Part shown: positions 1 to 64,000 of the stretch, piece by piece | Numbering within the stretch: the first letter of the stretch is position 1 | How the letters are laid out: each line of letters starts with the position of its first letter | DNA from: Betaproteobacteria bacterium | GTDB lineage: Bacteria > Pseudomonadota > Gammaproteobacteria > Burkholderiales > SG8-39 | Reading direction: 5' to 3' | Assembly: GCA_947482825.1 (NCBI GenBank) | Contig: CANKMT010000004.1 | Coordinates: 1-64,000 of the forward strand | Length of the DNA: 64,000 bases | Made by a program: the position numbers and the translations under genes | The notes under the pieces: model-generated | Told to the model about the DNA's origin: nothing | Seen by the model: the letters and a program-made list of their open reading frames with translations, nothing else | Databases searched by the model: none

Positions 1-32
1 TCATCAAGCAGGCCGGCGTGAGGGCAGACTGA
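1..32 (+). CDS. C-terminal fragment of an upstream CDS, possibly a TctC/Bug solute-binding protein
   Basis: Open frame reads ..IKQAGVRAD-stop (TGA 30-32), resembling the C-terminal ends of the Bug proteins in this window; TGATG overlap with next gene. Confidence 0.4.
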   Translation, partial: IKQAGVRAD

Positions 33-496
33 TGAGCGCCCCTTATCTCGGCCGCTGCTTCTGCGGCGACATCCGCTACCGCGTCACGCAGGAGCCGATC
101 ACCTATTACCTGTGCCACTGCACCGAATGCCAGCAGCGAACCGGCAGTGCTTTCGCGCTTTCGCTCTGGGTGCGGCGCGCGAGCCTGGAGGTGCTCGCGG
201 GCGAGCCATCGAAATACGTCGTTGGACCCGAAGGCGGGAAGACCAAGACCGCGTGCTACTGCGCCCGGTGCACCGCGCGCCTGTGGGGAGAGCCGGCGGC
301 CGCGCCGGATCTTGCGATCGTCCAGCCCGGCACATTGGACCAGCCGACCGGCCTCGAGCCGGTGGCGCACATCTGGACGCGCAGCGCGCAGCCGTGGTTC
401 GTGTTCCCGCCCGACGCGGTCAAGTACGAAGTGCAGCCGCCGGACATGGCCGAGCTCGCGCTCTTGTGGCAGCGCAGGAATCCGACTTCGGGCTGA
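32..496 (+). CDS. GFA-family (glutathione-dependent formaldehyde-activating/CENP-V-like) protein
   Basis: N-terminal GRCFCGDIRYRV...CHCTECQQRTGSAFA zinc-binding pattern. Confidence 0.85.
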   Translation: MSAPYLGRCFCGDIRYRVTQEPITYYLCHCTECQQRTGSAFALSLWVRRASLEVLAGEPSKYVVGPEGGKTKTACYCARCTARLWGEPAAAPDLAIVQPGTLDQPTGLEPVAHIWTRSAQPWFVFPPDAVKYEVQPPDMAELALLWQRRNPTSG

Positions 497-546
497 AGCA
501 CAAATTCACAAGAATTGTTTCGTAAACCCCTCGCGGATATTGGCTC

Positions 547-1689
547 TCATGCCAGTTTGCGTATCGGCACCAGTACATTCGTCGATGCCGCCGGAACGAA
601 ACGAAACCCTGCCGCCCGATAAGCCGAACCGCTCGGCGCGCGCTTGCCTGCATGAGGCACCAGTACCGGCAGTTGCGCCGCAGCCGCCGCCGGCGACAAG
701 CCGCGATTCAGCATCAGGTCGAGATAGGTGAATTCGAGCAGCGCGCTCGCGCCCCAGTCCACGCTCGTCGTGTAACCCGAGACCGGAAAAGGGCGGCCGC
801 GCAGGGCCTTGTCGCGGTCCAGGCCGACCAGGCACGAGGAGAAATGCAGCAGTTCGAGGTTCTCGGCCGATTGCAGGGTGTCCAGCACCGGCGCCGTGTC
901 GATCCGCCGGCCGTGCACGCTCAGCCCGTCGGCGCGCCCGTGGCTCGCGATCATCAGGATCACCGGCTCGGCGATGAAGAGCAGTTCGCGGCAACCGTGG
1001 CGCAGGCTTTCCGCGTCGTCAAAGAAGCGCTGCCGGACGCGCACCTGGGGCTTGCGCGCGAACAGTTCGCGCAGCATGTGCCCAAACGCGTAGTCGGGTT
1101 CCGCAAGGCTGCGCTGCCAATGCGCTTCGAGGACCACGAGCCACTTCAATCCCGGAACCGGATGCACGCGTTGGCCTTTCCACGGCTGCCAGTCTCGCTT
1201 GCCCTGCGCGCGCCATTCGCCGGCGAAGCTCTCGTGGTCTCCGGCAAGCGAAAAGCGCCCTTCGCCGGATCCCATGCGCTCGCGGTAGCGAAACGAGAAC
1301 GTGCTTTCGTTTGCCTTGCCGAGAACCGTTGCATGGCCTGCGCCGGCATAGCTGCCGTGCACGCCTCGCTCGTCGTGGATCAGCCGCAGGCGGCCGAAGT
1401 CGGTCTCCCAAAGGCCGTCCCAACCCCGGTGGCCGTCCCAAAGGCGCGCGATCTTCTCCCCGCGAACGGTGTAGCGGCCGGCAAACTTTCCGATTCGCAG
1501 CAGGCGAAACTCTCCGCTACCCGACTCTCGGGGCTCGGTGTAGTTGAAGCGAAGCACGCCGCCGCGCGCGACGCCCTCAAGCTGCCCTTGCGTTGCGCCG
1601 TAGCGGTAGGTTCCGGTGAGCGTCGCGCCCTTGCCTTCGAGCACCAGGGCGCCGAAAGAGGTGATCCAACGCCCCGGGAAGGCAGTCAA
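547..1689 (-). CDS. Uncharacterised protein: duplicated beta-rich N-terminal unit plus caspase/CHAT-like (clan CD peptidase-like) C-terminal region
   Basis: Frame continues from a TTG start overlapping the TGA of the upstream aldolase; C-term has VILMIASHGRADG...LELLHFSSCLVG. Confidence 0.6.
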   Translation of the reverse strand: MTAFPGRWITSFGALVLEGKGATLTGTYRYGATQGQLEGVARGGVLRFNYTEPRESGSGEFRLLRIGKFAGRYTVRGEKIARLWDGHRGWDGLWETDFGRLRLIHDERGVHGSYAGAGHATVLGKANESTFSFRYRERMGSGEGRFSLAGDHESFAGEWRAQGKRDWQPWKGQRVHPVPGLKWLVVLEAHWQRSLAEPDYAFGHMLRELFARKPQVRVRQRFFDDAESLRHGCRELLFIAEPVILMIASHGRADGLSVHGRRIDTAPVLDTLQSAENLELLHFSSCLVGLDRDKALRGRPFPVSGYTTSVDWGASALLEFTYLDLMLNRGLSPAAAAAQLPVLVPHAGKRAPSGSAYRAAGFRFVPAASTNVLVPIRKLA

Positions 1690-2474
1690 TCGCGGTACGA
1701 GCGATCTGCGCGGTCGAGCTGGCGCACCAGCGCTTCGAAGCCGATCTCGCCGAACTTTCCATCGCCGACGCCCTGCGCGATCTTGACCGTCGAGTCGATC
1801 ACGCTTTGCGGCGGCATCGCCAGGGCGCCGCCGGCCTGCGCGGCGCACTGGATCTCGCAGGTGCGCTCGAGGTAGTGCATCAGGGTGAAGGCCTCCGCGA
1901 TCGTGCGGCCGTGCGTGAGGGTGCCGTGATTGCGCAGGAACATCATGCGGTGCTTGCCCAGATTCGCCACGAAGTTCTTGCGCTCTTCCGGCCGCAGCCC
2001 GGGGCCGTCGTAGTCGTGATAGCCGATCTGGCCGTGATAAGTGACGCCGAACTGGTTGATCGGCAGCAGGCCACACTTCTGCGCCGAGACCGCGGTGCCG
2101 GTGACGGTGTGCAGGTGCATCACGCAACGTGCATCCGGCACGGACTCGTAGACGGTGCGGTGGACGATCCATCCCGCCGGGTTGACCGCGACGCCGGTGC
2201 CGCTTACGTCGTTGCCGGCGATGTCCACTTCGAGCAGGTTCGATGCGGTGACTTCGTCGAACAACATGCCGAAGGGGATGAAAAGGTAGCGGCCTTCCAC
2301 GCCCGGCAGCTTCGCGGAAAGGTGCGTGTAGATGAGGTCATCCATCGCGCGGCGCGCGAACATCCGGTAGCACGCAGCGAGCTCGAGGCGCACCTTGCGG
2401 GCCTGCGTGGCCTCGCCTTTGACCCCGATCCTCGTAGTGCCCTTTGCGGCGGCTTTGGCGGCAGTTACGGTCAT
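1686..2474 (-). CDS. Class II aldolase/adducin family protein
   Basis: VMHLHTVTGTAVS, NQFGVTYHGQIGYHDYDG, LRNHGTLTHGRT motifs. Confidence 0.88.
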   Translation of the reverse strand: MTVTAAKAAAKGTTRIGVKGEATQARKVRLELAACYRMFARRAMDDLIYTHLSAKLPGVEGRYLFIPFGMLFDEVTASNLLEVDIAGNDVSGTGVAVNPAGWIVHRTVYESVPDARCVMHLHTVTGTAVSAQKCGLLPINQFGVTYHGQIGYHDYDGPGLRPEERKNFVANLGKHRMMFLRNHGTLTHGRTIAEAFTLMHYLERTCEIQCAAQAGGALAMPPQSVIDSTVKIAQGVGDGKFGEIGFEALVRQLDRADRSYRD

Positions 2475-2547
2475 GTGCGTCCTCCTGAAAACGAGATAGT
2501 ATCCATGGGCCAATGTACACGCCATAGCGAAACACGGAGCGGGAAGA

Positions 2548-3315
2548 ATGATCGTCGAAGTCATGGGCAAGAAGCTTTCGGTGGAAAAGCAGGGGACCGG
2601 CGAACCGGTTGTACTGCTGCACGGGCTGGGCAGTTCGGCCAACGTGTGGGAGCCGCAGGTGCGCGCGCTCGCCGACCGGTTCACGCTGATCCGCTATGAC
2701 CTCGAAGGCGCCGGGCGCTCGCCGTACGCGGGCGAGTTGTCAATCGCGGGCTGGGTCGATGACCTGGTCGCGATCCTCGATGCGAACAAAATCGCGAAGG
2801 CTCGCTTCGTCGGCCATTCGCTCGGCACGCTGATCCTGCAGCATTTCGCCGCGAAGTACCCGGAACGCGTGGAGAAGCTCGTGTTCATCGGCGTGAACCG
2901 TGCGCCGCCGGAAGCACGGCGCGTCGCGGTGCGCGAACGCGTTGCCAAGGTGCGCGCCGAGGGCATCGACGGCATCGCCGACGGGATCGTGAAGGGCGGC
3001 GTGTCGCCGCACACGTTCGCGAACAAACCCGAGGTCGTGGCTTTCGTGCGCGAACTCCTCACGCGCCAGCCGCTGGAAGGCTATGCGCGAAGCTGCGAAG
3101 CGATGGCCGCTTCGGTCGCGGCGGATATTTCGAAGATCAAGTGCCCGGTGCTGGTGATCGCAGGACGCGACGATGCGGTCAGCCCGGTCGCCAATGGCGA
3201 AGGGATCGTGGCCGAGGTGCCGTCGGCCACGCTGAAGATCATCGAGCAGTGCGGGCACTGGCACCCCATCGAGCAGCCGGCCGAAATCACCCAAGCCCTC
3301 GCTGAATTTCTGTAA
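2548..3315 (+). CDS. Alpha/beta hydrolase (3-oxoadipate enol-lactonase-like)
   Basis: VVLLHGLGSS, FVGHSLGTLILQHFA, IAGRDDAVSP, CGHWHPIEQP. Confidence 0.88.
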   Translation: MIVEVMGKKLSVEKQGTGEPVVLLHGLGSSANVWEPQVRALADRFTLIRYDLEGAGRSPYAGELSIAGWVDDLVAILDANKIAKARFVGHSLGTLILQHFAAKYPERVEKLVFIGVNRAPPEARRVAVRERVAKVRAEGIDGIADGIVKGGVSPHTFANKPEVVAFVRELLTRQPLEGYARSCEAMAASVAADISKIKCPVLVIAGRDDAVSPVANGEGIVAEVPSATLKIIEQCGHWHPIEQPAEITQALAEFL

Positions 3316-3337
3316 TACCCCACTACAGGAGAATTCC

Positions 3338-3754
3338 ATGGCCAAGTTGAAGCACATCGCGCTATCGGTGCAGGACCCTGAGAAGACCGCCAAGTTCTAC
3401 GAAGAGGTGTTCGGCCTGACTCGCGTGGGGACGACCGAGTCGGTGCTCGCGAGCGGCGTCTACCTCTCGGATGGCGAAATCAACATCGCCCTGCTCAACT
3501 ACAAGACCGACGAGATGTCGGGCATGGCAGCGGCCGGCGGCAAGAATTTCGTGGGCACGCACCATTTCGGCTTCCAGGTCGAGGATGCGCAGGCGGTCAA
3601 GGACAAGGTCGAGGCGCACGGGGGCAGTTTCTTCATGGACCTGCCGGCGCTCAAAGATACGCTCTACTACGAAGAAAAATACCGCGACCCCGAAGGCGTG
3701 ATCTTCGACGTCTCGCAGCACGGCTGGGCCACCAGGCCCGGACAGGAGAAGTAA
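3338..3754 (+). CDS. VOC family (glyoxalase/bleomycin-resistance-like) protein
   Basis: KLKHIALSVQDPEKTAKFYEEVFGL; HHFGFQVED; YRDPEGVIFDVSQHGW. Confidence 0.9.
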   Translation: MAKLKHIALSVQDPEKTAKFYEEVFGLTRVGTTESVLASGVYLSDGEINIALLNYKTDEMSGMAAAGGKNFVGTHHFGFQVEDAQAVKDKVEAHGGSFFMDLPALKDTLYYEEKYRDPEGVIFDVSQHGWATRPGQEK

Positions 3755-3764
3755 GGGCCCGTCC

Positions 3765-4094
3765 ATGGCGGCAAGCTCGGAGTTCGAGGAGACCGAACCC
3801 GCCCGCGAAACGATCGACGGCCTGCAAGGGCCGACCGTGGTTGAATTCGGCAGCCCGACCTGCGGGCACTGCCGCTTCGCGTTGCCGCTGGTCGCCTCGG
3901 CTTTGGACGGTCACCCGAAAGTGCGGCACATCAAGATCAAGGACGGCAGCGGGCGGGCGCTGGGACGCTCGTTCAAGGTGAAGCTGTGGCCGACGCTGGT
4001 GTTCATGAACGCGGGCAAGGAAGTGGAGCGGCTGGTGCGCCCGCGCGAGGAAGCGTCGATCCGCGAAGCGCTCGGCAGGATAGACCCGACCTGA
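3765..4094 (+). CDS. Thioredoxin-family protein
   Basis: VVEFGSPTCGHCRFALP (CGHC) and LWPTLVFMNAGKEVERLVRP. Confidence 0.85.
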   Translation: MAASSEFEETEPARETIDGLQGPTVVEFGSPTCGHCRFALPLVASALDGHPKVRHIKIKDGSGRALGRSFKVKLWPTLVFMNAGKEVERLVRPREEASIREALGRIDPT

Positions 4095-4098
4095 ACTT

Positions 4099-5400
4099 CT
4101 AGTCCACCGGCGCCGTCGCGCCGGTTTTCTGCTGCGCGCTCTCGCGTTCCTGCTCTTCCAGGAACTTCAAGGCGTCATGCCAGTCGGCGTCCGCCGGCAT
4201 GAAGACCGATGCCGTGCGGTGATTGAAATCGAGTGAAGGGTCGTGCCCCGGCAGCGGCTTGCCTGCGTCCATCTCGATCAACTTTCTGAGGATCAAGCGC
4301 CGGTAGAAGATCACCGCCTTGTCGCTCGTGCCGAGGTGCTCCTGGGTGCGGTCACAAATGGGGCCCATGCTCTCCTGCACCGCGCGGTCCTGGATCGCGG
4401 CGCCTTCGACCCCGGAAAAGTTCGCGGTGGCCATCAGGCCGCGGTCCTGAAAATGCATGTTCGTCACGGTGTGCTTGGTGCGATAGCCCGGCGCGTGGGT
4501 TTCGTGACCCCAATTGGCGTAGCTTGCGGGCACGTTGAGCGGCGTCTCCGGGTTGAAGTGGATGTAGAAAGTGTAGCAGCCATAATCGTCGATCGGCAGC
4601 CACGCCTTGAACAGGCGCGACTCGTGCGGACCGGTCGCGATGTAAGTGTAGAAAGGCGCCACCCATTCGGTGGTGCGCACGTAGCTCATCTTAGGATCGG
4701 CGGTCTTGCGGATCGCGCCGACGCGCATGAGGTACGGCGTTTCCTCGCAATGGATCGTGGGCACGCCGTCGGACATCATGTCCGCGATCGACTGCCAGCC
4801 GGCGCCGGCCCAGCTCTTGTCCTTTTCGAGCGTGAAGTCGCGGTGCAGGTAGTTCGGGTGCGCCGGGTCGAGGTCGCCCTCCAGCCCCTGCAAGTAGTTG
4901 CAGTCCTGGTACATCTTGACCACCAGCAGCTTTTCCGGCGGCAGGTTGAGCCAGGGATACTCGGGAAACTTCGGCTCGAGTTCCTTTGGGCCCATGTACG
5001 TCCACAGCAGCCCGCCGGCTTCGCGCACCGGGTAAGCCGACACGCAAAGGTTCTTCGCAAGCTTGCTGCCCGCGGGCTCCGCAGGCGTTTCGAGCACCTG
5101 CCCGCTGTGGCCGATCTTCCAGCCGTGGTAGAGGCAGCGCAGCCCGCCCTCTTCGTTGCGCCCATAGACGAGCGATGCGCGGCGATGCGGACAGAATTCG
5201 TGGATGAGGCCCGCGCGGCCGGAAGGGTCGCGGAAGGCCACGAGCTTTTCGCCAAGCAGGCCGACGCGAACCGGGGCGCCGCCGGGCTCGGCGATTTCCT
5301 CGAGCTTGGCTGCGGGAATCCAGTAGCGCCGGAAAAAACGGCCGAGCGGCTTGCCGGCGCCGACCTGCGTGATGCGGTCGTTGTCTTCCTTGGTCAGCAT
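4099..5400 (-). CDS. Rieske 2Fe-2S aromatic ring-hydroxylating oxygenase (phthalate 4,5-dioxygenase-like)
   Basis: CPHRRASLVYGRNEEGGLRCLYHGWKI Rieske motif; start MLTKEDNDRI. Confidence 0.88.
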   Translation of the reverse strand: MLTKEDNDRITQVGAGKPLGRFFRRYWIPAAKLEEIAEPGGAPVRVGLLGEKLVAFRDPSGRAGLIHEFCPHRRASLVYGRNEEGGLRCLYHGWKIGHSGQVLETPAEPAGSKLAKNLCVSAYPVREAGGLLWTYMGPKELEPKFPEYPWLNLPPEKLLVVKMYQDCNYLQGLEGDLDPAHPNYLHRDFTLEKDKSWAGAGWQSIADMMSDGVPTIHCEETPYLMRVGAIRKTADPKMSYVRTTEWVAPFYTYIATGPHESRLFKAWLPIDDYGCYTFYIHFNPETPLNVPASYANWGHETHAPGYRTKHTVTNMHFQDRGLMATANFSGVEGAAIQDRAVQESMGPICDRTQEHLGTSDKAVIFYRRLILRKLIEMDAGKPLPGHDPSLDFNHRTASVFMPADADWHDALKFLEEQERESAQQKTGATAPVD

Positions 5401-5444
5401 GAGGTCACCTCGATTGGGCAGACGGGGCGGCCGTTGCCTATTCA

Positions 5445-5478
5445 TTGCAATATACAAGTACCATAATCGAGGGTCAAC
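5445..5478 (-). promoter_or_regulatory. Putative sigma70-type promoter for the minus-strand Rieske gene
   Basis: On minus strand TTGACC-N17-TATATT; block shared with 9146-9180. Confidence 0.6.
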
Positions 5479-5490
5479 GACGGGGGCACG

Positions 5491-6297
5491 ATGGAGGGAA
5501 TCGCAGGCAAAGTCGCGATCGTCACCGGCGGCGCGAGCGGCATCGGCGCCGGCGTTGCGCGCGCCTTTGCGGCGGCCGGCGCGAAAGTCGTGATCGGCGA
5601 CATCCTCGAGGAGGCAGGAGCAGCGCTTGCGGCCGAATCGGAATCGGATTGCCGCTTTGTCGCCGCTGACCTGCGGCGCGAAGTCGACATCGGCAAACTC
5701 GTCGATACCGCGGTGCAGGCGTTCGGCGGAATCGATTTCATTGTGTGTGTCGCTTGCACCTACGCCGATCGCGGCGTGGAATCCGGGCGCGCCGAATGGA
5801 TGAACGGGTTCGACGTCAACCTCTTCGGGCACATCATGCTGGTGCAACGCGCGCGGCCGTATCTGGCGCGCTCGTCCTCGCCGAGCGTGGTCAATTTCAG
5901 CAGCGGCAGCGCGAATTTCGCGCTTTCGGGACGCTGGATCTATCCGGCCACCAAGGCCGCAATCGAGCAAGTCACGCGCAGCCAGGCAATGGACCTCGCC
6001 GCAGATGGCATCCGCGTGAACGCGGTGCAGCCCGCATGGACCGCCAAGGCGACGCTCGCCTCCGGCCCAGCAGAGGCGCGCGAGCGCTACAACGCGCTTG
6101 CCGGCCGCCTGCACATGCTCCGGCGCGCAGGCAGCGCAAGCGAAGTGGCGGATGCGGTGCTGTTTCTCTGTTCCTCGCATGCGGGGTTCGTCACCGGCAG
6201 CTGCCTGCGCGTGGACGGCGGGCATACCGCGATGGGTCCGCAGGGGCTCGACCGCGTGTTGCCCACGGACCTGCGCGCCGCGGGGAAAGCAACATGA
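5491..6297 (+). CDS. SDR family oxidoreductase
   Basis: TGGASGIGAGVARAFAAAGA; YPATKAAIEQVTR; GGHTAMG C-term. Confidence 0.9.
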   Translation: MEGIAGKVAIVTGGASGIGAGVARAFAAAGAKVVIGDILEEAGAALAAESESDCRFVAADLRREVDIGKLVDTAVQAFGGIDFIVCVACTYADRGVESGRAEWMNGFDVNLFGHIMLVQRARPYLARSSSPSVVNFSSGSANFALSGRWIYPATKAAIEQVTRSQAMDLAADGIRVNAVQPAWTAKATLASGPAEARERYNALAGRLHMLRRAGSASEVADAVLFLCSSHAGFVTGSCLRVDGGHTAMGPQGLDRVLPTDLRAAGKAT

Positions 6298-7652
6298 ACG
6301 CGCGCGCCGACAGCGTGTCGCGCTACATCGACGACCGGCCCGGGGACGGCGTGTTCCGCGTGCATCGCGACGTGTTCCGCGACCCGGAACTGTTCGACCT
6401 CGAGGTTTGGCACATTTTCGAAGCGACGTGGGCCTTCCTCGGGCTTGAATCCCAGGTGCAGAACCCGCACGACTTCATCACCACGCGCGTCGGGCGCCAG
6501 CCGATCGTGGTCATGCGCGACGGCAACGGGCGGCTCGGCGCGTACATCAACAGTTGCCGGCATCGCGGTGCAGTGGTCTGCCACCAGGCGAGCGGCAACC
6601 GCAGGATCCACGTCTGCACGTATCACGGCTGGACCTACGACAGCGGCGGGCGCTCGATCGCGGTGAATGCCGAAAAAAGCGGGGCGTACACGCCGGCGTT
6701 CGCAACCGAGAGCCATGACCTCAAAGCGCTGCCGCGCTTCGCGAACTATCGCGGGTTCCTGTTCGGCAGCCTGAGCGAAGACGTGCCCTCGCTCGAGGAG
6801 CACCTGGGGACTTCGCGAGCCTTCCTCGACCTCTTCGTCGACCAGGGGTCCGAGGGGATCGAGTTGCTGCCCGGCTCGGTCACCTTCACGTTCGACGCCA
6901 ACTGGAAGACCCAGATCGAGAACGCCACCGACAGCTACCACTTCGCCACGACCCACGCCTCCTACATCGGCGTGCTCGGCCGGCAGGGGGAGCGCAGCGC
7001 GGGACAGGACGAGCACGCCTCTTCGTACGCGGACATCCGGGAACGCAGCAAGCAACTCCAGCGCGGCGCCTTCGATTTCGGCCACGGGCACAGCGCGACC
7101 TGGGGACCGATCCCGAACCCGGAATCGAGACCGCTTTACCTCGCGCGCGAGGAGCTGGTCGCGCGCGTCGGCGAGACGCGCGCGAAGTGGATGTTCTACA
7201 TGCGCAACATGACGGTGTTCCCTAACCTGCAGATCTCCGAGAACATCGCGCCGCAATTGCGGGTGCTGCGGCCGCTTGCGGTAGACCGGACCGAGATGAC
7301 CGCGTGGTGCATCGGACCCAAAGGCGAGAGCGCCGAAGCGCGGCGCCGGCGCATCCGGCACTACGAGGAGTTCTTCAACCCGAGCGGCCTCGCAACGCCG
7401 GATGACGTCGCCACCTACCGCGACTGCCAGAGCGGTTACGGTGGATGGGCGATCGACTGGCAACAGGCCTATGCGCGCGGAATGGCGGTGCTACGCAAGG
7501 GACCCGGCCCGTTCTCGGACGAACTGGGCATCGTGCCCGAGTCGTGGGCGCATGGCCCCTACGATATGGGTGACGAAACCTGCCATCACTCGGCCTATCG
7601 CGAATGGGTGCGCCTGATTGACCGTGGACTCGCGCGGGAAGGCAAACGGTGA
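6294..7652 (+). CDS. Aromatic ring-hydroxylating dioxygenase alpha subunit (benzoate dioxygenase-like)
   Basis: SCRHRGAVVCHQASGNRRIHVCTYHGWTYD Rieske; NATDSYHFATTHASY; ATGA overlap with SDR. Confidence 0.9.
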   Translation: MNARADSVSRYIDDRPGDGVFRVHRDVFRDPELFDLEVWHIFEATWAFLGLESQVQNPHDFITTRVGRQPIVVMRDGNGRLGAYINSCRHRGAVVCHQASGNRRIHVCTYHGWTYDSGGRSIAVNAEKSGAYTPAFATESHDLKALPRFANYRGFLFGSLSEDVPSLEEHLGTSRAFLDLFVDQGSEGIELLPGSVTFTFDANWKTQIENATDSYHFATTHASYIGVLGRQGERSAGQDEHASSYADIRERSKQLQRGAFDFGHGHSATWGPIPNPESRPLYLAREELVARVGETRAKWMFYMRNMTVFPNLQISENIAPQLRVLRPLAVDRTEMTAWCIGPKGESAEARRRRIRHYEEFFNPSGLATPDDVATYRDCQSGYGGWAIDWQQAYARGMAVLRKGPGPFSDELGIVPESWAHGPYDMGDETCHHSAYREWVRLIDRGLAREGKR

Positions 7653-8146
7653 CGCAGGCTCTCACCACCGAGTGCGCTCAGACATTGCTCGTGCGGGAAG
7701 CCCTCCTCCTGGATCAGCGCCGCTGGGACGACTGGCTCGCGATGTACGACGCCGCGGCGGTGTTCTGGGTGCCGAGCTGGCGCGACGACGAGGCGCAAGT
7801 CGAGGATCCAAATCGCGAAGTTTCGCTGATCTATCACGAAGGCCGCGCCGTCCTCGAAGACCGCGTATGGCGACTGGGGAGCGGCCGCTCGGCGGCTTCG
7901 ACCCCGATCCTGCGCACGGCACACTCGGTGACCGGCGCTGTGCTCGAAGGCGACCCGTCATCGCCCACGGTGCACGCGAGCTGGACCTGCCACGTCTACG
8001 ACCCCAAGCACCGCAAGCAGCACGTCTTTTTCGGTCGCTACGAGATGACCTACAAGGCGGGGGACGCCGGCTGGCGGGTCGCGAAGAAAAAAATCCTGCT
8101 GCTGAACGACTACATTCCAACGATGATCGACTTCTACTGCATCTGA
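7649..8146 (+). CDS. Aromatic ring-hydroxylating dioxygenase beta subunit
   Basis: SnoaL-like fold signature; GTG start overlapping alpha subunit stop. Confidence 0.85.
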   Translation: MTQALTTECAQTLLVREALLLDQRRWDDWLAMYDAAAVFWVPSWRDDEAQVEDPNREVSLIYHEGRAVLEDRVWRLGSGRSAASTPILRTAHSVTGAVLEGDPSSPTVHASWTCHVYDPKHRKQHVFFGRYEMTYKAGDAGWRVAKKKILLLNDYIPTMIDFYCI

Positions 8147-8161
8147 ATCCCGACTTGCCGC

Positions 8162-9127
8162 TCAGTTCGCGGGCTTGAGGCCGGCAGCATTCACCGCTTT
8201 CTCCCATTTACGGTACTCGGCCTGCATGAAGGCGCCGGCCTCCGCGGGCGTGTTCGCCACCGGGTCGGCCCCGAGCGCCAGCAGGCGCTGGCGGACTTCC
8301 GGTTTCTGCCAGGCCTTGGCGATCTCGGCTTGCAGCAGCGCCGTGGTCGCCGGCGGCGTGCCCTTGGGCGCGACGATCGCGAACCACGACACCGCATCGG
8401 CATCGCGGATGCCTGTCTCGGTGAGGGTCGGCACGTCGGGCAGCACACCGATGCGCGCCGGCGTGGTCGCGGCCAGCGCGCGCAGCTTGCCGCTGCGGAT
8501 ATGCGGCAGCACCGTGGGCACGTTCTGGAACATGAACTGCACCTGTCCCGCAAGGAGGTCCGCAACCGCCGGTGCCGCGCCCTTGTAGGCGACATGGACG
8601 ATCTTCGTGCCCGTTTGCGCGGCGAACAGCTCTGCGGTGAGGTGCATCGAGGTGCCTGCGCCGGGCGAGCCGTAATTGAGCGCGCCGGGTTGGCTCCGGA
8701 CGAGCGCGACGAACTCGGCCATGGAATTCGCCGGCAGCGAAGCATTGGCCACCAGCACCGACGGGATCGAGGCGAGGATCGACACCGGCGCGAAGTCGAG
8801 CGGGCGGTACGGCAGCTTCGGGTTGATGCTGCCCATGATGGCCAGCGTCGAGGCGTTGCCGAGCAGCAGCGTGTAGCCGTCCGGCGGGGCATTGGCGACG
8901 AACTCGGAGCCGATCACACCGGCCGCACCGGGCTTGTTCTCCACTACGAAGGGTTGCTTGAGCTGTTCCGTGAGGTGCTGCCCGGCGAGGCGGGCAATGA
9001 GGTCGTTCTCAGCCCCGGGCGCGTAGGAAACGATGATCCGCGCAGTGCGGTTCGGGTAGTCCTGCGCCAATGCGGCCTGCGTCGCCGCGACCGCCACGGC
9101 GCACAGCAGAATACGGATGAGTTTCAC
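8162..9127 (-). CDS. TctC/Bug family solute-binding protein
   Basis: DYPNRTARIIVSYAPGAENDLIARL...KPGAAGVIGSEFVANAPPDGYTLLLG; GTG start. Confidence 0.9.
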   Translation of the reverse strand: MKLIRILLCAVAVAATQAALAQDYPNRTARIIVSYAPGAENDLIARLAGQHLTEQLKQPFVVENKPGAAGVIGSEFVANAPPDGYTLLLGNASTLAIMGSINPKLPYRPLDFAPVSILASIPSVLVANASLPANSMAEFVALVRSQPGALNYGSPGAGTSMHLTAELFAAQTGTKIVHVAYKGAAPAVADLLAGQVQFMFQNVPTVLPHIRSGKLRALAATTPARIGVLPDVPTLTETGIRDADAVSWFAIVAPKGTPPATTALLQAEIAKAWQKPEVRQRLLALGADPVANTPAEAGAFMQAEYRKWEKAVNAAGLKPAN

Positions 9128-9145
9128 GTCGTCGCCTCCTGTTCG

Positions 9146-9180
9146 TTGCAATATACAAGTACCATTATTTGCGGGTCAAC
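9146..9180 (-). promoter_or_regulatory. Putative sigma70-type promoter for the minus-strand TctC gene
   Basis: On minus strand TTGACC-N18-TATATT; near-copy of 5445-5478. Confidence 0.6.
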
Positions 9181-9196
9181 GCGAGGAGCAAACCCG

Positions 9197-10162
9197 ATGC
9201 TGCAATATCGCTATCGTCCCGATGCCCCGGCAACGCGCCGCACCCGCACCGGTGCGGACCAGGCGTGGTCGGACTACTCCGCGATCATCGAGCGGCCGAA
9301 GATCACCTGGCCCGGCGGCAAGCGCGTTGCCGTATGGGTCGCCCCGAACGTGCTTTCGTGGGAATACCTGCCGCCGGCCGACCCATGGCTCGATGCGTGG
9401 GCGCGCACGCCGATCCCCGACCCGCAGGCCTATGGCCGGCAGGATTACGCGAACCGCGTGGGCTTCTGGCGCATGCTCGAAGTGCTCGACAAGCACGCCA
9501 CGCCCTGCACGGCGGTCATCAATACCGAGGCCCTGACCCGCTACCCCTCGATCCGCGATGCGCTGGTCGAGCGCAAGTGGAAGTACCTCGGCCACGGCAT
9601 CAACAACACGCGCTTCATCTTCGGCCACGACGAAGCCGCCGAGCGCGCCTACTACACCGAGATGCGCGATACGGTTGCCTCGCTCACCGGCACGCAGATG
9701 CTCGGCATGGGCGGACCCGGGCCGCAATCGGCCACCGAATCGACGCCCGACATCCTTGCGGAGATGGGATTCCTGTATCACGGCGACTGGTACCACGACG
9801 ACCAGCCGATGCCGCTACGGGTGCGCTCGGGCCGCCTGATCTCGCTCCCCTACGCGGCCGAGGTCAACGACGCGCCGTTCCTCGGCATGGCGTTCGAGAC
9901 CCAGGATTTCCTCGACGTGATCAAGCGCCAGTTCGATACGCTCTATGCCGAGGGCGAGCACAACGCACGCGTGATGTGCATCTCGATCCATCCGCAGCTG
10001 GTCGGCCAACCGCAACGCGCAAGGTACCTCGATGAGGCGCTCGAGTATGTGTTCTCGCACCCGGGGACCTGGAAGACCACCGCCGACGAGATTGCGCAGC
10101 ACTACCTTCAACACCACTACGACACCGCGTTGCGCCACCTCGATGCGCAGGTGAAGGCATGA
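9197..10162 (+). CDS. Polysaccharide deacetylase (NodB/PuuE-like) family protein 1
   Basis: WPGGKRVAVWVAPN, GHGINNTRF, MGGPGPQSATESTPDILAEMGFLY, CISIHPQLVGQP. Confidence 0.8.
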   Translation: MLQYRYRPDAPATRRTRTGADQAWSDYSAIIERPKITWPGGKRVAVWVAPNVLSWEYLPPADPWLDAWARTPIPDPQAYGRQDYANRVGFWRMLEVLDKHATPCTAVINTEALTRYPSIRDALVERKWKYLGHGINNTRFIFGHDEAAERAYYTEMRDTVASLTGTQMLGMGGPGPQSATESTPDILAEMGFLYHGDWYHDDQPMPLRVRSGRLISLPYAAEVNDAPFLGMAFETQDFLDVIKRQFDTLYAEGEHNARVMCISIHPQLVGQPQRARYLDEALEYVFSHPGTWKTTADEIAQHYLQHHYDTALRHLDAQVKA

Positions 10163-11073
10163 GCGCTTCCAATGCCTCCTCAACCAACCCGGCCTGGTTC
10201 CCCTCCGAGCCCATTGTCGGCCGCAAGAACATCCGGTGGCCCAACGGGGCGCGGCTCGCGTTCGGCGTTGTGGTCAGCATCGAGCAGTACGAGATGACGC
10301 AGGCCCCCGGCGCGTTCCTGCCGGTCACGCTGCCCGGCGGCATGGGCCGCGGTCCGTACCCGGATTTCCGTTCCTATTCGCTGCGCGAGTACGGCAACCG
10401 CATTGGCGTGTTCCGCGTCATGGAATCCCTTGATCGCCACGGCCTGCGCGCCACCGCCGCGATCGACGCCTCGGTGGCGACGCACAAACCGGTCATCCTG
10501 CGCGAATGCCTCAAGCGCAATTGGGAGATCGCCGCGCACGGCAATGCGGTCACGCAGGTGATCACCGCCAAGCTCGACGAGGTGGCGGAGCGCGAGCAGA
10601 TCTCGGCGGCGCTCTCAGCGCTGGAGCGCGCGACCGGCAAGCGGCCGCAGGGCTGGCACGGCCCGGAGTACGGCGAATCGGCGCGCACCCCCGGCCTGCT
10701 CGCCGAATTCGGCGTGAAGTACGTCCTCGACTGGCCGAACGACGAACTGCCCTATGCAATGAATACCCCGGCGGGGTCGCTGGTGTCGGTCCCGATGCTG
10801 GTGGATTTCGACGACGTGTTCGCTCACTGGTACCGAAAACTGCCGATGTCGCGTTGGCAAAGCTCGATCGCGGATGCGCTCGACCGGCTGTTGGAAGACG
10901 GCCAGACCCGCCCGCGCATGCTTATCGTCAACCTGCATCCGTGGCTGATCGGGCAGCCGTGGCGGATTTCTTATCTGGATGCGGTGCTGGCGGATTTGAA
11001 GCGGAGAGACGGGGTGTGGTGTGCGACTGCTGGGGAGATTGCGGAGTGCTGGGTGGTGCAGCAGGAGACCTGA
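10159..11073 (+). CDS. Polysaccharide deacetylase family protein 2
   Basis: WPNGARLAFGVVVSIEQYE, AAIDASVATH, WHGPEYGESARTPGLLAEFG; ATGA overlap with gene 1. Confidence 0.8.
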   Translation: MSASNASSTNPAWFPSEPIVGRKNIRWPNGARLAFGVVVSIEQYEMTQAPGAFLPVTLPGGMGRGPYPDFRSYSLREYGNRIGVFRVMESLDRHGLRATAAIDASVATHKPVILRECLKRNWEIAAHGNAVTQVITAKLDEVAEREQISAALSALERATGKRPQGWHGPEYGESARTPGLLAEFGVKYVLDWPNDELPYAMNTPAGSLVSVPMLVDFDDVFAHWYRKLPMSRWQSSIADALDRLLEDGQTRPRMLIVNLHPWLIGQPWRISYLDAVLADLKRRDGVWCATAGEIAECWVVQQET

Positions 11074-11105
11074 TCAGGCGGCGTACCGTATTTGACTTCC
11101 CATGG

Positions 11106-11175
11106 TCTCCCTATTTTGCGAATTTCCCGCGTTTGCGCGAACGCGCAAACACAAGAAATTCGCAAAATAGGGAGA
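11106..11175. repeat. Nested inverted repeat (21-bp perfect outer stem, 9-bp inner stem, AA centre)
   Basis: TCTCCCTATTTTGCGAATTTC / GAAATTCGCAAAATAGGGAGA enclosing GTTTGCGCG-AA-CGCGCAAAC; between convergent gene ends. Confidence 0.95.
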
Positions 11176-11186
11176 TTGGGTTAAGG

Positions 11187-12143
11187 TCAATTCGCGCGGA
11201 AGCCTGTTTGGGCGACGACTTCCTTCCATCGCTTCCATTCCAGCGCAAGCAGCGCCCCAAAGGCCTCAGGCGTCCCAGGCGTCGGCTCGATGCTCTGGCG
11301 CGCCAGCGTCGCGCGGATTTCGGAGTCCGCAAGTGCCAGGGTGATGTCCGCATTCAGGCGCGCCACGATGTCGCCCGGCATCCCCTTCGGACCCACGATG
11401 CCGAATAGGAACTGCACATCGACGCCGTCCTGTCCCTGCTCGACGAAAGTCGGCACGTTCGGCAGCGTGGACAACCGTTTGGGCCCGGTGACCGCGAGCG
11501 CTTTCAGCGTGCCTGCCTGAACGTGCGGTTGCGGGCCGGGCATGGTGTCGAGCAGAACCTGGATCTCGCCGCCCAACAGGCCCGTGTACGCTGGCCCGCC
11601 GCCCTTGTAGGGCACGTGCACCATGTCGATGCCGGCCGCGCGCTTCAACATCTCGCCGGCAAAGTGGTGAGCGCTGCCCGGGCCGACCGAACCGAAATTC
11701 AGCTTGCCGGGATTCTTCTTCGCGTAATCGACGAATTCGGCAAGCGTCTTTGCCGGCACCGCCTGCGTGACCACCAGCACGTAAGGGCCACGCGCGATCT
11801 CGATGATCGGCGTGAACGACTGCACCGGATCGTAGGCGATGTCCTTGATCGACGCCGGGCCGACGATCAGGTTCGAGAGCACGCCGAACAGCAGCGTATA
11901 GCCGTCCGGCGCGGCGCGCGCGACCGTAGCGGCGCCGATGGTCCCAGCCGCACCCACGCGGTTCTCGACCACGACCGATTGACCGAGGCGCTTGGAGAGG
12001 ACCGCGCCGATCTGGCGCGAGATCGTGTCGGTGGCCGCACCCGGCGGGAAACCGTTCACGAGCGTCACCGGCCGAGTGGGATAGCCTTGTGCGTTCACTC
12101 CGCTGGAAAACAGGCACAGCAGGATTGCGATCCATCGTTTCAT
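11187..12143 (-). CDS. TctC/Bug family solute-binding protein
   Basis: GYPTRPVTLVNGFPPGAATDTISRQ; RVGAAGTIGAATVARAAPDGYTLLFG. Confidence 0.9.
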   Translation of the reverse strand: MKRWIAILLCLFSSGVNAQGYPTRPVTLVNGFPPGAATDTISRQIGAVLSKRLGQSVVVENRVGAAGTIGAATVARAAPDGYTLLFGVLSNLIVGPASIKDIAYDPVQSFTPIIEIARGPYVLVVTQAVPAKTLAEFVDYAKKNPGKLNFGSVGPGSAHHFAGEMLKRAAGIDMVHVPYKGGGPAYTGLLGGEIQVLLDTMPGPQPHVQAGTLKALAVTGPKRLSTLPNVPTFVEQGQDGVDVQFLFGIVGPKGMPGDIVARLNADITLALADSEIRATLARQSIEPTPGTPEAFGALLALEWKRWKEVVAQTGFRAN

Positions 12144-12156
12144 CGCATTACCCCGG

Positions 12157-13905
12157 CTAACTCGAGCAAACCACGTCGAGCACCGCCTGGCGGCGTTCGT
12201 CCCTGACCATGCGAATTGCACGCTCAAGCGCTGCTGGCAGTTCTGCCGAGTCGGTCACGCGCTCGCCGTAGCCGCCCGCGCACTCGACCACTTTTTCGAG
12301 TCGCAGCCGCTGGTCGAAGTAGGTCAGGGGCTCGAGCGTGCGGTTCCGCGCGGCGTGCCCTTGCGGGTAAAGATGCCTGGTGGCTGAACCGACTTCATTC
12401 CATTTCTGGTTGTCGACGATGACCGTGAGGAAAGGCGCGTCCTGCTCGAGCGCCACGTAGTGCGCTGCCACCGGCGCGCAGAACATGTACGAGCCGTCGC
12501 CTTCCACCGCGACGACCAACCGCTCGGGTGCCGCGAGCTTCGCGCCGAGCGCCGCGCCCATGCCCCAGCCGAGCCCTCCTGCCGCGCCCAGAGAAAAGTA
12601 CGAGCCTTCCCGCTCGCTTGTGTAGTGCTGCGGAGCGAACTGCGGTGCTTCGCGGATCAGGATCGCCTCTGCGCCGACCGCCTTGTCCACGCAGTGCGTG
12701 AGCCAGGCGGGATGGATGACCGATTGCTTGCGTGCCGATTCGACCTCTTGTGCGAGCGCCTTGTCTCGCGCGATTCGCGCACTCGCGACTCGTTCGCGGC
12801 GCCCGTCGATCCTTGCGGCAGCGATTTTCTCGTAGGCCGCAGAGGCGAGATCCAGCGCCCGAAGGCTCGCGGCGGCACTGCCGGTGATCCCGAGATCGCA
12901 TTCGAAGCCGCGGATCGGCATGCGTTGGAAGAGCGGATCGACGCCGATGTGAACGACCTTGGCCTCCGCGAGCGGGCGAATCTTGCTGGGAATCCACGGC
13001 ACCGCGCAATCGATCACGATCACGAGGTCTGCATTGGCGAGGAGCGGCGCCGGATCGTAGCCTGCATGCATGGGGTGGCTCGTGGGCAACGAAACGCAGC
13101 GCGGCACGTACTGCACCACCGGGACCGCCATGCGCGCCGCGAGCGAACCCAAAGCCCCCACCGCACTGCGATCGAACCCGGCGCTGGTGGTGATGATCAT
13201 CGGTCGCTCGGCCGCAGCCAGCATCGCAGCCACTCGGGAGATGGCCTCCGGATCCGGATACGGTGCGACCGGATGCGCATGCCGGTCCGCCGGCGAGTAA
13301 GTGAACTTGCCCATCGGGCTCGCCAGCACTTCGCGCGGCAACGTGAGGTAGACCGGCCCTTGGGGCGGCGCGTGCGCGATGTTGAGCGCGCGGTCGACGA
13401 CGGTTTCCAGTTGCGTGCCGTTGCGCAGCTCGTAGTCCCACTTGACCGCCTCGCGCACCATGCCGGCCTGGTCGTACATTTCCTGCGTCCAGTGGATGTG
13501 GATGTTGCGGCCGCCCTCCATGCCGGTCTCGGTGATCGGCGTGCGGCCGGCGGTGAGCAGCATCGGCACGTTGGCCTGCGCGGCATTGAGAAGGCCGCAG
13601 ATGGTGTTCGCGGTGCCGACGTTGACGTGGACCATCACCGCCTGCGCCTGACCGCTGACCATCCAGTGCCCCATCGCCATGCAGACCGCGACGTTCTCGT
13701 GGGGAACCGTGACGGGCTTGGGCACGGGCACCCCGGCCTCGACCGAGCGCACATACCCTTCGATCAGCGGCGCGAAGTCGGTGCCTGCGTTGGCGAAGAG
13801 GTTCTCGATGCCGCGGTCGGCCAACAGGCGCAGGTAGGCCTCGCCGACGGTCGCTGCTTCCACGGTGGTCCCGGCTACCGCAGGTGGAGTGACAGGGCTG
13901 TTCAT
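12157..13905 (-). CDS. Thiamine-pyrophosphate-dependent enzyme (acetolactate synthase-like)
   Basis: PVTVPHENVAVCMAMGHWMVSGQ; AVEGDGSYMFCAP...VIVDNQKWNEV TPP-binding motif. Confidence 0.88.
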   Translation of the reverse strand: MNSPVTPPAVAGTTVEAATVGEAYLRLLADRGIENLFANAGTDFAPLIEGYVRSVEAGVPVPKPVTVPHENVAVCMAMGHWMVSGQAQAVMVHVNVGTANTICGLLNAAQANVPMLLTAGRTPITETGMEGGRNIHIHWTQEMYDQAGMVREAVKWDYELRNGTQLETVVDRALNIAHAPPQGPVYLTLPREVLASPMGKFTYSPADRHAHPVAPYPDPEAISRVAAMLAAAERPMIITTSAGFDRSAVGALGSLAARMAVPVVQYVPRCVSLPTSHPMHAGYDPAPLLANADLVIVIDCAVPWIPSKIRPLAEAKVVHIGVDPLFQRMPIRGFECDLGITGSAAASLRALDLASAAYEKIAAARIDGRRERVASARIARDKALAQEVESARKQSVIHPAWLTHCVDKAVGAEAILIREAPQFAPQHYTSEREGSYFSLGAAGGLGWGMGAALGAKLAAPERLVVAVEGDGSYMFCAPVAAHYVALEQDAPFLTVIVDNQKWNEVGSATRHLYPQGHAARNRTLEPLTYFDQRLRLEKVVECAGGYGERVTDSAELPAALERAIRMVRDERRQAVLDVVCSS

Positions 13906-14735
13906 CGTTTCTTTCCTTTTCCTTTGGCGCCCGGCTGGCTCAGGCCAAGTGCATCGTAGACCGCAGGCCACGGCAGGGCGAAAGTGGAGGCGCGGCTGGG
14001 CGCGGTGCCGTTGAATCGTTTCAGGTCCACGGCCATTTCCGCAGCCTTCACCGCCAGCGCCACGCTGTCCAGGACCACGGCCGGCGCAGCAGAGACCTTG
14101 AGCGCCGCGCCGAACAGCAGGCTCGGCAGGCCGCCTGCGGGAATCACGACTTCGATGCCGCGGTCGATGAGGCCGCGGATCTCTTTCGCGTACTTCGCGC
14201 CGATGGCCCTGGCCACCTTGGGGTCGCCAAAGGCAAGCACGTAGTCGTTGGCAGCCGATTCGACCGCCGAGACCGCGACCACTCGCTGCTGCAGACCATA
14301 GCGCAGCACCTGGTCCTCGTGGTACGGGATATGGATCGGGTGGATGGTCACCAGGCCGATCTTGCGCCCGAGCGTGCACGCATGGAGCATTGCGTTCTCG
14401 CCAAGACCTACTACGGGAATGTCCACCGCCGAGCGCGAGTCCCACAGGCCGGAATCCTGGAAGTGGCCGAGGATGTAGGCGTCGTAGCCGTCGCGCTCGG
14501 CGCGGATTGCGTTCTTGACTGCGTCGAGGGCGCAGCGCGTTTCTGTAATGCGGTGGCGGCGCGCCGGCGGCGACATGCCGACCACGTCGATCTGCGTACC
14601 CGGCCGGGCAACGCGATTGATGTGCTCCGAGAGGCGGTCGTGATAGGCGCGGGTCTCGTCGTGGTCGGTGAAGCTCTGATACCAGATGCGCATCGGCGCG
14701 CCCTGCACTTCGCCTTTTGCGTTCGCTTTCTTCAT
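13902..14735 (-). CDS. Aspartate/glutamate racemase superfamily-like protein
   Basis: YILGHFQDSGLWDSRSAVDIPVVGLGENAM...GLIDRGIEVVIPAGGLPSLLFG; 4-nt overlap with TPP enzyme. Confidence 0.7.
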   Translation of the reverse strand: MKKANAKGEVQGAPMRIWYQSFTDHDETRAYHDRLSEHINRVARPGTQIDVVGMSPPARRHRITETRCALDAVKNAIRAERDGYDAYILGHFQDSGLWDSRSAVDIPVVGLGENAMLHACTLGRKIGLVTIHPIHIPYHEDQVLRYGLQQRVVAVSAVESAANDYVLAFGDPKVARAIGAKYAKEIRGLIDRGIEVVIPAGGLPSLLFGAALKVSAAPAVVLDSVALAVKAAEMAVDLKRFNGTAPSRASTFALPWPAVYDALGLSQPGAKGKGKKR

Positions 14736-16390
14736 GCGGACTCCTTTTGCGGCGCCTTTGCGCGGCGCTTGAGCGGCCGCAGGTCGAAGCAGGCGGCGGT
14801 TCCCAGCAGGTTCGCGCCCAGTTCGCGCACCGCGCCTCGCTGCAGTTTCTGCGTGGCGGTCGTCGGCAGGACCGGCACGAAGGCGATCCAGCCGGGGCAC
14901 TTGAAATACGCCGTGCGTTGGATCGCCCATTCGAAGATCTCGCGCGCCTCGATCGTGCCGGCCGGTCGCGCAGAAACGACGCAGGCCATGACCTCCTCGC
15001 CACGAACGTCATCGGGCACGCCGGTGACGGCCACCTGCACGACCATCGGATGCGCCCGCAGCGTCTCCTCGACCTCGAGCGCCGAGATGTTCTCGCCGCT
15101 GCGGCGGATCACGTTCTTCCTGCGGTCGACGAAATGCAGCGTCCCGTCGGGCCAGCGCCGCACCACGTCGCCGGTGTGCCACCAGCCGCCCGCCCAGCCG
15201 GCCTCGGTGGCGGCAGGGTCCTTGAGGTACCCCGAGAAGAAGCCGAGCTTCGGATCCGGCCCGGCGTGCCGGACCAGCAATTCACCCGGCTCTCCGGCGG
15301 AAACATCAAGCCCGGCTTCATCGACGATCCGGAACTCGACTTCCGGCTTGGGTTTGCCAAAGCAGCGCGTGCCCAGATGGCGCGGTTCGTCGTCGGCGCT
15401 GATCGCGGCGCCGGCACCGGTCTCGGTCATTGCCCAGCCCTCGATCAACGGAAATCTGAAGCGCTTCTCGAAGGCTTCGTGGTGCTGGAGTTCGACGTTG
15501 GCGGCCGTGCCGTAGCGTACGCAGTGTGCGGTGTCGTCCGGCGAAGGGGGCAGCCCGAGAAGGATCGCCGGCATTACGCCAAGGCAATGGATACCGGTGG
15601 CGCGAGTCTCGCGCACATCGCTCCACCACGTCTTCGGATGGAATCGGTCGAGCTGGATCACGCAGCCCCCGGACATCACCATGCCCATGGTCGAGCCACC
15701 CATCGCATTCATGTGGAACATCGGCAACGGCGTAAGCACGCGAGAGCGACCCGCTTCGAGTTGCACATACCCTCGGCGGTTCATGTAGCGCAAGCCCATG
15801 CGCAGGAAGTATTCGTTGCTAAGCAGGCACCCTTTGGGCTTTCCGGTGGTGCCCGAGGTATACATCAGGGCGCACTCGTTGCCGTTGCCGGCGGCCGCAG
15901 GCTCGACGACCCTGCGCACGCCTTCGCTGATGTCGCGTGCCGCCATGACCGGCACCGCACGTCCTGCTTGCTTCGCCGCCGCGCCAAGGTCGTCGAGCCG
16001 CTCCGGAATGCCGACCGCCATCACGGCCTCGCTGTGCGCTAGCAGGTAGGCGATTTCGGGCCGCCGATAGTCCGGGTTGACCGGCACAACGCTGGCGCCA
16101 AGCGCATTCAGTGCGAACCAGTGCAGGAAGAACTCCGGCCGGTTCTCGAGCAGGAGAGCGACGCGTTGTCCGCCACCAAGGCCGGCGCTTCGATAGCACT
16201 GCGCCAGGCGATCGACCTGCGCGAAGGCTTCGGCATAGGTCAGCGCAATCGGCCCCTGGGCATACCCGGCGCATGCCGAGGACGGGATGAGGAGAAACTG
16301 GTTGCCAGGATAGCGGGCGGCCGCTGCCGCCAGCGCAGCGTACGGGCTGGCTTCGAGCCCCGTGTCGCTCGAAGCGCCGGATGCCCTCAT
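14732..16390 (-). CDS. AMP-binding acyl-CoA synthetase/ligase (CaiC-like)
   Basis: MYTSGTTGKPKGCLLSN; WWHTGDVVRRWPDGTLHFVDRRKNVIRRSGENISALEVEE. Confidence 0.92.
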   Translation of the reverse strand: MRASGASSDTGLEASPYAALAAAAARYPGNQFLLIPSSACAGYAQGPIALTYAEAFAQVDRLAQCYRSAGLGGGQRVALLLENRPEFFLHWFALNALGASVVPVNPDYRRPEIAYLLAHSEAVMAVGIPERLDDLGAAAKQAGRAVPVMAARDISEGVRRVVEPAAAGNGNECALMYTSGTTGKPKGCLLSNEYFLRMGLRYMNRRGYVQLEAGRSRVLTPLPMFHMNAMGGSTMGMVMSGGCVIQLDRFHPKTWWSDVRETRATGIHCLGVMPAILLGLPPSPDDTAHCVRYGTAANVELQHHEAFEKRFRFPLIEGWAMTETGAGAAISADDEPRHLGTRCFGKPKPEVEFRIVDEAGLDVSAGEPGELLVRHAGPDPKLGFFSGYLKDPAATEAGWAGGWWHTGDVVRRWPDGTLHFVDRRKNVIRRSGENISALEVEETLRAHPMVVQVAVTGVPDDVRGEEVMACVVSARPAGTIEAREIFEWAIQRTAYFKCPGWIAFVPVLPTTATQKLQRGAVRELGANLLGTAACFDLRPLKRRAKAPQKESA

Positions 16391-17355
16391 TGCGGCAGCA
16401 GCTTGAGTTCCTTGAGCAACGGCACCGCCCGCGCTTCGGCGCGCGCCACCGTTTCGTCGAACGCCTCGGGGGCGATGTAGCCGCTCTTGAGGCCGATGTC
16501 GTTTAGCGCCTTGACGAAGTCCGGATCCTCGGTGGCCCGCCGCAACGCATCGTGAAGGCGCTTGATGCGCTCAGGCGGCGTGCTGCGTCGGAGCGCGACG
16601 CCGACCAGGGGATTGAAGAGTTCCGGGCCCTGGATGCCTTTCTCGAGCGCCGTGGGCACATCCGGGAAATCAGGGAAGCGTTGGGGCGTCACGGTGACCA
16701 GCAGCTTGGCCGTCCCGGCGCGCGCAAGCGCGCGGATGCCGGCGATGTCGATCAGGGCCGCGTTCACGTGCCCTCCGAGCACCGCGTTGGTGAACTCGCT
16801 GCTGCCGCGGTAAGGCACATCGGTGACCTGAACGCCGGCGGAACGAAAGAACAGCAGGCCCTGCAGCTGCAGGGAGGTCCCCGGCCCCACATGGCCGAAC
16901 TTGAGCGCGCCCGGGTTGGCGCGGCCGTAGGCAATCAGGTCCTCGTAGCTGTTCCATGGCGCATCGGCCTTGACGAACAGCAGGTGGCGGAACTCGGCGT
17001 AGCCCAGCAAAGTGCTCACTTCCGCGAGGTCGAACGCAAGCTTCTGCGTATGCGAGGTCATCGCCTTGTAGGAGCTGGTATGCATCGAGATGGTGTAGCC
17101 GTCGGCCGGCGCGCGCGCGAGCTCGGCCATTGCGAGCGTGCCGCCGGCGCCGCCCATGTTCGAGACCACCATCGGTTGGCCGAGCTGCTTGGCTCCGGCC
17201 GCGGCAAGCGCGCGCACGCTGAGGTCCGTCGGGCCGCCTGCAGCGAAGCCGAGGATGAAGCGGATTGGCTTGTCGGGGAACTGCGAGTGCGCCGGGGCGC
17301 AGAAGGCGGCGGCAAGGAAGGCAACGAGGAGCAGGGGGCGCAGGGTCAGGCGCAT
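16387..17355 (-). CDS. TctC/Bug family solute-binding protein
   Basis: QFPDKPIRFILGFAAGGPTDLSVRALA; GGAGGTLAMAELARAPADGYTISM. Confidence 0.9.
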   Translation of the reverse strand: MRLTLRPLLLVAFLAAAFCAPAHSQFPDKPIRFILGFAAGGPTDLSVRALAAAGAKQLGQPMVVSNMGGAGGTLAMAELARAPADGYTISMHTSSYKAMTSHTQKLAFDLAEVSTLLGYAEFRHLLFVKADAPWNSYEDLIAYGRANPGALKFGHVGPGTSLQLQGLLFFRSAGVQVTDVPYRGSSEFTNAVLGGHVNAALIDIAGIRALARAGTAKLLVTVTPQRFPDFPDVPTALEKGIQGPELFNPLVGVALRRSTPPERIKRLHDALRRATEDPDFVKALNDIGLKSGYIAPEAFDETVARAEARAVPLLKELKLLPQ

Positions 17356-17426
17356 CGGATTCTCCCGAAGGACGCGAGGGCCGGAGCGGCCCCTGTTCGT
17401 TGCATTCTACAAGTAAAGATCTCCGC

Positions 17427-18266
17427 TCAGCAGCACGTCGCGTAGCGCTCTTTCATTATCCTGAGCACCTGGTCCGGGTCGCGCTGCCACCAGTCCGGCT
17501 CGGAAAAAATCTCGACCTCGCTGTATCCCGCGTAACCCGCACCCTCGACCAGCGCCCGGATGCGCGGCAGGTCGATGATGCCGTCGCCCATCATGCCGCG
17601 ATCGAACGCAAGGTCCTTGGTCGGCACCAACCAGTCGCAGATGTGATGTGCAAGAAGACGCGCCTTTCCTGCGCGCGCAATTTGCGCCTCGAGTTGCGGG
17701 TCCCACCATACGTGGTAGACGTCCACCGCAACGCCGAGCGCGCCGGTCTTCCCGGGATCTAGAAGGTCACAAACGTCGAGGGCTTGGCCCAGCGTGTTGA
17801 TGCAGGCGCGGTCAGCCGCCTGCATTGGATGCAAAGGCTCGATAGCAAGCGGCACCTTTGCGGCCTTCGCGTGGGGCAGGATGGCCGCAATACCATCGCG
17901 TACCTGCTCGCGCGCGCCCGCGATGTCCTTGGAGCCGGCGGGAAGCCCGCCGACCACGAGAATCAGGCAGCTCGCGCCGAGCGCCTGCGCTTCCTCGATG
18001 GCGCGCAGGTTGTCGTCGATCGCCGCCTTGCGGCCGACCGCATCGGGTGCCGGAAACATCCCGCCGCGGCACAGGCCGGTGACCGCGAGCCCGTGCGCCT
18101 TGATGGATTGCACCGCTGCCGACACGCCCATTTCCTGCAGCCGGTCGCGCCAGACGGTGATGCCGCGGATGCCGTGGCGTGCGCAGCCTTCGATAGCCTG
18201 GGCGAGGGTCCATTTCTTCGTGGTGATCGTATTCAGCGACAAGCGCGCGGGATCGGCCGGTTTCAT
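17427..18266 (-). CDS. Sugar phosphate isomerase/epimerase (AP-endonuclease-2-like TIM barrel)
   Basis: LAIEPLHPMQAADRACINTLGQALDVCD; VAVDVYHVWWDP; GYSEVEIFSEPDWW. Confidence 0.85.
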   Translation of the reverse strand: MKPADPARLSLNTITTKKWTLAQAIEGCARHGIRGITVWRDRLQEMGVSAAVQSIKAHGLAVTGLCRGGMFPAPDAVGRKAAIDDNLRAIEEAQALGASCLILVVGGLPAGSKDIAGAREQVRDGIAAILPHAKAAKVPLAIEPLHPMQAADRACINTLGQALDVCDLLDPGKTGALGVAVDVYHVWWDPQLEAQIARAGKARLLAHHICDWLVPTKDLAFDRGMMGDGIIDLPRIRALVEGAGYAGYSEVEIFSEPDWWQRDPDQVLRIMKERYATCC

Positions 18267-19582
18267 TTCAGCAATTCCGGAGCGATCAATTTGGGCAGCC
18301 AAAGGACGATCTCCGGCCAGGTGATCAGGGCTACCAGCACGGCCAGCATCGGCATCAGCATGATCATGGTGTCCTTGAGCGCATATCGCAGTCGCACTTT
18401 CGCCACCGCGCAGGCGATCATGAGGCACATGCCGTATGGCGGAGTGACCAGGCCGAAGGCGAGCGACACGATGCCGATGATGGCGAACTGGATCGGATGC
18501 ATGTGCACCGAGTCGGCCAGCGGCTGCAGCGTGGTGCCGACGATGATGATCGCGGGAATCGCGTCGAGGAAGCAGCCGACCACGAGGAACACGAAGGCGA
18601 TGAAAAGGCCTACGCCCGTAATATCGAGCCCCCACGAAGTCACGTTGGACAGCAACGCCTTGGGAATCTGGTAGTAAGCGAGCAGCCAGCCGAAAGCGGA
18701 TGCGGTGCCGACGCAGAAGAGGGCCACCGAGGCGAGCTTGCCGGTCTCGACCAGAGTGCCATACAGGCGCTTCAAGTCCATTTCGCGGTATACGAAGATC
18801 GACAGCAATGCCGCGTAGATGACTGCGATCGCCGCCGACTCGGTCGCCGTGAACCAACCGAGCAGGATGCCGCCGACGATAATGAACGGTGTCATCAGGG
18901 CCGGGATCGAGTCCCAGATCGACATGAAGAATTCGCGCGCGGTTGCGCGCGGGTATACGGGATACTTCCGCCGCACGGCATAGATGTGCACGGTTACCAT
19001 CTGCGCTCCTGCGATCAGCAGGCCCGGGATGATGCCGGCGAGGTAAAGCGCGCCGATCGACACCGAGATCACGCCGCCCCAGACGATCATCAGGATTGAA
19101 GGCGGGATGATCACCGCGAGTACCGCCGAGACCGCCGTGATCGCGATCGAGAAGGACAGGTCGTAGCCTTCCTTGGTCTGCGCGTCGATGAAGATCTTGC
19201 TCTGGCTGGCGGCATCCGCGGTCGAGGAGCCCGAGATTCCGGCGAAAAACACCGAAAGCACCACGTTGATCTGCGCAAGCGCACCGGGGAAATTTCCCAC
19301 CATCGAGCGCGACAAGCGCACGAGGCGTTCAGTGATTCCACCGACGCTCATAAGGTTGGCGGTCAGCAGGAAGAACGGCACCGCAAGCAGGATGAACGAG
19401 TTGTAGGCCTTGAAGGTCTCGTTGAACAGCACCATCGGTGACAGGCGCGGCTCGATGATCAGGATCGGCAGGGTCGCCAGGCCGAGTGAAAAGGCGACCG
19501 GCACTCGCAGAACGAGCAAAACGAAGAACCCTCCAAACAGGATCAGGGCCGCGAGGCCGGGCGAAAGCGCCGCGGAGGTCAT
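18263..19582 (-). CDS. dctM: TRAP transporter large permease subunit
   Basis: Polytopic; VFFAGISGSSTADAASQSKIF DctM signature; overlaps flanking genes by 4 nt. Confidence 0.93.
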   Translation of the reverse strand: MTSAALSPGLAALILFGGFFVLLVLRVPVAFSLGLATLPILIIEPRLSPMVLFNETFKAYNSFILLAVPFFLLTANLMSVGGITERLVRLSRSMVGNFPGALAQINVVLSVFFAGISGSSTADAASQSKIFIDAQTKEGYDLSFSIAITAVSAVLAVIIPPSILMIVWGGVISVSIGALYLAGIIPGLLIAGAQMVTVHIYAVRRKYPVYPRATAREFFMSIWDSIPALMTPFIIVGGILLGWFTATESAAIAVIYAALLSIFVYREMDLKRLYGTLVETGKLASVALFCVGTASAFGWLLAYYQIPKALLSNVTSWGLDITGVGLFIAFVFLVVGCFLDAIPAIIIVGTTLQPLADSVHMHPIQFAIIGIVSLAFGLVTPPYGMCLMIACAVAKVRLRYALKDTMIMLMPMLAVLVALITWPEIVLWLPKLIAPELLK

Positions 19583-20061
19583 TCGGGCGCGCCGTTGACC
19601 ACGACGCGCAGGTTATGCACGAAGCCTTCGCCGAGGAAAAGCAGCCACGTAAAGCCGGTCATCGGCCAGGCGATGAAGATCAACCACATCGGCAGGTCGG
19701 CGATTTCCGAGGTCTGGTTCCAGCCAAACCGGGTGAATTCGATCCCCCACCAGATGAAGACGAGCGCGAAGACAAGCACGAAAACACTCGACACGATCCT
19801 GAGCAGTGCGTTGGCGCGCGGCTTCAATTCCGGCCACACATCGACTTCGAAGTGGGTGTTCTCGCGGATGCCGATCATGGCGCCCAGCATGACCATCCAG
19901 ATGAAAAGGAAGCGCGAGGCCTCCTCGGTCCAGATGTAGGCAGGGATCAGCGCCGTGAAGCGGGCGATGATCTGCATCGTTACCGGGATGAGAAGGATCG
20001 CAACTGTGGCGACCATCAGCCAGGTGAGCAGGTGGTGGTAGCCGTCGATGACTTTTTTCAT
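19579..20061 (-). CDS. dctQ: TRAP transporter small permease subunit
   Basis: Four hydrophobic segments; YIWTEEASRFLFIWMVMLGAMIGIRENTHFEVD. Confidence 0.92.
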   Translation of the reverse strand: MKKVIDGYHHLLTWLMVATVAILLIPVTMQIIARFTALIPAYIWTEEASRFLFIWMVMLGAMIGIRENTHFEVDVWPELKPRANALLRIVSSVFVLVFALVFIWWGIEFTRFGWNQTSEIADLPMWLIFIAWPMTGFTWLLFLGEGFVHNLRVVVNGAPE

Positions 20062-20099
20062 TGGGCGAACGGCCGCCGCCGGGACCCGCAACCTGCGGC

Positions 20100-20118
20100 G
20101 CCCGGCAAACGGCCGGGC
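20100..20118. terminator. GC-rich hairpin between dctP and dctQ (attenuator-like)
   Basis: GCCCGGC-AAACG-GCCGGGC; no U-tract. Confidence 0.35.
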
Positions 20119-21111
20119 CTACTTGAGGGCGTTGATCTTGGCGAAGATCTGGTCGGCGCCGATTTCCTTGGCGTAGGTTTCCATGACCGGATCGACGAGC
20201 TTCTTCATCTGGGCGCGGTCGGAGAAGGGCACGCGCTTGAGCTTGCCGGATTTTTCGAGGGCATCGAGCTTCTTGGTGTCCTCCGAGGACTCGATCTCGC
20301 GGCCGAAGGCGCCCGCTTCCTTGCCAGCCTTGACGATCGCGGCTTGCAGGTCCTTGGGCAGCTTGTTGAAGGTCTTCGAGGAGAAGCACAGCGGCCGGAT
20401 GGTGATCGCGTGCTCGGTCATCGACAGGTGCGGCGCGACTTCGAAGAACTTCATCTGCTCGACGCCCGCCGCCTCGTTCTCGCCCGCCGCGATCACGCCG
20501 TTCTGGATCGCGTTGTAGACCTCGTTGTAGGCGATCACCGAAGGCGACATCCCGATCGCCGCGAAGGTGCGGCTCCAGATCGGCGCGCCCTGCACACGCA
20601 CCTTGAGGCCCTTCATCTCGGCGAGGTTGCGAACCGGCTTGTTGACGAAGATGTTGCGCGTGCCGCCTCCTGCGTACCCGATGAGCATCACTTCGGCCTT
20701 CTGCGCCACCTCGTCGGCGATCGGCTTGAGCAGGTCGGCGTCCAGCACTTTGTTCCAATGGCTGAGGTCGCGGAAGATGAAGGGCGCGTCGATGAACGGC
20801 GCGGCTTTCGAGAACGTCGACATGTGCGCGGGCGAGACGATGGCGTAGTCAACCGCCTTGCCCTGGTTCATGTAGGCGAAGTAATCCTTCTCCAGGCCAA
20901 GTTCGCTGTTCTTGTGCAACACGAAATTGATCGGCTTGCCGTAGTACTTCTGCGTGAGCTCACCGAACTTCGTCAGCGCCTTGGTGAACGCGTGTTCGTC
21001 GGTAAACTGCGAGGCGCCGTGCAGCGTGATGGTCTGGGCAAAGGCCGGGAAGGCGCCGGCGACGGATGCGGCGGCCAGGATGAAGGCCGACAGGATGGTT
21101 CTGCGTTTCAT
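20119..21111 (-). CDS. dctP: TRAP transporter substrate-binding protein
   Basis: Signal peptide; GLKVRVQGAPIWSRTFAAIGMSPSVIAYNEVYNAIQNGVIAAGENE. Confidence 0.93.
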   Translation of the reverse strand: MKRRTILSAFILAAASVAGAFPAFAQTITLHGASQFTDEHAFTKALTKFGELTQKYYGKPINFVLHKNSELGLEKDYFAYMNQGKAVDYAIVSPAHMSTFSKAAPFIDAPFIFRDLSHWNKVLDADLLKPIADEVAQKAEVMLIGYAGGGTRNIFVNKPVRNLAEMKGLKVRVQGAPIWSRTFAAIGMSPSVIAYNEVYNAIQNGVIAAGENEAAGVEQMKFFEVAPHLSMTEHAITIRPLCFSSKTFNKLPKDLQAAIVKAGKEAGAFGREIESSEDTKKLDALEKSGKLKRVPFSDRAQMKKLVDPVMETYAKEIGADQIFAKINALK

Positions 21112-21184
21112 GATTTCTCCTCTGGTGGGCATTTCAGGTGTTGTCATTTTTGTAACTGCATTGTCGGGCATGCGCATCCCAAGC

Positions 21185-22033
21185 TCAAGGTGCGGGAGGC
21201 TCTTTTACCGTGACCCGCCACAAAGTGCGCGGGTCGTCGATGTCGGTCAGCGTCGCGGAGTGCAGCAGCGAGGCATTGTCCCAGATGACGAGATCGCCGA
21301 CACCGTACTTCAGGCGAAGCTGGTACTTCTCCGTCGTGGAATGACGTTTGAGCTGATCGAGCAGGTCGATCGCGGCCTCCTCGGCCATCCCCTCGATGCC
21401 GAAAGAGCTTCCCGATACCGAGTAAAGCGCCTTGCGCCCGGTGGCGGGGTGCGGTCGCGCGACGCGGTGGCGCACCCAGGCCATCTTCTCTTCCTGCTCG
21501 CCGCTGAGCACCGAGGCGGCTGTGCGCGAGGACTTCTCGAGGTCGTCGCGATTGCCGTAGTGGTGCAGGCCCATCAGGCCGTCGATGTCCGCGCGGGTCG
21601 ATTCGGGCAGGTCGTCATAGGCGGCGTACTGGTCGGCAAACAGCGTGTCGCCCCCTTTCGTCGGCACCTCAATCGAGTAGAGCAGCGTCGCCCGCGCCGG
21701 CACTTGCAGGTAAGAATAGTCGGTGTGGAAATAAGTGCCCGCGTCCTGCAACCCGATCGGCTTGCCGTCTTTCCTGCGGTTGGAAAGGATCAGGATGTCG
21801 GAGTGCTCGGGATGGTGGAACTGGTCGATGACGTGCGGCTCCGGCGGCCCGAAGCGCCGCGCGAAACCGAGAAATTGTTGCGCGGTGAGTTTCTGGCTGC
21901 GGAAGACCAGCACCTGTCCGGCATAGAAGGCCTCTTCGATTTCGCGGAACTGCGCCGGCGAAATCACCTGCGCAAGGTCGATCCCGGACGCCTCGAGGCC
22001 GAATCGCCCGCCCAGGGGACGCAACCCGAGCAT
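21185..22033 (-). CDS. TauD/TfdA family Fe(II)/2-oxoglutarate dioxygenase
   Basis: YFHTDYSYLQVPARATLLYSIEVP; WDNASLLHSATLTD. Confidence 0.9.
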   Translation of the reverse strand: MLGLRPLGGRFGLEASGIDLAQVISPAQFREIEEAFYAGQVLVFRSQKLTAQQFLGFARRFGPPEPHVIDQFHHPEHSDILILSNRRKDGKPIGLQDAGTYFHTDYSYLQVPARATLLYSIEVPTKGGDTLFADQYAAYDDLPESTRADIDGLMGLHHYGNRDDLEKSSRTAASVLSGEQEEKMAWVRHRVARPHPATGRKALYSVSGSSFGIEGMAEEAAIDLLDQLKRHSTTEKYQLRLKYGVGDLVIWDNASLLHSATLTDIDDPRTLWRVTVKEPPAP

Positions 22034-22034
22034 T

Positions 22035-23210
22035 TCAGGTGATCCCGTGAACCGCGAGGAGCGATTTCATACGCGCGCACGCAAGCAACGGATCGGCGAG
22101 CAGCCCGGTGGCATCGGCCAGCCGGAACAACTCGGCGAAATGCAGGATCGAGCGCGCGCTCTGCTGCCCGCCCACCATGACGAAGTGGTCCTGGTGGCCG
22201 TTGAGCCAGGCCATGAAGACGACGCCGGTCTTGTAGAACCTTGTCGGCGCGCAAAAGATGTGGCGCGACAACGGCACCGTGGGCGCGAGGATCTCGTGGT
22301 AGGCGGCCTTGTCGCCTGCGGCAAGCGCGGCAAGCGCAGCCGACGCCGCAGGCGCGATCGAATCGAAAATTCCGAGGAGCGCGTCCGAGTACCCGTGCGC
22401 GTCGCCTTCGATGAGTTCGGCGAAATTGAAGTCGTCGCCGGTGTACATCGTCACGCCCTTGGGCAAGCGGCGGCGCATCGCGATCTCTTTGTCCTTGTCG
22501 AGCAGCGAGATCTTGATGCCATCGACCTTTGCCGCGTTCCGCGTGAGCACGTCGAGGCACACGTCCATCGCAGCGTGGTGGTCCTTCTCGCCCCAATAAC
22601 CCGCCAGCGCCGGGTCGAACATCTCGCCGAGCCAGTGAATGATGACCGGCTCCCTGACCTGCGAGAGCACCCGGTCGTACACCAGCCCGTAGGCATCCGG
22701 CGACTTCGCGCAAGCGGCCAACGCGCGGCTCGCCATGAGGATGATTCGCCCGCCGGTTTTCTCGATCGCCGTGCACTGTTCTTCATAGGCCGCGATCACG
22801 TCGGCAATGGCGAGGCCGGCGCGCGGCGCAAGGTGATCGGTGCCCGCGCCGCTTGCCACGACTGCGCCCGGGAAGTCGCGCGCCGCATCGACCGAGCGGC
22901 GGACCAGCTCGAGCGCGTTCGGCCAGTCGAGGCCCATGCCGCGCTGCGAGGTGTCCATCGCCTCGGCCACGCCAAGGCCGTAAGACCAGAGGTGGCGTCG
23001 GTAGGCGATGGTCTTGTCCCAGTCGATGGCCGCGTCAAGCCACGGCTCCTTGGCCGAGAGCGGGTCGGCCACCACGTGGGCGGCGCCAAGCGCCTTGCGG
23101 TTGAAGGGGCGCGAAGGCTTGGCGAAGACCCGGGGCTCGCGCACCGAATAGTCTTCGAGCCGGCCGTTGGCCGCCGGCAGCTTGATGGTCAGAATCTGGT
23201 CGCGTTTCAT
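22035..23210 (-). CDS. Dihydrodipicolinate-synthase-like protein (DUF993-like)
   Basis: VREPVIIHWLGEMFDPALAGYWGEKD; KVDGIKISLLDKDKE; MYTGDDFNF. Confidence 0.75.
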   Translation of the reverse strand: MKRDQILTIKLPAANGRLEDYSVREPRVFAKPSRPFNRKALGAAHVVADPLSAKEPWLDAAIDWDKTIAYRRHLWSYGLGVAEAMDTSQRGMGLDWPNALELVRRSVDAARDFPGAVVASGAGTDHLAPRAGLAIADVIAAYEEQCTAIEKTGGRIILMASRALAACAKSPDAYGLVYDRVLSQVREPVIIHWLGEMFDPALAGYWGEKDHHAAMDVCLDVLTRNAAKVDGIKISLLDKDKEIAMRRRLPKGVTMYTGDDFNFAELIEGDAHGYSDALLGIFDSIAPAASAALAALAAGDKAAYHEILAPTVPLSRHIFCAPTRFYKTGVVFMAWLNGHQDHFVMVGGQQSARSILHFAELFRLADATGLLADPLLACARMKSLLAVHGIT

Positions 23211-24041
23211 TTGATCTCCCAACGGCGGATGATCGCTGCGTTGTCGAGGTCCCCGTCGCCCGCGGCCACCGCTTCCTCGAGCAGGCGGGCATGGGTCTCT
23301 GTAAGCGGCAGGCGCATCTGCGTCCCGCCCGCGAGCGCAAGCATGTGGTTCACGTCCTTCAGGTGCTGGCGGATGCGCGATTCCGGCGCCCAGTCGGCCA
23401 CCGCCATCTTCCGGCCCTTGGCCATCGCGGCGGGCGACGCGGCGGGCGATTCGTCGAGCATGTCGAGGAAGGCTTTGCGATCGATGCCGATCCTTTCGGC
23501 GAACGCCATTCCTTCGGCAAGCGCGACACGGTTGAGGCCGAGCACCAGATTGGTCGCGAGCTTTGCACGCGCGGCCATACCGACCGAACCGACCGCATGG
23601 CGTTGCGAGGCAATCGCCGCAAGGATGTCTTCGCAACCGGAAGAATCCCCGCCGACGAACATGGCCGCCTCCCCTCGGGCGATGGACTGCGAAGACCCGG
23701 ACAGCGTCGCCTCTACGTAGCCGATTCCGTCGGCGGCCAGCTTCTTCGCGAGCGCCTCGATGCGCAGGGGATCGCCTGTGGTGCAGTCGATGAACAGATC
23801 CGGTCGCGCCTTTGCAGCAACCGCCTCGACGTCCGGCGTGTCGTAGACCGCAAGTACTATGCGCCGGGCCTTCTCCGCCACCGCCTCGGTCGAAGCGGCC
23901 TTTTGCCCGCCGTACGCGGCAAGCGCCGCCGGGTCCACATCGTAGCCAAGGGTCTCGAAGCCGGCCGCTTCGAGGCGCGCAGCGATGGCGCGCCCGACCA
24001 GCCCCAGGCCCACGATCCCGACAACCCCCGCAGCGCCCATG
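23207..24041 (-). CDS. NAD(P)-dependent oxidoreductase (3-hydroxyisobutyrate dehydrogenase family)
   Basis: VGIVGLGLVGRAIAARLEAAGFETLGYD; EATLSGSSQSIARGEAAMFVGGD; KLATNLVLGLN. Confidence 0.9.
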
Positions 24042-24042
24042 C

Positions 24043-25020
24043 CTATTCGGTCTTGATCGCCGCGTCCGCGACGATTTTCGCCGAGCGCGCGATGTCTTCG
24101 CGTTGGAACTTCGCGAAATCTTCGGCCGATGCCGCCGACAACTCGTAACCCTGGTCGAGAAGCCTTTGTCTCAGGTCGGTCCCCAGCGCCTTGTTGACCT
24201 CGGCGTTGAGCTTCTGCGTCACCTCCTTGGGGAGGTTGGCCGGGCCCCAAAGCCCGTACCACGCGTAGATCTCGTAGCCCGGCAGCGTTTCGGAAACCGT
24301 GGGCGTATCCGGGGCCGAAGGAAGACGACGGGCGGACGTCACGGCGAGCACTTTCACGCGCGCGCTCTTCCAGTGCGGCAGTGCCCCGAGCACCGGATCC
24401 ATGAATCCCTGGATCTGCCCGCCGATGAGGTCCTGGTAGGCCGGCGTGGAGCCTTTGTACGGCACCACGAGGAGGTCGATGCCCGCGGCCCTCTTGAGCA
24501 TCTCGGTGGCGAGATGGCCCGCCGATCCGTTTGAGCCGATCGCGAACGCGAGCTTGCCGGGATTGGCCTTTGCATGGGCAATCAGATCGGAGACATTCTT
24601 CGCCGGCACCGAAGGCGAAACCGCCAGCGCGATCGGACCCTTGGCCACCAACGCGACTGCGGTGAAGTCCTTTTGCACGTCGTACGGCACGCTTTTCGAG
24701 ATCAACGGCGTGATCGTGAAGATGTTCGCATTGAAGAGCAGCGTGTAGCCGTCGGCCGCGCTCCGGGCGACTTCGTTCGCACCGATCGTGGCATTGCCGC
24801 CGGCGCGGTTCTCGACCACGAATCCCTGGCCGGTGGAATCGGCCATCTTCTGTGCCAGCAGCCGCCCGACCACGTCGGTCGGACCGCCGGGCGGGAACGG
24901 GATCACCACCTTGACCGGCCTGGCCGGATATTGCGCGTGCGCGACGCCGATTGCGACGATGACGCCGAGCACGGCCGAAAAGAGGCGCGCGATCACTTGA
25001 GTGCCGGCACGTCCAGCCAT
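24043..25020 (-). CDS. TctC/Bug family solute-binding protein
   Basis: YPARPVKVVIPFPPGGPTDVVGRLL; RAGGNATIGANEVARSAADGYTLLFN. Confidence 0.9.
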   Translation of the reverse strand: MAGRAGTQVIARLFSAVLGVIVAIGVAHAQYPARPVKVVIPFPPGGPTDVVGRLLAQKMADSTGQGFVVENRAGGNATIGANEVARSAADGYTLLFNANIFTITPLISKSVPYDVQKDFTAVALVAKGPIALAVSPSVPAKNVSDLIAHAKANPGKLAFAIGSNGSAGHLATEMLKRAAGIDLLVVPYKGSTPAYQDLIGGQIQGFMDPVLGALPHWKSARVKVLAVTSARRLPSAPDTPTVSETLPGYEIYAWYGLWGPANLPKEVTQKLNAEVNKALGTDLRQRLLDQGYELSAASAEDFAKFQREDIARSAKIVADAAIKTE

Positions 25021-26141
25021 TTGCGCTCCTTCCAGCTCTTGAGACCGAGTTCGGCCAGCTGCACGCCGCGCGCGCCTTCCATGAGGTCCCAGCGGAACGG
25101 GCCTTCGCCCGCCACGTGGCGCAGGAACAACTCCCACTGCGCCTTGAATGCATTCTCCGCAGGCGCGTTGTCGGGGACTTCCTGCCAGCCGGCGAAGAAG
25201 TCGATCGGCTGCGGGATGTCCGGATTCCAGACCGGCTTGGGCGTGTTGACGCGCGACTGGGTGAAGCAGCGCCGCAGGCCCGCCACCGCCGAGCCGTGCG
25301 TGCCGTCGACCTGCAGAGTGAGAAGGTCGTCGCGCCGCACGCGCACCACCCAGGAACTGTTGAAGTGCGCGATCACGCCCCCCTCGAGCTGGAAGGTCGC
25401 GTAAGCCGCGTCGTCGGCCGTGGCCTTGTACTTCTTGCCGGTCTCGTCCCAGCGCTCGGGAATGTGCGTCGCGCCCAGGCACGACACCGCCTTGACTTCG
25501 CCGAACAGGTTGTCCAGCACGTAACGCCAGTGGCAGAGCATGTCGAGGATGATTCCACCGCCGTCGGCCGTGCGGTAGTTCCAGCTAGGGCGCTGGGCTT
25601 CCTGCCAGTCGCCCTCGAACACCCAGTAACCGAACTCGCCGCGAACCGAAAGGATCTTGCCGAAGAAGCCGGAGTCCCGAAGCATCTTGAGCTTGAGCAA
25701 CCCCGGCAGCCAGAGCTTGTCCTGCACCACGCCGTGCTTGATGCCGGCTTTTTTGGCGGCCTTGTAGAGGTCGAGAGCCTCGCGCAGGTTGGTCGCCACG
25801 GGCTTCTCGCAATAGACGTGCTTGCCTGCAGCGATCGCCTGCTTGAGCAGCGTCGGGCGCAACTGCGTGGACGCGGCATCGAAGAACACGGTGTCGTTCT
25901 TGTCCTTGAGCGCCTTGGCGAGGTCCGTGGTCCAGCGCGCGATGCCGTGGGCGGCCGCCAGCGCCTCGACCTTGCCGGCGTTGCGGCCGACGAGGATCGG
26001 GTCCGGCATCAGGCGCGTGCCGTCCGCGAGGCGCACGCCGCCCTCCTTCCTGCTCGCCACAATCGAGCGCACGAGATGCTGGTTGGTGCCCATGCGTCCG
26101 GTGACGCCATTCATGATGATGCCGATTCGCTTCTCTGCCAT
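24993..26141 (-). CDS. Gfo/Idh/MocA family oxidoreductase
   Basis: IGIIMNGVTGRMG; GKHVYCEKPVATNLREALDLYKAAKKAG. Confidence 0.88.
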   Translation of the reverse strand: MAEKRIGIIMNGVTGRMGTNQHLVRSIVASRKEGGVRLADGTRLMPDPILVGRNAGKVEALAAAHGIARWTTDLAKALKDKNDTVFFDAASTQLRPTLLKQAIAAGKHVYCEKPVATNLREALDLYKAAKKAGIKHGVVQDKLWLPGLLKLKMLRDSGFFGKILSVRGEFGYWVFEGDWQEAQRPSWNYRTADGGGIILDMLCHWRYVLDNLFGEVKAVSCLGATHIPERWDETGKKYKATADDAAYATFQLEGGVIAHFNSSWVVRVRRDDLLTLQVDGTHGSAVAGLRRCFTQSRVNTPKPVWNPDIPQPIDFFAGWQEVPDNAPAENAFKAQWELFLRHVAGEGPFRWDLMEGARGVQLAELGLKSWKERKWLDVPALK

Positions 26142-26151
26142 GACTGGGTCC

Positions 26152-27114
26152 TTATTTCTTCTTCGCCAAACCGAGGCGGTCGATGATCTTTCGTTCGCGC
26201 TCGAATTGCTCGCGCGCAAACCGGGTGTAGTCCTCGCTCGACTGGTACCAGACCGGCTGGTTGTACTTCTCGAGCGTCCTGAGGTGGATCGGGTCTTCGA
26301 GTCCTTTCTTGAAGGCATCATGCAACACACGCACGATCGCCGGCGGCGTCGCGGCCGGCACGCCGATGCCGTAGGGGCTGGTCGAGACGATGCCGTAACC
26401 GAGTTCGGTGAGCGTCGGCACCTCCGGCCAGACGGCCACGCGCTTTTCGGTGAACACCGCGAGGACCCGGGCCTTGCCTGCCGCCACGTGGGGCACCGCG
26501 CCAGTCGAATCGACCGCGACGTCGAGGTGGCCGCCAAGCATCGCCGTGAGCATGTCGGCACTGCCTTTGTAGGGGATGTGGTTGAACTTCACGCCCTGTG
26601 CAGTCGACAACTCCTCGGTCGCCAGATGCACCGAGCCGCCGATCCCGTGCGAGCCGTAGCTGATCTTGCCGGGACTGGACCGGGCCGCGGCTATCAGCTC
26701 GGCCATGGACTTCCAGGGCGCGTCGCTGCGCACGATTACGGCGAAGACATAACCGGAAACGCCCATGACGTACTGGATGTCCTTGATGGGGTCGTAGGCC
26801 ACGTTTTCCATGTGCGGCAGGCGAAACACCGTGATCGGCGTCATGCTCACCGTGTAGCCGTCGGGCTTGGCATTGACGAGCGCGGCCGCGCCCAGGGTGC
26901 CGGTCGCGCCGGGGCGGTTCTCGACCACCACGGGCTGGCCGAGGTATTTCGAGGTCGCCTCGGCCAGCGCGCGTCCGGCGATGTCGGTGGGCCCCCCGGC
27001 TGGAAATGTCACCAGCAATGTCACAGGCTTGACTGGGAACGCCTGCGCAGCGCTCGGAAGCGCAAGCAGCAGGCCCGTGATAAACAGCAGCAGCCGCACC
27101 GATTTCTCCGTCAT
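26152..27114 (-). CDS. TctC/Bug family solute-binding protein
   Basis: FPVKPVTLLVTFPAGGPTDIAGRALA; RPGATGTLGAAALVNAKPDGYTVSM. Confidence 0.9.
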   Translation of the reverse strand: MTEKSVRLLLFITGLLLALPSAAQAFPVKPVTLLVTFPAGGPTDIAGRALAEATSKYLGQPVVVENRPGATGTLGAAALVNAKPDGYTVSMTPITVFRLPHMENVAYDPIKDIQYVMGVSGYVFAVIVRSDAPWKSMAELIAAARSSPGKISYGSHGIGGSVHLATEELSTAQGVKFNHIPYKGSADMLTAMLGGHLDVAVDSTGAVPHVAAGKARVLAVFTEKRVAVWPEVPTLTELGYGIVSTSPYGIGVPAATPPAIVRVLHDAFKKGLEDPIHLRTLEKYNQPVWYQSSEDYTRFAREQFERERKIIDRLGLAKKK

Positions 27115-28502
27115 CGCATCCTCCTCATCGAATCCCAATCGGGCATCGCCTCGCTTGCGAACCCTTTGCAAGCGAGGCTGCCGATGCCGAGCATGCCGTC
27201 CTTGATCGCCACGCGAACCGCACCGTGGCTGCGTTCATAAAGATCGGGGTGCGCGGCGAGAAAGGCGGCCTGCTCCTTCTCCGGCAGGCTCGCCATGCCG
27301 TTCACGTAATGGTGTCCGTTGCGCTCGACATGCGTGAGCCCTAGCAACGAAACCAGCGCAAGGTCCTGCTGGATTGCGAGGCCCGGCTGGATCGTAAGAT
27401 CTTCGCCGGACATCATGAATCCGTCGCCCCAGGCCGCGCAGCGGGCGCGGTTGATCAGCGACTTGTACAGGCCCTTGCAGGTCTTCGAGGACACGCCGCG
27501 ATAGCCGAGTTCCTTCGCGCGCGGGAAGGCGTCCAGCGAATCGTCCGATTCGTCGATGATCACTGGCTTCTCGGCCGAGAGCTTTTCCACGCTTCGGGCA
27601 AACGCATTCTGCCGCTTGATCGGCTGCTCGATGAAGATGATGCTCTCGACCATGCGCGCGAGGCGGGGCGTCGCCTTCATCTTTGCCCACAGCTCGGCCA
27701 CGCCATCGACGTCCTCGTACTGCTCGTTGCCGTCGAGCGAGGCGTAGTAAGGCGGCCCGATTCGGTCGATCACCGACGCGATCGCCGAAAGGCGCTCGAG
27801 GTCCGCCGCGACATTGCCGCCGACTTTGAGCTTGAAGTACCGATGCCAGTACGTCTCGACAACCTGCTCGAGCGTTTCGGGCAGGCCGTCATTGACGGGG
27901 GAGGTGTTGTCCGCATCGGTGATCGGGTCCACGAGCCCAACGGTGTGACGCGCCGCAATCGTGCGGGCCGGCTTCAAGCCCGCAGCGAACTGCGCCAGCG
28001 CGAGACCTTCGAATACGGTGAGGCCGGGCAGGTTGGATTGCACCGCCTCGTAAAACGACACTCCGCAAGCGCGGCAAAGCGCATCGAGCACCGCACGGTC
28101 GATGAGCGCCGGCCCGTAGCAGGCCACGAGGCTGTTCAGGCCGCGCGCGGCGCCCGCCTCGATTTGCGCGAGGTAGTGGGCCCGGTTGTGGCCGAAAGCA
28201 GTGTTCGCGCCGCCGGCAAGGTAGGCCTCCTTCGCCAAAGACAGCGCCAGGCGCAGCTGGTCGAAATTGTCTTCGTTGCTGAGCGCGGGGTTCTTGTCGA
28301 ACCATTTGGGCGCCAGCAATTCCGCGGCGGCGCCTGTCGCTTCGCGGCCGTCTTCGAGGCGGATGCGCACCCGCGCAAAAGCCTGGGGCGATTCGGTGAG
28401 CGTGACCACGCCGAAGCGAAACGGCATGCGCAGCTTTACGTCGCGCTCGAACAGGTCGATTGCGACGATCGAAAAACGCGGGGCGACGGCGGTGGCAGTC
28501 AT
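27111..28502 (-). CDS. Enolase superfamily (mandelate racemase/muconate lactonizing enzyme-like) protein
   Basis: RYFKLKVGG; YYASLDGNEQYEDVD; IIFIEQPIKR; KPVIIDESDDSLDAF. Confidence 0.82.
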   Translation of the reverse strand: MTATAVAPRFSIVAIDLFERDVKLRMPFRFGVVTLTESPQAFARVRIRLEDGREATGAAAELLAPKWFDKNPALSNEDNFDQLRLALSLAKEAYLAGGANTAFGHNRAHYLAQIEAGAARGLNSLVACYGPALIDRAVLDALCRACGVSFYEAVQSNLPGLTVFEGLALAQFAAGLKPARTIAARHTVGLVDPITDADNTSPVNDGLPETLEQVVETYWHRYFKLKVGGNVAADLERLSAIASVIDRIGPPYYASLDGNEQYEDVDGVAELWAKMKATPRLARMVESIIFIEQPIKRQNAFARSVEKLSAEKPVIIDESDDSLDAFPRAKELGYRGVSSKTCKGLYKSLINRARCAAWGDGFMMSGEDLTIQPGLAIQQDLALVSLLGLTHVERNGHHYVNGMASLPEKEQAAFLAAHPDLYERSHGAVRVAIKDGMLGIGSLACKGFASEAMPDWDSMRRMR

Positions 28503-28512
28503 GCGGCCCTCC

Positions 28513-29274
28513 TCATTCCATCCCGAGCAGCTTGTAGATCCGTCGCGTGTACTCGCCGAATTTCTCGTGGGTCTTCATGTCCAGCGTGCGCGGACGCGGC
28601 AGGTCGATCTCGAAATTGTCGGCCATGCGCGCCGGCCCCGCGCTGAACACCACCACGCGTGTGCCAAGGAAGACCGCCTCGGAAATCCCGTGCGTGACGA
28701 ACACAATGGTCTTGCCCGACTCCTTCCAGATGCGAAGCAGTTCGAGGTTCATCTTCTCGCGCGTGAGCGCATCCAGCGCCCCGAACGGCTCATCCATCAG
28801 CACGAGCTTCGGGTCGTGGATGAGCGAGCGTGCAATGGCAGCGCGCTGCTGCATGCCGCCGGAGAGTTCGTAGGGGTACTTCTCCTCGAACCCTCCCAAC
28901 CCGACGAGGTTGAGCAGGTCTTTCGCGCGCTCGCGGCTGGCGGCCGCTGGCAGACCGAGGATCTCCGCGGGCAGCAGGACATTCTCGAGGATGCGGCGCC
29001 ATTTCAGCAGAAGTGGCGCCTGGAACACCATGCCGATGTCGCGCGAAGGATCGAAGGCGTGGCTTTCCGAACCGATGCGGACCGTGCCCGCGTCATGCGG
29101 GTGCAGGCCGGCAAGGATCTTGAGCAGCGTCGACTTGCCGCAGCCCGAGGGACCAACCAGCGACACCAGTTCGCCCGGCATCACGTCGAAGGTCGCATCG
29201 GAAATCGCGAGGTGCTCGGTGCGGCCGCGACGGTAGGTCTTGGACACGCCCGAGAGGTGGATGAAGGGCTGCAT
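28513..29274 (-). CDS. ABC transporter ATP-binding protein (nitrate/sulfonate/taurine type)
   Basis: LVGPSGCGKSTLLKILAGL; YELSGGMQQRAAIARSLIHDPKLVLMDEPFGALD. Confidence 0.94.
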   Translation of the reverse strand: MQPFIHLSGVSKTYRRGRTEHLAISDATFDVMPGELVSLVGPSGCGKSTLLKILAGLHPHDAGTVRIGSESHAFDPSRDIGMVFQAPLLLKWRRILENVLLPAEILGLPAAASRERAKDLLNLVGLGGFEEKYPYELSGGMQQRAAIARSLIHDPKLVLMDEPFGALDALTREKMNLELLRIWKESGKTIVFVTHGISEAVFLGTRVVVFSAGPARMADNFEIDLPRPRTLDMKTHEKFGEYTRRIYKLLGME

Positions 29275-29321
29275 AAGTTTGCTATGATTTAACCAACCGT
29301 TTAATTGTCGTTGGAGGCAGG

Positions 29322-30137
29322 ATGCCGAGTCAAGGCGACAGCGCCGCCGGAACCGGATTGTTTCAGCGCCTCGCTTCGGCAGCCGCTTGGTATGCGCCGA
29401 GCGCGCTGGTGATCCTCGGCCTCGTCGTCCTCTGGCAGGTGGCGGTGGACGCGCTCCACGTCAAGGAATACATCCTGCCCACCCCTTGGGCGGCGCTCAA
29501 GACGCTGGACCAGGCAAACTACCAATGGGTGCCGAATTTCCTCGCCACTTTCTACGCGGTGATCGGCGCGTTCGTGCTTTCGGCCTTTCTCGGGGTGGCG
29601 CTGGCCGTCGTGATCGTATGGAACCAGCTCCTGCTTCGCACCGTGATGCCGGTGCTGGTGCTCTTCAACACGCTGCCCAAGATCGCATTGGCCCCGCTTT
29701 TCGTCATCTGGCTGGGCTACGGGATCTGGCCCAACATCATCATCGGCACCACGATCGCCTTCTTCCCCATGGTGGTGAACACGGCCGTCGGCCTCGCGTC
29801 GGCCGAGCCGGAAATGCTGGACCTCGTGCGTTCGCTCAAGGCGACCCGCTGGCAGGTGTTCCGCAAAATCCGCTTCCCGAATGCAGTGCCGTACATCTTC
29901 ACCGGCCTGAAGCTGAATGCGACGATGTCGGTGACGGGCGCGATCGTCGGCGAGTTCGTCGCCTCGGAGCGCGGCCTGGGTTCGCTTATCATCACCGGCG
30001 GCGTCACAATGCAGACGCCGTCGATCTTTGCGTCGCTAATCCTGATCTCGGCGCTCGGGCTCGTGCTGTACGGCGCGGTCGTCGCGGTAGAAAACGTCGT
30101 CGCGCCCTGGGCCAACCGGGAAGACGCGGCGAAATAG
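29322..30137 (+). CDS. ABC transporter permease (SsuC/TauC-like)
   Basis: VLFNTLPKIALAPLFVIWLGYG; LKATRWQVFRKIRFPNAVPYIFTGLKL EAA-loop. Confidence 0.93.
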   Translation: MPSQGDSAAGTGLFQRLASAAAWYAPSALVILGLVVLWQVAVDALHVKEYILPTPWAALKTLDQANYQWVPNFLATFYAVIGAFVLSAFLGVALAVVIVWNQLLLRTVMPVLVLFNTLPKIALAPLFVIWLGYGIWPNIIIGTTIAFFPMVVNTAVGLASAEPEMLDLVRSLKATRWQVFRKIRFPNAVPYIFTGLKLNATMSVTGAIVGEFVASERGLGSLIITGGVTMQTPSIFASLILISALGLVLYGAVVAVENVVAPWANREDAAK

Positions 30138-30171
30138 GCGCCACGGAATCACACACCCAAAGGAGACAAGA

Positions 30172-31170
30172 ATGAAATTCAGCCCCCTGCTTGCCGCGCT
30201 GGCTGCTTCGCTTGCCGCAGCGCTCGCCCCCCTCCCCGCCCAGGCGCAGGACAAGATGACCTTGCAGCTCAACTGGTTCCACCTGGCCGACCATGCGCCG
30301 ATCTACATGGCGCTCAAGAAAGGCTATTTTGCCGAGGAGAAGATCGACCTCACCGTAGTGCGCGGCGCGGGCTCGGCCGACAGCGCCAAGAAGATCGACC
30401 TCAAACAGGCCGACGTCGGCATTTCGGACGCGCCGACCATCATCACCGCGATCAGCAAAGGCGCCGACCTCAAGATCGTCGCCGTGGTATTCGACAAGGC
30501 CGGCAACAACGTGTTCTTCAAGAAGAGCGCCGGCATCTCCAAGCCCGCCGACCTCATCGGCAAGAAGATCGCCGCGCCGCCGGCCGATTCGCATCGCGTC
30601 CTGTGGCCCGCCTTCGCCGCGCTGAACAACATCCCGGCCGACAAGATCACCATGGTCAACGTGAAGCCGGAGGGCAAGCAGGCGATCGTCGCCGCCGGCG
30701 AGGTCGATGCCTCGTTCGACCTCTACACGAGCTATGCGATCTGGGAGAAGGTGCTGGGCAAAGGCAACGTGGGCAACCTGCTGTGGGCCGACTACGGCCT
30801 GCCGATCTACGGCCACACCTATTTCGTCAACACCGAAACGGTCACCAAGAACCCGAAAATGATCGAGCGGTTTCTGCGCGCCGTGCACAAGGGCTGGCGC
30901 GATACGCAGATGGCGCCGGCCGAAGCGATCGATGCAATGGCCGCCGCGGTGGCGGGCCTGGATCGCGACACGCTTCTCAACACCATGCCGCAGATCCTCG
31001 ACCTGTGCATCACCGACCGCTCGCGCAAGAACGGCATCGGCTGGATCGAGCCGGCGCTGATGGCCAAGACGCTGGAGATCACGTTCGCCAACGCCAAGCC
31101 GGACAGGCCGGTGAAGGCCGAGGACGTCTACACCAATGCGTTCAGCAGCAAGATCAAGCCGTTGAAGTAG
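30172..31170 (+). CDS. ABC transporter substrate-binding protein (SsuA/THI5-like)
   Basis: Signal peptide; LQLNWFHLADHAPIYMALKKGYFAEEKIDLTVVRGAGSADS. Confidence 0.92.
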   Translation: MKFSPLLAALAASLAAALAPLPAQAQDKMTLQLNWFHLADHAPIYMALKKGYFAEEKIDLTVVRGAGSADSAKKIDLKQADVGISDAPTIITAISKGADLKIVAVVFDKAGNNVFFKKSAGISKPADLIGKKIAAPPADSHRVLWPAFAALNNIPADKITMVNVKPEGKQAIVAAGEVDASFDLYTSYAIWEKVLGKGNVGNLLWADYGLPIYGHTYFVNTETVTKNPKMIERFLRAVHKGWRDTQMAPAEAIDAMAAAVAGLDRDTLLNTMPQILDLCITDRSRKNGIGWIEPALMAKTLEITFANAKPDRPVKAEDVYTNAFSSKIKPLK

Positions 31171-31206
31171 GCGTCCGGGTCGCGGCGCGCGGGGGCGCCG
31201 CCGCGA

Positions 31207-31923
31207 CTATGCCGACAACTCGATCCGCGGCGCAGCCGCGCTGAGAAGGCCGCTTCGGTAGCGCCCCCCGCAGAATCGCGCCATCAGTTCCTCGGCCTCG
31301 CCACAAGCCTGGGCCGCTTCGTCGGCCATCACCGGCAACAGACAATCCACGTTGAAGACGATGGCCGTGGTGCCGGGCTCGACCAGCGTGTGCTTCGCCT
31401 GCCGCCAGGTCCAGCGCCGCGTGAGCACCGTGTCGCCTTCGACGAAAACGATCTCGCCGGGTAACGGGTGCTCCAGTTTTTCCGAACCGAACGCGACGAA
31501 CTCTTCGTGGCCGGTGGCCGGCCGCAATACGATGTCGCTCTTGAGTACGTCGATCGAATGGGCACCCGCCGGCACGAGGTGGCGCAGCGACACGATGTTG
31601 CCGATGTCGACCAGCGCCGAGAACGAAGGCAGCGGGTCGCCCTTGAGCGCGCGCCGCGACAAGGCCTCGATGGACGAGCGGTACTCCGCGGGCTTGGCCC
31701 CGAATGCGCGGTAGGCCTCGCGCCAGGCCCGGATGCGCGGCGCCTCGGCAATGCCTTCGACGGTCAGGCGGTCCCTCACCGAGGCTTCCGCATCACGCAA
31801 GAGTTGGACGAGTTCCGGCGGCGAGGGCGGGTTCGCGAGGCCATGGGCAATCACGACCCCGCGCACATAGCCCGGATACTTCCGGAATACTTCGGCGTCG
31901 ATCGAGTAGGCGTAGGCGCTCAT
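31207..31923 (-). CDS. B3/B4 tRNA-binding-domain protein (PheT B3/B4-like)
   Basis: RIRAWREAYRAFGAKPAEYRSSIEAL; LVDIGNIVSLRHLVPAGAHSID. Confidence 0.85.
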   Translation of the reverse strand: MSAYAYSIDAEVFRKYPGYVRGVVIAHGLANPPSPPELVQLLRDAEASVRDRLTVEGIAEAPRIRAWREAYRAFGAKPAEYRSSIEALSRRALKGDPLPSFSALVDIGNIVSLRHLVPAGAHSIDVLKSDIVLRPATGHEEFVAFGSEKLEHPLPGEIVFVEGDTVLTRRWTWRQAKHTLVEPGTTAIVFNVDCLLPVMADEAAQACGEAEELMARFCGGRYRSGLLSAAAPRIELSA

Positions 31924-32084
31924 GGTCACAGCATTATAGGGACTCGTCCGCGGGCACGATTTCACTTCCAAATGAATTGCCAAATACAGAATTCAAAACG
32001 CCGATGGTCGCGCACACCGCCGGCAGCTAGAATCGGCGCAACAGCTGAGCCACAGGCTGCCTGAACACGCACAGGGGAGATTCA

Positions 32085-32963
32085 ATGGCGAATGCAGCAC
32101 TTATGGCCGGCGCAAAGCCGCTGGAGCGATTGAGCGCAGAAGCGGTCGCGCAGTTCACCCGCGAAGGCTTCTACTCCCCGATCCGCGCCCTGTCCGGCGT
32201 CGAGGCGCAGGAAGTGCGCGGCAAGCTCGAAGCTCACGAAAAGAGCGCCGGCGGCCCACTGAAGGGGGCGTTGCGCCACAAGTCCCACCTGCTCTTCACC
32301 TGGCTCTGGGACCTGGTCCACCATCGCGGCATCCTCGATCCGGTCGAAGATCTGCTCGGGCCGAACCTGTTGTGCTGGTCTTCAAGCTTCTTCATCAAGG
32401 AAGCGCACGACCCGGCGTTCGTCTCCTGGCACCAGGACTCGACCTACTGGGGCCTGTCGAAACCCGACATCGTGACTGCCTGGGTGGCGCTCAGCCCGAG
32501 CACGCTCGAGGCCGGCGCGATGCGCGTGCTTCCCCGCACTCATGGCGACCAGATCGCGCACCGCGACACATTCAAGGAAGGCAATCTCCTCACGCGGGGC
32601 CAGGAAGTCATGGTCGATGTCGACGGCTCGAACGCGGTCGACCTCGTGCTCGATCCGGGCGAGATGTCGCTGCACCATGTGCGCCTCATCCACGGGTCCG
32701 AGCCAAATCAGGCAGACGACCGCCGCATCGGGTTTGCAATCCGCTATATCCCGACCTCGATCCGCCAGACCGTCGGCCCGAGGGACAGCGCCACGCTGGT
32801 GCGCGGCATCGACGAGTACCGCCACTTCGACCTCGAAAAGCGCCCTGAGAGCGACCTCTCGCCCGCCGCACTCGCCCAGCACCACGAAATCACCGAGCGG
32901 CAGGCCAGGATCCTGTACGCTGGCACGCCGATCGAGAACTTCGACAAGAAGAAGCTGCAGTAG
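32085..32963 (+). CDS. Phytanoyl-CoA dioxygenase family protein
   Basis: SWHQDSTYWGLSKPDIVTAWVALSPSTLEAGAMRVLPRTH; SLHHVRLIHGSEPN. Confidence 0.92.
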   Translation: MANAALMAGAKPLERLSAEAVAQFTREGFYSPIRALSGVEAQEVRGKLEAHEKSAGGPLKGALRHKSHLLFTWLWDLVHHRGILDPVEDLLGPNLLCWSSSFFIKEAHDPAFVSWHQDSTYWGLSKPDIVTAWVALSPSTLEAGAMRVLPRTHGDQIAHRDTFKEGNLLTRGQEVMVDVDGSNAVDLVLDPGEMSLHHVRLIHGSEPNQADDRRIGFAIRYIPTSIRQTVGPRDSATLVRGIDEYRHFDLEKRPESDLSPAALAQHHEITERQARILYAGTPIENFDKKKLQ

Positions 32964-33051
32964 GATTCTTCGCGCGGCCGCGCGAGAATCGTCGCCGTGA
33001 GCGACCGGTTCCCGGCGATACTGCGGCGACGAGCACAATTCAGATCCAGAC

Positions 33052-34149
33052 ATGCAATTCCGGGCCGCAGTCCTGCACGAAGTCGGCGCGCCGCTCGCAA
33101 TAGAGCGCGTCACGATGACCGGGTTGCGCCGCGGCGATGTCCTGGTCCGCCTTCGCGCCAGCGGCCTATGCCATACCGACCTCGAAGTGATCCAGGGCAG
33201 CCTCGCCTACCCGATGCCGATCGTGCTCGGGCACGAGGGTGCAGGAATCGTAGAGGCTGTGGGCGAAGGCGTCACGCACGTCGCACCGGGGGACCACGTC
33301 GTGTGCTCGTGGAACCCGCATTGCGGGCACTGCTTCTATTGCGAACGCGACCTGCCGATCCTGTGCGAGCCGTTCATCCGCAACCAGCCTCGGGGGCGCC
33401 TGCTCGACGGCGAATCGCGCTATCGCCTCGGCGGTCAGCCGCTCCACCATTTCTCGGTGGTCTCCTCGCATGCCAAGTACTGCGTGGTGCCGGAGTCCGG
33501 CGCGATCCGTGTGCCGAAGGAAATTCCGTTCGACCGCGCCTGCCTGATCGGCTGCGGCGTGATGACAGGCGTGGGCGCGGTGGCGAGGCTCGCGAAGGTC
33601 GAAGCCGGTTCGAGCGTGGTGGTGATCGGCTGCGGCGCGGTGGGATTGAACGCGGTTCAAGGGGCAGTCATCCAGCGCGCAGGCGCGATCTTCGCCGTGG
33701 ATACCGATCCGGTGAAGCTCGCGATGGCCAAGCAATTCGGCGCGACTCACGGCCTTGCGGCCGGTGCCGAAGCGCTCGCAGAAATCAAGTCCGCCACAGC
33801 CGGGCGCGGCGCCGACTATGTTTTCGAGTGCGCCGGCGTCGACCATACCCTGCAGTTCATGCTCGACGCCCTGCGCCCGGGCGGTCAGGCCGTGATCCTC
33901 GGCAAGACCAACGTCGGCAAGCAAGTCAGCCTGCGCTGGGGTTCAATGATGGGCGAGCGGCGCATCGTGCGCTCCAGCTACGGCGGGGCCCGCCCGCGCC
34001 GCGATTTCCCGTGGCTGGCGCAGCTCTACCTCGACGGCCAGCTCAAGCTCGACGAACTGATCACCCGGCGCCTGAAGCTCGAAGACATCAACGCCGGGTT
34101 CGATGCGATGACGCGCGGCGGGCTGGTGCGCGCGGTGGTGGAGCTGTAG
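33052..34149 (+). CDS. Zn-dependent alcohol dehydrogenase (class III-like)
   Basis: GLCHTDLEVIQG; VLGHEGAGIVEAVGEGVTHVAPGDHVVCSWNPHCGHCFYC. Confidence 0.93.
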   Translation: MQFRAAVLHEVGAPLAIERVTMTGLRRGDVLVRLRASGLCHTDLEVIQGSLAYPMPIVLGHEGAGIVEAVGEGVTHVAPGDHVVCSWNPHCGHCFYCERDLPILCEPFIRNQPRGRLLDGESRYRLGGQPLHHFSVVSSHAKYCVVPESGAIRVPKEIPFDRACLIGCGVMTGVGAVARLAKVEAGSSVVVIGCGAVGLNAVQGAVIQRAGAIFAVDTDPVKLAMAKQFGATHGLAAGAEALAEIKSATAGRGADYVFECAGVDHTLQFMLDALRPGGQAVILGKTNVGKQVSLRWGSMMGERRIVRSSYGGARPRRDFPWLAQLYLDGQLKLDELITRRLKLEDINAGFDAMTRGGLVRAVVEL

Positions 34150-34172
34150 AAAATAGTGTCCGTGTCGCATTT

Positions 34173-35159
34173 TCAGTCCAGCGTAATCCCCAGTTCGCGC
34201 GCGAGCGCGATCCACACTGGCTTGATCTCGTTGTTCAGTTTCTCGAACTCCTCCGCCGTCCAAGGTTTTTCCCGCAGGCCGAAATTGGAGTGAATCTGCT
34301 TGACGCGCGGAATGTCCGCCGACTCCTGGTGGATCGCCGAGATGCGGCCCACGATGTCCCTGGATATGCCCGCCGGCGCGAACATGCCGATCCAGCCCTG
34401 GATGACGAAGACCGGCTCCTTGAACCCTTGTTCGACAAACGTCGGCACGTCCGGCAGCCGCGTCGAGCGAACCGCGGTGGGCACCGCGATCGGCCGCGCC
34501 CGGCCAGACTGCAAGTGGGGCGACATTGCGGGGATGCTGCCGACCGCCGACGTGATCTGGCCGGAGGCAAGATCGGCCCACATCGGCGCCTCGCCCTTGT
34601 AATGCACCGCATCGATCTTGGTGCCGTAGAGCTTGTTTATCTGCAAGGCGAGCATGTGCGGATAGGTCCCTGCCGAATAATTGCCCATGGTGACGCGCTC
34701 GCGCCGTGCGAGGTCGATGTACTCGGCCATGGTGTTGACCTTCACGCCCGAGCCCACCGCCAGCGGCAGGTGCCCCGCGTCAAAGCCCGAAACGTAGGCG
34801 AAATCCTTGTCCGGGTCGTAAGGCATCTTTTTGTAAAGGATGCGGTTCTGGTTCATCGTGCTGGAGATCGTGAACAGAAACGTGTAGCCGTCCGGCGCAG
34901 CTTTAGCCACGTCGCCCGCCGCGATCATCGACCCGGCGCCGGGCTTGTTTTCGACGACCACCGGCTGGCCGAGCTTCTGCGACAGCGGCTCGCAGTACGC
35001 GCGCGCGAGGATGTCGGTCAGGCCGCCGGCCGGGAACCCGACCACCACGCGGATCGGTTTTATCGGCCATGCGCCTTGCGCGCCGGCCGGCCATGGAAAC
35101 GTCGAAAGTGCACCGATACCCGCTGCTGCGCGCAGTAGCCTGCGTCGAGTGTCATTCAT
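34173..35159 (-). CDS. TctC/Bug family solute-binding protein
   Basis: Tat-like N-term MNDTRRRLLRAAAG; WPIKPIRVVVGFPAGGLTDILARA; KPGAGSMIAAGDVAKAAPDGYTFLF. Confidence 0.9.
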   Translation of the reverse strand: MNDTRRRLLRAAAGIGALSTFPWPAGAQGAWPIKPIRVVVGFPAGGLTDILARAYCEPLSQKLGQPVVVENKPGAGSMIAAGDVAKAAPDGYTFLFTISSTMNQNRILYKKMPYDPDKDFAYVSGFDAGHLPLAVGSGVKVNTMAEYIDLARRERVTMGNYSAGTYPHMLALQINKLYGTKIDAVHYKGEAPMWADLASGQITSAVGSIPAMSPHLQSGRARPIAVPTAVRSTRLPDVPTFVEQGFKEPVFVIQGWIGMFAPAGISRDIVGRISAIHQESADIPRVKQIHSNFGLREKPWTAEEFEKLNNEIKPVWIALARELGITLD

Positions 35160-35194
35160 TGCGGTTCCTCCCTCTTGCTCGCTAACGTACTGGT

Positions 35195-35239
35195 ACCAGC
35201 ACAAAACTGACAGGATCGTCAATATCTACGCCGACTTTC
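35195..35239 (-). promoter_or_regulatory. Conserved upstream element (copy 1)
   Basis: ACCAGCACAAAACTGACAGGATCGTCAATATCTACGCCGACTTTC; near-copy at 52504-52549. Confidence 0.55.
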
Positions 35240-35320
35240 CGATAAAATGTCCTGAAATCTAGTCCGTTTTCGACCATTTTTGAAGCGCACCGCCAAGTGC
35301 CCGTCGAGGCCTATCGCGGT

Positions 35321-36277
35321 TCAGTCCGTGCCCTCGCGATCCAGCCCCCGGTAACGGCACAGCAGCACGAGTGTCTCCACCATCAACGCCGCAGCAAGCG
35401 ATGCCGCCATGCCGTTCACGTCGTGCGGCGGGCTGACCGTATTGACGTCGATCGCCACGATGTTCAGGCCAGCAAGCCCGCGCAGGAATTCGATGCCTTC
35501 GCGAGCGCTCAACCCGCCCCAGCTCGGCGCACAAACGCCGGGCGCGCACGAAGGATCGAAGACATCCATGTCGATGCAAAGGTAGACCGGCCGTCCCTCG
35601 AGCGTCTTGTGCACCTCCCCAAGCACGTCCTTGAATCCCCTTTCCAGCAGCGCATTCAACGGAATCACGGGCCGGTAGCCAAGCGCATGCGTGCGCGGGA
35701 AGCCACCCTGGAAATAGGTGGTGCCGCGCAGGCCGATATGGAACGAGGACTCCGGGTCGATCACGCCCTCGGTGGCCGCGTGATGGAACTGCGTGCCGGT
35801 GTTGTGCTCGTTGCCCGGCACCGGCGCCGTCGTGTCGGTATGCGAGTCGAGGTGCACCGCCGCGAGGCCAGGGTAACGCTTTCCGACCGCGCGCATCTGC
35901 GGCAATGAGATGCTCCCGTCGCCGCCCATCGTGACCGGCACGGTGCCGGCAGCCAGCATGCGGGCCATGGCTGCCTCGATGCGCTCGAACGCGTCGAGGA
36001 TCCGCCCCGGGGTGAGCTTCACGTCGCCGCAGTCGACCAGGCCCAGGCGCTTGGCGGGGCTGAAATCGGCGAGCTCCGGGTTGAAGGGCCGCATGAGCCG
36101 CGACTGCTCGCGGATCGAAAGCGGTCCCTGCCGCGATCCAACGCGGAAGGGATGGATGCCGTAGTCGAAAGGGATGCCGAGGATCGCGGCCTTGGCCGAG
36201 GTCAGGTCATGCGAATAGGGCGCGCCCATGAACGTGAGCGGGCCGCTGCAAAGCGCCTTGAGTCCTTCGTCTTCCAT
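35321..36277 (-). CDS. Agmatinase/arginase (ureohydrolase) family protein
   Basis: VTMGGDGSISLPQMRA; AAVHLDSHTDTTAPVPGNEHNTGTQFHHA; LCIDMDVFDPSCAPGVCAPSWGG. Confidence 0.92.
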   Translation of the reverse strand: MEDEGLKALCSGPLTFMGAPYSHDLTSAKAAILGIPFDYGIHPFRVGSRQGPLSIREQSRLMRPFNPELADFSPAKRLGLVDCGDVKLTPGRILDAFERIEAAMARMLAAGTVPVTMGGDGSISLPQMRAVGKRYPGLAAVHLDSHTDTTAPVPGNEHNTGTQFHHAATEGVIDPESSFHIGLRGTTYFQGGFPRTHALGYRPVIPLNALLERGFKDVLGEVHKTLEGRPVYLCIDMDVFDPSCAPGVCAPSWGGLSAREGIEFLRGLAGLNIVAIDVNTVSPPHDVNGMAASLAAALMVETLVLLCRYRGLDREGTD

Positions 36278-36286
36278 GCTCTTACC

Positions 36287-37261
36287 TCACTCGACTTTGA
36301 CGTTCGCATCGCGGGCGACCTTCGCCCAGCGCTTCGCATAGGTTTCGACCAGTTGCTGGAACTGCTCCGGCGAATTCACGCGCGGCTCGACGCTAAGTCC
36401 GGCGAATTTTTCGCGCACGTCCGGCGCAGCAACTGCTTTTGCGATCTGGGCGTTGAGGGCAAGCACCACGCTGCGGGGCGTGCCCGCGGGCGCGAGAAAG
36501 CCCCACCAATGCTCGACGACCATCTCGGGCGCTCCGCTTTCGACGAAAGTCGGCACCTCGGGCAGCGAGGACAAGCGCGACGGCGAAGTGACCGCAAGCA
36601 CCCGCAGCTTGCCGGAGGACACATGCGGCGCCGCCGAAGCGAGCGTGGAGAACACTGCGTTGACCTGGCCGCCCGCGGCATCGGTAAGCGCCGGCGCCGA
36701 GCCCTTGTACGGCACGTGCACAAGCTTTATGCCGGTGCCGGTTTGCAGCATTTCGATCATCAGGTGCGATGCCGTGCCGTTGCCGCCCGACGCCACGGTA
36801 ACCTGGCCGGGCTTCGCACGCGCGCTCGCAATCAGCTCCGCCAGGGACTTGAACTGCGCGGCATTGGAGTACAGGAACTGTGCAGAGACACCGACGATGG
36901 TGATCGGGGCAAAGTCCCTGATCGGGTCATAGGTAGGCTTCGGCAGCACGCTCGCGTTGACGGTGAAAGGCACGTCGGCAATCAGGATCGTGTACCCGTC
37001 AGGCGCGGCGCGCGCCACCTGCGTGGTGCCGATCATGGTGCCGGCGCCGGGGCGGTTATCGACGATGAAAGGCTGCTTGAAGGCGTCGGCGAGCTTGGCG
37101 GCCAGCAGGCGCCCGATCACGTCCGAACTGCCGCCCGGCGGATACGGCACGATGATCTGCACGGCGTGGGTCGGCCAGGCCTGGGCGAATGCGACCGGGG
37201 GTGCGACGCACAGCGAGGTAGCGAGCAGGACCAATTCCAGGAGGGAAATGCGCGAATTCAT
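36287..37261 (-). CDS. TctC/Bug family solute-binding protein
   Basis: AWPTHAVQIIVPYPPGGSSDVIGRLL; RPGAGTMIGTTQVARAAPDGYTILI. Confidence 0.9.
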   Translation of the reverse strand: MNSRISLLELVLLATSLCVAPPVAFAQAWPTHAVQIIVPYPPGGSSDVIGRLLAAKLADAFKQPFIVDNRPGAGTMIGTTQVARAAPDGYTILIADVPFTVNASVLPKPTYDPIRDFAPITIVGVSAQFLYSNAAQFKSLAELIASARAKPGQVTVASGGNGTASHLMIEMLQTGTGIKLVHVPYKGSAPALTDAAGGQVNAVFSTLASAAPHVSSGKLRVLAVTSPSRLSSLPEVPTFVESGAPEMVVEHWWGFLAPAGTPRSVVLALNAQIAKAVAAPDVREKFAGLSVEPRVNSPEQFQQLVETYAKRWAKVARDANVKVE

Positions 37262-37626
37262 TTGCTGTGCCGCGAACCCGAACGGGCGCGATAGGTTGCA
37301 GTGACCTGCCGGGCCACGGCGTGCGCGCCGTCTCGGGCCTCGTTCCACGGCCTTATTTTCGCCAAGACCTTGCCGAGAGTGTCCTTGGCGATTTCACTGT
37401 CGTAGCGAATCTGGCCACGCAGCCAATAACCCTCCGAGAGGCCGAAAAACCGGCACAGGCGAAGATCGGTATCTGCGGTGATGGAGCGCCCTCCGGATAC
37501 GATATCGCTGATGCGCTGAGCCGGTACGCCAATTTCCTTGGCCAGCCGGTACTGCGAAATGCCCATCGGCTTCAGAAACTCTTCTGCCAGGATTTCGCCG
37601 GGAGTAATGGGGGACAGTTTTCGCAT
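37258..37626 (-). CDS. higA: HigA-family antitoxin (XRE-type HTH)
   Basis: MRKLSPITPGEILAEEFLKPMGISQYRLAKEIGVPAQRISDIVSGGRSITADTDLRLCRFFGLSEGYWLRGQ. Confidence 0.94.
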   Translation of the reverse strand: MRKLSPITPGEILAEEFLKPMGISQYRLAKEIGVPAQRISDIVSGGRSITADTDLRLCRFFGLSEGYWLRGQIRYDSEIAKDTLGKVLAKIRPWNEARDGAHAVARQVTATYRARSGSRHSK

Positions 37627-37638
37627 TGCTACTCTCAC

Positions 37639-37917
37639 TCAGTGATAGTCGATGATCTCAACGTCTTCCGGGCCCGCATCGGTCCAACGAAAGCATGCGC
37701 GAAACTGATCGTTGATGCGGATACTGTGCTGGCCTGAACGATCACCTTTCAACCCCTCCAGACGATTGCCGGGCGGGATACGCAAGTCTTCGAGACGTCC
37801 GGCCTGGTTTAGCTGTTCGAGCTTGCGGCGTGCTACGACTTCGATGTTGACGAAGCGGGGAACTCGAATGCGGTTGAACAGGGCTTCAGTGTCGGGGCAT
37901 CTGAAGGACTTGATCAT
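37639..37917 (-). CDS. higB: HigB-family RelE-like toxin
   Basis: IKSFRCPDTEALFNR...LEGLKGDRSGQHSIRINDQFRACFRWTDAGPEDVEIIDYH. Confidence 0.94.
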   Translation of the reverse strand: MIKSFRCPDTEALFNRIRVPRFVNIEVVARRKLEQLNQAGRLEDLRIPPGNRLEGLKGDRSGQHSIRINDQFRACFRWTDAGPEDVEIIDYH

Positions 37918-37922
37918 ACGCG

Positions 37923-37945
37923 ATAGTCATGCGAGGCGTGACTAT
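37923..37945. promoter_or_regulatory. Putative HigA operator
   Basis: Perfect inverted repeat ATAGTCA-N9-TGACTAT immediately upstream of higB. Confidence 0.55.
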
Positions 37946-37947
37946 TG

Positions 37948-38802
37948 TCAAGCCACTTCGCGTTTCACTCCCAGCCCCTCCAGGATTCCCTTCAGATACC
38001 CCACCGCCCGCGCCGCCGCGGCCGGCCCGTCGGGCACGTAGTCGAACGGCTCCACTGCGATGTCGCCGGTGTAGCCGTGCCTGATCAGCGCGGCAAACAG
38101 CGGCGCGAACTTCTGCTCGCCCTGCCCCGGACCCCGCCGGTTGCGGTCGTTGACCTGCACGTGCGCGATCAGCCCCTTGGGCAGCCAGCGCTCGGCGAGC
38201 CGATCCAGCGGTTCCTTCTCCATCTGCCCGGCCGAGCTGCAGTCGAGCATGCTCTTCAGGGCCGGGTTATCGATGGTGGCGACGATCTGCGCGGCCTCTT
38301 CCAGCGTATTCACCAACGGCGTCTGCTCCGAAGACAAGGGTTCGACGCAATAGGTGACGCCGGCCAGTTGTGCCCGCTCGGCCACCGTGGACCAGCAGGC
38401 CTGTGCTCTCGCGAGCGCGGCCTCGCGCGTGTCGCCGGGATCGATGCGGCGCTGGCCGGGCGAGCCGTGCACGAGATAGCGCCCGCCGAGTTCCGCACAC
38501 AGGTCCACCAGCGAATACATCACATCGAGCGACCTCTTCCTGACCCCGTCGTCCCGCGTGCTGATCGAAAGACCCTCGGGTTTCACCAGCAGCCAGTGCA
38601 GGCCGGTCACCGCAATGCCAGCGTCTTCGGCCGCGCGGCGCGAGGCCGCCACCAGCGCCGTGCTCATGCGGTGCGGTTCCTCGGCAAGCGTATAAGGCGC
38701 GACCTCGAGGCCGTCGTACCCGAGCTTCGCGGCGTATTCGCATTGCTTCGGGAACGGCATCGGCACGATCACTTCATTGCACAGGGCGATTCGCATTGTC
38801 AT
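37948..38802 (-). CDS. Sugar phosphate isomerase/epimerase (TIM barrel)
   Basis: LGYDGLEVAPYTLAEEP; YCVEPLSSEQTPLVNTLEEA; GDIAVEPFDYVPDG. Confidence 0.85.
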   Translation of the reverse strand: MTMRIALCNEVIVPMPFPKQCEYAAKLGYDGLEVAPYTLAEEPHRMSTALVAASRRAAEDAGIAVTGLHWLLVKPEGLSISTRDDGVRKRSLDVMYSLVDLCAELGGRYLVHGSPGQRRIDPGDTREAALARAQACWSTVAERAQLAGVTYCVEPLSSEQTPLVNTLEEAAQIVATIDNPALKSMLDCSSAGQMEKEPLDRLAERWLPKGLIAHVQVNDRNRRGPGQGEQKFAPLFAALIRHGYTGDIAVEPFDYVPDGPAAAARAVGYLKGILEGLGVKREVA

Positions 38803-40328
38803 TTTCCGAGCATACCGCGGATCGAAAGCATCAAGGCCTCTCCTGCGGCGCGCACCCGCCGGTTGATCGGCGGCACGTACATCGCAAGCGTGAAGAGCGT
38901 GATGGCTGCAAGCAGAGCGCAGACCGGCCGCGTGAAAAAGGGCGTGAGGTCGCCGTTGGTGATCTGGAGGCCCCTGCGCAGGCTCTTGTCGAGGATGTCG
39001 CCGAGCACCAGGCCCAGCACGAAAGGCGCGATCGGGTAGTTGCACTTCCTCAGCACGAAGCAGGCCAGGCCGATCGCCGCCATGAGCCAGATGTCGAACA
39101 CGCGCGAGGCGATCGCAAAAGCGCCGACGGTGCACATCACGAAGATCACCGGCATGATGATCGAGCGCGGGATGCGGATCACGGCGAGCAACGGCCGCAC
39201 CAGGAACAGGCCGTAAAACAGCATGCCCAGCGTCGCCAGCGTGGTCATCGCCACCACGTCGTACACAAACTGCGGGTGGCTCACCATCAGCATCGGGCCC
39301 GGCTGCACGCCGTGGATGATCATCGCCGCCATGAGCACGGCGGAGGGCGCCGACCCGGGAATCGCCAGCGCGAGCGCCGGGATGATGCCGCCGGGAATCG
39401 ATGCGTTGTCACCCGTCTCGGCCGCCATGAGCCCCTCGATCGAGCCCTTTCCATAGAGCTCCTTCTCCTTGCTTGCGCGGCGCGCAGCGGCGTACGAAGA
39501 CCAGGCCGCCATGTCCTCGCCGACGCCGGGCAGGATACCGATGTACACGCCGATCACGCCGGAGCGCAGGATCGTCTTCCAGTACTTGAGCACGTCGGCG
39601 ATGCGCGGCAGGACCGAATCGACGCTGTTCACCAGCGCCTTCTTCATCGGCTCGGAGAGCACGATGAGGATCTCGCAGAACCCGAAGGCGCCGACCAGTG
39701 CGGGAATCAGCGTGATGCCGCCGGAGAGCTCGGACCAGCCGAAGGTGAAGCGGTCGTGCGCATGGATGCCGTCCTGCCCGATGAGCGTCGCGAACAGGCC
39801 GAGCAGGCCCATCATCCAGCCCTTGAGCGGGTCGGAGCCCGCGATCGAACCCGACATCAACACGCCGAATAACGCCAGCCAGAAAAACTCGAACGCGCCG
39901 AACGAGAGCGCTACCTCGCCGAGCGTGGGCGTGAGCAGCGCGAGGCACACGACGCCGAACAGCGAACCCACGACCGACCCTGTGGTCGCAATTCCCATCG
40001 CTCGCCCCGCCTGGCCTTTCTGCGCCAGCGCGTATCCATCGAGGCAGGCTGCCGCGTTCGCCGCAGTGCCGGGAATGTTGAGCAGGATCGCGGTGCGACT
40101 GCCGCCGTAGATCGTGCCCACATAGGCGCAGATCAGGATCAGGATCGCGTCGTTCGCCGGCAGCTTGATGGTCAGCGTGGTGAGAAGCGCGATGCACAGC
40201 GTCGCCGACAGGCCCGGCATGCAGCCGACCAGCACGCCGACCAGCGTGGCGCCGAGCGTGTAGAGGATCGGCTTGACGGCCATGAAGCCGGCGAACGAAT
40301 GGCCGAGCAGGACCAGGCCGTCAAACAT
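38799..40328 (-). CDS. tctA: Tripartite tricarboxylate transporter permease
   Basis: LVGVLVGCMPGLSATLCIALLTTLTIKLPANDAILILICAYVGTIYGGSRTAILLNIPGTAANAA. Confidence 0.95.
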   Translation of the reverse strand: MFDGLVLLGHSFAGFMAVKPILYTLGATLVGVLVGCMPGLSATLCIALLTTLTIKLPANDAILILICAYVGTIYGGSRTAILLNIPGTAANAAACLDGYALAQKGQAGRAMGIATTGSVVGSLFGVVCLALLTPTLGEVALSFGAFEFFWLALFGVLMSGSIAGSDPLKGWMMGLLGLFATLIGQDGIHAHDRFTFGWSELSGGITLIPALVGAFGFCEILIVLSEPMKKALVNSVDSVLPRIADVLKYWKTILRSGVIGVYIGILPGVGEDMAAWSSYAAARRASKEKELYGKGSIEGLMAAETGDNASIPGGIIPALALAIPGSAPSAVLMAAMIIHGVQPGPMLMVSHPQFVYDVVAMTTLATLGMLFYGLFLVRPLLAVIRIPRSIIMPVIFVMCTVGAFAIASRVFDIWLMAAIGLACFVLRKCNYPIAPFVLGLVLGDILDKSLRRGLQITNGDLTPFFTRPVCALLAAITLFTLAMYVPPINRRVRAAGEALMLSIRGMLGK

Positions 40329-40341
40329 CGATGGCTTTCAT

Positions 40342-40899
40342 CTAGGGCAGCCGCACGAGGAAGATTTCCTGGAACATGAACGCGATCGTTCCAGCAGCTG
40401 ACAGTGCGATCACCGCGGCGACCGCCAATCCGCGCGCCACCTCTCCCTGCGCTTTTCGTTCCGGGTATTGCAACACCGCGATTTGCACAAAGAGGTACAG
40501 CGCCCCGGCCGCCCAGAACGGGACGCGCCCGACCAGACCGAGCGCGAACCCAAGGCACAACAGGAGCGTGATCCCGATGCGACCGAGCACGTCCGGGCGC
40601 AGGAGCACCGGAGGCGCCTGCACGCTTGCGAAAGCGCCCCGGCGCAGGGACCGCACCGCAAGGATCAGGCCGCATGCGGTGATCAACACGCCGAGCACGC
40701 CGGGAACGAGCCCGGGCGCGGTGAAGAAGCTCACCCCCATGCGCTCGAGCCGGTCCATGCGCCACGAGGCGATGCCGATCGCGATTCCAAACGCGATCCA
40801 CGCGAGACCGCCGTAGAAATCGGCGCGCGATGAAGGCAGAACTTCTGGCAGGACTTCGGCGCCGGCCCTGTCAGGCCCGAGGTTCAACTCGCCCGCCAA
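40342..40899 (-). CDS. tctB: Tripartite tricarboxylate transporter TctB-like small membrane subunit
   Basis: Four hydrophobic helices, adjacent to tctA; likely TTG start overlapping the upstream tctC stop. Confidence 0.8.
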   Translation of the reverse strand: MAGELNLGPDRAGAEVLPEVLPSSRADFYGGLAWIAFGIAIGIASWRMDRLERMGVSFFTAPGLVPGVLGVLITACGLILAVRSLRRGAFASVQAPPVLLRPDVLGRIGITLLLCLGFALGLVGRVPFWAAGALYLFVQIAVLQYPERKAQGEVARGLAVAAVIALSAAGTIAFMFQEIFLVRLP

Positions 40900-40900
40900 G

Positions 40901-41905
40901 TTACTGTTTGGGGATGCCGAGCTTGTCCGGCGAAACCTTGGCCATACCGGCCTCGTTGATGATCCAGGCATCGGTGACGATCGTCGGCCAGACCGCGTCG
41001 TGAGCCGCCTTGCCGGCCATCGGTGAGAACAGCACCGAGCGGCCCTTGGCGTAGGACTTGAGCTTTTCGGAGTTGGCAATTTTTTCAGCCCAAACCTTCT
41101 CCATCGTGGCGGCAACTTCGGCAGGCGCGCCCTTGGGAATGAAAATGCCGAAAGCGGTTTCGACCGACGGCAGTCCCTTAACCCAGTTGGTGATCGGTGG
41201 GATGGTGCCGTAGCCTTCGATGTCGAGGGCTTTGTTGCCGACCACCGCGAGCGGGCGCAGGCGCTTGCCCTTGATCATCTCGGCCTGCTCGGAGGCCAGT
41301 TGCGTGGTGACCTGCGTCTCGCCCGCCACCGTGGAGATCACCGCGGGATTGCCGCCGTCGTACGTTACGTGCCTGTACTTGAGTCCGGTGGCTTTCGAGA
41401 TCGCCTCGGCTGCGATGTGTCCGCTCGACGTGTTTCCCGCTGTTGCGAAAGTGATCTGCGCCGGGCTCGCCTTCATTGCGTCGAGCAGTTGCTGCATGTT
41501 CTGGTACGGCGAGTTCGGATTCACGCTCACGATCGGCACCTGCGTCACCGAGACGAACACGTGGAAGTCGTCCAGCTTGGTGTTCGCGAGGCCGAGCACC
41601 GGGTAGGTCCCCAGTTGCTTGGGTGCGCCGGCCGTCCAGGTGTAGCCGTCGCGCGGCGCGTTCAACGCATTCATCGTGCCGATCGAACCCGCCGCGCCGG
41701 GCTGGTTGATCACCACGATCTTGGCGCCGAGCGCCTCTTCGAGCTCGCCGGCCGCAACTCGCGTCACCTGGTCGGTGGCGCCGCCCGCGGCCCACGGCAC
41801 GATGATGTTGATGGGCTTGGTGGGCTTCCACTGCGCCGAGGCCGGCGCGGACAGTGCAAACACCGTAATCACAGCGGCGAATCCTTGCAAGAGCTTGATC
41901 TTCAT
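40901..41905 (-). CDS. tctC: TctC/Bug family solute-binding protein (operon partner of TctAB)
   Basis: WKPTKPINIIVPWAAGGATDQVTRVAAGEL; QPGAAGSIGTMNALNAPRDGYTWT. Confidence 0.92.
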   Translation of the reverse strand: MKIKLLQGFAAVITVFALSAPASAQWKPTKPINIIVPWAAGGATDQVTRVAAGELEEALGAKIVVINQPGAAGSIGTMNALNAPRDGYTWTAGAPKQLGTYPVLGLANTKLDDFHVFVSVTQVPIVSVNPNSPYQNMQQLLDAMKASPAQITFATAGNTSSGHIAAEAISKATGLKYRHVTYDGGNPAVISTVAGETQVTTQLASEQAEMIKGKRLRPLAVVGNKALDIEGYGTIPPITNWVKGLPSVETAFGIFIPKGAPAEVAATMEKVWAEKIANSEKLKSYAKGRSVLFSPMAGKAAHDAVWPTIVTDAWIINEAGMAKVSPDKLGIPKQ

Positions 41906-41930
41906 TGCTCCTCCTCCCGAGGGTTGGACT

Positions 41931-42557
41931 TCACTTCCTGAGATAGCCGAGCACCAGCTCGACCATGTGCTTGAGGCGCTCGGTGCGGTTACGCGGCGAA
42001 AACAGGTCGCGCGCGAACACCGTGGAGAGCGTATGCAGGTTGCTCTGGTAAAAGTAACTCAGCGACGCGATCGAGATATAGAGCTGCACCGCGTCCACGC
42101 CTCGCCGGAACTGTCCCGACCGCACTCCGCGCCGCAGCAGGTCCTCGATCGTCGCCACGAACGGCGAATGCATCGTCTGGATGTTCTTCGAGCGCTTGAT
42201 GTGCCGTGCCTTGTGCAGGTTCTCGCTGTTGAGCAATGTCAGGAACTCCGGGTGCTTGAGGTAGTAGGCCCACGTGAATTCGACCAGGCGCCGGATCCCC
42301 TCTTGGGGTTCGACTTCGGCAAGAAGCAGGCTGCGCTCCGCGGTGCGGATTTGCTCATAGCTCGCCTCCATGACCGCGAGGAACAACGCCTCCTTGTTGC
42401 CGTAGTAGTAATACAGCATGCGCTTGTTGGCGCCCGCACGGGCCGCGATCCGGTCCACCCGTGCGCCGCCCAGCCCAGCGCGCGCGAACTCGGCGGTCGC
42501 CGCCTTGAGGATGCGTTCCTGGTTCTTCGCGGGGTCGCGGCGGACGGGCGCTGCCAT
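41931..42557 (-). CDS. TetR/AcrR family transcriptional regulator
   Basis: RILKAATAEFARAGLGGARVDRIAARAGANKRMLYYYYGNKEALF HTH. Confidence 0.94.
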   Translation of the reverse strand: MAAPVRRDPAKNQERILKAATAEFARAGLGGARVDRIAARAGANKRMLYYYYGNKEALFLAVMEASYEQIRTAERSLLLAEVEPQEGIRRLVEFTWAYYLKHPEFLTLLNSENLHKARHIKRSKNIQTMHSPFVATIEDLLRRGVRSGQFRRGVDAVQLYISIASLSYFYQSNLHTLSTVFARDLFSPRNRTERLKHMVELVLGYLRK

Positions 42558-42570
42558 GGACTCGATCGGC

Positions 42571-43545
42571 CTAGTCGATCTTCGCGCCGACGTCTTTGGC
42601 GATCTTGCCGATCTTGGCCACTTCCGAGACGATGAACAGGCCGAGCGCTTCCGGCGTGCCGGTCGCTGCGTCCGTGCCGAACGAAAGGAACTTGACTTTC
42701 ATCTCGGGGGCGGCCATCGAGCGAACGATCTCGGTGTTCAGGCGCTGCACGATCTCGCGCGGCGTGCCGGCCGGGGCCAATACCGCCTGCCAGGTCGAGA
42801 TCTCGAACCCGGGCAGCGCCGATTCGGCCATCGTCGGCAGCTCGGGCGCAATCGCCGAGCGGCTCGACCCGGTCACCGCGAGCGCGCGCAGGCGGCCCGC
42901 CTTCACCTGCGTGATCACGTCCGAAATGTTGGCGAACATCACGTGCGATTGGCCGCCGAGCAGGTCGGCCACTGCAGGCGGTCCGCCCTTGTAGTGCACG
43001 GTGACCCAGTCGACACCCGCCGCCTGCTTGAACATCTCGCCGGACAGCCGCGTCAACGTGGCCGCGCCGGGCGAGGCGAGGTTGAGCTTGCCGGGATTCG
43101 CCTTGGAGTACGCGATCAGATCGCGGGGATTGTGCACGGGCAGAGAAGGATGGACCACGACGATGATCGGCACCGTGGCCACGAGAGAAATCGGCGCAAA
43201 GTCCTTCGACGGGTGCCAGCCGAGATTAGGGAAGAACGCGGGGGCAGTCACGAACGAGGTGGCTGCCATCAGCAGCGTGTGCCCGTCCGGCGCGCTCTTG
43301 GCGACGAACTCCGCGCCGATGTTGCCGCTCGCGCCGGGCTTGTTGTCGATCACCACCGGCTGGCCGAGCGCGGTGGCGAGCTTTTCGCCGAGTGCGCGCG
43401 CGGCCAGGTCGGTCGAGCCACCCGGCGGAAACGCGACCACCATGCGAATCGGTTTCGATGGATAGGCTTGCGCCAGTACGAAAGGAGCCGCGACGATCGC
43501 GAACGCGGCCGCGAAGGCCATACTGCCGGATTTCAACATTTTCAT
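42571..43545 (-). CDS. TctC/Bug family solute-binding protein
   Basis: AYPSKPIRMVVAFPPGGSTDLAARALG; KPGASGNIGAEFVAKSAPDGHTLLM. Confidence 0.9.
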   Translation of the reverse strand: MKMLKSGSMAFAAAFAIVAAPFVLAQAYPSKPIRMVVAFPPGGSTDLAARALGEKLATALGQPVVIDNKPGASGNIGAEFVAKSAPDGHTLLMAATSFVTAPAFFPNLGWHPSKDFAPISLVATVPIIVVVHPSLPVHNPRDLIAYSKANPGKLNLASPGAATLTRLSGEMFKQAAGVDWVTVHYKGGPPAVADLLGGQSHVMFANISDVITQVKAGRLRALAVTGSSRSAIAPELPTMAESALPGFEISTWQAVLAPAGTPREIVQRLNTEIVRSMAAPEMKVKFLSFGTDAATGTPEALGLFIVSEVAKIGKIAKDVGAKID

Positions 43546-43568
43546 GAGTCCTTCTTCCTCTAGAATTC

Positions 43569-44693
43569 TCATAACGTGAGTGCGAAGGCTTTTACCTTGG
43601 CCTCGTCAATGTCGATGCCCAGGCCCGGCCCCTTGGGCACCAGCGCAAACCGCCCCTCCATCGGGTAGGGCGTCTTCAAGTAGTCCTCTGCGATGTGTTG
43701 CGGGCCGTTCAGGTCGACCGGATAATCGATCGAATAGGCTGCGAACAGGTGCACCGACGCCGCAAACCCGATCGGCGCATCCATGAGCCCGCTGCCGATG
43801 AGCCCGAGCCCGGCGCTGCGCGCGAGATCGCAGAGCTGGCGCGCGTAGTGGATGCCGCCCACCTTGTTGACTTTTATCACCAGCGCTTCAACGGCCTCGC
43901 GGCGGATGAGTTCGATCACCACCGGCAGACCCATGGCCGCTTCGTCGAGCGCAATCGTCATGTTCGTGGCCGCGAGCAGCTTCTTCATGCCGTAGAACTC
44001 GGCCATCGGGATCGGTTGCTCGAACAGTTCGATGCCGAGCGCCTCGAACCCGCGCGCCGCGCGCAGGGCTTCGTCGAGCGTGTAGCCCTGGTTTGCATCG
44101 ACCCAGACGACACAGTCCTTCGCCAGCGCGAGTGCTGCGTGGACTCGCTCGATATCGAGCTTCGGCTCGTGCCCGACCTTGACCTTGAAGGCGCGGTAGC
44201 CCAGGCCGAGGCCTGCCTGCACCTGCCCTAGGGTGCCTTCAACATCCGGCGCCGAGACGAGGTAGGAAAGCTCGATGCGGTCGCGCCCCTTGGCGCCGAG
44301 CCAGCTTTGCAGTGGGATGCCGAGTTTGCGGCAGATGAGGTCGTGCACGGCGAGATCCAGCGCCGCCTTCGCGATCGGCTGGCCGGGGTCGAGACCGGGT
44401 GCGAGTTCGGTGTTCATCACCGCGTGCAGACCGGCGATGTCGAACGGGTCGCGCCCGATGAGCTCGGGCGCGAGGTATTCCTTGATCGTGGTGTAGCAGG
44501 AGTGCGTGGTCTCGGCCGACCAGCGCCGGCTCGGACCGGCCTCGCCCCAGCCGACGGTGCCGTCGTCCGCGGTCATCTTGACGAGGATGACGCGCTTGCC
44601 CTCCTCCATCGTGCGCGGCACGCCGCGCGAGAGCCTGGACATCGCCTTCAGCGGCAGACGGACGGGAAGGACTTCGATGCGTTCGATCTTCAT
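43569..44693 (-). CDS. Enolase superfamily (mandelate racemase/muconate cycloisomerase-like) protein
   Basis: YRAFKVKVGHEP; VVWVDANQGYTLDEA; IELFEQPIP; TIALDEAAMG. Confidence 0.9.
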   Translation of the reverse strand: MKIERIEVLPVRLPLKAMSRLSRGVPRTMEEGKRVILVKMTADDGTVGWGEAGPSRRWSAETTHSCYTTIKEYLAPELIGRDPFDIAGLHAVMNTELAPGLDPGQPIAKAALDLAVHDLICRKLGIPLQSWLGAKGRDRIELSYLVSAPDVEGTLGQVQAGLGLGYRAFKVKVGHEPKLDIERVHAALALAKDCVVWVDANQGYTLDEALRAARGFEALGIELFEQPIPMAEFYGMKKLLAATNMTIALDEAAMGLPVVIELIRREAVEALVIKVNKVGGIHYARQLCDLARSAGLGLIGSGLMDAPIGFAASVHLFAAYSIDYPVDLNGPQHIAEDYLKTPYPMEGRFALVPKGPGLGIDIDEAKVKAFALTL

Positions 44694-44706
44694 TGCGCCT
44701 CGCCTT

Positions 44707-46326
44707 TCAATGTAATCGCCCGAGCACGGCGGCGGCCGGCTCCGGGGCCCAGTGCGCGGCAAGGCCGAGGTCGGCATGCAGCACCTGCGCACAGTTGTAG
44801 CCGGGCAACCCGGTGATATTGCCACCCGGGTGGCTGGAGGACCCGCACAGGTACAGCCCATTCACATGCCCACGATAGTGCCCGGCCCCCGGGAACGGGC
44901 GGTCGTGCCCGATCTGCCCGTGCGTGAAAGCGCCGACCAGCAGGTCGCCTTCACGCATGTTGGGCAAAGTCCGCTCGGTATCCAATGCGCTGCGCGTAAA
45001 CGAATCGATCACCGCGCCTTCGAGGTTCGGTGCGTGCTGCGTCCACAGGCGCAGCATGTCGCGGCCGTGTGCCTCCTTCGCCTTGTCCCAGTTGCGCGCA
45101 TCGCCGTGCAGGCGGTATGGAAGCTTCTCCCACATGAACGCAGTGTGGTGGCCCGCCGGCGCCTGCGAGGGATCGAAGACGGTAGGCGTGCTGCCCCACA
45201 TCACCGTGGGCGGGATCTCGCCCCGCTCGTGGTGTTCGACGATCTCCGGGTACTGGCCGTAGCTCTCCAGCCCGAGAATCACCATCAAGGCCTTCGCCAG
45301 GTGCGGGAACTGCTTTTCCGCCGAGTAGACGGGACGCTCGCGCAGGTCGAGGTTGAGGCCGAACAGCGGCGCGATCAGGTTGTAGGTAAAGCCTGAAGCT
45401 TTGTTCCTCCACGCCGCAGGCACATGCGCGGGATCCATCAGGTCGAGGAAGGTCTGGTGCGGATTGAGGCCGGAGACGACGAAATGGCGGGCCTTGATGC
45501 GCTCTCCCGAGGCGGTCTCCACGCCGACCGCCTTGCCGCCTTCGACGAGGATGCGCCTGGGCTCGGCGAGGTAACGGATCTCGCCGCCGGTCTCATGCAC
45601 TGCGCGCACCAGCGCACGCGCGAGGCCCGCCGAACCGCCGACGCACATCTGCGCCTTGCCCGCGGCGGCCAGCAAAATCGGAATGTGATGTCCAAAGCCC
45701 TTGCAGCGCAAATCCACTTCGCGCAATCCGTTGAAGAACAGCAGCCCGGCCTGGACCACCGGATGCTCGAACTCGCGCAGCACGAACTCCTGCGGAGAAA
45801 GTTCACTCGTCTCGAGGAGCAATCGGCCGTGCGCGCTCCTGCCCAGCAACGCGCGGCGCTCGGCTGCGGGGATCGGCGGCGTGCGGCCCTCGGGCCCGAT
45901 GATCTGCTCGAGGATCGGCACGAAATCGTCGCGCCAACGGCGCACCGCGCGCGCGTCCTTCGGGCTGAAGCGTTCGAACGAGGCCGCCGTCTTCTCGAAA
46001 TCGGTCCACCACTCGAGCACGTTGCCGTCCTTCTGCACCAACGCGACGTTGAGTTCCGGTTCCAGGTAGCGCGCGCCGCGCCGCTCGAGTTCCAGGTCGC
46101 GATACCACGGCATGTAGGTGATCGCACGATGAAAGAAAGAGTGCGTGTTGTGGAGGAACCCCGGGTTGCGCGGATCCTCGGCGGTGACGAGTCCCCCGCC
46201 CGGCATCGAGCTACGTTCCAGGCACACGGTCTTGAGGCCCGCGCGGCCGAGGTAGGCCTGCAGGACCAGCGCGTTATGGCCCGCGCCGAGGAGAATGCCG
46301 TCATAGGTGTCGGAGTCGTGGGCCAT
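44707..46326 (-). CDS. FAD-dependent NAD(P)-type oxidoreductase (phytoene desaturase-like)
   Basis: YDGILLGAGHNALVLQAYLGRAGLKTVCLERSSMPGGGLVTAE; C-term LYLCGSSSHPGGNITGLPGYNCA. Confidence 0.92.
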   Translation of the reverse strand: MAHDSDTYDGILLGAGHNALVLQAYLGRAGLKTVCLERSSMPGGGLVTAEDPRNPGFLHNTHSFFHRAITYMPWYRDLELERRGARYLEPELNVALVQKDGNVLEWWTDFEKTAASFERFSPKDARAVRRWRDDFVPILEQIIGPEGRTPPIPAAERRALLGRSAHGRLLLETSELSPQEFVLREFEHPVVQAGLLFFNGLREVDLRCKGFGHHIPILLAAAGKAQMCVGGSAGLARALVRAVHETGGEIRYLAEPRRILVEGGKAVGVETASGERIKARHFVVSGLNPHQTFLDLMDPAHVPAAWRNKASGFTYNLIAPLFGLNLDLRERPVYSAEKQFPHLAKALMVILGLESYGQYPEIVEHHERGEIPPTVMWGSTPTVFDPSQAPAGHHTAFMWEKLPYRLHGDARNWDKAKEAHGRDMLRLWTQHAPNLEGAVIDSFTRSALDTERTLPNMREGDLLVGAFTHGQIGHDRPFPGAGHYRGHVNGLYLCGSSSHPGGNITGLPGYNCAQVLHADLGLAAHWAPEPAAAVLGRLH

Positions 46327-46328
46327 GT

Positions 46329-47822
46329 CTATTGCCAGTTCATGAACACCGGACTACCCCACGCCATGTGCCCGTTCTTCTGCCGCGCGCGCAAGTAGAC
46401 GTGCGAGCGGCCCCTCGGCACTTCCAGCGAGCAGCGGCCAGCCACCGAAGAAGAAGCAAGCGGCACCAGCCGGTGCCATTGGTAGCCTTCTTTCGGAAAG
46501 GGACCGGTGAAGAGGTTCGCAGAACCGCGCTGCAGTTCCCCGAGCGAATGCTTCGACTCCTGCGCGACCGGCTCGGTGAGCGAAAGCGCGATTCCGGTCG
46601 CGGCATTGCCTTCGACTTCCAGGATCACGCTCTGATTCGGGTTCTCGCGATACGCGTTCTGGCGGGCGGTGTAGGAGCGGATCGAAAGACCGGTGTCGCC
46701 CTGCGGCTCGAAGCGATGGCGGCGCTGCTCGTCAAAAGGCATCGACTGCAGGCAGGGGAAAAAACGCGCGATGCGGCCCTTCTCCACCTCCACCCGTATG
46801 GCCCAATCGCAAATGCGGTCGAGCGCAAGCGCGCCCCACGGCCCCCACCCCCACTCGAGACGAAGCTGGACCGGCGCGGCAAAAGCCTCCGCGGCCGGTG
46901 TCGCATCGCTTGCATAGGCGCGGTGCACGACGTGCCCGTCCTGGATGACTTCAACGAGATCGAGCTCGTCGCGGCCATTGACCGCAAACGAAACCTCGGC
47001 CTGGTTTCCGGCCGAAACGGTCGAGCCCATCGGCGCACCGTCCACCGTAAAGTCGAGCTCGATGCGGTCTCCCGTGAGCGCATAGGTGCGACGCGCGCGG
47101 ATCGCCTCGAAGATGCCTTCGCGCGTGAAATCGCTCACCAGCGCGGCCATAAGGCCTTCGCCATAGGCACCGGGAAAGCCTGCGTGGTCATCCGAAGATC
47201 CCACGAAACCGAAACGCAGCCCGGACTGGAGCGCGGCGCGCGCCGTGTTCGCTGTCTCGCGCCCGCCCATCGAGTGGGTGAAATAGGTGAAAGGCCCGCG
47301 GTCGTCCTCGGAGTTGCCGTGCTCGGAGTAGATTTCGACCACCGGCGTGCAGGCTTCGTCGAAGCACTCCCAGTTCACGCCGCGGTGGCCTTTCGGATAG
47401 GCGAGGTGATGCGGAATCATCAGCGCCTTTTCCTCGATGCAGAAATCGCGCAGGCGAGCCACGTCGCCTGCATAGAACAGCGGCCGGTTGTCCTGCGGGA
47501 ACACGATGCATTGGTCGCCCCACAGCGACGAATGCCACTCGAAGCCGAGGAAGGCGCAGAACTCGCCCTCGCGGTTGCCGTCGGCGATCACGCGCTGGAC
47601 CTGCGGCCAGGTTTCCTTCAACCGCTTGAACCCGTCGATCCAATGGCGCTCGCGCCCTCCTTCCATCGACGGCATGTCGTGCCAGCTCGAATGGCCGGTG
47701 AACGCGAAGAAATCCAGGTGCGTGCGCGCCACATCCAGGCTGCGCTCGATCGAACCGACGCCGTACCCGTGGGCGTTGTGGTTGTGGATGTCGCCGTACA
47801 GGATCGAGTACGCGCCGGCCAT
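46329..47822 (-). CDS. PHP-like/DUF3604-type metallohydrolase
   Basis: YGDIHNHNAHGYGVGSIERSLDVARTHLDFFAFTGHSSW; SSDDHAGFPGAYGEGLMA. Confidence 0.78.
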   Translation of the reverse strand: MAGAYSILYGDIHNHNAHGYGVGSIERSLDVARTHLDFFAFTGHSSWHDMPSMEGGRERHWIDGFKRLKETWPQVQRVIADGNREGEFCAFLGFEWHSSLWGDQCIVFPQDNRPLFYAGDVARLRDFCIEEKALMIPHHLAYPKGHRGVNWECFDEACTPVVEIYSEHGNSEDDRGPFTYFTHSMGGRETANTARAALQSGLRFGFVGSSDDHAGFPGAYGEGLMAALVSDFTREGIFEAIRARRTYALTGDRIELDFTVDGAPMGSTVSAGNQAEVSFAVNGRDELDLVEVIQDGHVVHRAYASDATPAAEAFAAPVQLRLEWGWGPWGALALDRICDWAIRVEVEKGRIARFFPCLQSMPFDEQRRHRFEPQGDTGLSIRSYTARQNAYRENPNQSVILEVEGNAATGIALSLTEPVAQESKHSLGELQRGSANLFTGPFPKEGYQWHRLVPLASSSVAGRCSLEVPRGRSHVYLRARQKNGHMAWGSPVFMNWQ

Positions 47823-48601
47823 CAGTCCAACCGTGCATCCTTGGCCACCAGCAGCCTTTCGAGCGCGAGGACCATGCCGTACAACACAACGCCGATGAGC
47901 GTAATCAGGATCACCGCCATGAACATGGCCGGGGTGTCCAGCGTCACCTGCACCTGGAGCATCAGGTAGCCCAGGCCCTTGTCCGACCCGAGGAACTCCC
48001 CCACGATGGCGCCGGCCACGGCGAGGATCGCCGCCACCTTCATGCCCGAGAAGATGTAGGGCAGCGATCCTGGCAGCTGGATCTTGAGGAACAGTTGCCA
48101 GCGCGAACCCTTGAGCGCGCGCACCAGGTCGAGCAGGTCGGGTTCGACCTCGCGCAAGCCGCGGGCCGTGGTGAGCAGGATCGGGAACACGCAGATCGAG
48201 AAAGCCATCATCGCGTTCGGGAACACGCCGTACTTGAACCACACGATGATCAGCGGCCCGAGCGCCACTTTGGGGATCATGTTGAGCGACACCAGGAGCG
48301 GCAGGAAGAACTGCTCGAGCGTCTTGGACCAGGTAAACACCAGCGCGAGGCCGATGCCCACGACAAGGGCAAGGAAATAGCCTGCGAAAATCTCCGTACC
48401 CGTGACCAGCGAGTTGCCCCACCAGTTGTAGCTGCCATCGGCGAGTGCGGCAAAGGTCGCTTGCGGCGAAGGCATGACAAACTTGGGCACGTTGCCGAAT
48501 TTCACGAACAGGTACCACGCGAGCAGCAGCGCGAGATGCGAGACCACGGCGAGCGCGTAACGCTGCATCGTGTCGGCGGGTTTGTCTACGGTCGAGTCCA
48601 C
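47822..48601 (-). CDS. ABC transporter permease (SsuC/TauC-like)
   Basis: LVSLNMIPKVALGPLIIVWFKYGVFPNAMMAF; LKGSRWQLFLKIQLPGSLPYIFSGMKV. Confidence 0.93.
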   Translation of the reverse strand: MDSTVDKPADTMQRYALAVVSHLALLLAWYLFVKFGNVPKFVMPSPQATFAALADGSYNWWGNSLVTGTEIFAGYFLALVVGIGLALVFTWSKTLEQFFLPLLVSLNMIPKVALGPLIIVWFKYGVFPNAMMAFSICVFPILLTTARGLREVEPDLLDLVRALKGSRWQLFLKIQLPGSLPYIFSGMKVAAILAVAGAIVGEFLGSDKGLGYLMLQVQVTLDTPAMFMAVILITLIGVVLYGMVLALERLLVAKDARLD

Positions 48602-48652
48602 AAGTGCTCCTTCAGGGACCTGGGCGGGGATTGCGCGAATGCGGGACGCGCC

Positions 48653-49732
48653 TCACGCAAGCCACTTCCCCAGGTTGGCTTTCACAAAAGCGTCGTCGGC
48701 AAATTCCGGATAGGCGGCATGGACGCGGTCGATCTCTTCCATCTGGCCGGGCGACAGCTTTTCGTTCGGATCGAGGCACCAGAGGCCCTCGAGGAGGCCC
48801 TGCCGGCGCAGTACCTCGTGGCAGCCGGGAATGCAGCCGGCGAAATCGTTGGCCACGTCGAAAAAGGCGCTGTTGGCGTCGGTGACCTTGGCGTCCAGCG
48901 AGAGCAAATCCGCGTCGATGTCGTTCGCCGCCACCGCGGCCCGGATGCGCGCATGCAATCGAACCGCCGATTGGGTCCAAACGCTCCAGTGGCCGAGGAG
49001 CCCGCCCTTGATGCGCATGCGCACCGTCTCGCCGCCGCTTTTTCCACCCCTCTGCACGTCGAACGGCACGGCAAGGTCGAGCACGATGTGGTCATCATTG
49101 CCGGTATAGAGCGTGACCCGGTCTTCCGCCCGCGCTGCAGCCACGCCGCGGATCACATCGAGCGTGCGGTAGCGGTTGAACGGCGCCATCTTGATCGCCA
49201 CCACGTTCGGGATCTCGGCGAACCGCCGCCAGAATTCCATCGGCAACGGGATGCCGCCGACCGCCGTCTGCAGGTAGAACCCCACCAGCGGCATCTCGGC
49301 GGCGACAGCGGCGCAATGCGTGACCAGTTCGTCGATGGAGGCGCCCTTCATTGGTGCGAGGCTCAGCATCACGGCGTGGTAGCCCAGGCCGCGCGCGATC
49401 TGTGCTTCGCTCCTGGCCTGCGCGGTCTTGCCGGACAGGCCGCCGACCAGCACCAGGTCGCTCGAGGCGCCCTTCCAGTCGCGCGCGGTTTCGGCGGCCA
49501 GCCGAAGCACCGGCTCGTAAAGGCCGGTTTCCCGGATCGCGAATTGCGTCGAGTGCACGCCGACTGCGAGGCCGCCGGACCCGGCGTCGATGTAGTAACG
49601 CGTGAGCGCCTTCTGGCGGCGCACGTCGAGCTTGCGCCCGGCATCCAACGCAAGCGGGTGCGCGGGAATTACCGCGCCCTGGCGAAGGGCAGCGAGGACG
49701 CCGGCGGGAAGGTCGGACCAGAGTTGGGGCAT
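48653..49732 (-). CDS. Dihydrodipicolinate synthase family protein
   Basis: GSGGLAVGVHSTQFAIRETGLYEPVLRLAAET; MPLVGFYLQTAVGG; NVVAIKMAPFNRYRTLDV; LYTGNDDH. Confidence 0.82.
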   Translation of the reverse strand: MPQLWSDLPAGVLAALRQGAVIPAHPLALDAGRKLDVRRQKALTRYYIDAGSGGLAVGVHSTQFAIRETGLYEPVLRLAAETARDWKGASSDLVLVGGLSGKTAQARSEAQIARGLGYHAVMLSLAPMKGASIDELVTHCAAVAAEMPLVGFYLQTAVGGIPLPMEFWRRFAEIPNVVAIKMAPFNRYRTLDVIRGVAAARAEDRVTLYTGNDDHIVLDLAVPFDVQRGGKSGGETVRMRIKGGLLGHWSVWTQSAVRLHARIRAAVAANDIDADLLSLDAKVTDANSAFFDVANDFAGCIPGCHEVLRRQGLLEGLWCLDPNEKLSPGQMEEIDRVHAAYPEFADDAFVKANLGKWLA

Positions 49733-49778
49733 GGGCGCGGCAAGTGAATCGCGAAAGTAAGCGCAGAAGTAACTGCGT

Positions 49779-49791
49779 GGTTAACTTAACC
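49779..49791. promoter_or_regulatory. Palindromic operator candidate
   Basis: GGTTAA-C-TTAACC in a divergent intergenic region. Confidence 0.45.
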
Positions 49792-49833
49792 GACGCATCC
49801 GAGAGCGTCAACGCCGCACTTTGCCCCCGCTGT

Positions 49834-49867
49834 CCAGACCCTGCCATCATCCAGACCCTGCCATCAT
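49834..49867 (+). repeat. Perfect 17-bp tandem direct repeat (2 copies)
   Basis: (CCAGACCCTGCCATCAT)x2. Confidence 0.95.
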
Positions 49868-49896
49868 TGACACCCCACTTACGCGCCCGATACCAT
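49867..49896 (+). promoter_or_regulatory. Putative sigma70-type promoter for the downstream substrate-binding protein
   Basis: TTGACA-N18-TACCAT, 30 bp before ATG. Confidence 0.5.
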
Positions 49897-49925
49897 CGCC
49901 CGACCAAAACCCGAGGAGGGATCGC

Positions 49926-50912
49926 ATGAAAAAAGCTTTCGTTTCGGCGCTGATCGCGCTTGCAGCAGCCCCGTCCGCGGCCTTCGCGCAGACCAAGCTC
50001 GATTTCATCCTGAACTGGGTCCCGGGCGGCGACCATGCGCCCTACTACTACGCCAACAAGATGGGCTGGTATGCCAAAGAGGGCCTGCAGGTAAATCTCG
50101 AGCCCGGCAAGGGCTCGGCGCTTTCGGTGCAGAAGGTTGGCGCCGGGGCGAACCCCGTGGGCCTGGCCGACATGGGCAACGTGCTCGTCGGCCGCGGCAA
50201 AGGCGCCGAGATGGTCGGCGTTTTCAACGTGTATGCCAACTCGCCGCAGGGCGTTTACTGGTTGAAAAGCTCCGGCATCAAAGGCATCAAGGACCTGGCC
50301 GGCAAGAAGATCGGCAACCCCGCGGGCGATGGCGCCCGTTCGGTCTGGCCGGCGCTGGCCAAGAACAACGGCCTCGACCCGAAGTCGGTCATCTGGGTGA
50401 ACATCGACGCCAACTCCAAGCTCGCGGCGCTCAAGTCCAAGTCGATCGACGTAACCACTTCGTTTTACAACATCCACCACATCTTCCAGCGCGAACTGGG
50501 AGACGACATGGGCTTTCTCGCCTGGCGCGACGCCGGCCTGAACACCTATGGCAACTCCGTCGTCGTGAACACCGAGTTTCTGAAGAAGAACAAACCGGCC
50601 ATCGACAAGTTCGCCAAAGTCACGCAAAAGGCGTTCGCCGCGTGCGTGGCCGACCCGAAGCCGTGCGTGCAGGCGCTGATCGACGCCAACGGGGCCCTCA
50701 AGTTCGACAACGAAATGACCAACTGGGGGCTCGTCGAGGTGCTGATGAGCGACAAATTCTCCAAGTCGGTGGCGCTCGGCATCCATGACGACACACGCAT
50801 GGCCGCCGACTATGCGCTGTACAAGGAATACGTCGGCCTCGACAAGGAATTCGACGTGAAGACCACTTACACGAACGAATTCCTGGATCGTTCGATCAAG
50901 ATGACGAAATAG
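49926..50912 (+). CDS. ABC transporter substrate-binding protein (SsuA/THI5-like)
   Basis: LDFILNWVPGGDHAPYYYANKMGWYAKEGLQVNLEPGKGSALSVQKV. Confidence 0.92.
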   Translation: MKKAFVSALIALAAAPSAAFAQTKLDFILNWVPGGDHAPYYYANKMGWYAKEGLQVNLEPGKGSALSVQKVGAGANPVGLADMGNVLVGRGKGAEMVGVFNVYANSPQGVYWLKSSGIKGIKDLAGKKIGNPAGDGARSVWPALAKNNGLDPKSVIWVNIDANSKLAALKSKSIDVTTSFYNIHHIFQRELGDDMGFLAWRDAGLNTYGNSVVVNTEFLKKNKPAIDKFAKVTQKAFAACVADPKPCVQALIDANGALKFDNEMTNWGLVEVLMSDKFSKSVALGIHDDTRMAADYALYKEYVGLDKEFDVKTTYTNEFLDRSIKMTK

Positions 50913-51902
50913 ATGGCCGCCTCCGGACGCGGCCTCCAGCGAGGCTGCGCGGCAGCACTGGCAGTACTGTCGATGCTCACGGCGACCGCCGCGCTGGCGC
51001 AAGCCTGGCCGGCCCGGCCGATTCGCATCATCGTGCCCTTCCCGCCCGGCGGCGGTCTCGATTTCTTCGCCCGTGTGCTCGCGCCGCGCTTGCAGGACAA
51101 CCTCGGCCAGCAGATCGTGGTCGAAAACCGCTCGGGCGCCGGCGGCATGGTCGGTGCGGATGCGGTAGCCAAGGCGGCTCCCGATGGCTATACGCTGCTG
51201 CTCGCTTCCTCGGCCGAGCTCACGATCAGCCAGCACCTGTACCCGAAGATGGCCTACGACGCGATCAAGGATTTCACGCCGGTGTCCTACGCATCGCACG
51301 CCGCGCTGCTCTTTTCGGTGCATCCGTCGCAGCCGGCAAAGAACCTGCAGGAAGTCATCACGCTCGCCCGCGCAAATCCCGGCAAGCTCGCTTTTGCGTC
51401 GGCGGGAACCGGCGGCGTACAGCACCTGGCCGGCGAGATTCTCAAAACGGCCGCCAAGATCGACATCGTCCACGTCCCGTACAAAGGCGCCGGCCCGGCG
51501 GTGATCGACATGGTCGGCGGGCAGGTGCAGATGGGATTCACCGCCCTGCCCTCCTCGATCCAGCACGCACGCTCGGGAAAGCTCCGGCCGATCGCGGTCA
51601 CCAGCGTGAAGCGGAGCGACGCCGCACCCGAGTTGCCGACCTTCACCGAACTGGGCTACCCCGCGCTCGACCTGGTGGTCTGGTACGCCGCCCTCTTCCC
51701 GGCCCGCACGCCGCCCGAGGTCGTGGCGAAGATGAGCGCTGAGATCAACCGCGCGGTCGCAATGCCCGACATCAAAGCCCGGCTGCTCGAGCAGGGCGTC
51801 GAGTCGGTCGGCACCACGCCGGACCAGCTCGCGAAGTTCATGCAGTCGGAAGCGGCGCGCTACGGGAAGATCATCCGGGAAACGGGCGCGAAGCCGGATT
51901 AG
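50913..51902 (+). CDS. TctC/Bug family solute-binding protein
   Basis: AWPARPIRIIVPFPPGGGLDFFARVLA; RSGAGGMVGADAVAKAAPDGYTLLLA. Confidence 0.92.
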   Translation: MAASGRGLQRGCAAALAVLSMLTATAALAQAWPARPIRIIVPFPPGGGLDFFARVLAPRLQDNLGQQIVVENRSGAGGMVGADAVAKAAPDGYTLLLASSAELTISQHLYPKMAYDAIKDFTPVSYASHAALLFSVHPSQPAKNLQEVITLARANPGKLAFASAGTGGVQHLAGEILKTAAKIDIVHVPYKGAGPAVIDMVGGQVQMGFTALPSSIQHARSGKLRPIAVTSVKRSDAAPELPTFTELGYPALDLVVWYAALFPARTPPEVVAKMSAEINRAVAMPDIKARLLEQGVESVGTTPDQLAKFMQSEAARYGKIIRETGAKPD

Positions 51903-51934
51903 GCGTCCGCGCCCAAGGGCGACTCGCGCCCCGC

Positions 51935-52417
51935 CTACTTCTTCTGCGCAGCCATCTTGTCGTAGAAAGCGACCAGCCTGACCACATCGGCCGCATCCAC
52001 GCGCCCGATCGGCCCCGAGCTGTAGGTTGCCGAGCGCACTTTGCCTTCCGCGTCGATCAGGAACTCGGAAGGCTGGATGAGGCCGCGCCTTTCCTCCCAC
52101 CACGCGCCGATGCTCTCGGCGAGCGAGCGCGTGACGCCGTAGCCGACTGGAAACGACAATTCGGCAGCCACCTCCCTTGCCTTGTCGATGGGGTCGATGC
52201 TCGCGGCAACTACCTTCACGCCAAGCGCATCGAGCTCGGGTTTGAGTTTTTCGAAGCCGACCAACTGCCGGCGACAGTACGGTCACCAGTGACCGCGGTA
52301 GAAGAGGACGACCTTGTAGCGTGCGTCGAGATCTTCTGGAACCTTGAGCTGAGTGCCGTCGACCAGGTCGAAGGTCAGGCTGGGAAAAATGTCACCGGTA
52401 TTGAGCTTGTCGGCCAT
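51935..52417 (-). CDS. Peroxiredoxin-like (AhpC/TSA-like) protein with in-frame UGA at the catalytic Cys position; putative selenoprotein
   Basis: MADKLNTGDIFPSLTFDLVDGTQLKVPEDLDARYKVVLFYRGHW-UGA-PYCRRQLVGFEKLKPELDALGVKVVAASIDPIDKAREVAAEL...DKMAAQKK; same frame on both sides, UGA at 52283-52285. Confidence 0.82.
52256..52285 (-). promoter_or_regulatory. Putative bacterial SECIS element
   Basis: UGA then 16 nt to apical loop AGUUG of a 6-bp stem GCCGGC/GUCGGC (one G-U). Confidence 0.5.
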
Positions 52418-52503
52418 TTGTATCCTTCGGTACAGAAAACGCAGTGTCGCAGAGATTCTTCGCCGGACCGCCAAGGCCGGAACCGTCTCGGCATTGTACC
52501 GAC

Positions 52504-52549
52504 ACCAGAACACGAACTGACAGGACAATCAATATCGGCGCGGACTTTC
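52504..52549 (-). promoter_or_regulatory. Conserved upstream element (copy 2)
   Basis: ACCAGAACACGAACTGACAGGACAATCAATATCGGCGCGGACTTTC; near-copy of 35195-35239. Confidence 0.55.
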
Positions 52550-52599
52550 AAGTACGAAAGTTACAAAATTTGGCACCTATCCGATTTCGACCTCCCCAG

Positions 52600-52666
52600 T
52601 CTCCTCGCTTTGAGCATTTCCATGGTTGCGCGAACGCGCAACCGCGAAATGCTCAAATCGAGGAGA
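52600..52666. repeat. Nested inverted repeat (21-bp outer stem with one mismatch, 9-bp inner stem, AA centre)
   Basis: TCTCCTCGCTTTGAGCATTTC / GAAATGCTCAAATCGAGGAGA enclosing GGTTGCGCG-AA-CGCGCAACC. Confidence 0.95.
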
Positions 52667-52712
52667 TCATGGAACCCCAAAAAAAGATCTGCCCCAAGAA
52701 ACGAAGTCGCAC

Positions 52713-53909
52713 CTACATCGTCGGGTTAACCACTTCCCCACCCAACGCCACCAGCCCCCAGGTCGACATCCCCGCATCCCAGTTGAACCCGATGTGCGCA
52801 CTGGCCGAGTGCGCATCCCGGAACAGCCTCTCCAGCGGGTACTTGGTGTAGATGCCGTTGGCGCCGGCCATCTCGTGCAGCGTATTCACGGCTTCGACCC
52901 CGAGCCTTGCTGCAAGCGCGCAATTGCGCCGGAAGCGCAGCTTGTCCTCCATCGGCGGCATGAGGCCGGCGGCGGCGAACTTCATGCCCTCGAGGCAGTC
53001 GGCATGCTGCGAACCGCGTGCCAGGTCGATCTTCGAGGCGGCCACGCCGACGCGAAGCTGCACGGTCTGGAAGTCGCGCATCTTCATGCCGGTGTAGTTG
53101 GTGCTGCGCTCCTTGACCGATTGGACGGTCATCTCGAGGGCCGCCTGCGCATTGCCGATGATCGCACCCGCCAGGCAACTCGAACCAAGCGCGCCGAGCG
53201 GAATCTGGTAAAGCGGATTCGGGTTTACCTTGGCGCCGGGAAAATCGGCCCGGCCGCGCGCGGTGTACATCGACAGCGCCCGATGGTCGGGCACGAAGAC
53301 TTCCTCGACCTTGACCGACTTGCTCCCCGTTCCGCGCATGCCGAGCGTGCTCCAGTCGTCGATGACCGTGTAGTCCTTGCGCGGCAGGAGGCACATCCGA
53401 TGGTCGACGATCTTGTCGCCGTCCCTGACGATGCAAGCGAGCATGTTCCAGGAGGACGGGTCCACGCCCGAGGAGAAATTCCAGTACCCCGATAGCACGA
53501 TGCCGCCGTCGACCTTCCGCCCCCGCCCCTGCGGGTAGGCGATGCCCGAGGCGATGATCGCGTCGGGGTCGTCGGCCCAGACTTCCTCCTGCGCCTTGGG
53601 GTCGTAAAGGGCCAGCATCCAATGGTGGATCGACAGGTTGCCGACGTTCCAGGCCGTCGATGCGTCGCCCCGCCCGATGATCTCGGGGAGGTCGAACACC
53701 GAGACGAAATCGAGCTCCATGCCGCCCCAGCGCCTGGGCTGAAGGAAACGCAAGAGGCCCGACTCGTGCAGCAGCGCGAGAACCTCCGGCGTCAGCTGCC
53801 TCGCCTGCTCCTGCGCGTCTGCAAGCTCGCGCAATTTCGGGACGAGGGTGTGCGCGCGGCGCGCAGCCTCTTCATAGCCTACGTCGGCAAATCCGCTCCG
53901 GCGATCCAT
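52713..53909 (-). CDS. Acyl-CoA dehydrogenase family/flavin-dependent monooxygenase-like protein
   Basis: LTPEVLALLHESGLLRFLQPRRWGGMELD; WSTLGMRGTGSKSVKVEEVFVPDHRA; C-term FRDAHSASAHIGFNWD. Confidence 0.88.
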   Translation of the reverse strand: MDRRSGFADVGYEEAARRAHTLVPKLRELADAQEQARQLTPEVLALLHESGLLRFLQPRRWGGMELDFVSVFDLPEIIGRGDASTAWNVGNLSIHHWMLALYDPKAQEEVWADDPDAIIASGIAYPQGRGRKVDGGIVLSGYWNFSSGVDPSSWNMLACIVRDGDKIVDHRMCLLPRKDYTVIDDWSTLGMRGTGSKSVKVEEVFVPDHRALSMYTARGRADFPGAKVNPNPLYQIPLGALGSSCLAGAIIGNAQAALEMTVQSVKERSTNYTGMKMRDFQTVQLRVGVAASKIDLARGSQHADCLEGMKFAAAGLMPPMEDKLRFRRNCALAARLGVEAVNTLHEMAGANGIYTKYPLERLFRDAHSASAHIGFNWDAGMSTWGLVALGGEVVNPTM

Positions 53910-54407
53910 TCAGTTGGGCCTCGCCATTGTGCCTGCCTTGTCCTTCGCGCCTTCGACTTCGGGCATCTTCGAGTAATCCTCGCCCCAGTCGGGCATCTTG
54001 GGGAGGTTGTTGAAGTTGAGCTCGATCGTGAGCCCGTCCGGATCGCGCACGAAGATCTGGAACAGGTCGAAATCCGGGAGCGCCCGCGCCCAGAAATCGC
54101 ACTTCATTGCGCCGAACCGGTCGCGGAACGCTTCCGGGTCGGTCGCGAGGAAAGCGATGTGGTCGACCACGCCCGAGTTGTCCTGCGCGGCGTGCTTGGG
54201 CGTGCCGCGGTAATAGAGCTCGGCATTCGGGATGCCGTGCTGGCCCATGTGGACCCAGATCCGGCCTTCGCGCCCCAGCCAGTAGCCGGCGAACGGGAAA
54301 GGCGGTCGCGGCATGATGTCGAGGTCAAGGGCCTTGCAGTAGAAATCCTTGGTCGCCTCCAGATTGCTGGCGCGCACAAAGTAGTGGTTGAGTTCGGTCA
54401 GCGGCAT
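53910..54407 (-). CDS. VOC family (extradiol dioxygenase/glyoxalase-like) protein
   Basis: ELNHYFVRASNLEATKDFYCKALDL; DHIAFLATDPEAFRDRF; IFVRDPDGLTIELNF. Confidence 0.88.
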   Translation of the reverse strand: MPLTELNHYFVRASNLEATKDFYCKALDLDIMPRPPFPFAGYWLGREGRIWVHMGQHGIPNAELYYRGTPKHAAQDNSGVVDHIAFLATDPEAFRDRFGAMKCDFWARALPDFDLFQIFVRDPDGLTIELNFNNLPKMPDWGEDYSKMPEVEGAKDKAGTMARPN

Positions 54408-54514
54408 GTTCGTCCTCCGGGATTTACGCCCTAGTTTATAGGACGATGCGCAGGCGCTGGCAAGGTACACTTTCGCTCGATCGCCACCGAATCGAAACTG
54501 CAAGGGAGCCCGAT

Positions 54515-55354
54515 TTGAAAGCACCAGCCTTCGCCTATGCGAAACCACGCTCGCTCGCCGAGGTCTGCGCCCTGCTGGATGAACGAGGCGAGACAGCCCG
54601 CGTGCTGGCCGGCGGCCAGAGCCTCGTGCCCATGCTGAACCTTCGCGTGGCGGCGGCGGACCTGCTGGTCGACATTTCCGGCATCGAGAGCCTGCGCGGC
54701 GTTTCGGTGACTGCGGACAGGCTGTGCGTCGGCGCACTCACCAGTCATCGCGAAGTCGAGCAGTCGGCCGAGGTGGCCAGGCACGCCCCCCTGCTCGCTC
54801 AGGCCGCGCCGCATATCGCCCACGTGGCGATCCGCAATTCGGGAACTTTTGGCGGCTCGATCGCGCTTGCCGACCCGGCGGCCGAATGGCCCGCCTGCTG
54901 CCTCGCCCTCGACGCGACGATCCTGACGATTTCCAAGGCAGGCAAGCGCAGTATCCCGGCCCGCGCGTTCTTCAAGGGCCTGTTTTCCACAGACCTCAGG
55001 CCCGGCGAGTTGATCACCGGCGTCGAAATTCCGCTCACGCCCGGCCACCGCAGCGTGTTCCTCGAACTCTCCCGGCGGCGTGGCGACTACGCCATCGTCG
55101 GCGTCGCCGCGATGGCCAAGGTGCAAGGAGGCACGCTCCAGGACGTGCGTCTCGCCTTTCTGGGTGGCGGCGACCGACCGCTGCTTGCGGTACATGCAAT
55201 GAAAGCCGCCGAAGGCAAGCCACCGCTCGCCGACCTCGGTCCGGCGCTGGCCGCCGACCTCTCGCCGATGGCGGACCTGGACACCTCGGCTCGCACCAAG
55301 CTCCACCTCGCCAACGTACTTGCGCGCCGCGCGCTCGCCGCGCTCGCAGGTTGA
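54515..55354 (+). CDS. Molybdenum hydroxylase FAD-binding medium subunit (CoxM/XdhB-like)
   Basis: VLAGGQSLVPMLNLRVAAADLLVDISGI; HVAIRNSGTFGGSIALADPAAEWP; probable TTG start. Confidence 0.9.
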   Translation: MKAPAFAYAKPRSLAEVCALLDERGETARVLAGGQSLVPMLNLRVAAADLLVDISGIESLRGVSVTADRLCVGALTSHREVEQSAEVARHAPLLAQAAPHIAHVAIRNSGTFGGSIALADPAAEWPACCLALDATILTISKAGKRSIPARAFFKGLFSTDLRPGELITGVEIPLTPGHRSVFLELSRRRGDYAIVGVAAMAKVQGGTLQDVRLAFLGGGDRPLLAVHAMKAAEGKPPLADLGPALAADLSPMADLDTSARTKLHLANVLARRALAALAG

Positions 55355-55373
55355 AGCAACAGCAAGGAACCGC

Positions 55374-55877
55374 ATGGACCATTCCCTCCCCCTGACCCTC
55401 ACCGTGAACGGCACACGGGTTACGTCCCGTGTCGAGCCGCGCACCCACCTCATCGATTTTCTGCGCGATACGGCCGGCCTTACGGGCTCGCACATCGGCT
55501 GCGAGCACGGCGTGTGCGGCGCTTGCACGGTTCGCGTGGACGGCCTGATCGTGCGCGGCTGCCTTACGCTTGCGGTGCAATGCGAAGGCAAGACCGTGGA
55601 CACGATCGAAGGGCTGTCGGATTCGGGCGAACTGGCCGAACTCCAGCAGGCTTTCCATGAGAGAAACGCCCTCCAATGCGGGTACTGCACCCCCGGCATG
55701 CTGGTGGCCGCGCTGGACCTGGTGAAGTCGGAGCCGGATGCCTCGCGCGAGCGGATCCGCGAGCACCTCTCCGGCAACTACTGCCGGTGCACCGGCTACC
55801 AGGCCATCGTCGATGCGATCGAAACCGTGCTCGCGATGCGCCGGACGACGGCAAAAGCCGCGGGAGCCAGACCATGA
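55374..55877 (+). CDS. Molybdenum hydroxylase (2Fe-2S) small subunit (CoxS-like)
   Basis: GSHIGCEHGVCGACTVRVDG; CGYCTPGML...LSGNYCRCTGYQAIV. Confidence 0.95.
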   Translation: MDHSLPLTLTVNGTRVTSRVEPRTHLIDFLRDTAGLTGSHIGCEHGVCGACTVRVDGLIVRGCLTLAVQCEGKTVDTIEGLSDSGELAELQQAFHERNALQCGYCTPGMLVAALDLVKSEPDASRERIREHLSGNYCRCTGYQAIVDAIETVLAMRRTTAKAAGARP

Positions 55878-58264
55878 CCGCGCGCGACGAATTGCCGGTC
55901 AAGGATTCGAAGACGCGGACCCAGTCCGGCTACATCGGCAAGTCCGAGCCGCGCGCCAATGCCAAGCGCCTGCTGCAGGGGCGCGGGTCGTTCATCGACG
56001 ACTTGCGTTTTCCGCGCCTGGCGCACGTGGCTTTCCTGCGCAGCCCGCATGCGCACGCGAAGATCAAGAGCATGGATTTTTCCAAGGCCCGCGCCGCGCC
56101 CGGAGTGATCGGCGTCTTCGACGGCCGCGCCGTGGCCGAATATTGCTCGCCGTGGATCGGCGTGCTCGGCCACCTCAAGGGCATCAAGTCGCCGCCGCAG
56201 TACCCGCTGGCGATCGAGCGCGCCTGCTGGCAGGGCGAAGCGGTCGCCGCCGTAGTCGCGGAAACACGCGCACAGGCAGAGGACGCAGTCGAGCTGGTTG
56301 CCGCCGAATGGGATCCGCTGCCCGCGGTGATCGACATGCACGAGTCCCTTTCGGGCAAGGTCGTGATCCACCCGGAATTCGAAGACAACATCTGCTTCTC
56401 TCGCCAGATCGACAATGGCGAGGTCGATGCCGCGTTCAAGAATGCCGATGTGGTGGTCGAAGAAAGCTACAGCTTCGGGCGCCACACCGGCGTGTGCCTC
56501 GAAGGCCGCGCGATCCTTGCGGACTACAACGCGGGCGAACACATGCTCACGGTGCACCACGCCACGCAGGCGCCGCACATGATGCAGGACATCTTCTCCA
56601 AGCACCTCAACCTTCCCGAGGCGAACGTCCGCGTGATCTGCCGCGACATCGGCGGCGCCTACGGCATCAAGGTGCACGTGTACCCGGACGAGATGTGCAC
56701 CGCGGCGCTGTCGATCATGCTGCGGCGGCCGGTCAAGTTCGTGGCTGACCGGCTCGAATCGTTCCTGTCGGACATTCATGCTCGGGAACACAAGGTCACG
56801 GTGCGGCTCGCGGCGACCAAGGACGGCGAGATCCTCGCGTTCGACCTCGACGACCTGACCGCGATCGGGCCGTACTCGGTGTATCCGCGGACCAGCGGTA
56901 TCGAGGGCAACCAGGTGGTGAACCTCACCGGCGGGCCTTACAAGCACAAGCACTACCGCGCGAGCCTCAACGTTGTGTTCACGAACAAGAACGTAACTTG
57001 CCAGTACCGTGCGGTTGGGCACCCGATCGCGGTCGCGCTCACGGAGGGCATCGTCGACTTGGCCGCGCAGAAACTCGGCATGGATCCGGCGGAATTCAGG
57101 CGCCGGAACATGATCCCCGACGACGCCTACCCTTACACAGGCGCGGCGGGCATGAAATACGAAGTGCTCACGCACCACCAGTGCCTCGACAAGCTGCTTT
57201 CGCTCATGGACTACAAGGGGCTGCGCGCCGAGCAGGCGGAGCTACGCAAGAAGGGCGTCTATCGAGGCATCGGCCTCGCGGCGATGATCGAGGTGACCAA
57301 TCCTTCACCGGCTTTCTATGGTGTTGGCGGCGCGCGCATCTCCGCGCAAGACGGCGCGACCCTGCGCCTGGAGCCCACCGGGATGCTGACGGTGCTCTCG
57401 AGCGTGACGGAACAAGGGCAAGGCACCGAAGGAATCTTTGCGCAGATCGCGGCCACCGTGGTCGGCGTCACGATGGACAAGGTCAAGGTCATCACCGGCG
57501 ACACCAGCACCACGCCCTACGGCGGCGGCACCTGGGCCTCGCGCGGCGCGGGGATCGGCGGCGAGGCCGTGCTGCAGGCCGGCAAGGCGCTGCGTTCGAA
57601 CATCCTCGACATCGCCGCGGCGATCCTGAATGTGGACAAGGCAGATCTGGATATCTTCAGCAACGAGGTCATCGACCTTGCAAGCGGCGAATCGAAGCTG
57701 CCGCTGGCCGAACTGGGGCGCGTCGCCTATTTCCGGCCGGACACGCTGCCGATGAAATTCCAGTCCGAACTGATGGTCACCCGCCACTACACGCCGCGCG
57801 AGTACGGCTTCACCTTTACCAACGGGATCCAGGCTTCGCTGGTCGAAGTCGATGTGGAGACCGGGTTCGTCAAGCTGCTGAAGCACTGGTGCGTCGAGGA
57901 TTGCGGAACCGTGATCAACCCGCTGCTGGTCGACGAGCAGATCCGCGGCGGTGTGGTGCAAGGCATCGGCGCGGCGCTTTTCGAGGAGTGCCACTATTCC
58001 GAAGACGGCCAGCTGCAGAACGCCACGATGGCCGACTACCTCGTGCCGATGTCCGGCGAGATGCCGGACATCGTCTGCGGGCACGTGGAGTCGAAGACGC
58101 GCACATCCGAATTGGGCGCGAAAGGGGTTGGCGAGGCGGGCACGGCTGGTGCGCCGGGGGCGGTCATGAACGCGATCAACGACGCACTTTCGTCCTTAGG
58201 CGCGCGGGTGACGACGATGCCGTTTACGCCCGAGCGGGTCCTCGACGCATTGGGTAAGAAATAG
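55874..58264 (+). CDS. Molybdenum hydroxylase molybdopterin-binding large subunit (XdhA/CoxL-like)
   Basis: GRGSFIDDLRFPRLAHVAFLRSPHAHAKI; GGAYGIKVHVYPDEM; GVGEAGTAGAPGAVMNAINDAL; ATGA overlap. Confidence 0.93.
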   Translation: MTARDELPVKDSKTRTQSGYIGKSEPRANAKRLLQGRGSFIDDLRFPRLAHVAFLRSPHAHAKIKSMDFSKARAAPGVIGVFDGRAVAEYCSPWIGVLGHLKGIKSPPQYPLAIERACWQGEAVAAVVAETRAQAEDAVELVAAEWDPLPAVIDMHESLSGKVVIHPEFEDNICFSRQIDNGEVDAAFKNADVVVEESYSFGRHTGVCLEGRAILADYNAGEHMLTVHHATQAPHMMQDIFSKHLNLPEANVRVICRDIGGAYGIKVHVYPDEMCTAALSIMLRRPVKFVADRLESFLSDIHAREHKVTVRLAATKDGEILAFDLDDLTAIGPYSVYPRTSGIEGNQVVNLTGGPYKHKHYRASLNVVFTNKNVTCQYRAVGHPIAVALTEGIVDLAAQKLGMDPAEFRRRNMIPDDAYPYTGAAGMKYEVLTHHQCLDKLLSLMDYKGLRAEQAELRKKGVYRGIGLAAMIEVTNPSPAFYGVGGARISAQDGATLRLEPTGMLTVLSSVTEQGQGTEGIFAQIAATVVGVTMDKVKVITGDTSTTPYGGGTWASRGAGIGGEAVLQAGKALRSNILDIAAAILNVDKADLDIFSNEVIDLASGESKLPLAELGRVAYFRPDTLPMKFQSELMVTRHYTPREYGFTFTNGIQASLVEVDVETGFVKLLKHWCVEDCGTVINPLLVDEQIRGGVVQGIGAALFEECHYSEDGQLQNATMADYLVPMSGEMPDIVCGHVESKTRTSELGAKGVGEAGTAGAPGAVMNAINDALSSLGARVTTMPFTPERVLDALGKK

Positions 58265-58672
58265 TCAAGGCACCACCGCGAGCGCGCTCCCGATGTCCGT
58301 CTGGGCAAAGTCGCCGCCCTTGTACAGCAGCGGCAGACCGCGCACTTTCGCGAGCGCGTAGCTGAACAGATCGCCGAAGTTCAGTCCGGCCTGGTGCCCA
58401 CTGCCCCTCCCAAAAGCCACGAATGCCGCGTAGGCCGCATCCATCTCAGCCTGGCCTGGCGCGACCGTTTCGAACATCGGCAACCGAAGCAAGTCGTCCA
58501 GGAGAATCACCGCACGCTGCCCGCGCCGTCCGTGCACGACCATGCGGGTCTCCACGACACAAACAGTACTGATGAGCGACTTGCCCGCAATCTGGATGGC
58601 TCGCAAAAACGCCTCGCGCTCGGGCTCCGCAAACGCAATCGCGACGAGGGCGGAGGTGTCCACTACGATCAT
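58265..58672 (-). CDS. VapC-like PIN-domain toxin 1
   Basis: MIVVDTSALVAIAFAEPE...LNFGDLFSYALAKVRGLPLLYKGGDFAQTDI. Confidence 0.92.
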   Translation of the reverse strand: MIVVDTSALVAIAFAEPEREAFLRAIQIAGKSLISTVCVVETRMVVHGRRGQRAVILLDDLLRLPMFETVAPGQAEMDAAYAAFVAFGRGSGHQAGLNFGDLFSYALAKVRGLPLLYKGGDFAQTDIGSALAVVP

Positions 58673-58911
58673 TTCGGCAGGCCGTGCTCGTCCCACTCCA
58701 GCGGCTCGAAAGCGTCCACGCGCTCAGGAATGCGGTCGAGCTGCGCAAGCAGCGCCGCAATGCGTTCGGCCTTGTCGGAGGATCCGGTCGTTTCATTGAT
58801 AAGCCGGTCCACCGCGCGTTCGACTACCGCGGTCTTGCTCAGGCCGGTGGCCTTGGCCAACTGTTCGACTTTGCTGACTACGACGGGATTGGCGATTTGG
58901 AGCGCCATCAC
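58669..58911 (-). CDS. VapB-like antitoxin 1
   Basis: MALQIANPVVVSKVEQLAKATGLSKTAVVERAVDRLI; 4-nt overlap with toxin. Confidence 0.9.
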   Translation of the reverse strand: MMALQIANPVVVSKVEQLAKATGLSKTAVVERAVDRLINETTGSSDKAERIAALLAQLDRIPERVDAFEPLEWDEHGLPK

Positions 58912-58925
58912 GGCACCTCTGGATC

Positions 58926-58941
58926 ATGATATCAATATCAT
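58926..58941. promoter_or_regulatory. Operator candidate for TA module 1
   Basis: ATGATAT-CA-ATATCAT. Confidence 0.55.
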
Positions 58942-58971
58942 CAATATACATTATTCGGGATGCGACGCCCT

Positions 58972-58996
58972 ATATTACACAAGCTTCGTGTTATAT
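58972..58996. promoter_or_regulatory. Operator candidate for TA module 2
   Basis: ATATTACAC-N7-GTGTTATAT (8/9 paired). Confidence 0.5.
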
Positions 58997-59027
58997 ATGA
59001 CTCCTTGCCTGCCTTGAAGCCCACTCG

Positions 59028-59270
59028 ATGAAAAACGTCACGATCAGTCTCGACGAGGAAACCGCCGCTTGGGCGCGAGTCTATGCCGCGAAAAAAAACG
59101 TCAGCCTTTCGCGCTACGTAGGCGAATTGCTGCACGAGCGCATGCGCGAGTCGCGCGAATACGAGGAATCGATGCGTCGCTTCCTCGCGCAAAAGCCGGT
59201 GAAACTGGAAAAGCCCGGCGGGCGCTACCCCACGCGGGACGAGACCCATGACCGCACTCGTCTTCGTTGA
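59028..59270 (+). CDS. Ribbon-helix-helix antitoxin 2
   Basis: MKNVTISLDEETAAWARVYAAKKNVSLSRYVGELLHERM; overlaps downstream PIN gene. Confidence 0.88.
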   Translation: MKNVTISLDEETAAWARVYAAKKNVSLSRYVGELLHERMRESREYEESMRRFLAQKPVKLEKPGGRYPTRDETHDRTRLR

Positions 59271-59751
59271 CACCAACGTCCTGCTCTACGCCCAAGACGA
59301 ATCCGAGCCCGCCAAGCGCCCGCGAGCGCGGGAATGGCTCGAATACCTTTGGCGCGAGCGGCGGGGCCGGATGAGCATGCAGGTGTTGTCCGAGTACTAC
59401 GTCAACCTGAAACGCATGGCCGGGTCGCGACTCACGACTCAAGAAGCCTGGGAGAGCGCGTCGAACTACTTTGCATGGAAGCCGCTCCAGGCAGACGAGG
59501 CGCTGCTGCGCCGCGCCCGGGAAATCGAGCAGCGCTATCTCATCAACTGGTGGGATTGCATGGTGGTCGGAGCCGCGCAGGCGCAGGACTGCGATCTGCT
59601 GCTGACCGAAGACCTGCAGGACGGTGCGATTTTCGGAAGCGTCACGGTGAGAAGCCCGTTTACGCTCTCCGTGGAAGACCGCACCGAGGCCTATACGGCG
59701 CGGCCGGTTCCCGCATCCCGCCATAAGTCGCGGGGCCGGCCCAAGCGCTGA
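59248..59751 (+). CDS. VapC-like PIN-domain toxin 2
   Basis: ALVFVDTNVLLYAQDESEPAKRPRAREWL...INWWDCMVVGAAQAQDCDLLLTEDLQDG. Confidence 0.92.
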   Translation: MTALVFVDTNVLLYAQDESEPAKRPRAREWLEYLWRERRGRMSMQVLSEYYVNLKRMAGSRLTTQEAWESASNYFAWKPLQADEALLRRAREIEQRYLINWWDCMVVGAAQAQDCDLLLTEDLQDGAIFGSVTVRSPFTLSVEDRTEAYTARPVPASRHKSRGRPKR

Positions 59752-59802
59752 AGCAATCCCCCGCCCTCAGGCCGTGGGTCTCTTTCAGCTTCGTCGGAAT
59801 TT

Positions 59803-60237
59803 TCACGCCGGGATCCGAACGTCCCCGGGAATGGTTGGGAAACCCGCCGTGCGAAAATGCACGTCGAAAGCGAAGGCGTGGCGGATCCTGGCCTGCCGCA
59901 TGAGAGCGAAACTCGTTGCGTCCACGAAACTGAAGGCGTGTTCGGAGTACTGCTCGAGAATCCCATAGGCTTGCTGCTCCAGATGCTCGGTCACGTACAC
60001 GCGCTCGAGCTTCTTGCTGTGCGCCAGGGTGTCGAGAAACCGTTTCGCCTCCCGGTAACCCTTGGTAATACGCAGAAGCGTGTAGGTTTCTCCGATCACG
60101 AGGTTGGAAGTCACCAGCGATCGGCAGCGCTCCAGAATCACGGGAAACACTCGACGCGCCGCAGCGTGATGCGCATCGTCGCCGACTTGAATCGCAAACC
60201 ATGCGCCGGTGTCGATAAACACCCGGCCGAGATTCAC
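59803..60237 (-). CDS. VapC-like PIN-domain toxin 3
   Basis: VFIDTGAWFAIQVGDDAHHAAARRVF...FSFVDATSFALMRQARIRHAFAFDVHF. Confidence 0.92.
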   Translation of the reverse strand: MNLGRVFIDTGAWFAIQVGDDAHHAAARRVFPVILERCRSLVTSNLVIGETYTLLRITKGYREAKRFLDTLAHSKKLERVYVTEHLEQQAYGILEQYSEHAFSFVDATSFALMRQARIRHAFAFDVHFRTAGFPTIPGDVRIPA

Positions 60238-60482
60238 CGGCCGCGATTCCGCTTGGCTTCTCCGAGATGGGAATCGTGACGCCGCGAGACGTCCTTGCGA
60301 CCGATCCGGCCTGCCTGACCAACGAGTTCGAGCAGGGGGTCGCCATTGCCCGCCTCCCGGCGTTGCAGAACCGACTCGACTCCCTCGCGGACCAGTGTGG
60401 ACTTCGACACTCCCAGCCGGCGCGCCAAGGCCTCCAGACGCCGGTCCTGCTCCTCGCTTAAAAGTATCTGCACGCGGGTCAC
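60234..60482 (-). CDS. Ribbon-helix-helix (CopG-like) antitoxin 3
   Basis: VTRVQILLSEEQDRRLEALARRLGVSKSTLVREGVESVL; GTG start likely; 4-nt overlap with toxin. Confidence 0.85.
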   Translation of the reverse strand: MTRVQILLSEEQDRRLEALARRLGVSKSTLVREGVESVLQRREAGNGDPLLELVGQAGRIGRKDVSRRHDSHLGEAKRNRGR

Positions 60483-60503
60483 GATCGTCTTGCTCCGTCT
60501 TCT

Positions 60504-60534
60504 GGTGTGTAAGGGGATTCCAACGTTACGCACC
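60504..60534. promoter_or_regulatory. Operator candidate for TA module 3
   Basis: GGTGTGTAA-N13-TTACGCACC (8/9 paired). Confidence 0.5.
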
Positions 60535-60586
60535 GGGTCCGGAGCGTCAAGAACATCGGCCGGTACCACCAATGGCCTTGCGCATT

Positions 60587-61321
60587 TCAGGCCGTTCCGA
60601 GATAGTAGTTCTTCACAAGGTCGTTGGTTTCGAGGTCCATCACGGACTTGCCTTCGAACACGATCTCACCGTGCACAATGATGTAGCCGCGATCCGCGAT
60701 CCGGATCGCCTGGTGGAAATTCTGCTCCGCCATCAGCACGGTGAGCCCGTGGGTCTCTTTCAGTTGCTTGATCATGGTCACTGTGTTCGAGACGAGCAGC
60801 GGCGACAGCCCGACCGAAGGCTCGTCCACCAGCAGGAGCTTCGGCGAAGACATCAAAGCCCGCGCGATGGCGAGCATCTGCTGCTGGCCGCCCGACATCG
60901 AGCCGGCGAGCTGCTTGCGGCGCTCCCTCAGCACATCGAAAGTCTCGTAGCAAAGGGCGAGGTTCTTGTCGATGTCCTTGCGCGCCGCGGGCCGGAAGGC
61001 GCCAAGGAGCAGGTTCTCCTCGACCGTGAGCTTGGGGAAGAGCCGCCGGCCCTCCGGGACCAGCGCGACGCCAAGGCCCACGATTTCCTCCGTGGAAAGC
61101 TTCGTGAGGTCGTGCCTTGCGCCGTTCATGGTCAGCACGATCTCGCCCTTGGTCGGCCGCACGATGCCCATCACGCATTTCATCAGCGTGCTCTTGCCGT
61201 TGCCGTTGGTGCCCAGCAACGCCACTGTTTCGCCTTCGCGGATGCCAACGGAAACGCCCTGCAAGGCGCGCACTGCGCCGTAGCCGGCATCCACCCCGCG
61301 GAGGTCGAGTTCAAGCGCCAA
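60587..61321 (-). CDS. livF: Branched-chain amino-acid-type ABC transporter ATP-binding protein
   Basis: LLGTNGNGKSTLMKCVMGI; GSMSGGQQQMLAIARALMSSPKLLLVDEPSVGLSPLLV; probable TTG start. Confidence 0.93.
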   Translation of the reverse strand: MALELDLRGVDAGYGAVRALQGVSVGIREGETVALLGTNGNGKSTLMKCVMGIVRPTKGEIVLTMNGARHDLTKLSTEEIVGLGVALVPEGRRLFPKLTVEENLLLGAFRPAARKDIDKNLALCYETFDVLRERRKQLAGSMSGGQQQMLAIARALMSSPKLLLVDEPSVGLSPLLVSNTVTMIKQLKETHGLTVLMAEQNFHQAIRIADRGYIIVHGEIVFEGKSVMDLETNDLVKNYYLGTA

Positions 61322-62063
61322 GGTAGGCTCGCTGCACGTCGGGGTTCTCGACGATCGACTCGGGCGTGCCTTCGCAAATGATGCGACCGGCATCGAGACA
61401 GATGAGGCGCTGCGAAAATTTCATCACCGCCTGCATGATGTGCTCGATCATGATGATCGAGATGCCCGTGGCATTGAGCTTGAAAAGGATCTCGAGCACT
61501 TCGCTGATCTCGTTGGACGACAGCCCGGCCATGGCCTCGTCCGAGATCAAGAGGCGAGGACGCGCCGCCATCGCGCGGGCCAGTTCCATCTTGCGCAACT
61601 CCACCTGCGAGAGGCGATTCGAGCGCGTATCGGCCTTGTCAGCCAGGCCCATGCCCTTGAGGATCTCCATGGCTTCGCCGCGGGTGTCGGCCAGGTGGAG
61701 CGACCCGCTGTGCGCAACGTACTCCAGCGGCACGACCAGGTTCTCCAGCACCGACATGCTGCCGAAAGGCCGCGGGATCTGGAAGCTGCGCGCGATGCCG
61801 CGCCGCGTGCGCAGGTAGGCCGGCAGCCGGGAAATTTCCTCGCCGTCGAAACGGATACTGCCGCCGTCGTTCGTCAGCGCGCCCGAGATGCAGTTGATCA
61901 GCGTGGTCTTACCCGAGCCGTTGGGTCCGATGAGGCCGAAGCGTTCGCCCTTGCCGACGTCGATGCTCACGCCGTCCAGCGCCGTGAAGCCGCCGAAATG
62001 CTTGGACACGCCGTTGATTTCCAGGAGGGCGTTCGTTGGCGGGCTTGAATCCGCGGGCTTCAC
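61311..62063 (-). CDS. livG: Branched-chain amino-acid-type ABC transporter ATP-binding protein
   Basis: LIGPNGSGKTTLINCISGAL; LSQVELRKMELARAMAARPRLLISDEAMAGLSSNE; GTG start. Confidence 0.92.
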   Translation of the reverse strand: MKPADSSPPTNALLEINGVSKHFGGFTALDGVSIDVGKGERFGLIGPNGSGKTTLINCISGALTNDGGSIRFDGEEISRLPAYLRTRRGIARSFQIPRPFGSMSVLENLVVPLEYVAHSGSLHLADTRGEAMEILKGMGLADKADTRSNRLSQVELRKMELARAMAARPRLLISDEAMAGLSSNEISEVLEILFKLNATGISIIMIEHIMQAVMKFSQRLICLDAGRIICEGTPESIVENPDVQRAYLGA

Positions 62064-63001
62064 TCGTCGCCTTTCTTCAGCACGTAGCGGCGCCAGAGCC
62101 CCAGGACGCCCTCGGGCGCCGCGACTACGAACACAACGAGCATCACGCCAACCACCAGCACGTTCATCTCGGAAGAAATCGTCACCGTGACGATTTGTTG
62201 CACGCTGCCGAGCAGGATCGCGCCGATTACCGGTCCGATCCAGTGCGCGGTGCCGCCGATGATCGGCATCGCCAGCGCGTTGACCGCATAGTTGAGGCTG
62301 AACGCCGAGGACGGCTCGATGAACGAGAGGTACTGCGCGAACGGCGCGCCCGCCGCGCCCATGAGCGCGCCGGAAACGGTAGCCGCAGCAAGCTTCAGCT
62401 TCAGCGTGGGCACGCCCGAGCACTCGGCGGCGCCTTCGTTGTCGCGGATCGCGCGCAGGCCGCGCCCGATCCAGCCAGTCTGGATATAGCGCGCGATGGC
62501 CACTGCGATGAGCACGATGCCGGTCATCACGAAAAACAGCCACTGTGTGTAATTCGTGAAGTGCAACGGTATCTCGGTCGGGCGCAGGATCGGCAGGCCC
62601 TTGGCGCCGCCGACATACGTCCAGTTCATCACCACGGTCTCGAGGATGATCGTGATCGCGATCGTGGCGATCGAAAAGAAGATCCCCCGCAACCTGAGGG
62701 TCAACAGCCCCACGCCGAGGCCGAGCAGGCCCGCGGTCGCCGCACCGGCCAGGATTTGCAGGCCGAGGGGCAGCGCGACCGCCTTGTACAGCGCCACCGC
62801 GCTGTAGGCGCCCACGGCGAAAAACGCGCCAGTGCCGAAATTCACGTAGCCGGCGAACCCGCCGAGGATGTTCCAGGCCGTGGCGAGCACGATGAACTGG
62901 AGCACCACGAAGCCGGCGAAGTAAAAGTACTCGAGGCGCACGAACATCGGCGCGATGGCCGCGATCGCCAGCAACAGGAGCGCGCCGAGAAAAAATCTCA
63001 T
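62060..63001 (-). CDS. livM: Branched-chain amino-acid-type ABC transporter permease
   Basis: LATAWNILGGFAGYVNFGTGAFFAVGAYSAV; AIRDNEGAAECSGVPTLKLKL. Confidence 0.93.
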   Translation of the reverse strand: MRFFLGALLLLAIAAIAPMFVRLEYFYFAGFVVLQFIVLATAWNILGGFAGYVNFGTGAFFAVGAYSAVALYKAVALPLGLQILAGAATAGLLGLGVGLLTLRLRGIFFSIATIAITIILETVVMNWTYVGGAKGLPILRPTEIPLHFTNYTQWLFFVMTGIVLIAVAIARYIQTGWIGRGLRAIRDNEGAAECSGVPTLKLKLAAATVSGALMGAAGAPFAQYLSFIEPSSAFSLNYAVNALAMPIIGGTAHWIGPVIGAILLGSVQQIVTVTISSEMNVLVVGVMLVVFVVAAPEGVLGLWRRYVLKKGDE

Positions 63002-63020
63002 GGGGCCGGCACGGCGGACT

Positions 63021-63890
63021 TCATCGCCCGAACAGTCCCGCAGGGCGCACGCCCAGAACGACGAGCAGGATCCCGAAAGCCACCGCCGGCGCCCAGGCGG
63101 TGCCCACCGAAGAAAGCACCAGCGACTCGGCCACCCCCAGAATCAGGCCGGCCACCAGGGTGCCGCTCATGCTGCCCATGCCCGCGAGCACGACGACGCA
63201 GAACGTGCGGCCGATGTACAGGCGGTCGAGGTTCGGGTCGACCGGGCCGACGATGATCAGCAGGGCGCCAGCCAGCGCACAGGTCGCAGTGGCGATCCCG
63301 AAAGCCCATCGCTTGATCCGCACCGGATCGGCACCCATGAGGCGCAGCGCGCCCTCATCCTGCGCCACGGCCTTGATCGCCCGGCCGGTGAACGTTTTCG
63401 AAAGGTAGAGGGCAAGCGATGTCGTCAGCGCAAGCGCAACGCCGAACGCCACGATCATTCGCTTCGGGATGCGCACGTCGCCAATCTCCACGGCGGTGCC
63501 GATGTAGTCGGCTTCCACCATGCGCTGATCAACGCCGAACGCGAGGATCAGCCCCACCTGCACGATGAACGCGATGCCGAAGAAAAAGGCAATGCCGCGC
63601 ACGCCGAGGTCGGTGCCCCGGCGCTCGAAGGTCATGTAGTAGAACTGGTAGACCCCCAGGCCGAAAACGAAGAACATCGGCATGAGCAGGACGCCGGCGA
63701 CAAGCGGGTCCATTCCGTACCCGACCAAGGCATAAGTTGCGTACGCGCCGAGGACGAGGAAAGCAGGGTGCGCCACGTGCGGCACGTCGAGCAGCCCGAA
63801 TGAAATCGAGAGCCCGACGCTCACCGCGGCATAAAAGCACCCAAGAAGCAGCCCGGAAAGGACCGCCTCGAGAAGTAGCTGAACGTCCAG
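63021..63890 (-). CDS. livH: Branched-chain amino-acid-type ABC transporter permease (start uncertain)
   Basis: LGCFYAAVSVGLSISFGLLDVPHVAHPAFLVLGAYA; GRAIKAVAQDEGALRLMGAD; frame extends beyond the listed GTG to a possible CTG. Confidence 0.88.
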   Translation of the reverse strand: MDVQLLLEAVLSGLLLGCFYAAVSVGLSISFGLLDVPHVAHPAFLVLGAYATYALVGYGMDPLVAGVLLMPMFFVFGLGVYQFYYMTFERRGTDLGVRGIAFFFGIAFIVQVGLILAFGVDQRMVEADYIGTAVEIGDVRIPKRMIVAFGVALALTTSLALYLSKTFTGRAIKAVAQDEGALRLMGADPVRIKRWAFGIATATCALAGALLIIVGPVDPNLDRLYIGRTFCVVVLAGMGSMSGTLVAGLILGVAESLVLSSVGTAWAPAVAFGILLVVLGVRPAGLFGR

Positions 63891-63929
63891 GGTAGTAAGG
63901 GTCGTTGGAGCCCGCGGTTCCCTAGACCC

Positions 63930-64000
63930 TTAGTTGCGCGCCTTGTCGTAGGGCAGCAGGTCGCCGGACTTAAACGCCGCGGGGGCGATGATGATCTGCT
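63930..64000 (-). CDS. C-terminal fragment of a further CDS, probably the LivK-like substrate-binding protein
   Basis: Open frame QIIIAPAAFKSGDLLPYDKARN-stop at window edge, directly upstream of livH. Confidence 0.45.
   Translation of the reverse strand, partial: QIIIAPAAFKSGDLLPYDKARN

Follow-up and report, generated by a model that had tools for sequence, protein, structure and literature searches.

Short palindromes scattered between the genes of bacteria have been described in several forms. GTAG REPs and BIMEs, associated with RAYTs, are dispersed extragenic palindromes of lineage-specific sequence that lie by gene 3′ ends and in some cases form inverted pairs (PMC2817692, PMC3733652). 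CGTC-tagged REPs are extragenic palindromes as well; they have no dedicated transposase and consist of an 8-9 bp stem with an unpaired CGTC tag (PMC3733652). MITEs with a central palindrome are short, non-coding and dispersed, with conserved flanks or body and with empty sites in congeners. A different kind of precedent is the maintenance of hairpins by template switching (quasipalindrome mutation; Monttinen and Loytynoja). This model, described for RNA genes, predicts whole-pair compensation without intermediates as well as loop inversions (PMC8794818).

The palindrome reported here, element B, was found in a window of 64,000 nucleotides (the whole stretch of DNA that was analysed) and has something in common with each of these systems. 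Like GTAG REPs and BIMEs, the repeat to which it belongs is dispersed, extragenic, placed by gene 3′ ends, partly arranged in inverted pairs and lineage-specific in sequence; unlike them, it has no GTAG head, no tyrosine transposase flanked by it, and a near-perfect stem about twice as long. With CGTC REPs it shares the absence of a dedicated transposase, but its stems measure about 18-30 bp and the bases adjoining the stem vary between genera. It resembles MITEs in all the traits listed above, but neither a parent transposase nor a target-site duplication could be demonstrated for it. Finally, it shows the whole-pair compensation without intermediates and the loop inversions that the template-switching model predicts. 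Here, though, the process would act on a repeat that is non-coding and dispersed, is replicated many times and has flanks that can be aligned. We lean towards seeing element B as a copy of a REP/MITE-like extragenic palindromic repeat that is restricted to one lineage, with copying between the arms behind its covariation.

Two palindromes and their neighbouring genes

The whole palindrome of element B, TCTC...GAGA, occupies positions 52600..52666, as judged from reading the sequence, from the pairing of its arms and from a covariance-model match; no strand is assigned to it, to its parts or to element A. Its letters run TCTCCTCGCTTTGAGCATTTC-CAT-GGTTGCGCG-AA-CGCGCAACC-GC-GAAATGCTCAAATCGAGGAGA. 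The left outer arm of 21 nt (52600..52620) is composed of TCTC, N4 and then a TTTG block, and 20 of the 21 positions pair with the right outer arm (52646..52666); the one exception is arm position 9, where C on the left faces T on the right. Enclosed by the arms is an inner hairpin, GGTTGCGCG-AA-CGCGCAACC (52624..52643), within which lies the genus-specific core TTGCGCGAACGCGCAA (52626-52641). Element A, the second copy in the window (11106..11175), is situated between convergent genes with stop codons at 11073 and 11187; it is flanked on one side by a TctC receptor gene (11187..12227, minus strand). As the preliminary description had it, the core TTGCGCGAACGCGCAA is identical in the two elements and their outer arms are equally long, at 21 nt. 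Of the six outer-arm positions at which they differ, five show compensation, and the remaining one, position 9, is the lone mismatch of element B. The window contains two inverted repeats with 21-nt arms, no more than one mismatch and a loop not exceeding 30, and none of 20 first-order Markov resamples contains any, which excludes a chance origin of elements A and B.

The gene context first given for element B was also right. The element lies 46 nt past the stop codon of an acyl-CoA dehydrogenase family gene (52713..53909, minus strand; Pfam Acyl-CoA_dh_2, E 3.2e-29), and on its other side it is upstream of an AhpC/TSA peroxiredoxin gene (51935..52417, minus strand). The frame of the latter is open only if one in-frame TGA is read through. 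This TGA stands in the context FYRGHW-TGA-PYC, at the place of the usual cysteine, and the peroxiredoxin is therefore a selenocysteine candidate.

Two familiar identities were considered for element B and rejected. An intrinsic terminator would consist of a GC-rich hairpin and a T run; there is no terminator-like site in 52400-52800, and the flank consensus has no T run. As for known structured RNAs, nothing in the window matched Rfam 15 at the gathering score, and at relaxed thresholds five element loci produced only sub-threshold, generic hairpin matches, chiefly to miRNA models.

Distribution, anatomy and placement of the repeat

Elements A and B might have been an isolated pair, as the preliminary description allowed. 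Genome-wide collection of copies, using a covariance model built from 12 of them, instead identified 14 loci in the window's own genome (5.06 Mb; E 8.5e-21 to 2.6e-9), so that the family, at about 14 copies in this genome, exceeds the pair A and B. The model also matched in 9 of 60 relatives, which belong to the window's genus or to one of several further genera in its taxonomic family. Species of the window's genus have sharply unequal copy numbers (14 in G000, about 13 in G004, one each in G001 and G003 and none in G002), though some sites are common to them. A search with the simple pattern TCTC-N4-TTTYG ... CRAAA-N4-GAGA found the repeat in 16 of 99 family genomes, with a maximum of 170 copies in G093 (176 under a slightly looser pattern), against 0 matches for the reversed pattern used as control. 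Covariance model and pattern combined, the bearers are 21 genomes of the window's family, own included, with 1 to 176 copies each, the single-match genomes being the least certain. The repeat was absent from 368 other genomes of the class outside the family, and the order outside the family gave one match only, which is non-palindromic and was taken as chance. The named records in which the TTTTGCG sub-type occurs are MAGs that carry the label Betaproteobacteria or Proteobacteria bacterium, plus one Ruminococcus record that yielded no palindrome. Among the genomes searched, the repeat is found in one family of uncultured betaproteobacteria only. A search of open-access text on betaproteobacteria, which is a weak negative, returned no earlier description of it.

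The shared part is a near-perfect palindrome, TCTC-N4-TTTYG...loop...CRAAA-N4-GAGA. In most copies the outer TCTC/GAGA is followed by four free paired positions, the TTTYG/CRAAA block, more paired positions and, innermost, a genus-specific stem and loop. This inner stem reads TTGCGCG..CGCGCAA in the window's genus, to which that core is confined, and GTTGC..GCAAC in G029 and G091-G093; what the other genera have in common is just the outer TCTC-N4-TTTYG stem. The flanks contain a weaker inverted GGTTTTGAANTTCCC motif. The genus g20 has a longer element whose asymmetric flanks can be aligned over about 158 nt (mean column identity 87%), and in G093-like genomes the conserved ends of the element are CCTAAGCCGGACGAGCCGG on the left and CTTGTAAGTGACTAA on the right. 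G029 and G027 often have palindromes in pairs, one inverted with respect to the other at a distance of about 100-150 bp. Stems are near-perfect in every bearing genome, with mismatch rates in the stem/flank survey and in the 161-element context set (see below) being lower bounds, since the finders used for them demand most pairs. Both the left-flank search and the 15-copy g20 set are less biased in this respect. A search seeded with nothing but the left flank gave 70 uncut matches, 62 of which had a stem of at least 17/18 pairs; perfect stems are thus not a search artefact.

The idea that copies always follow gene 3′ ends turned out to be largely, but not strictly, correct. For 161 elements a gene was called on either side. 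Convergent genes enclose 55 of them and genes of the same direction 96, so that 151 adjoin a 3′ end, whereas 10 are located between divergent genes; the gene calls behind these counts come from a simple codon-usage script with rough start positions. Such extragenic placement near gene 3′ ends is as reported for REPs (PMC3733652). At two loci of G093 (L255:4861-4908 and L187:7156-7198) the flanks are kept close together and the hairpin is gone, as if it alone had been deleted.

Lock-step change of the two arms

Covarying stems are routinely read as proof of a selected RNA structure, and the covariation between elements A and B had likewise been taken to show that pairing itself is selected. The covariation persists with more copies aligned and is far beyond chance. 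In the 12-copy alignment, 98.0% of cells pair, compared with 81% after shuffling, and the covariation score is 0.469 vs 0.134 shuffled, a value reached by 0 of 500 shuffles; structures slid along the same alignment score 0.04-0.10. The step from there to selection is not established, because arm copying gives equal covariation.

The way in which the stems change is more telling. The 15 recent g20 copies (14 from G093 and one from G092, collected with a pattern that fixed the TCTC and TTT.G positions only) differ from their consensus at 6.9% of flank sites and 6.7% of arm sites, the flanks acting as an internal rate control. Their arms carry 19 two-sided paired changes and 6 one-sided ones, where independent arms changing at that rate predict 0.5 and 42. 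These changes amount to 10 distinct two-sided and 6 distinct one-sided states; two-sided counts include changes inherited from a common ancestor. Among the most similar distinct stems (G093, G029, G027, G092), single-position differences are two-sided in 37 cases and one-sided in 7. Within the window's genus, four orthologous sites show 28 changed positions, all 28 of them two-sided and 16 of them whole-pair transversions; three of the six comparisons use one site and are not fully independent. At site I of G004, the left inner arm CTTGATCG is the exact complement of the right arm CGATCAAG; the related G004 copies L072 and L082 have TTTCTTCG opposite CGATCAAG. This is the pattern expected if the right arm had been copied onto the left, a direction that we infer. 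In addition, loops are present in both orientations relative to the flanks, and loop inversion is a footprint reported for template switching (PMC8794818).

Could the same stems have been shaped by RNA? A hairpin at mRNA 3′ ends that terminates transcription or blocks 3′-exonucleases, with each stem change rescued by a second independent mutation, would agree with the location of the elements after genes, with the strong covariation and with the retention of the element at orthologous sites while the flanks drift. However, the arms keep pace with the flanks in their rate of change, whole-pair transversions are common and mismatches on the transcript strand show no G-U preference (7 G-U vs 6 A-C), nor is there a T run after the stem of element B. 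Moreover, the long asymmetric form is found in either orientation with respect to transcription (41 vs 25, a weak bias). Small numbers lie behind these RNA negatives. Given the flank-like rate of arm change, the whole-pair transversions and the lack of G-U preference, arm copying fits better than slow compensatory selection on RNA, and we regard the latter as unlikely. This does not leave selection without a part: the TCTC and TTT blocks are strictly kept across copies, which shows that selection acts too. Probably the stems owe their form to arm-to-arm copying in combination with selection on the hairpin, although strong selection could alternatively purge one-sided intermediates.

A little less probable than an RNA hairpin, in our estimate, is the replacement of whole palindromes by gene conversion or repeated insertion, which would swap them between sites with neither arm copying nor local selection. 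Genomes with many copies, close relatives one pair apart and sites empty in one congener and filled in another are all in keeping with such swapping, but the origin of new single-pair states would still have to be explained. It is also hard to square with the orthologous sites of the window's genus, which hold a compensated element amid drifted flanks, and with G001 and G003, where there is one model match each and no donor is seen.

If copying between the arms is indeed the cause, a repeat with very strong covariation, features fitting arm-to-arm DNA copying and little that is RNA-specific would be a clear caution for covariation tests. It would also provide a natural system for measuring template switching and represent a new bacterial palindromic repeat type with no known mobiliser.

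Mobility and possible origin

Empty sites, together with dispersed similar copies, point to mobility in the past. Several sites are filled in one g20 species and empty in another. For example, genes that abut in G092 (L232:11120-11240) have about 350 bp between them in G093 (L257:2575-2800). The case for mobility is one of presence/absence between species, the congeners being too diverged for a target-site duplication to be read out. Among the loci examined, no autonomous copy of the element turned up.

What might have moved the element is less apparent. Extragenic palindromes at gene 3′ ends, the inverted pairs of G029 and G027 and Y1 transposases in many of the genomes recall a true RAYT-mobilised REP of the GTAG superfamily, albeit one with an odd stem. 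Yet the palindrome ends without a GTAG head in the flank tables, and of 27 Y1_Tnp loci in 19 genomes (incomplete drafts) none is flanked by the palindrome. Furthermore, G030 has elements but nothing that matches Y1, and G010, G013 and G035 lack both. Since no tyrosine transposase is flanked by the repeat, we classify it as REP/MITE-like and consider a RAYT-associated REP very improbable. A double-stranded operator for a dimeric regulator, suggested by the dyad symmetry and the conserved TCTC and TTT blocks, is hardly credible, as the four free positions vary in identity yet are complementary between the arms, a match not required by a dimeric protein that reads duplex DNA, and divergent promoter regions are avoided (10/161).

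With arm copying as the preferred reading, the history of the repeat might be as follows. The ancestor would have been a miniature mobile element, roughly 110-170 bp long and with the TCTC-N4-TTTYG palindrome at its centre, that spread through the genomes of one betaproteobacterial family and piled up in the gaps after genes. During replication the palindrome would fold as a hairpin or cruciform, and a template switch would copy one arm onto the other, rewriting a mutation in one arm into its partner; as an outcome, the stem would stay near-perfect while its letters drift. Purifying selection would preserve TCTC/GAGA at the outer ends as well as the TTT block, the most likely reason being that some mobilising or host protein recognises the hairpin; an added role as a hairpin at the transcript 3′ end is possible. 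We see about an even chance that the repeat, which carries no tag and has no RAYT, constitutes a new type of extragenic palindrome (TCTC-N4-TTTYG) of one uncultured betaproteobacterial family with stems evolving mainly by arm-to-arm copying; its many copies would then form a natural record of bacterial template switching.

Some copies in G093 are associated with further inserted DNA. The insert of about 350 bp at L257:2575-2800 contains the element and a second dispersed-looking repeat with GTCATTCCCGCGAAAGCGGGAATC, and at L252:13503-13714 the palindrome is interrupted by an insert starting GGGGTCAGAGTAACATTTC.
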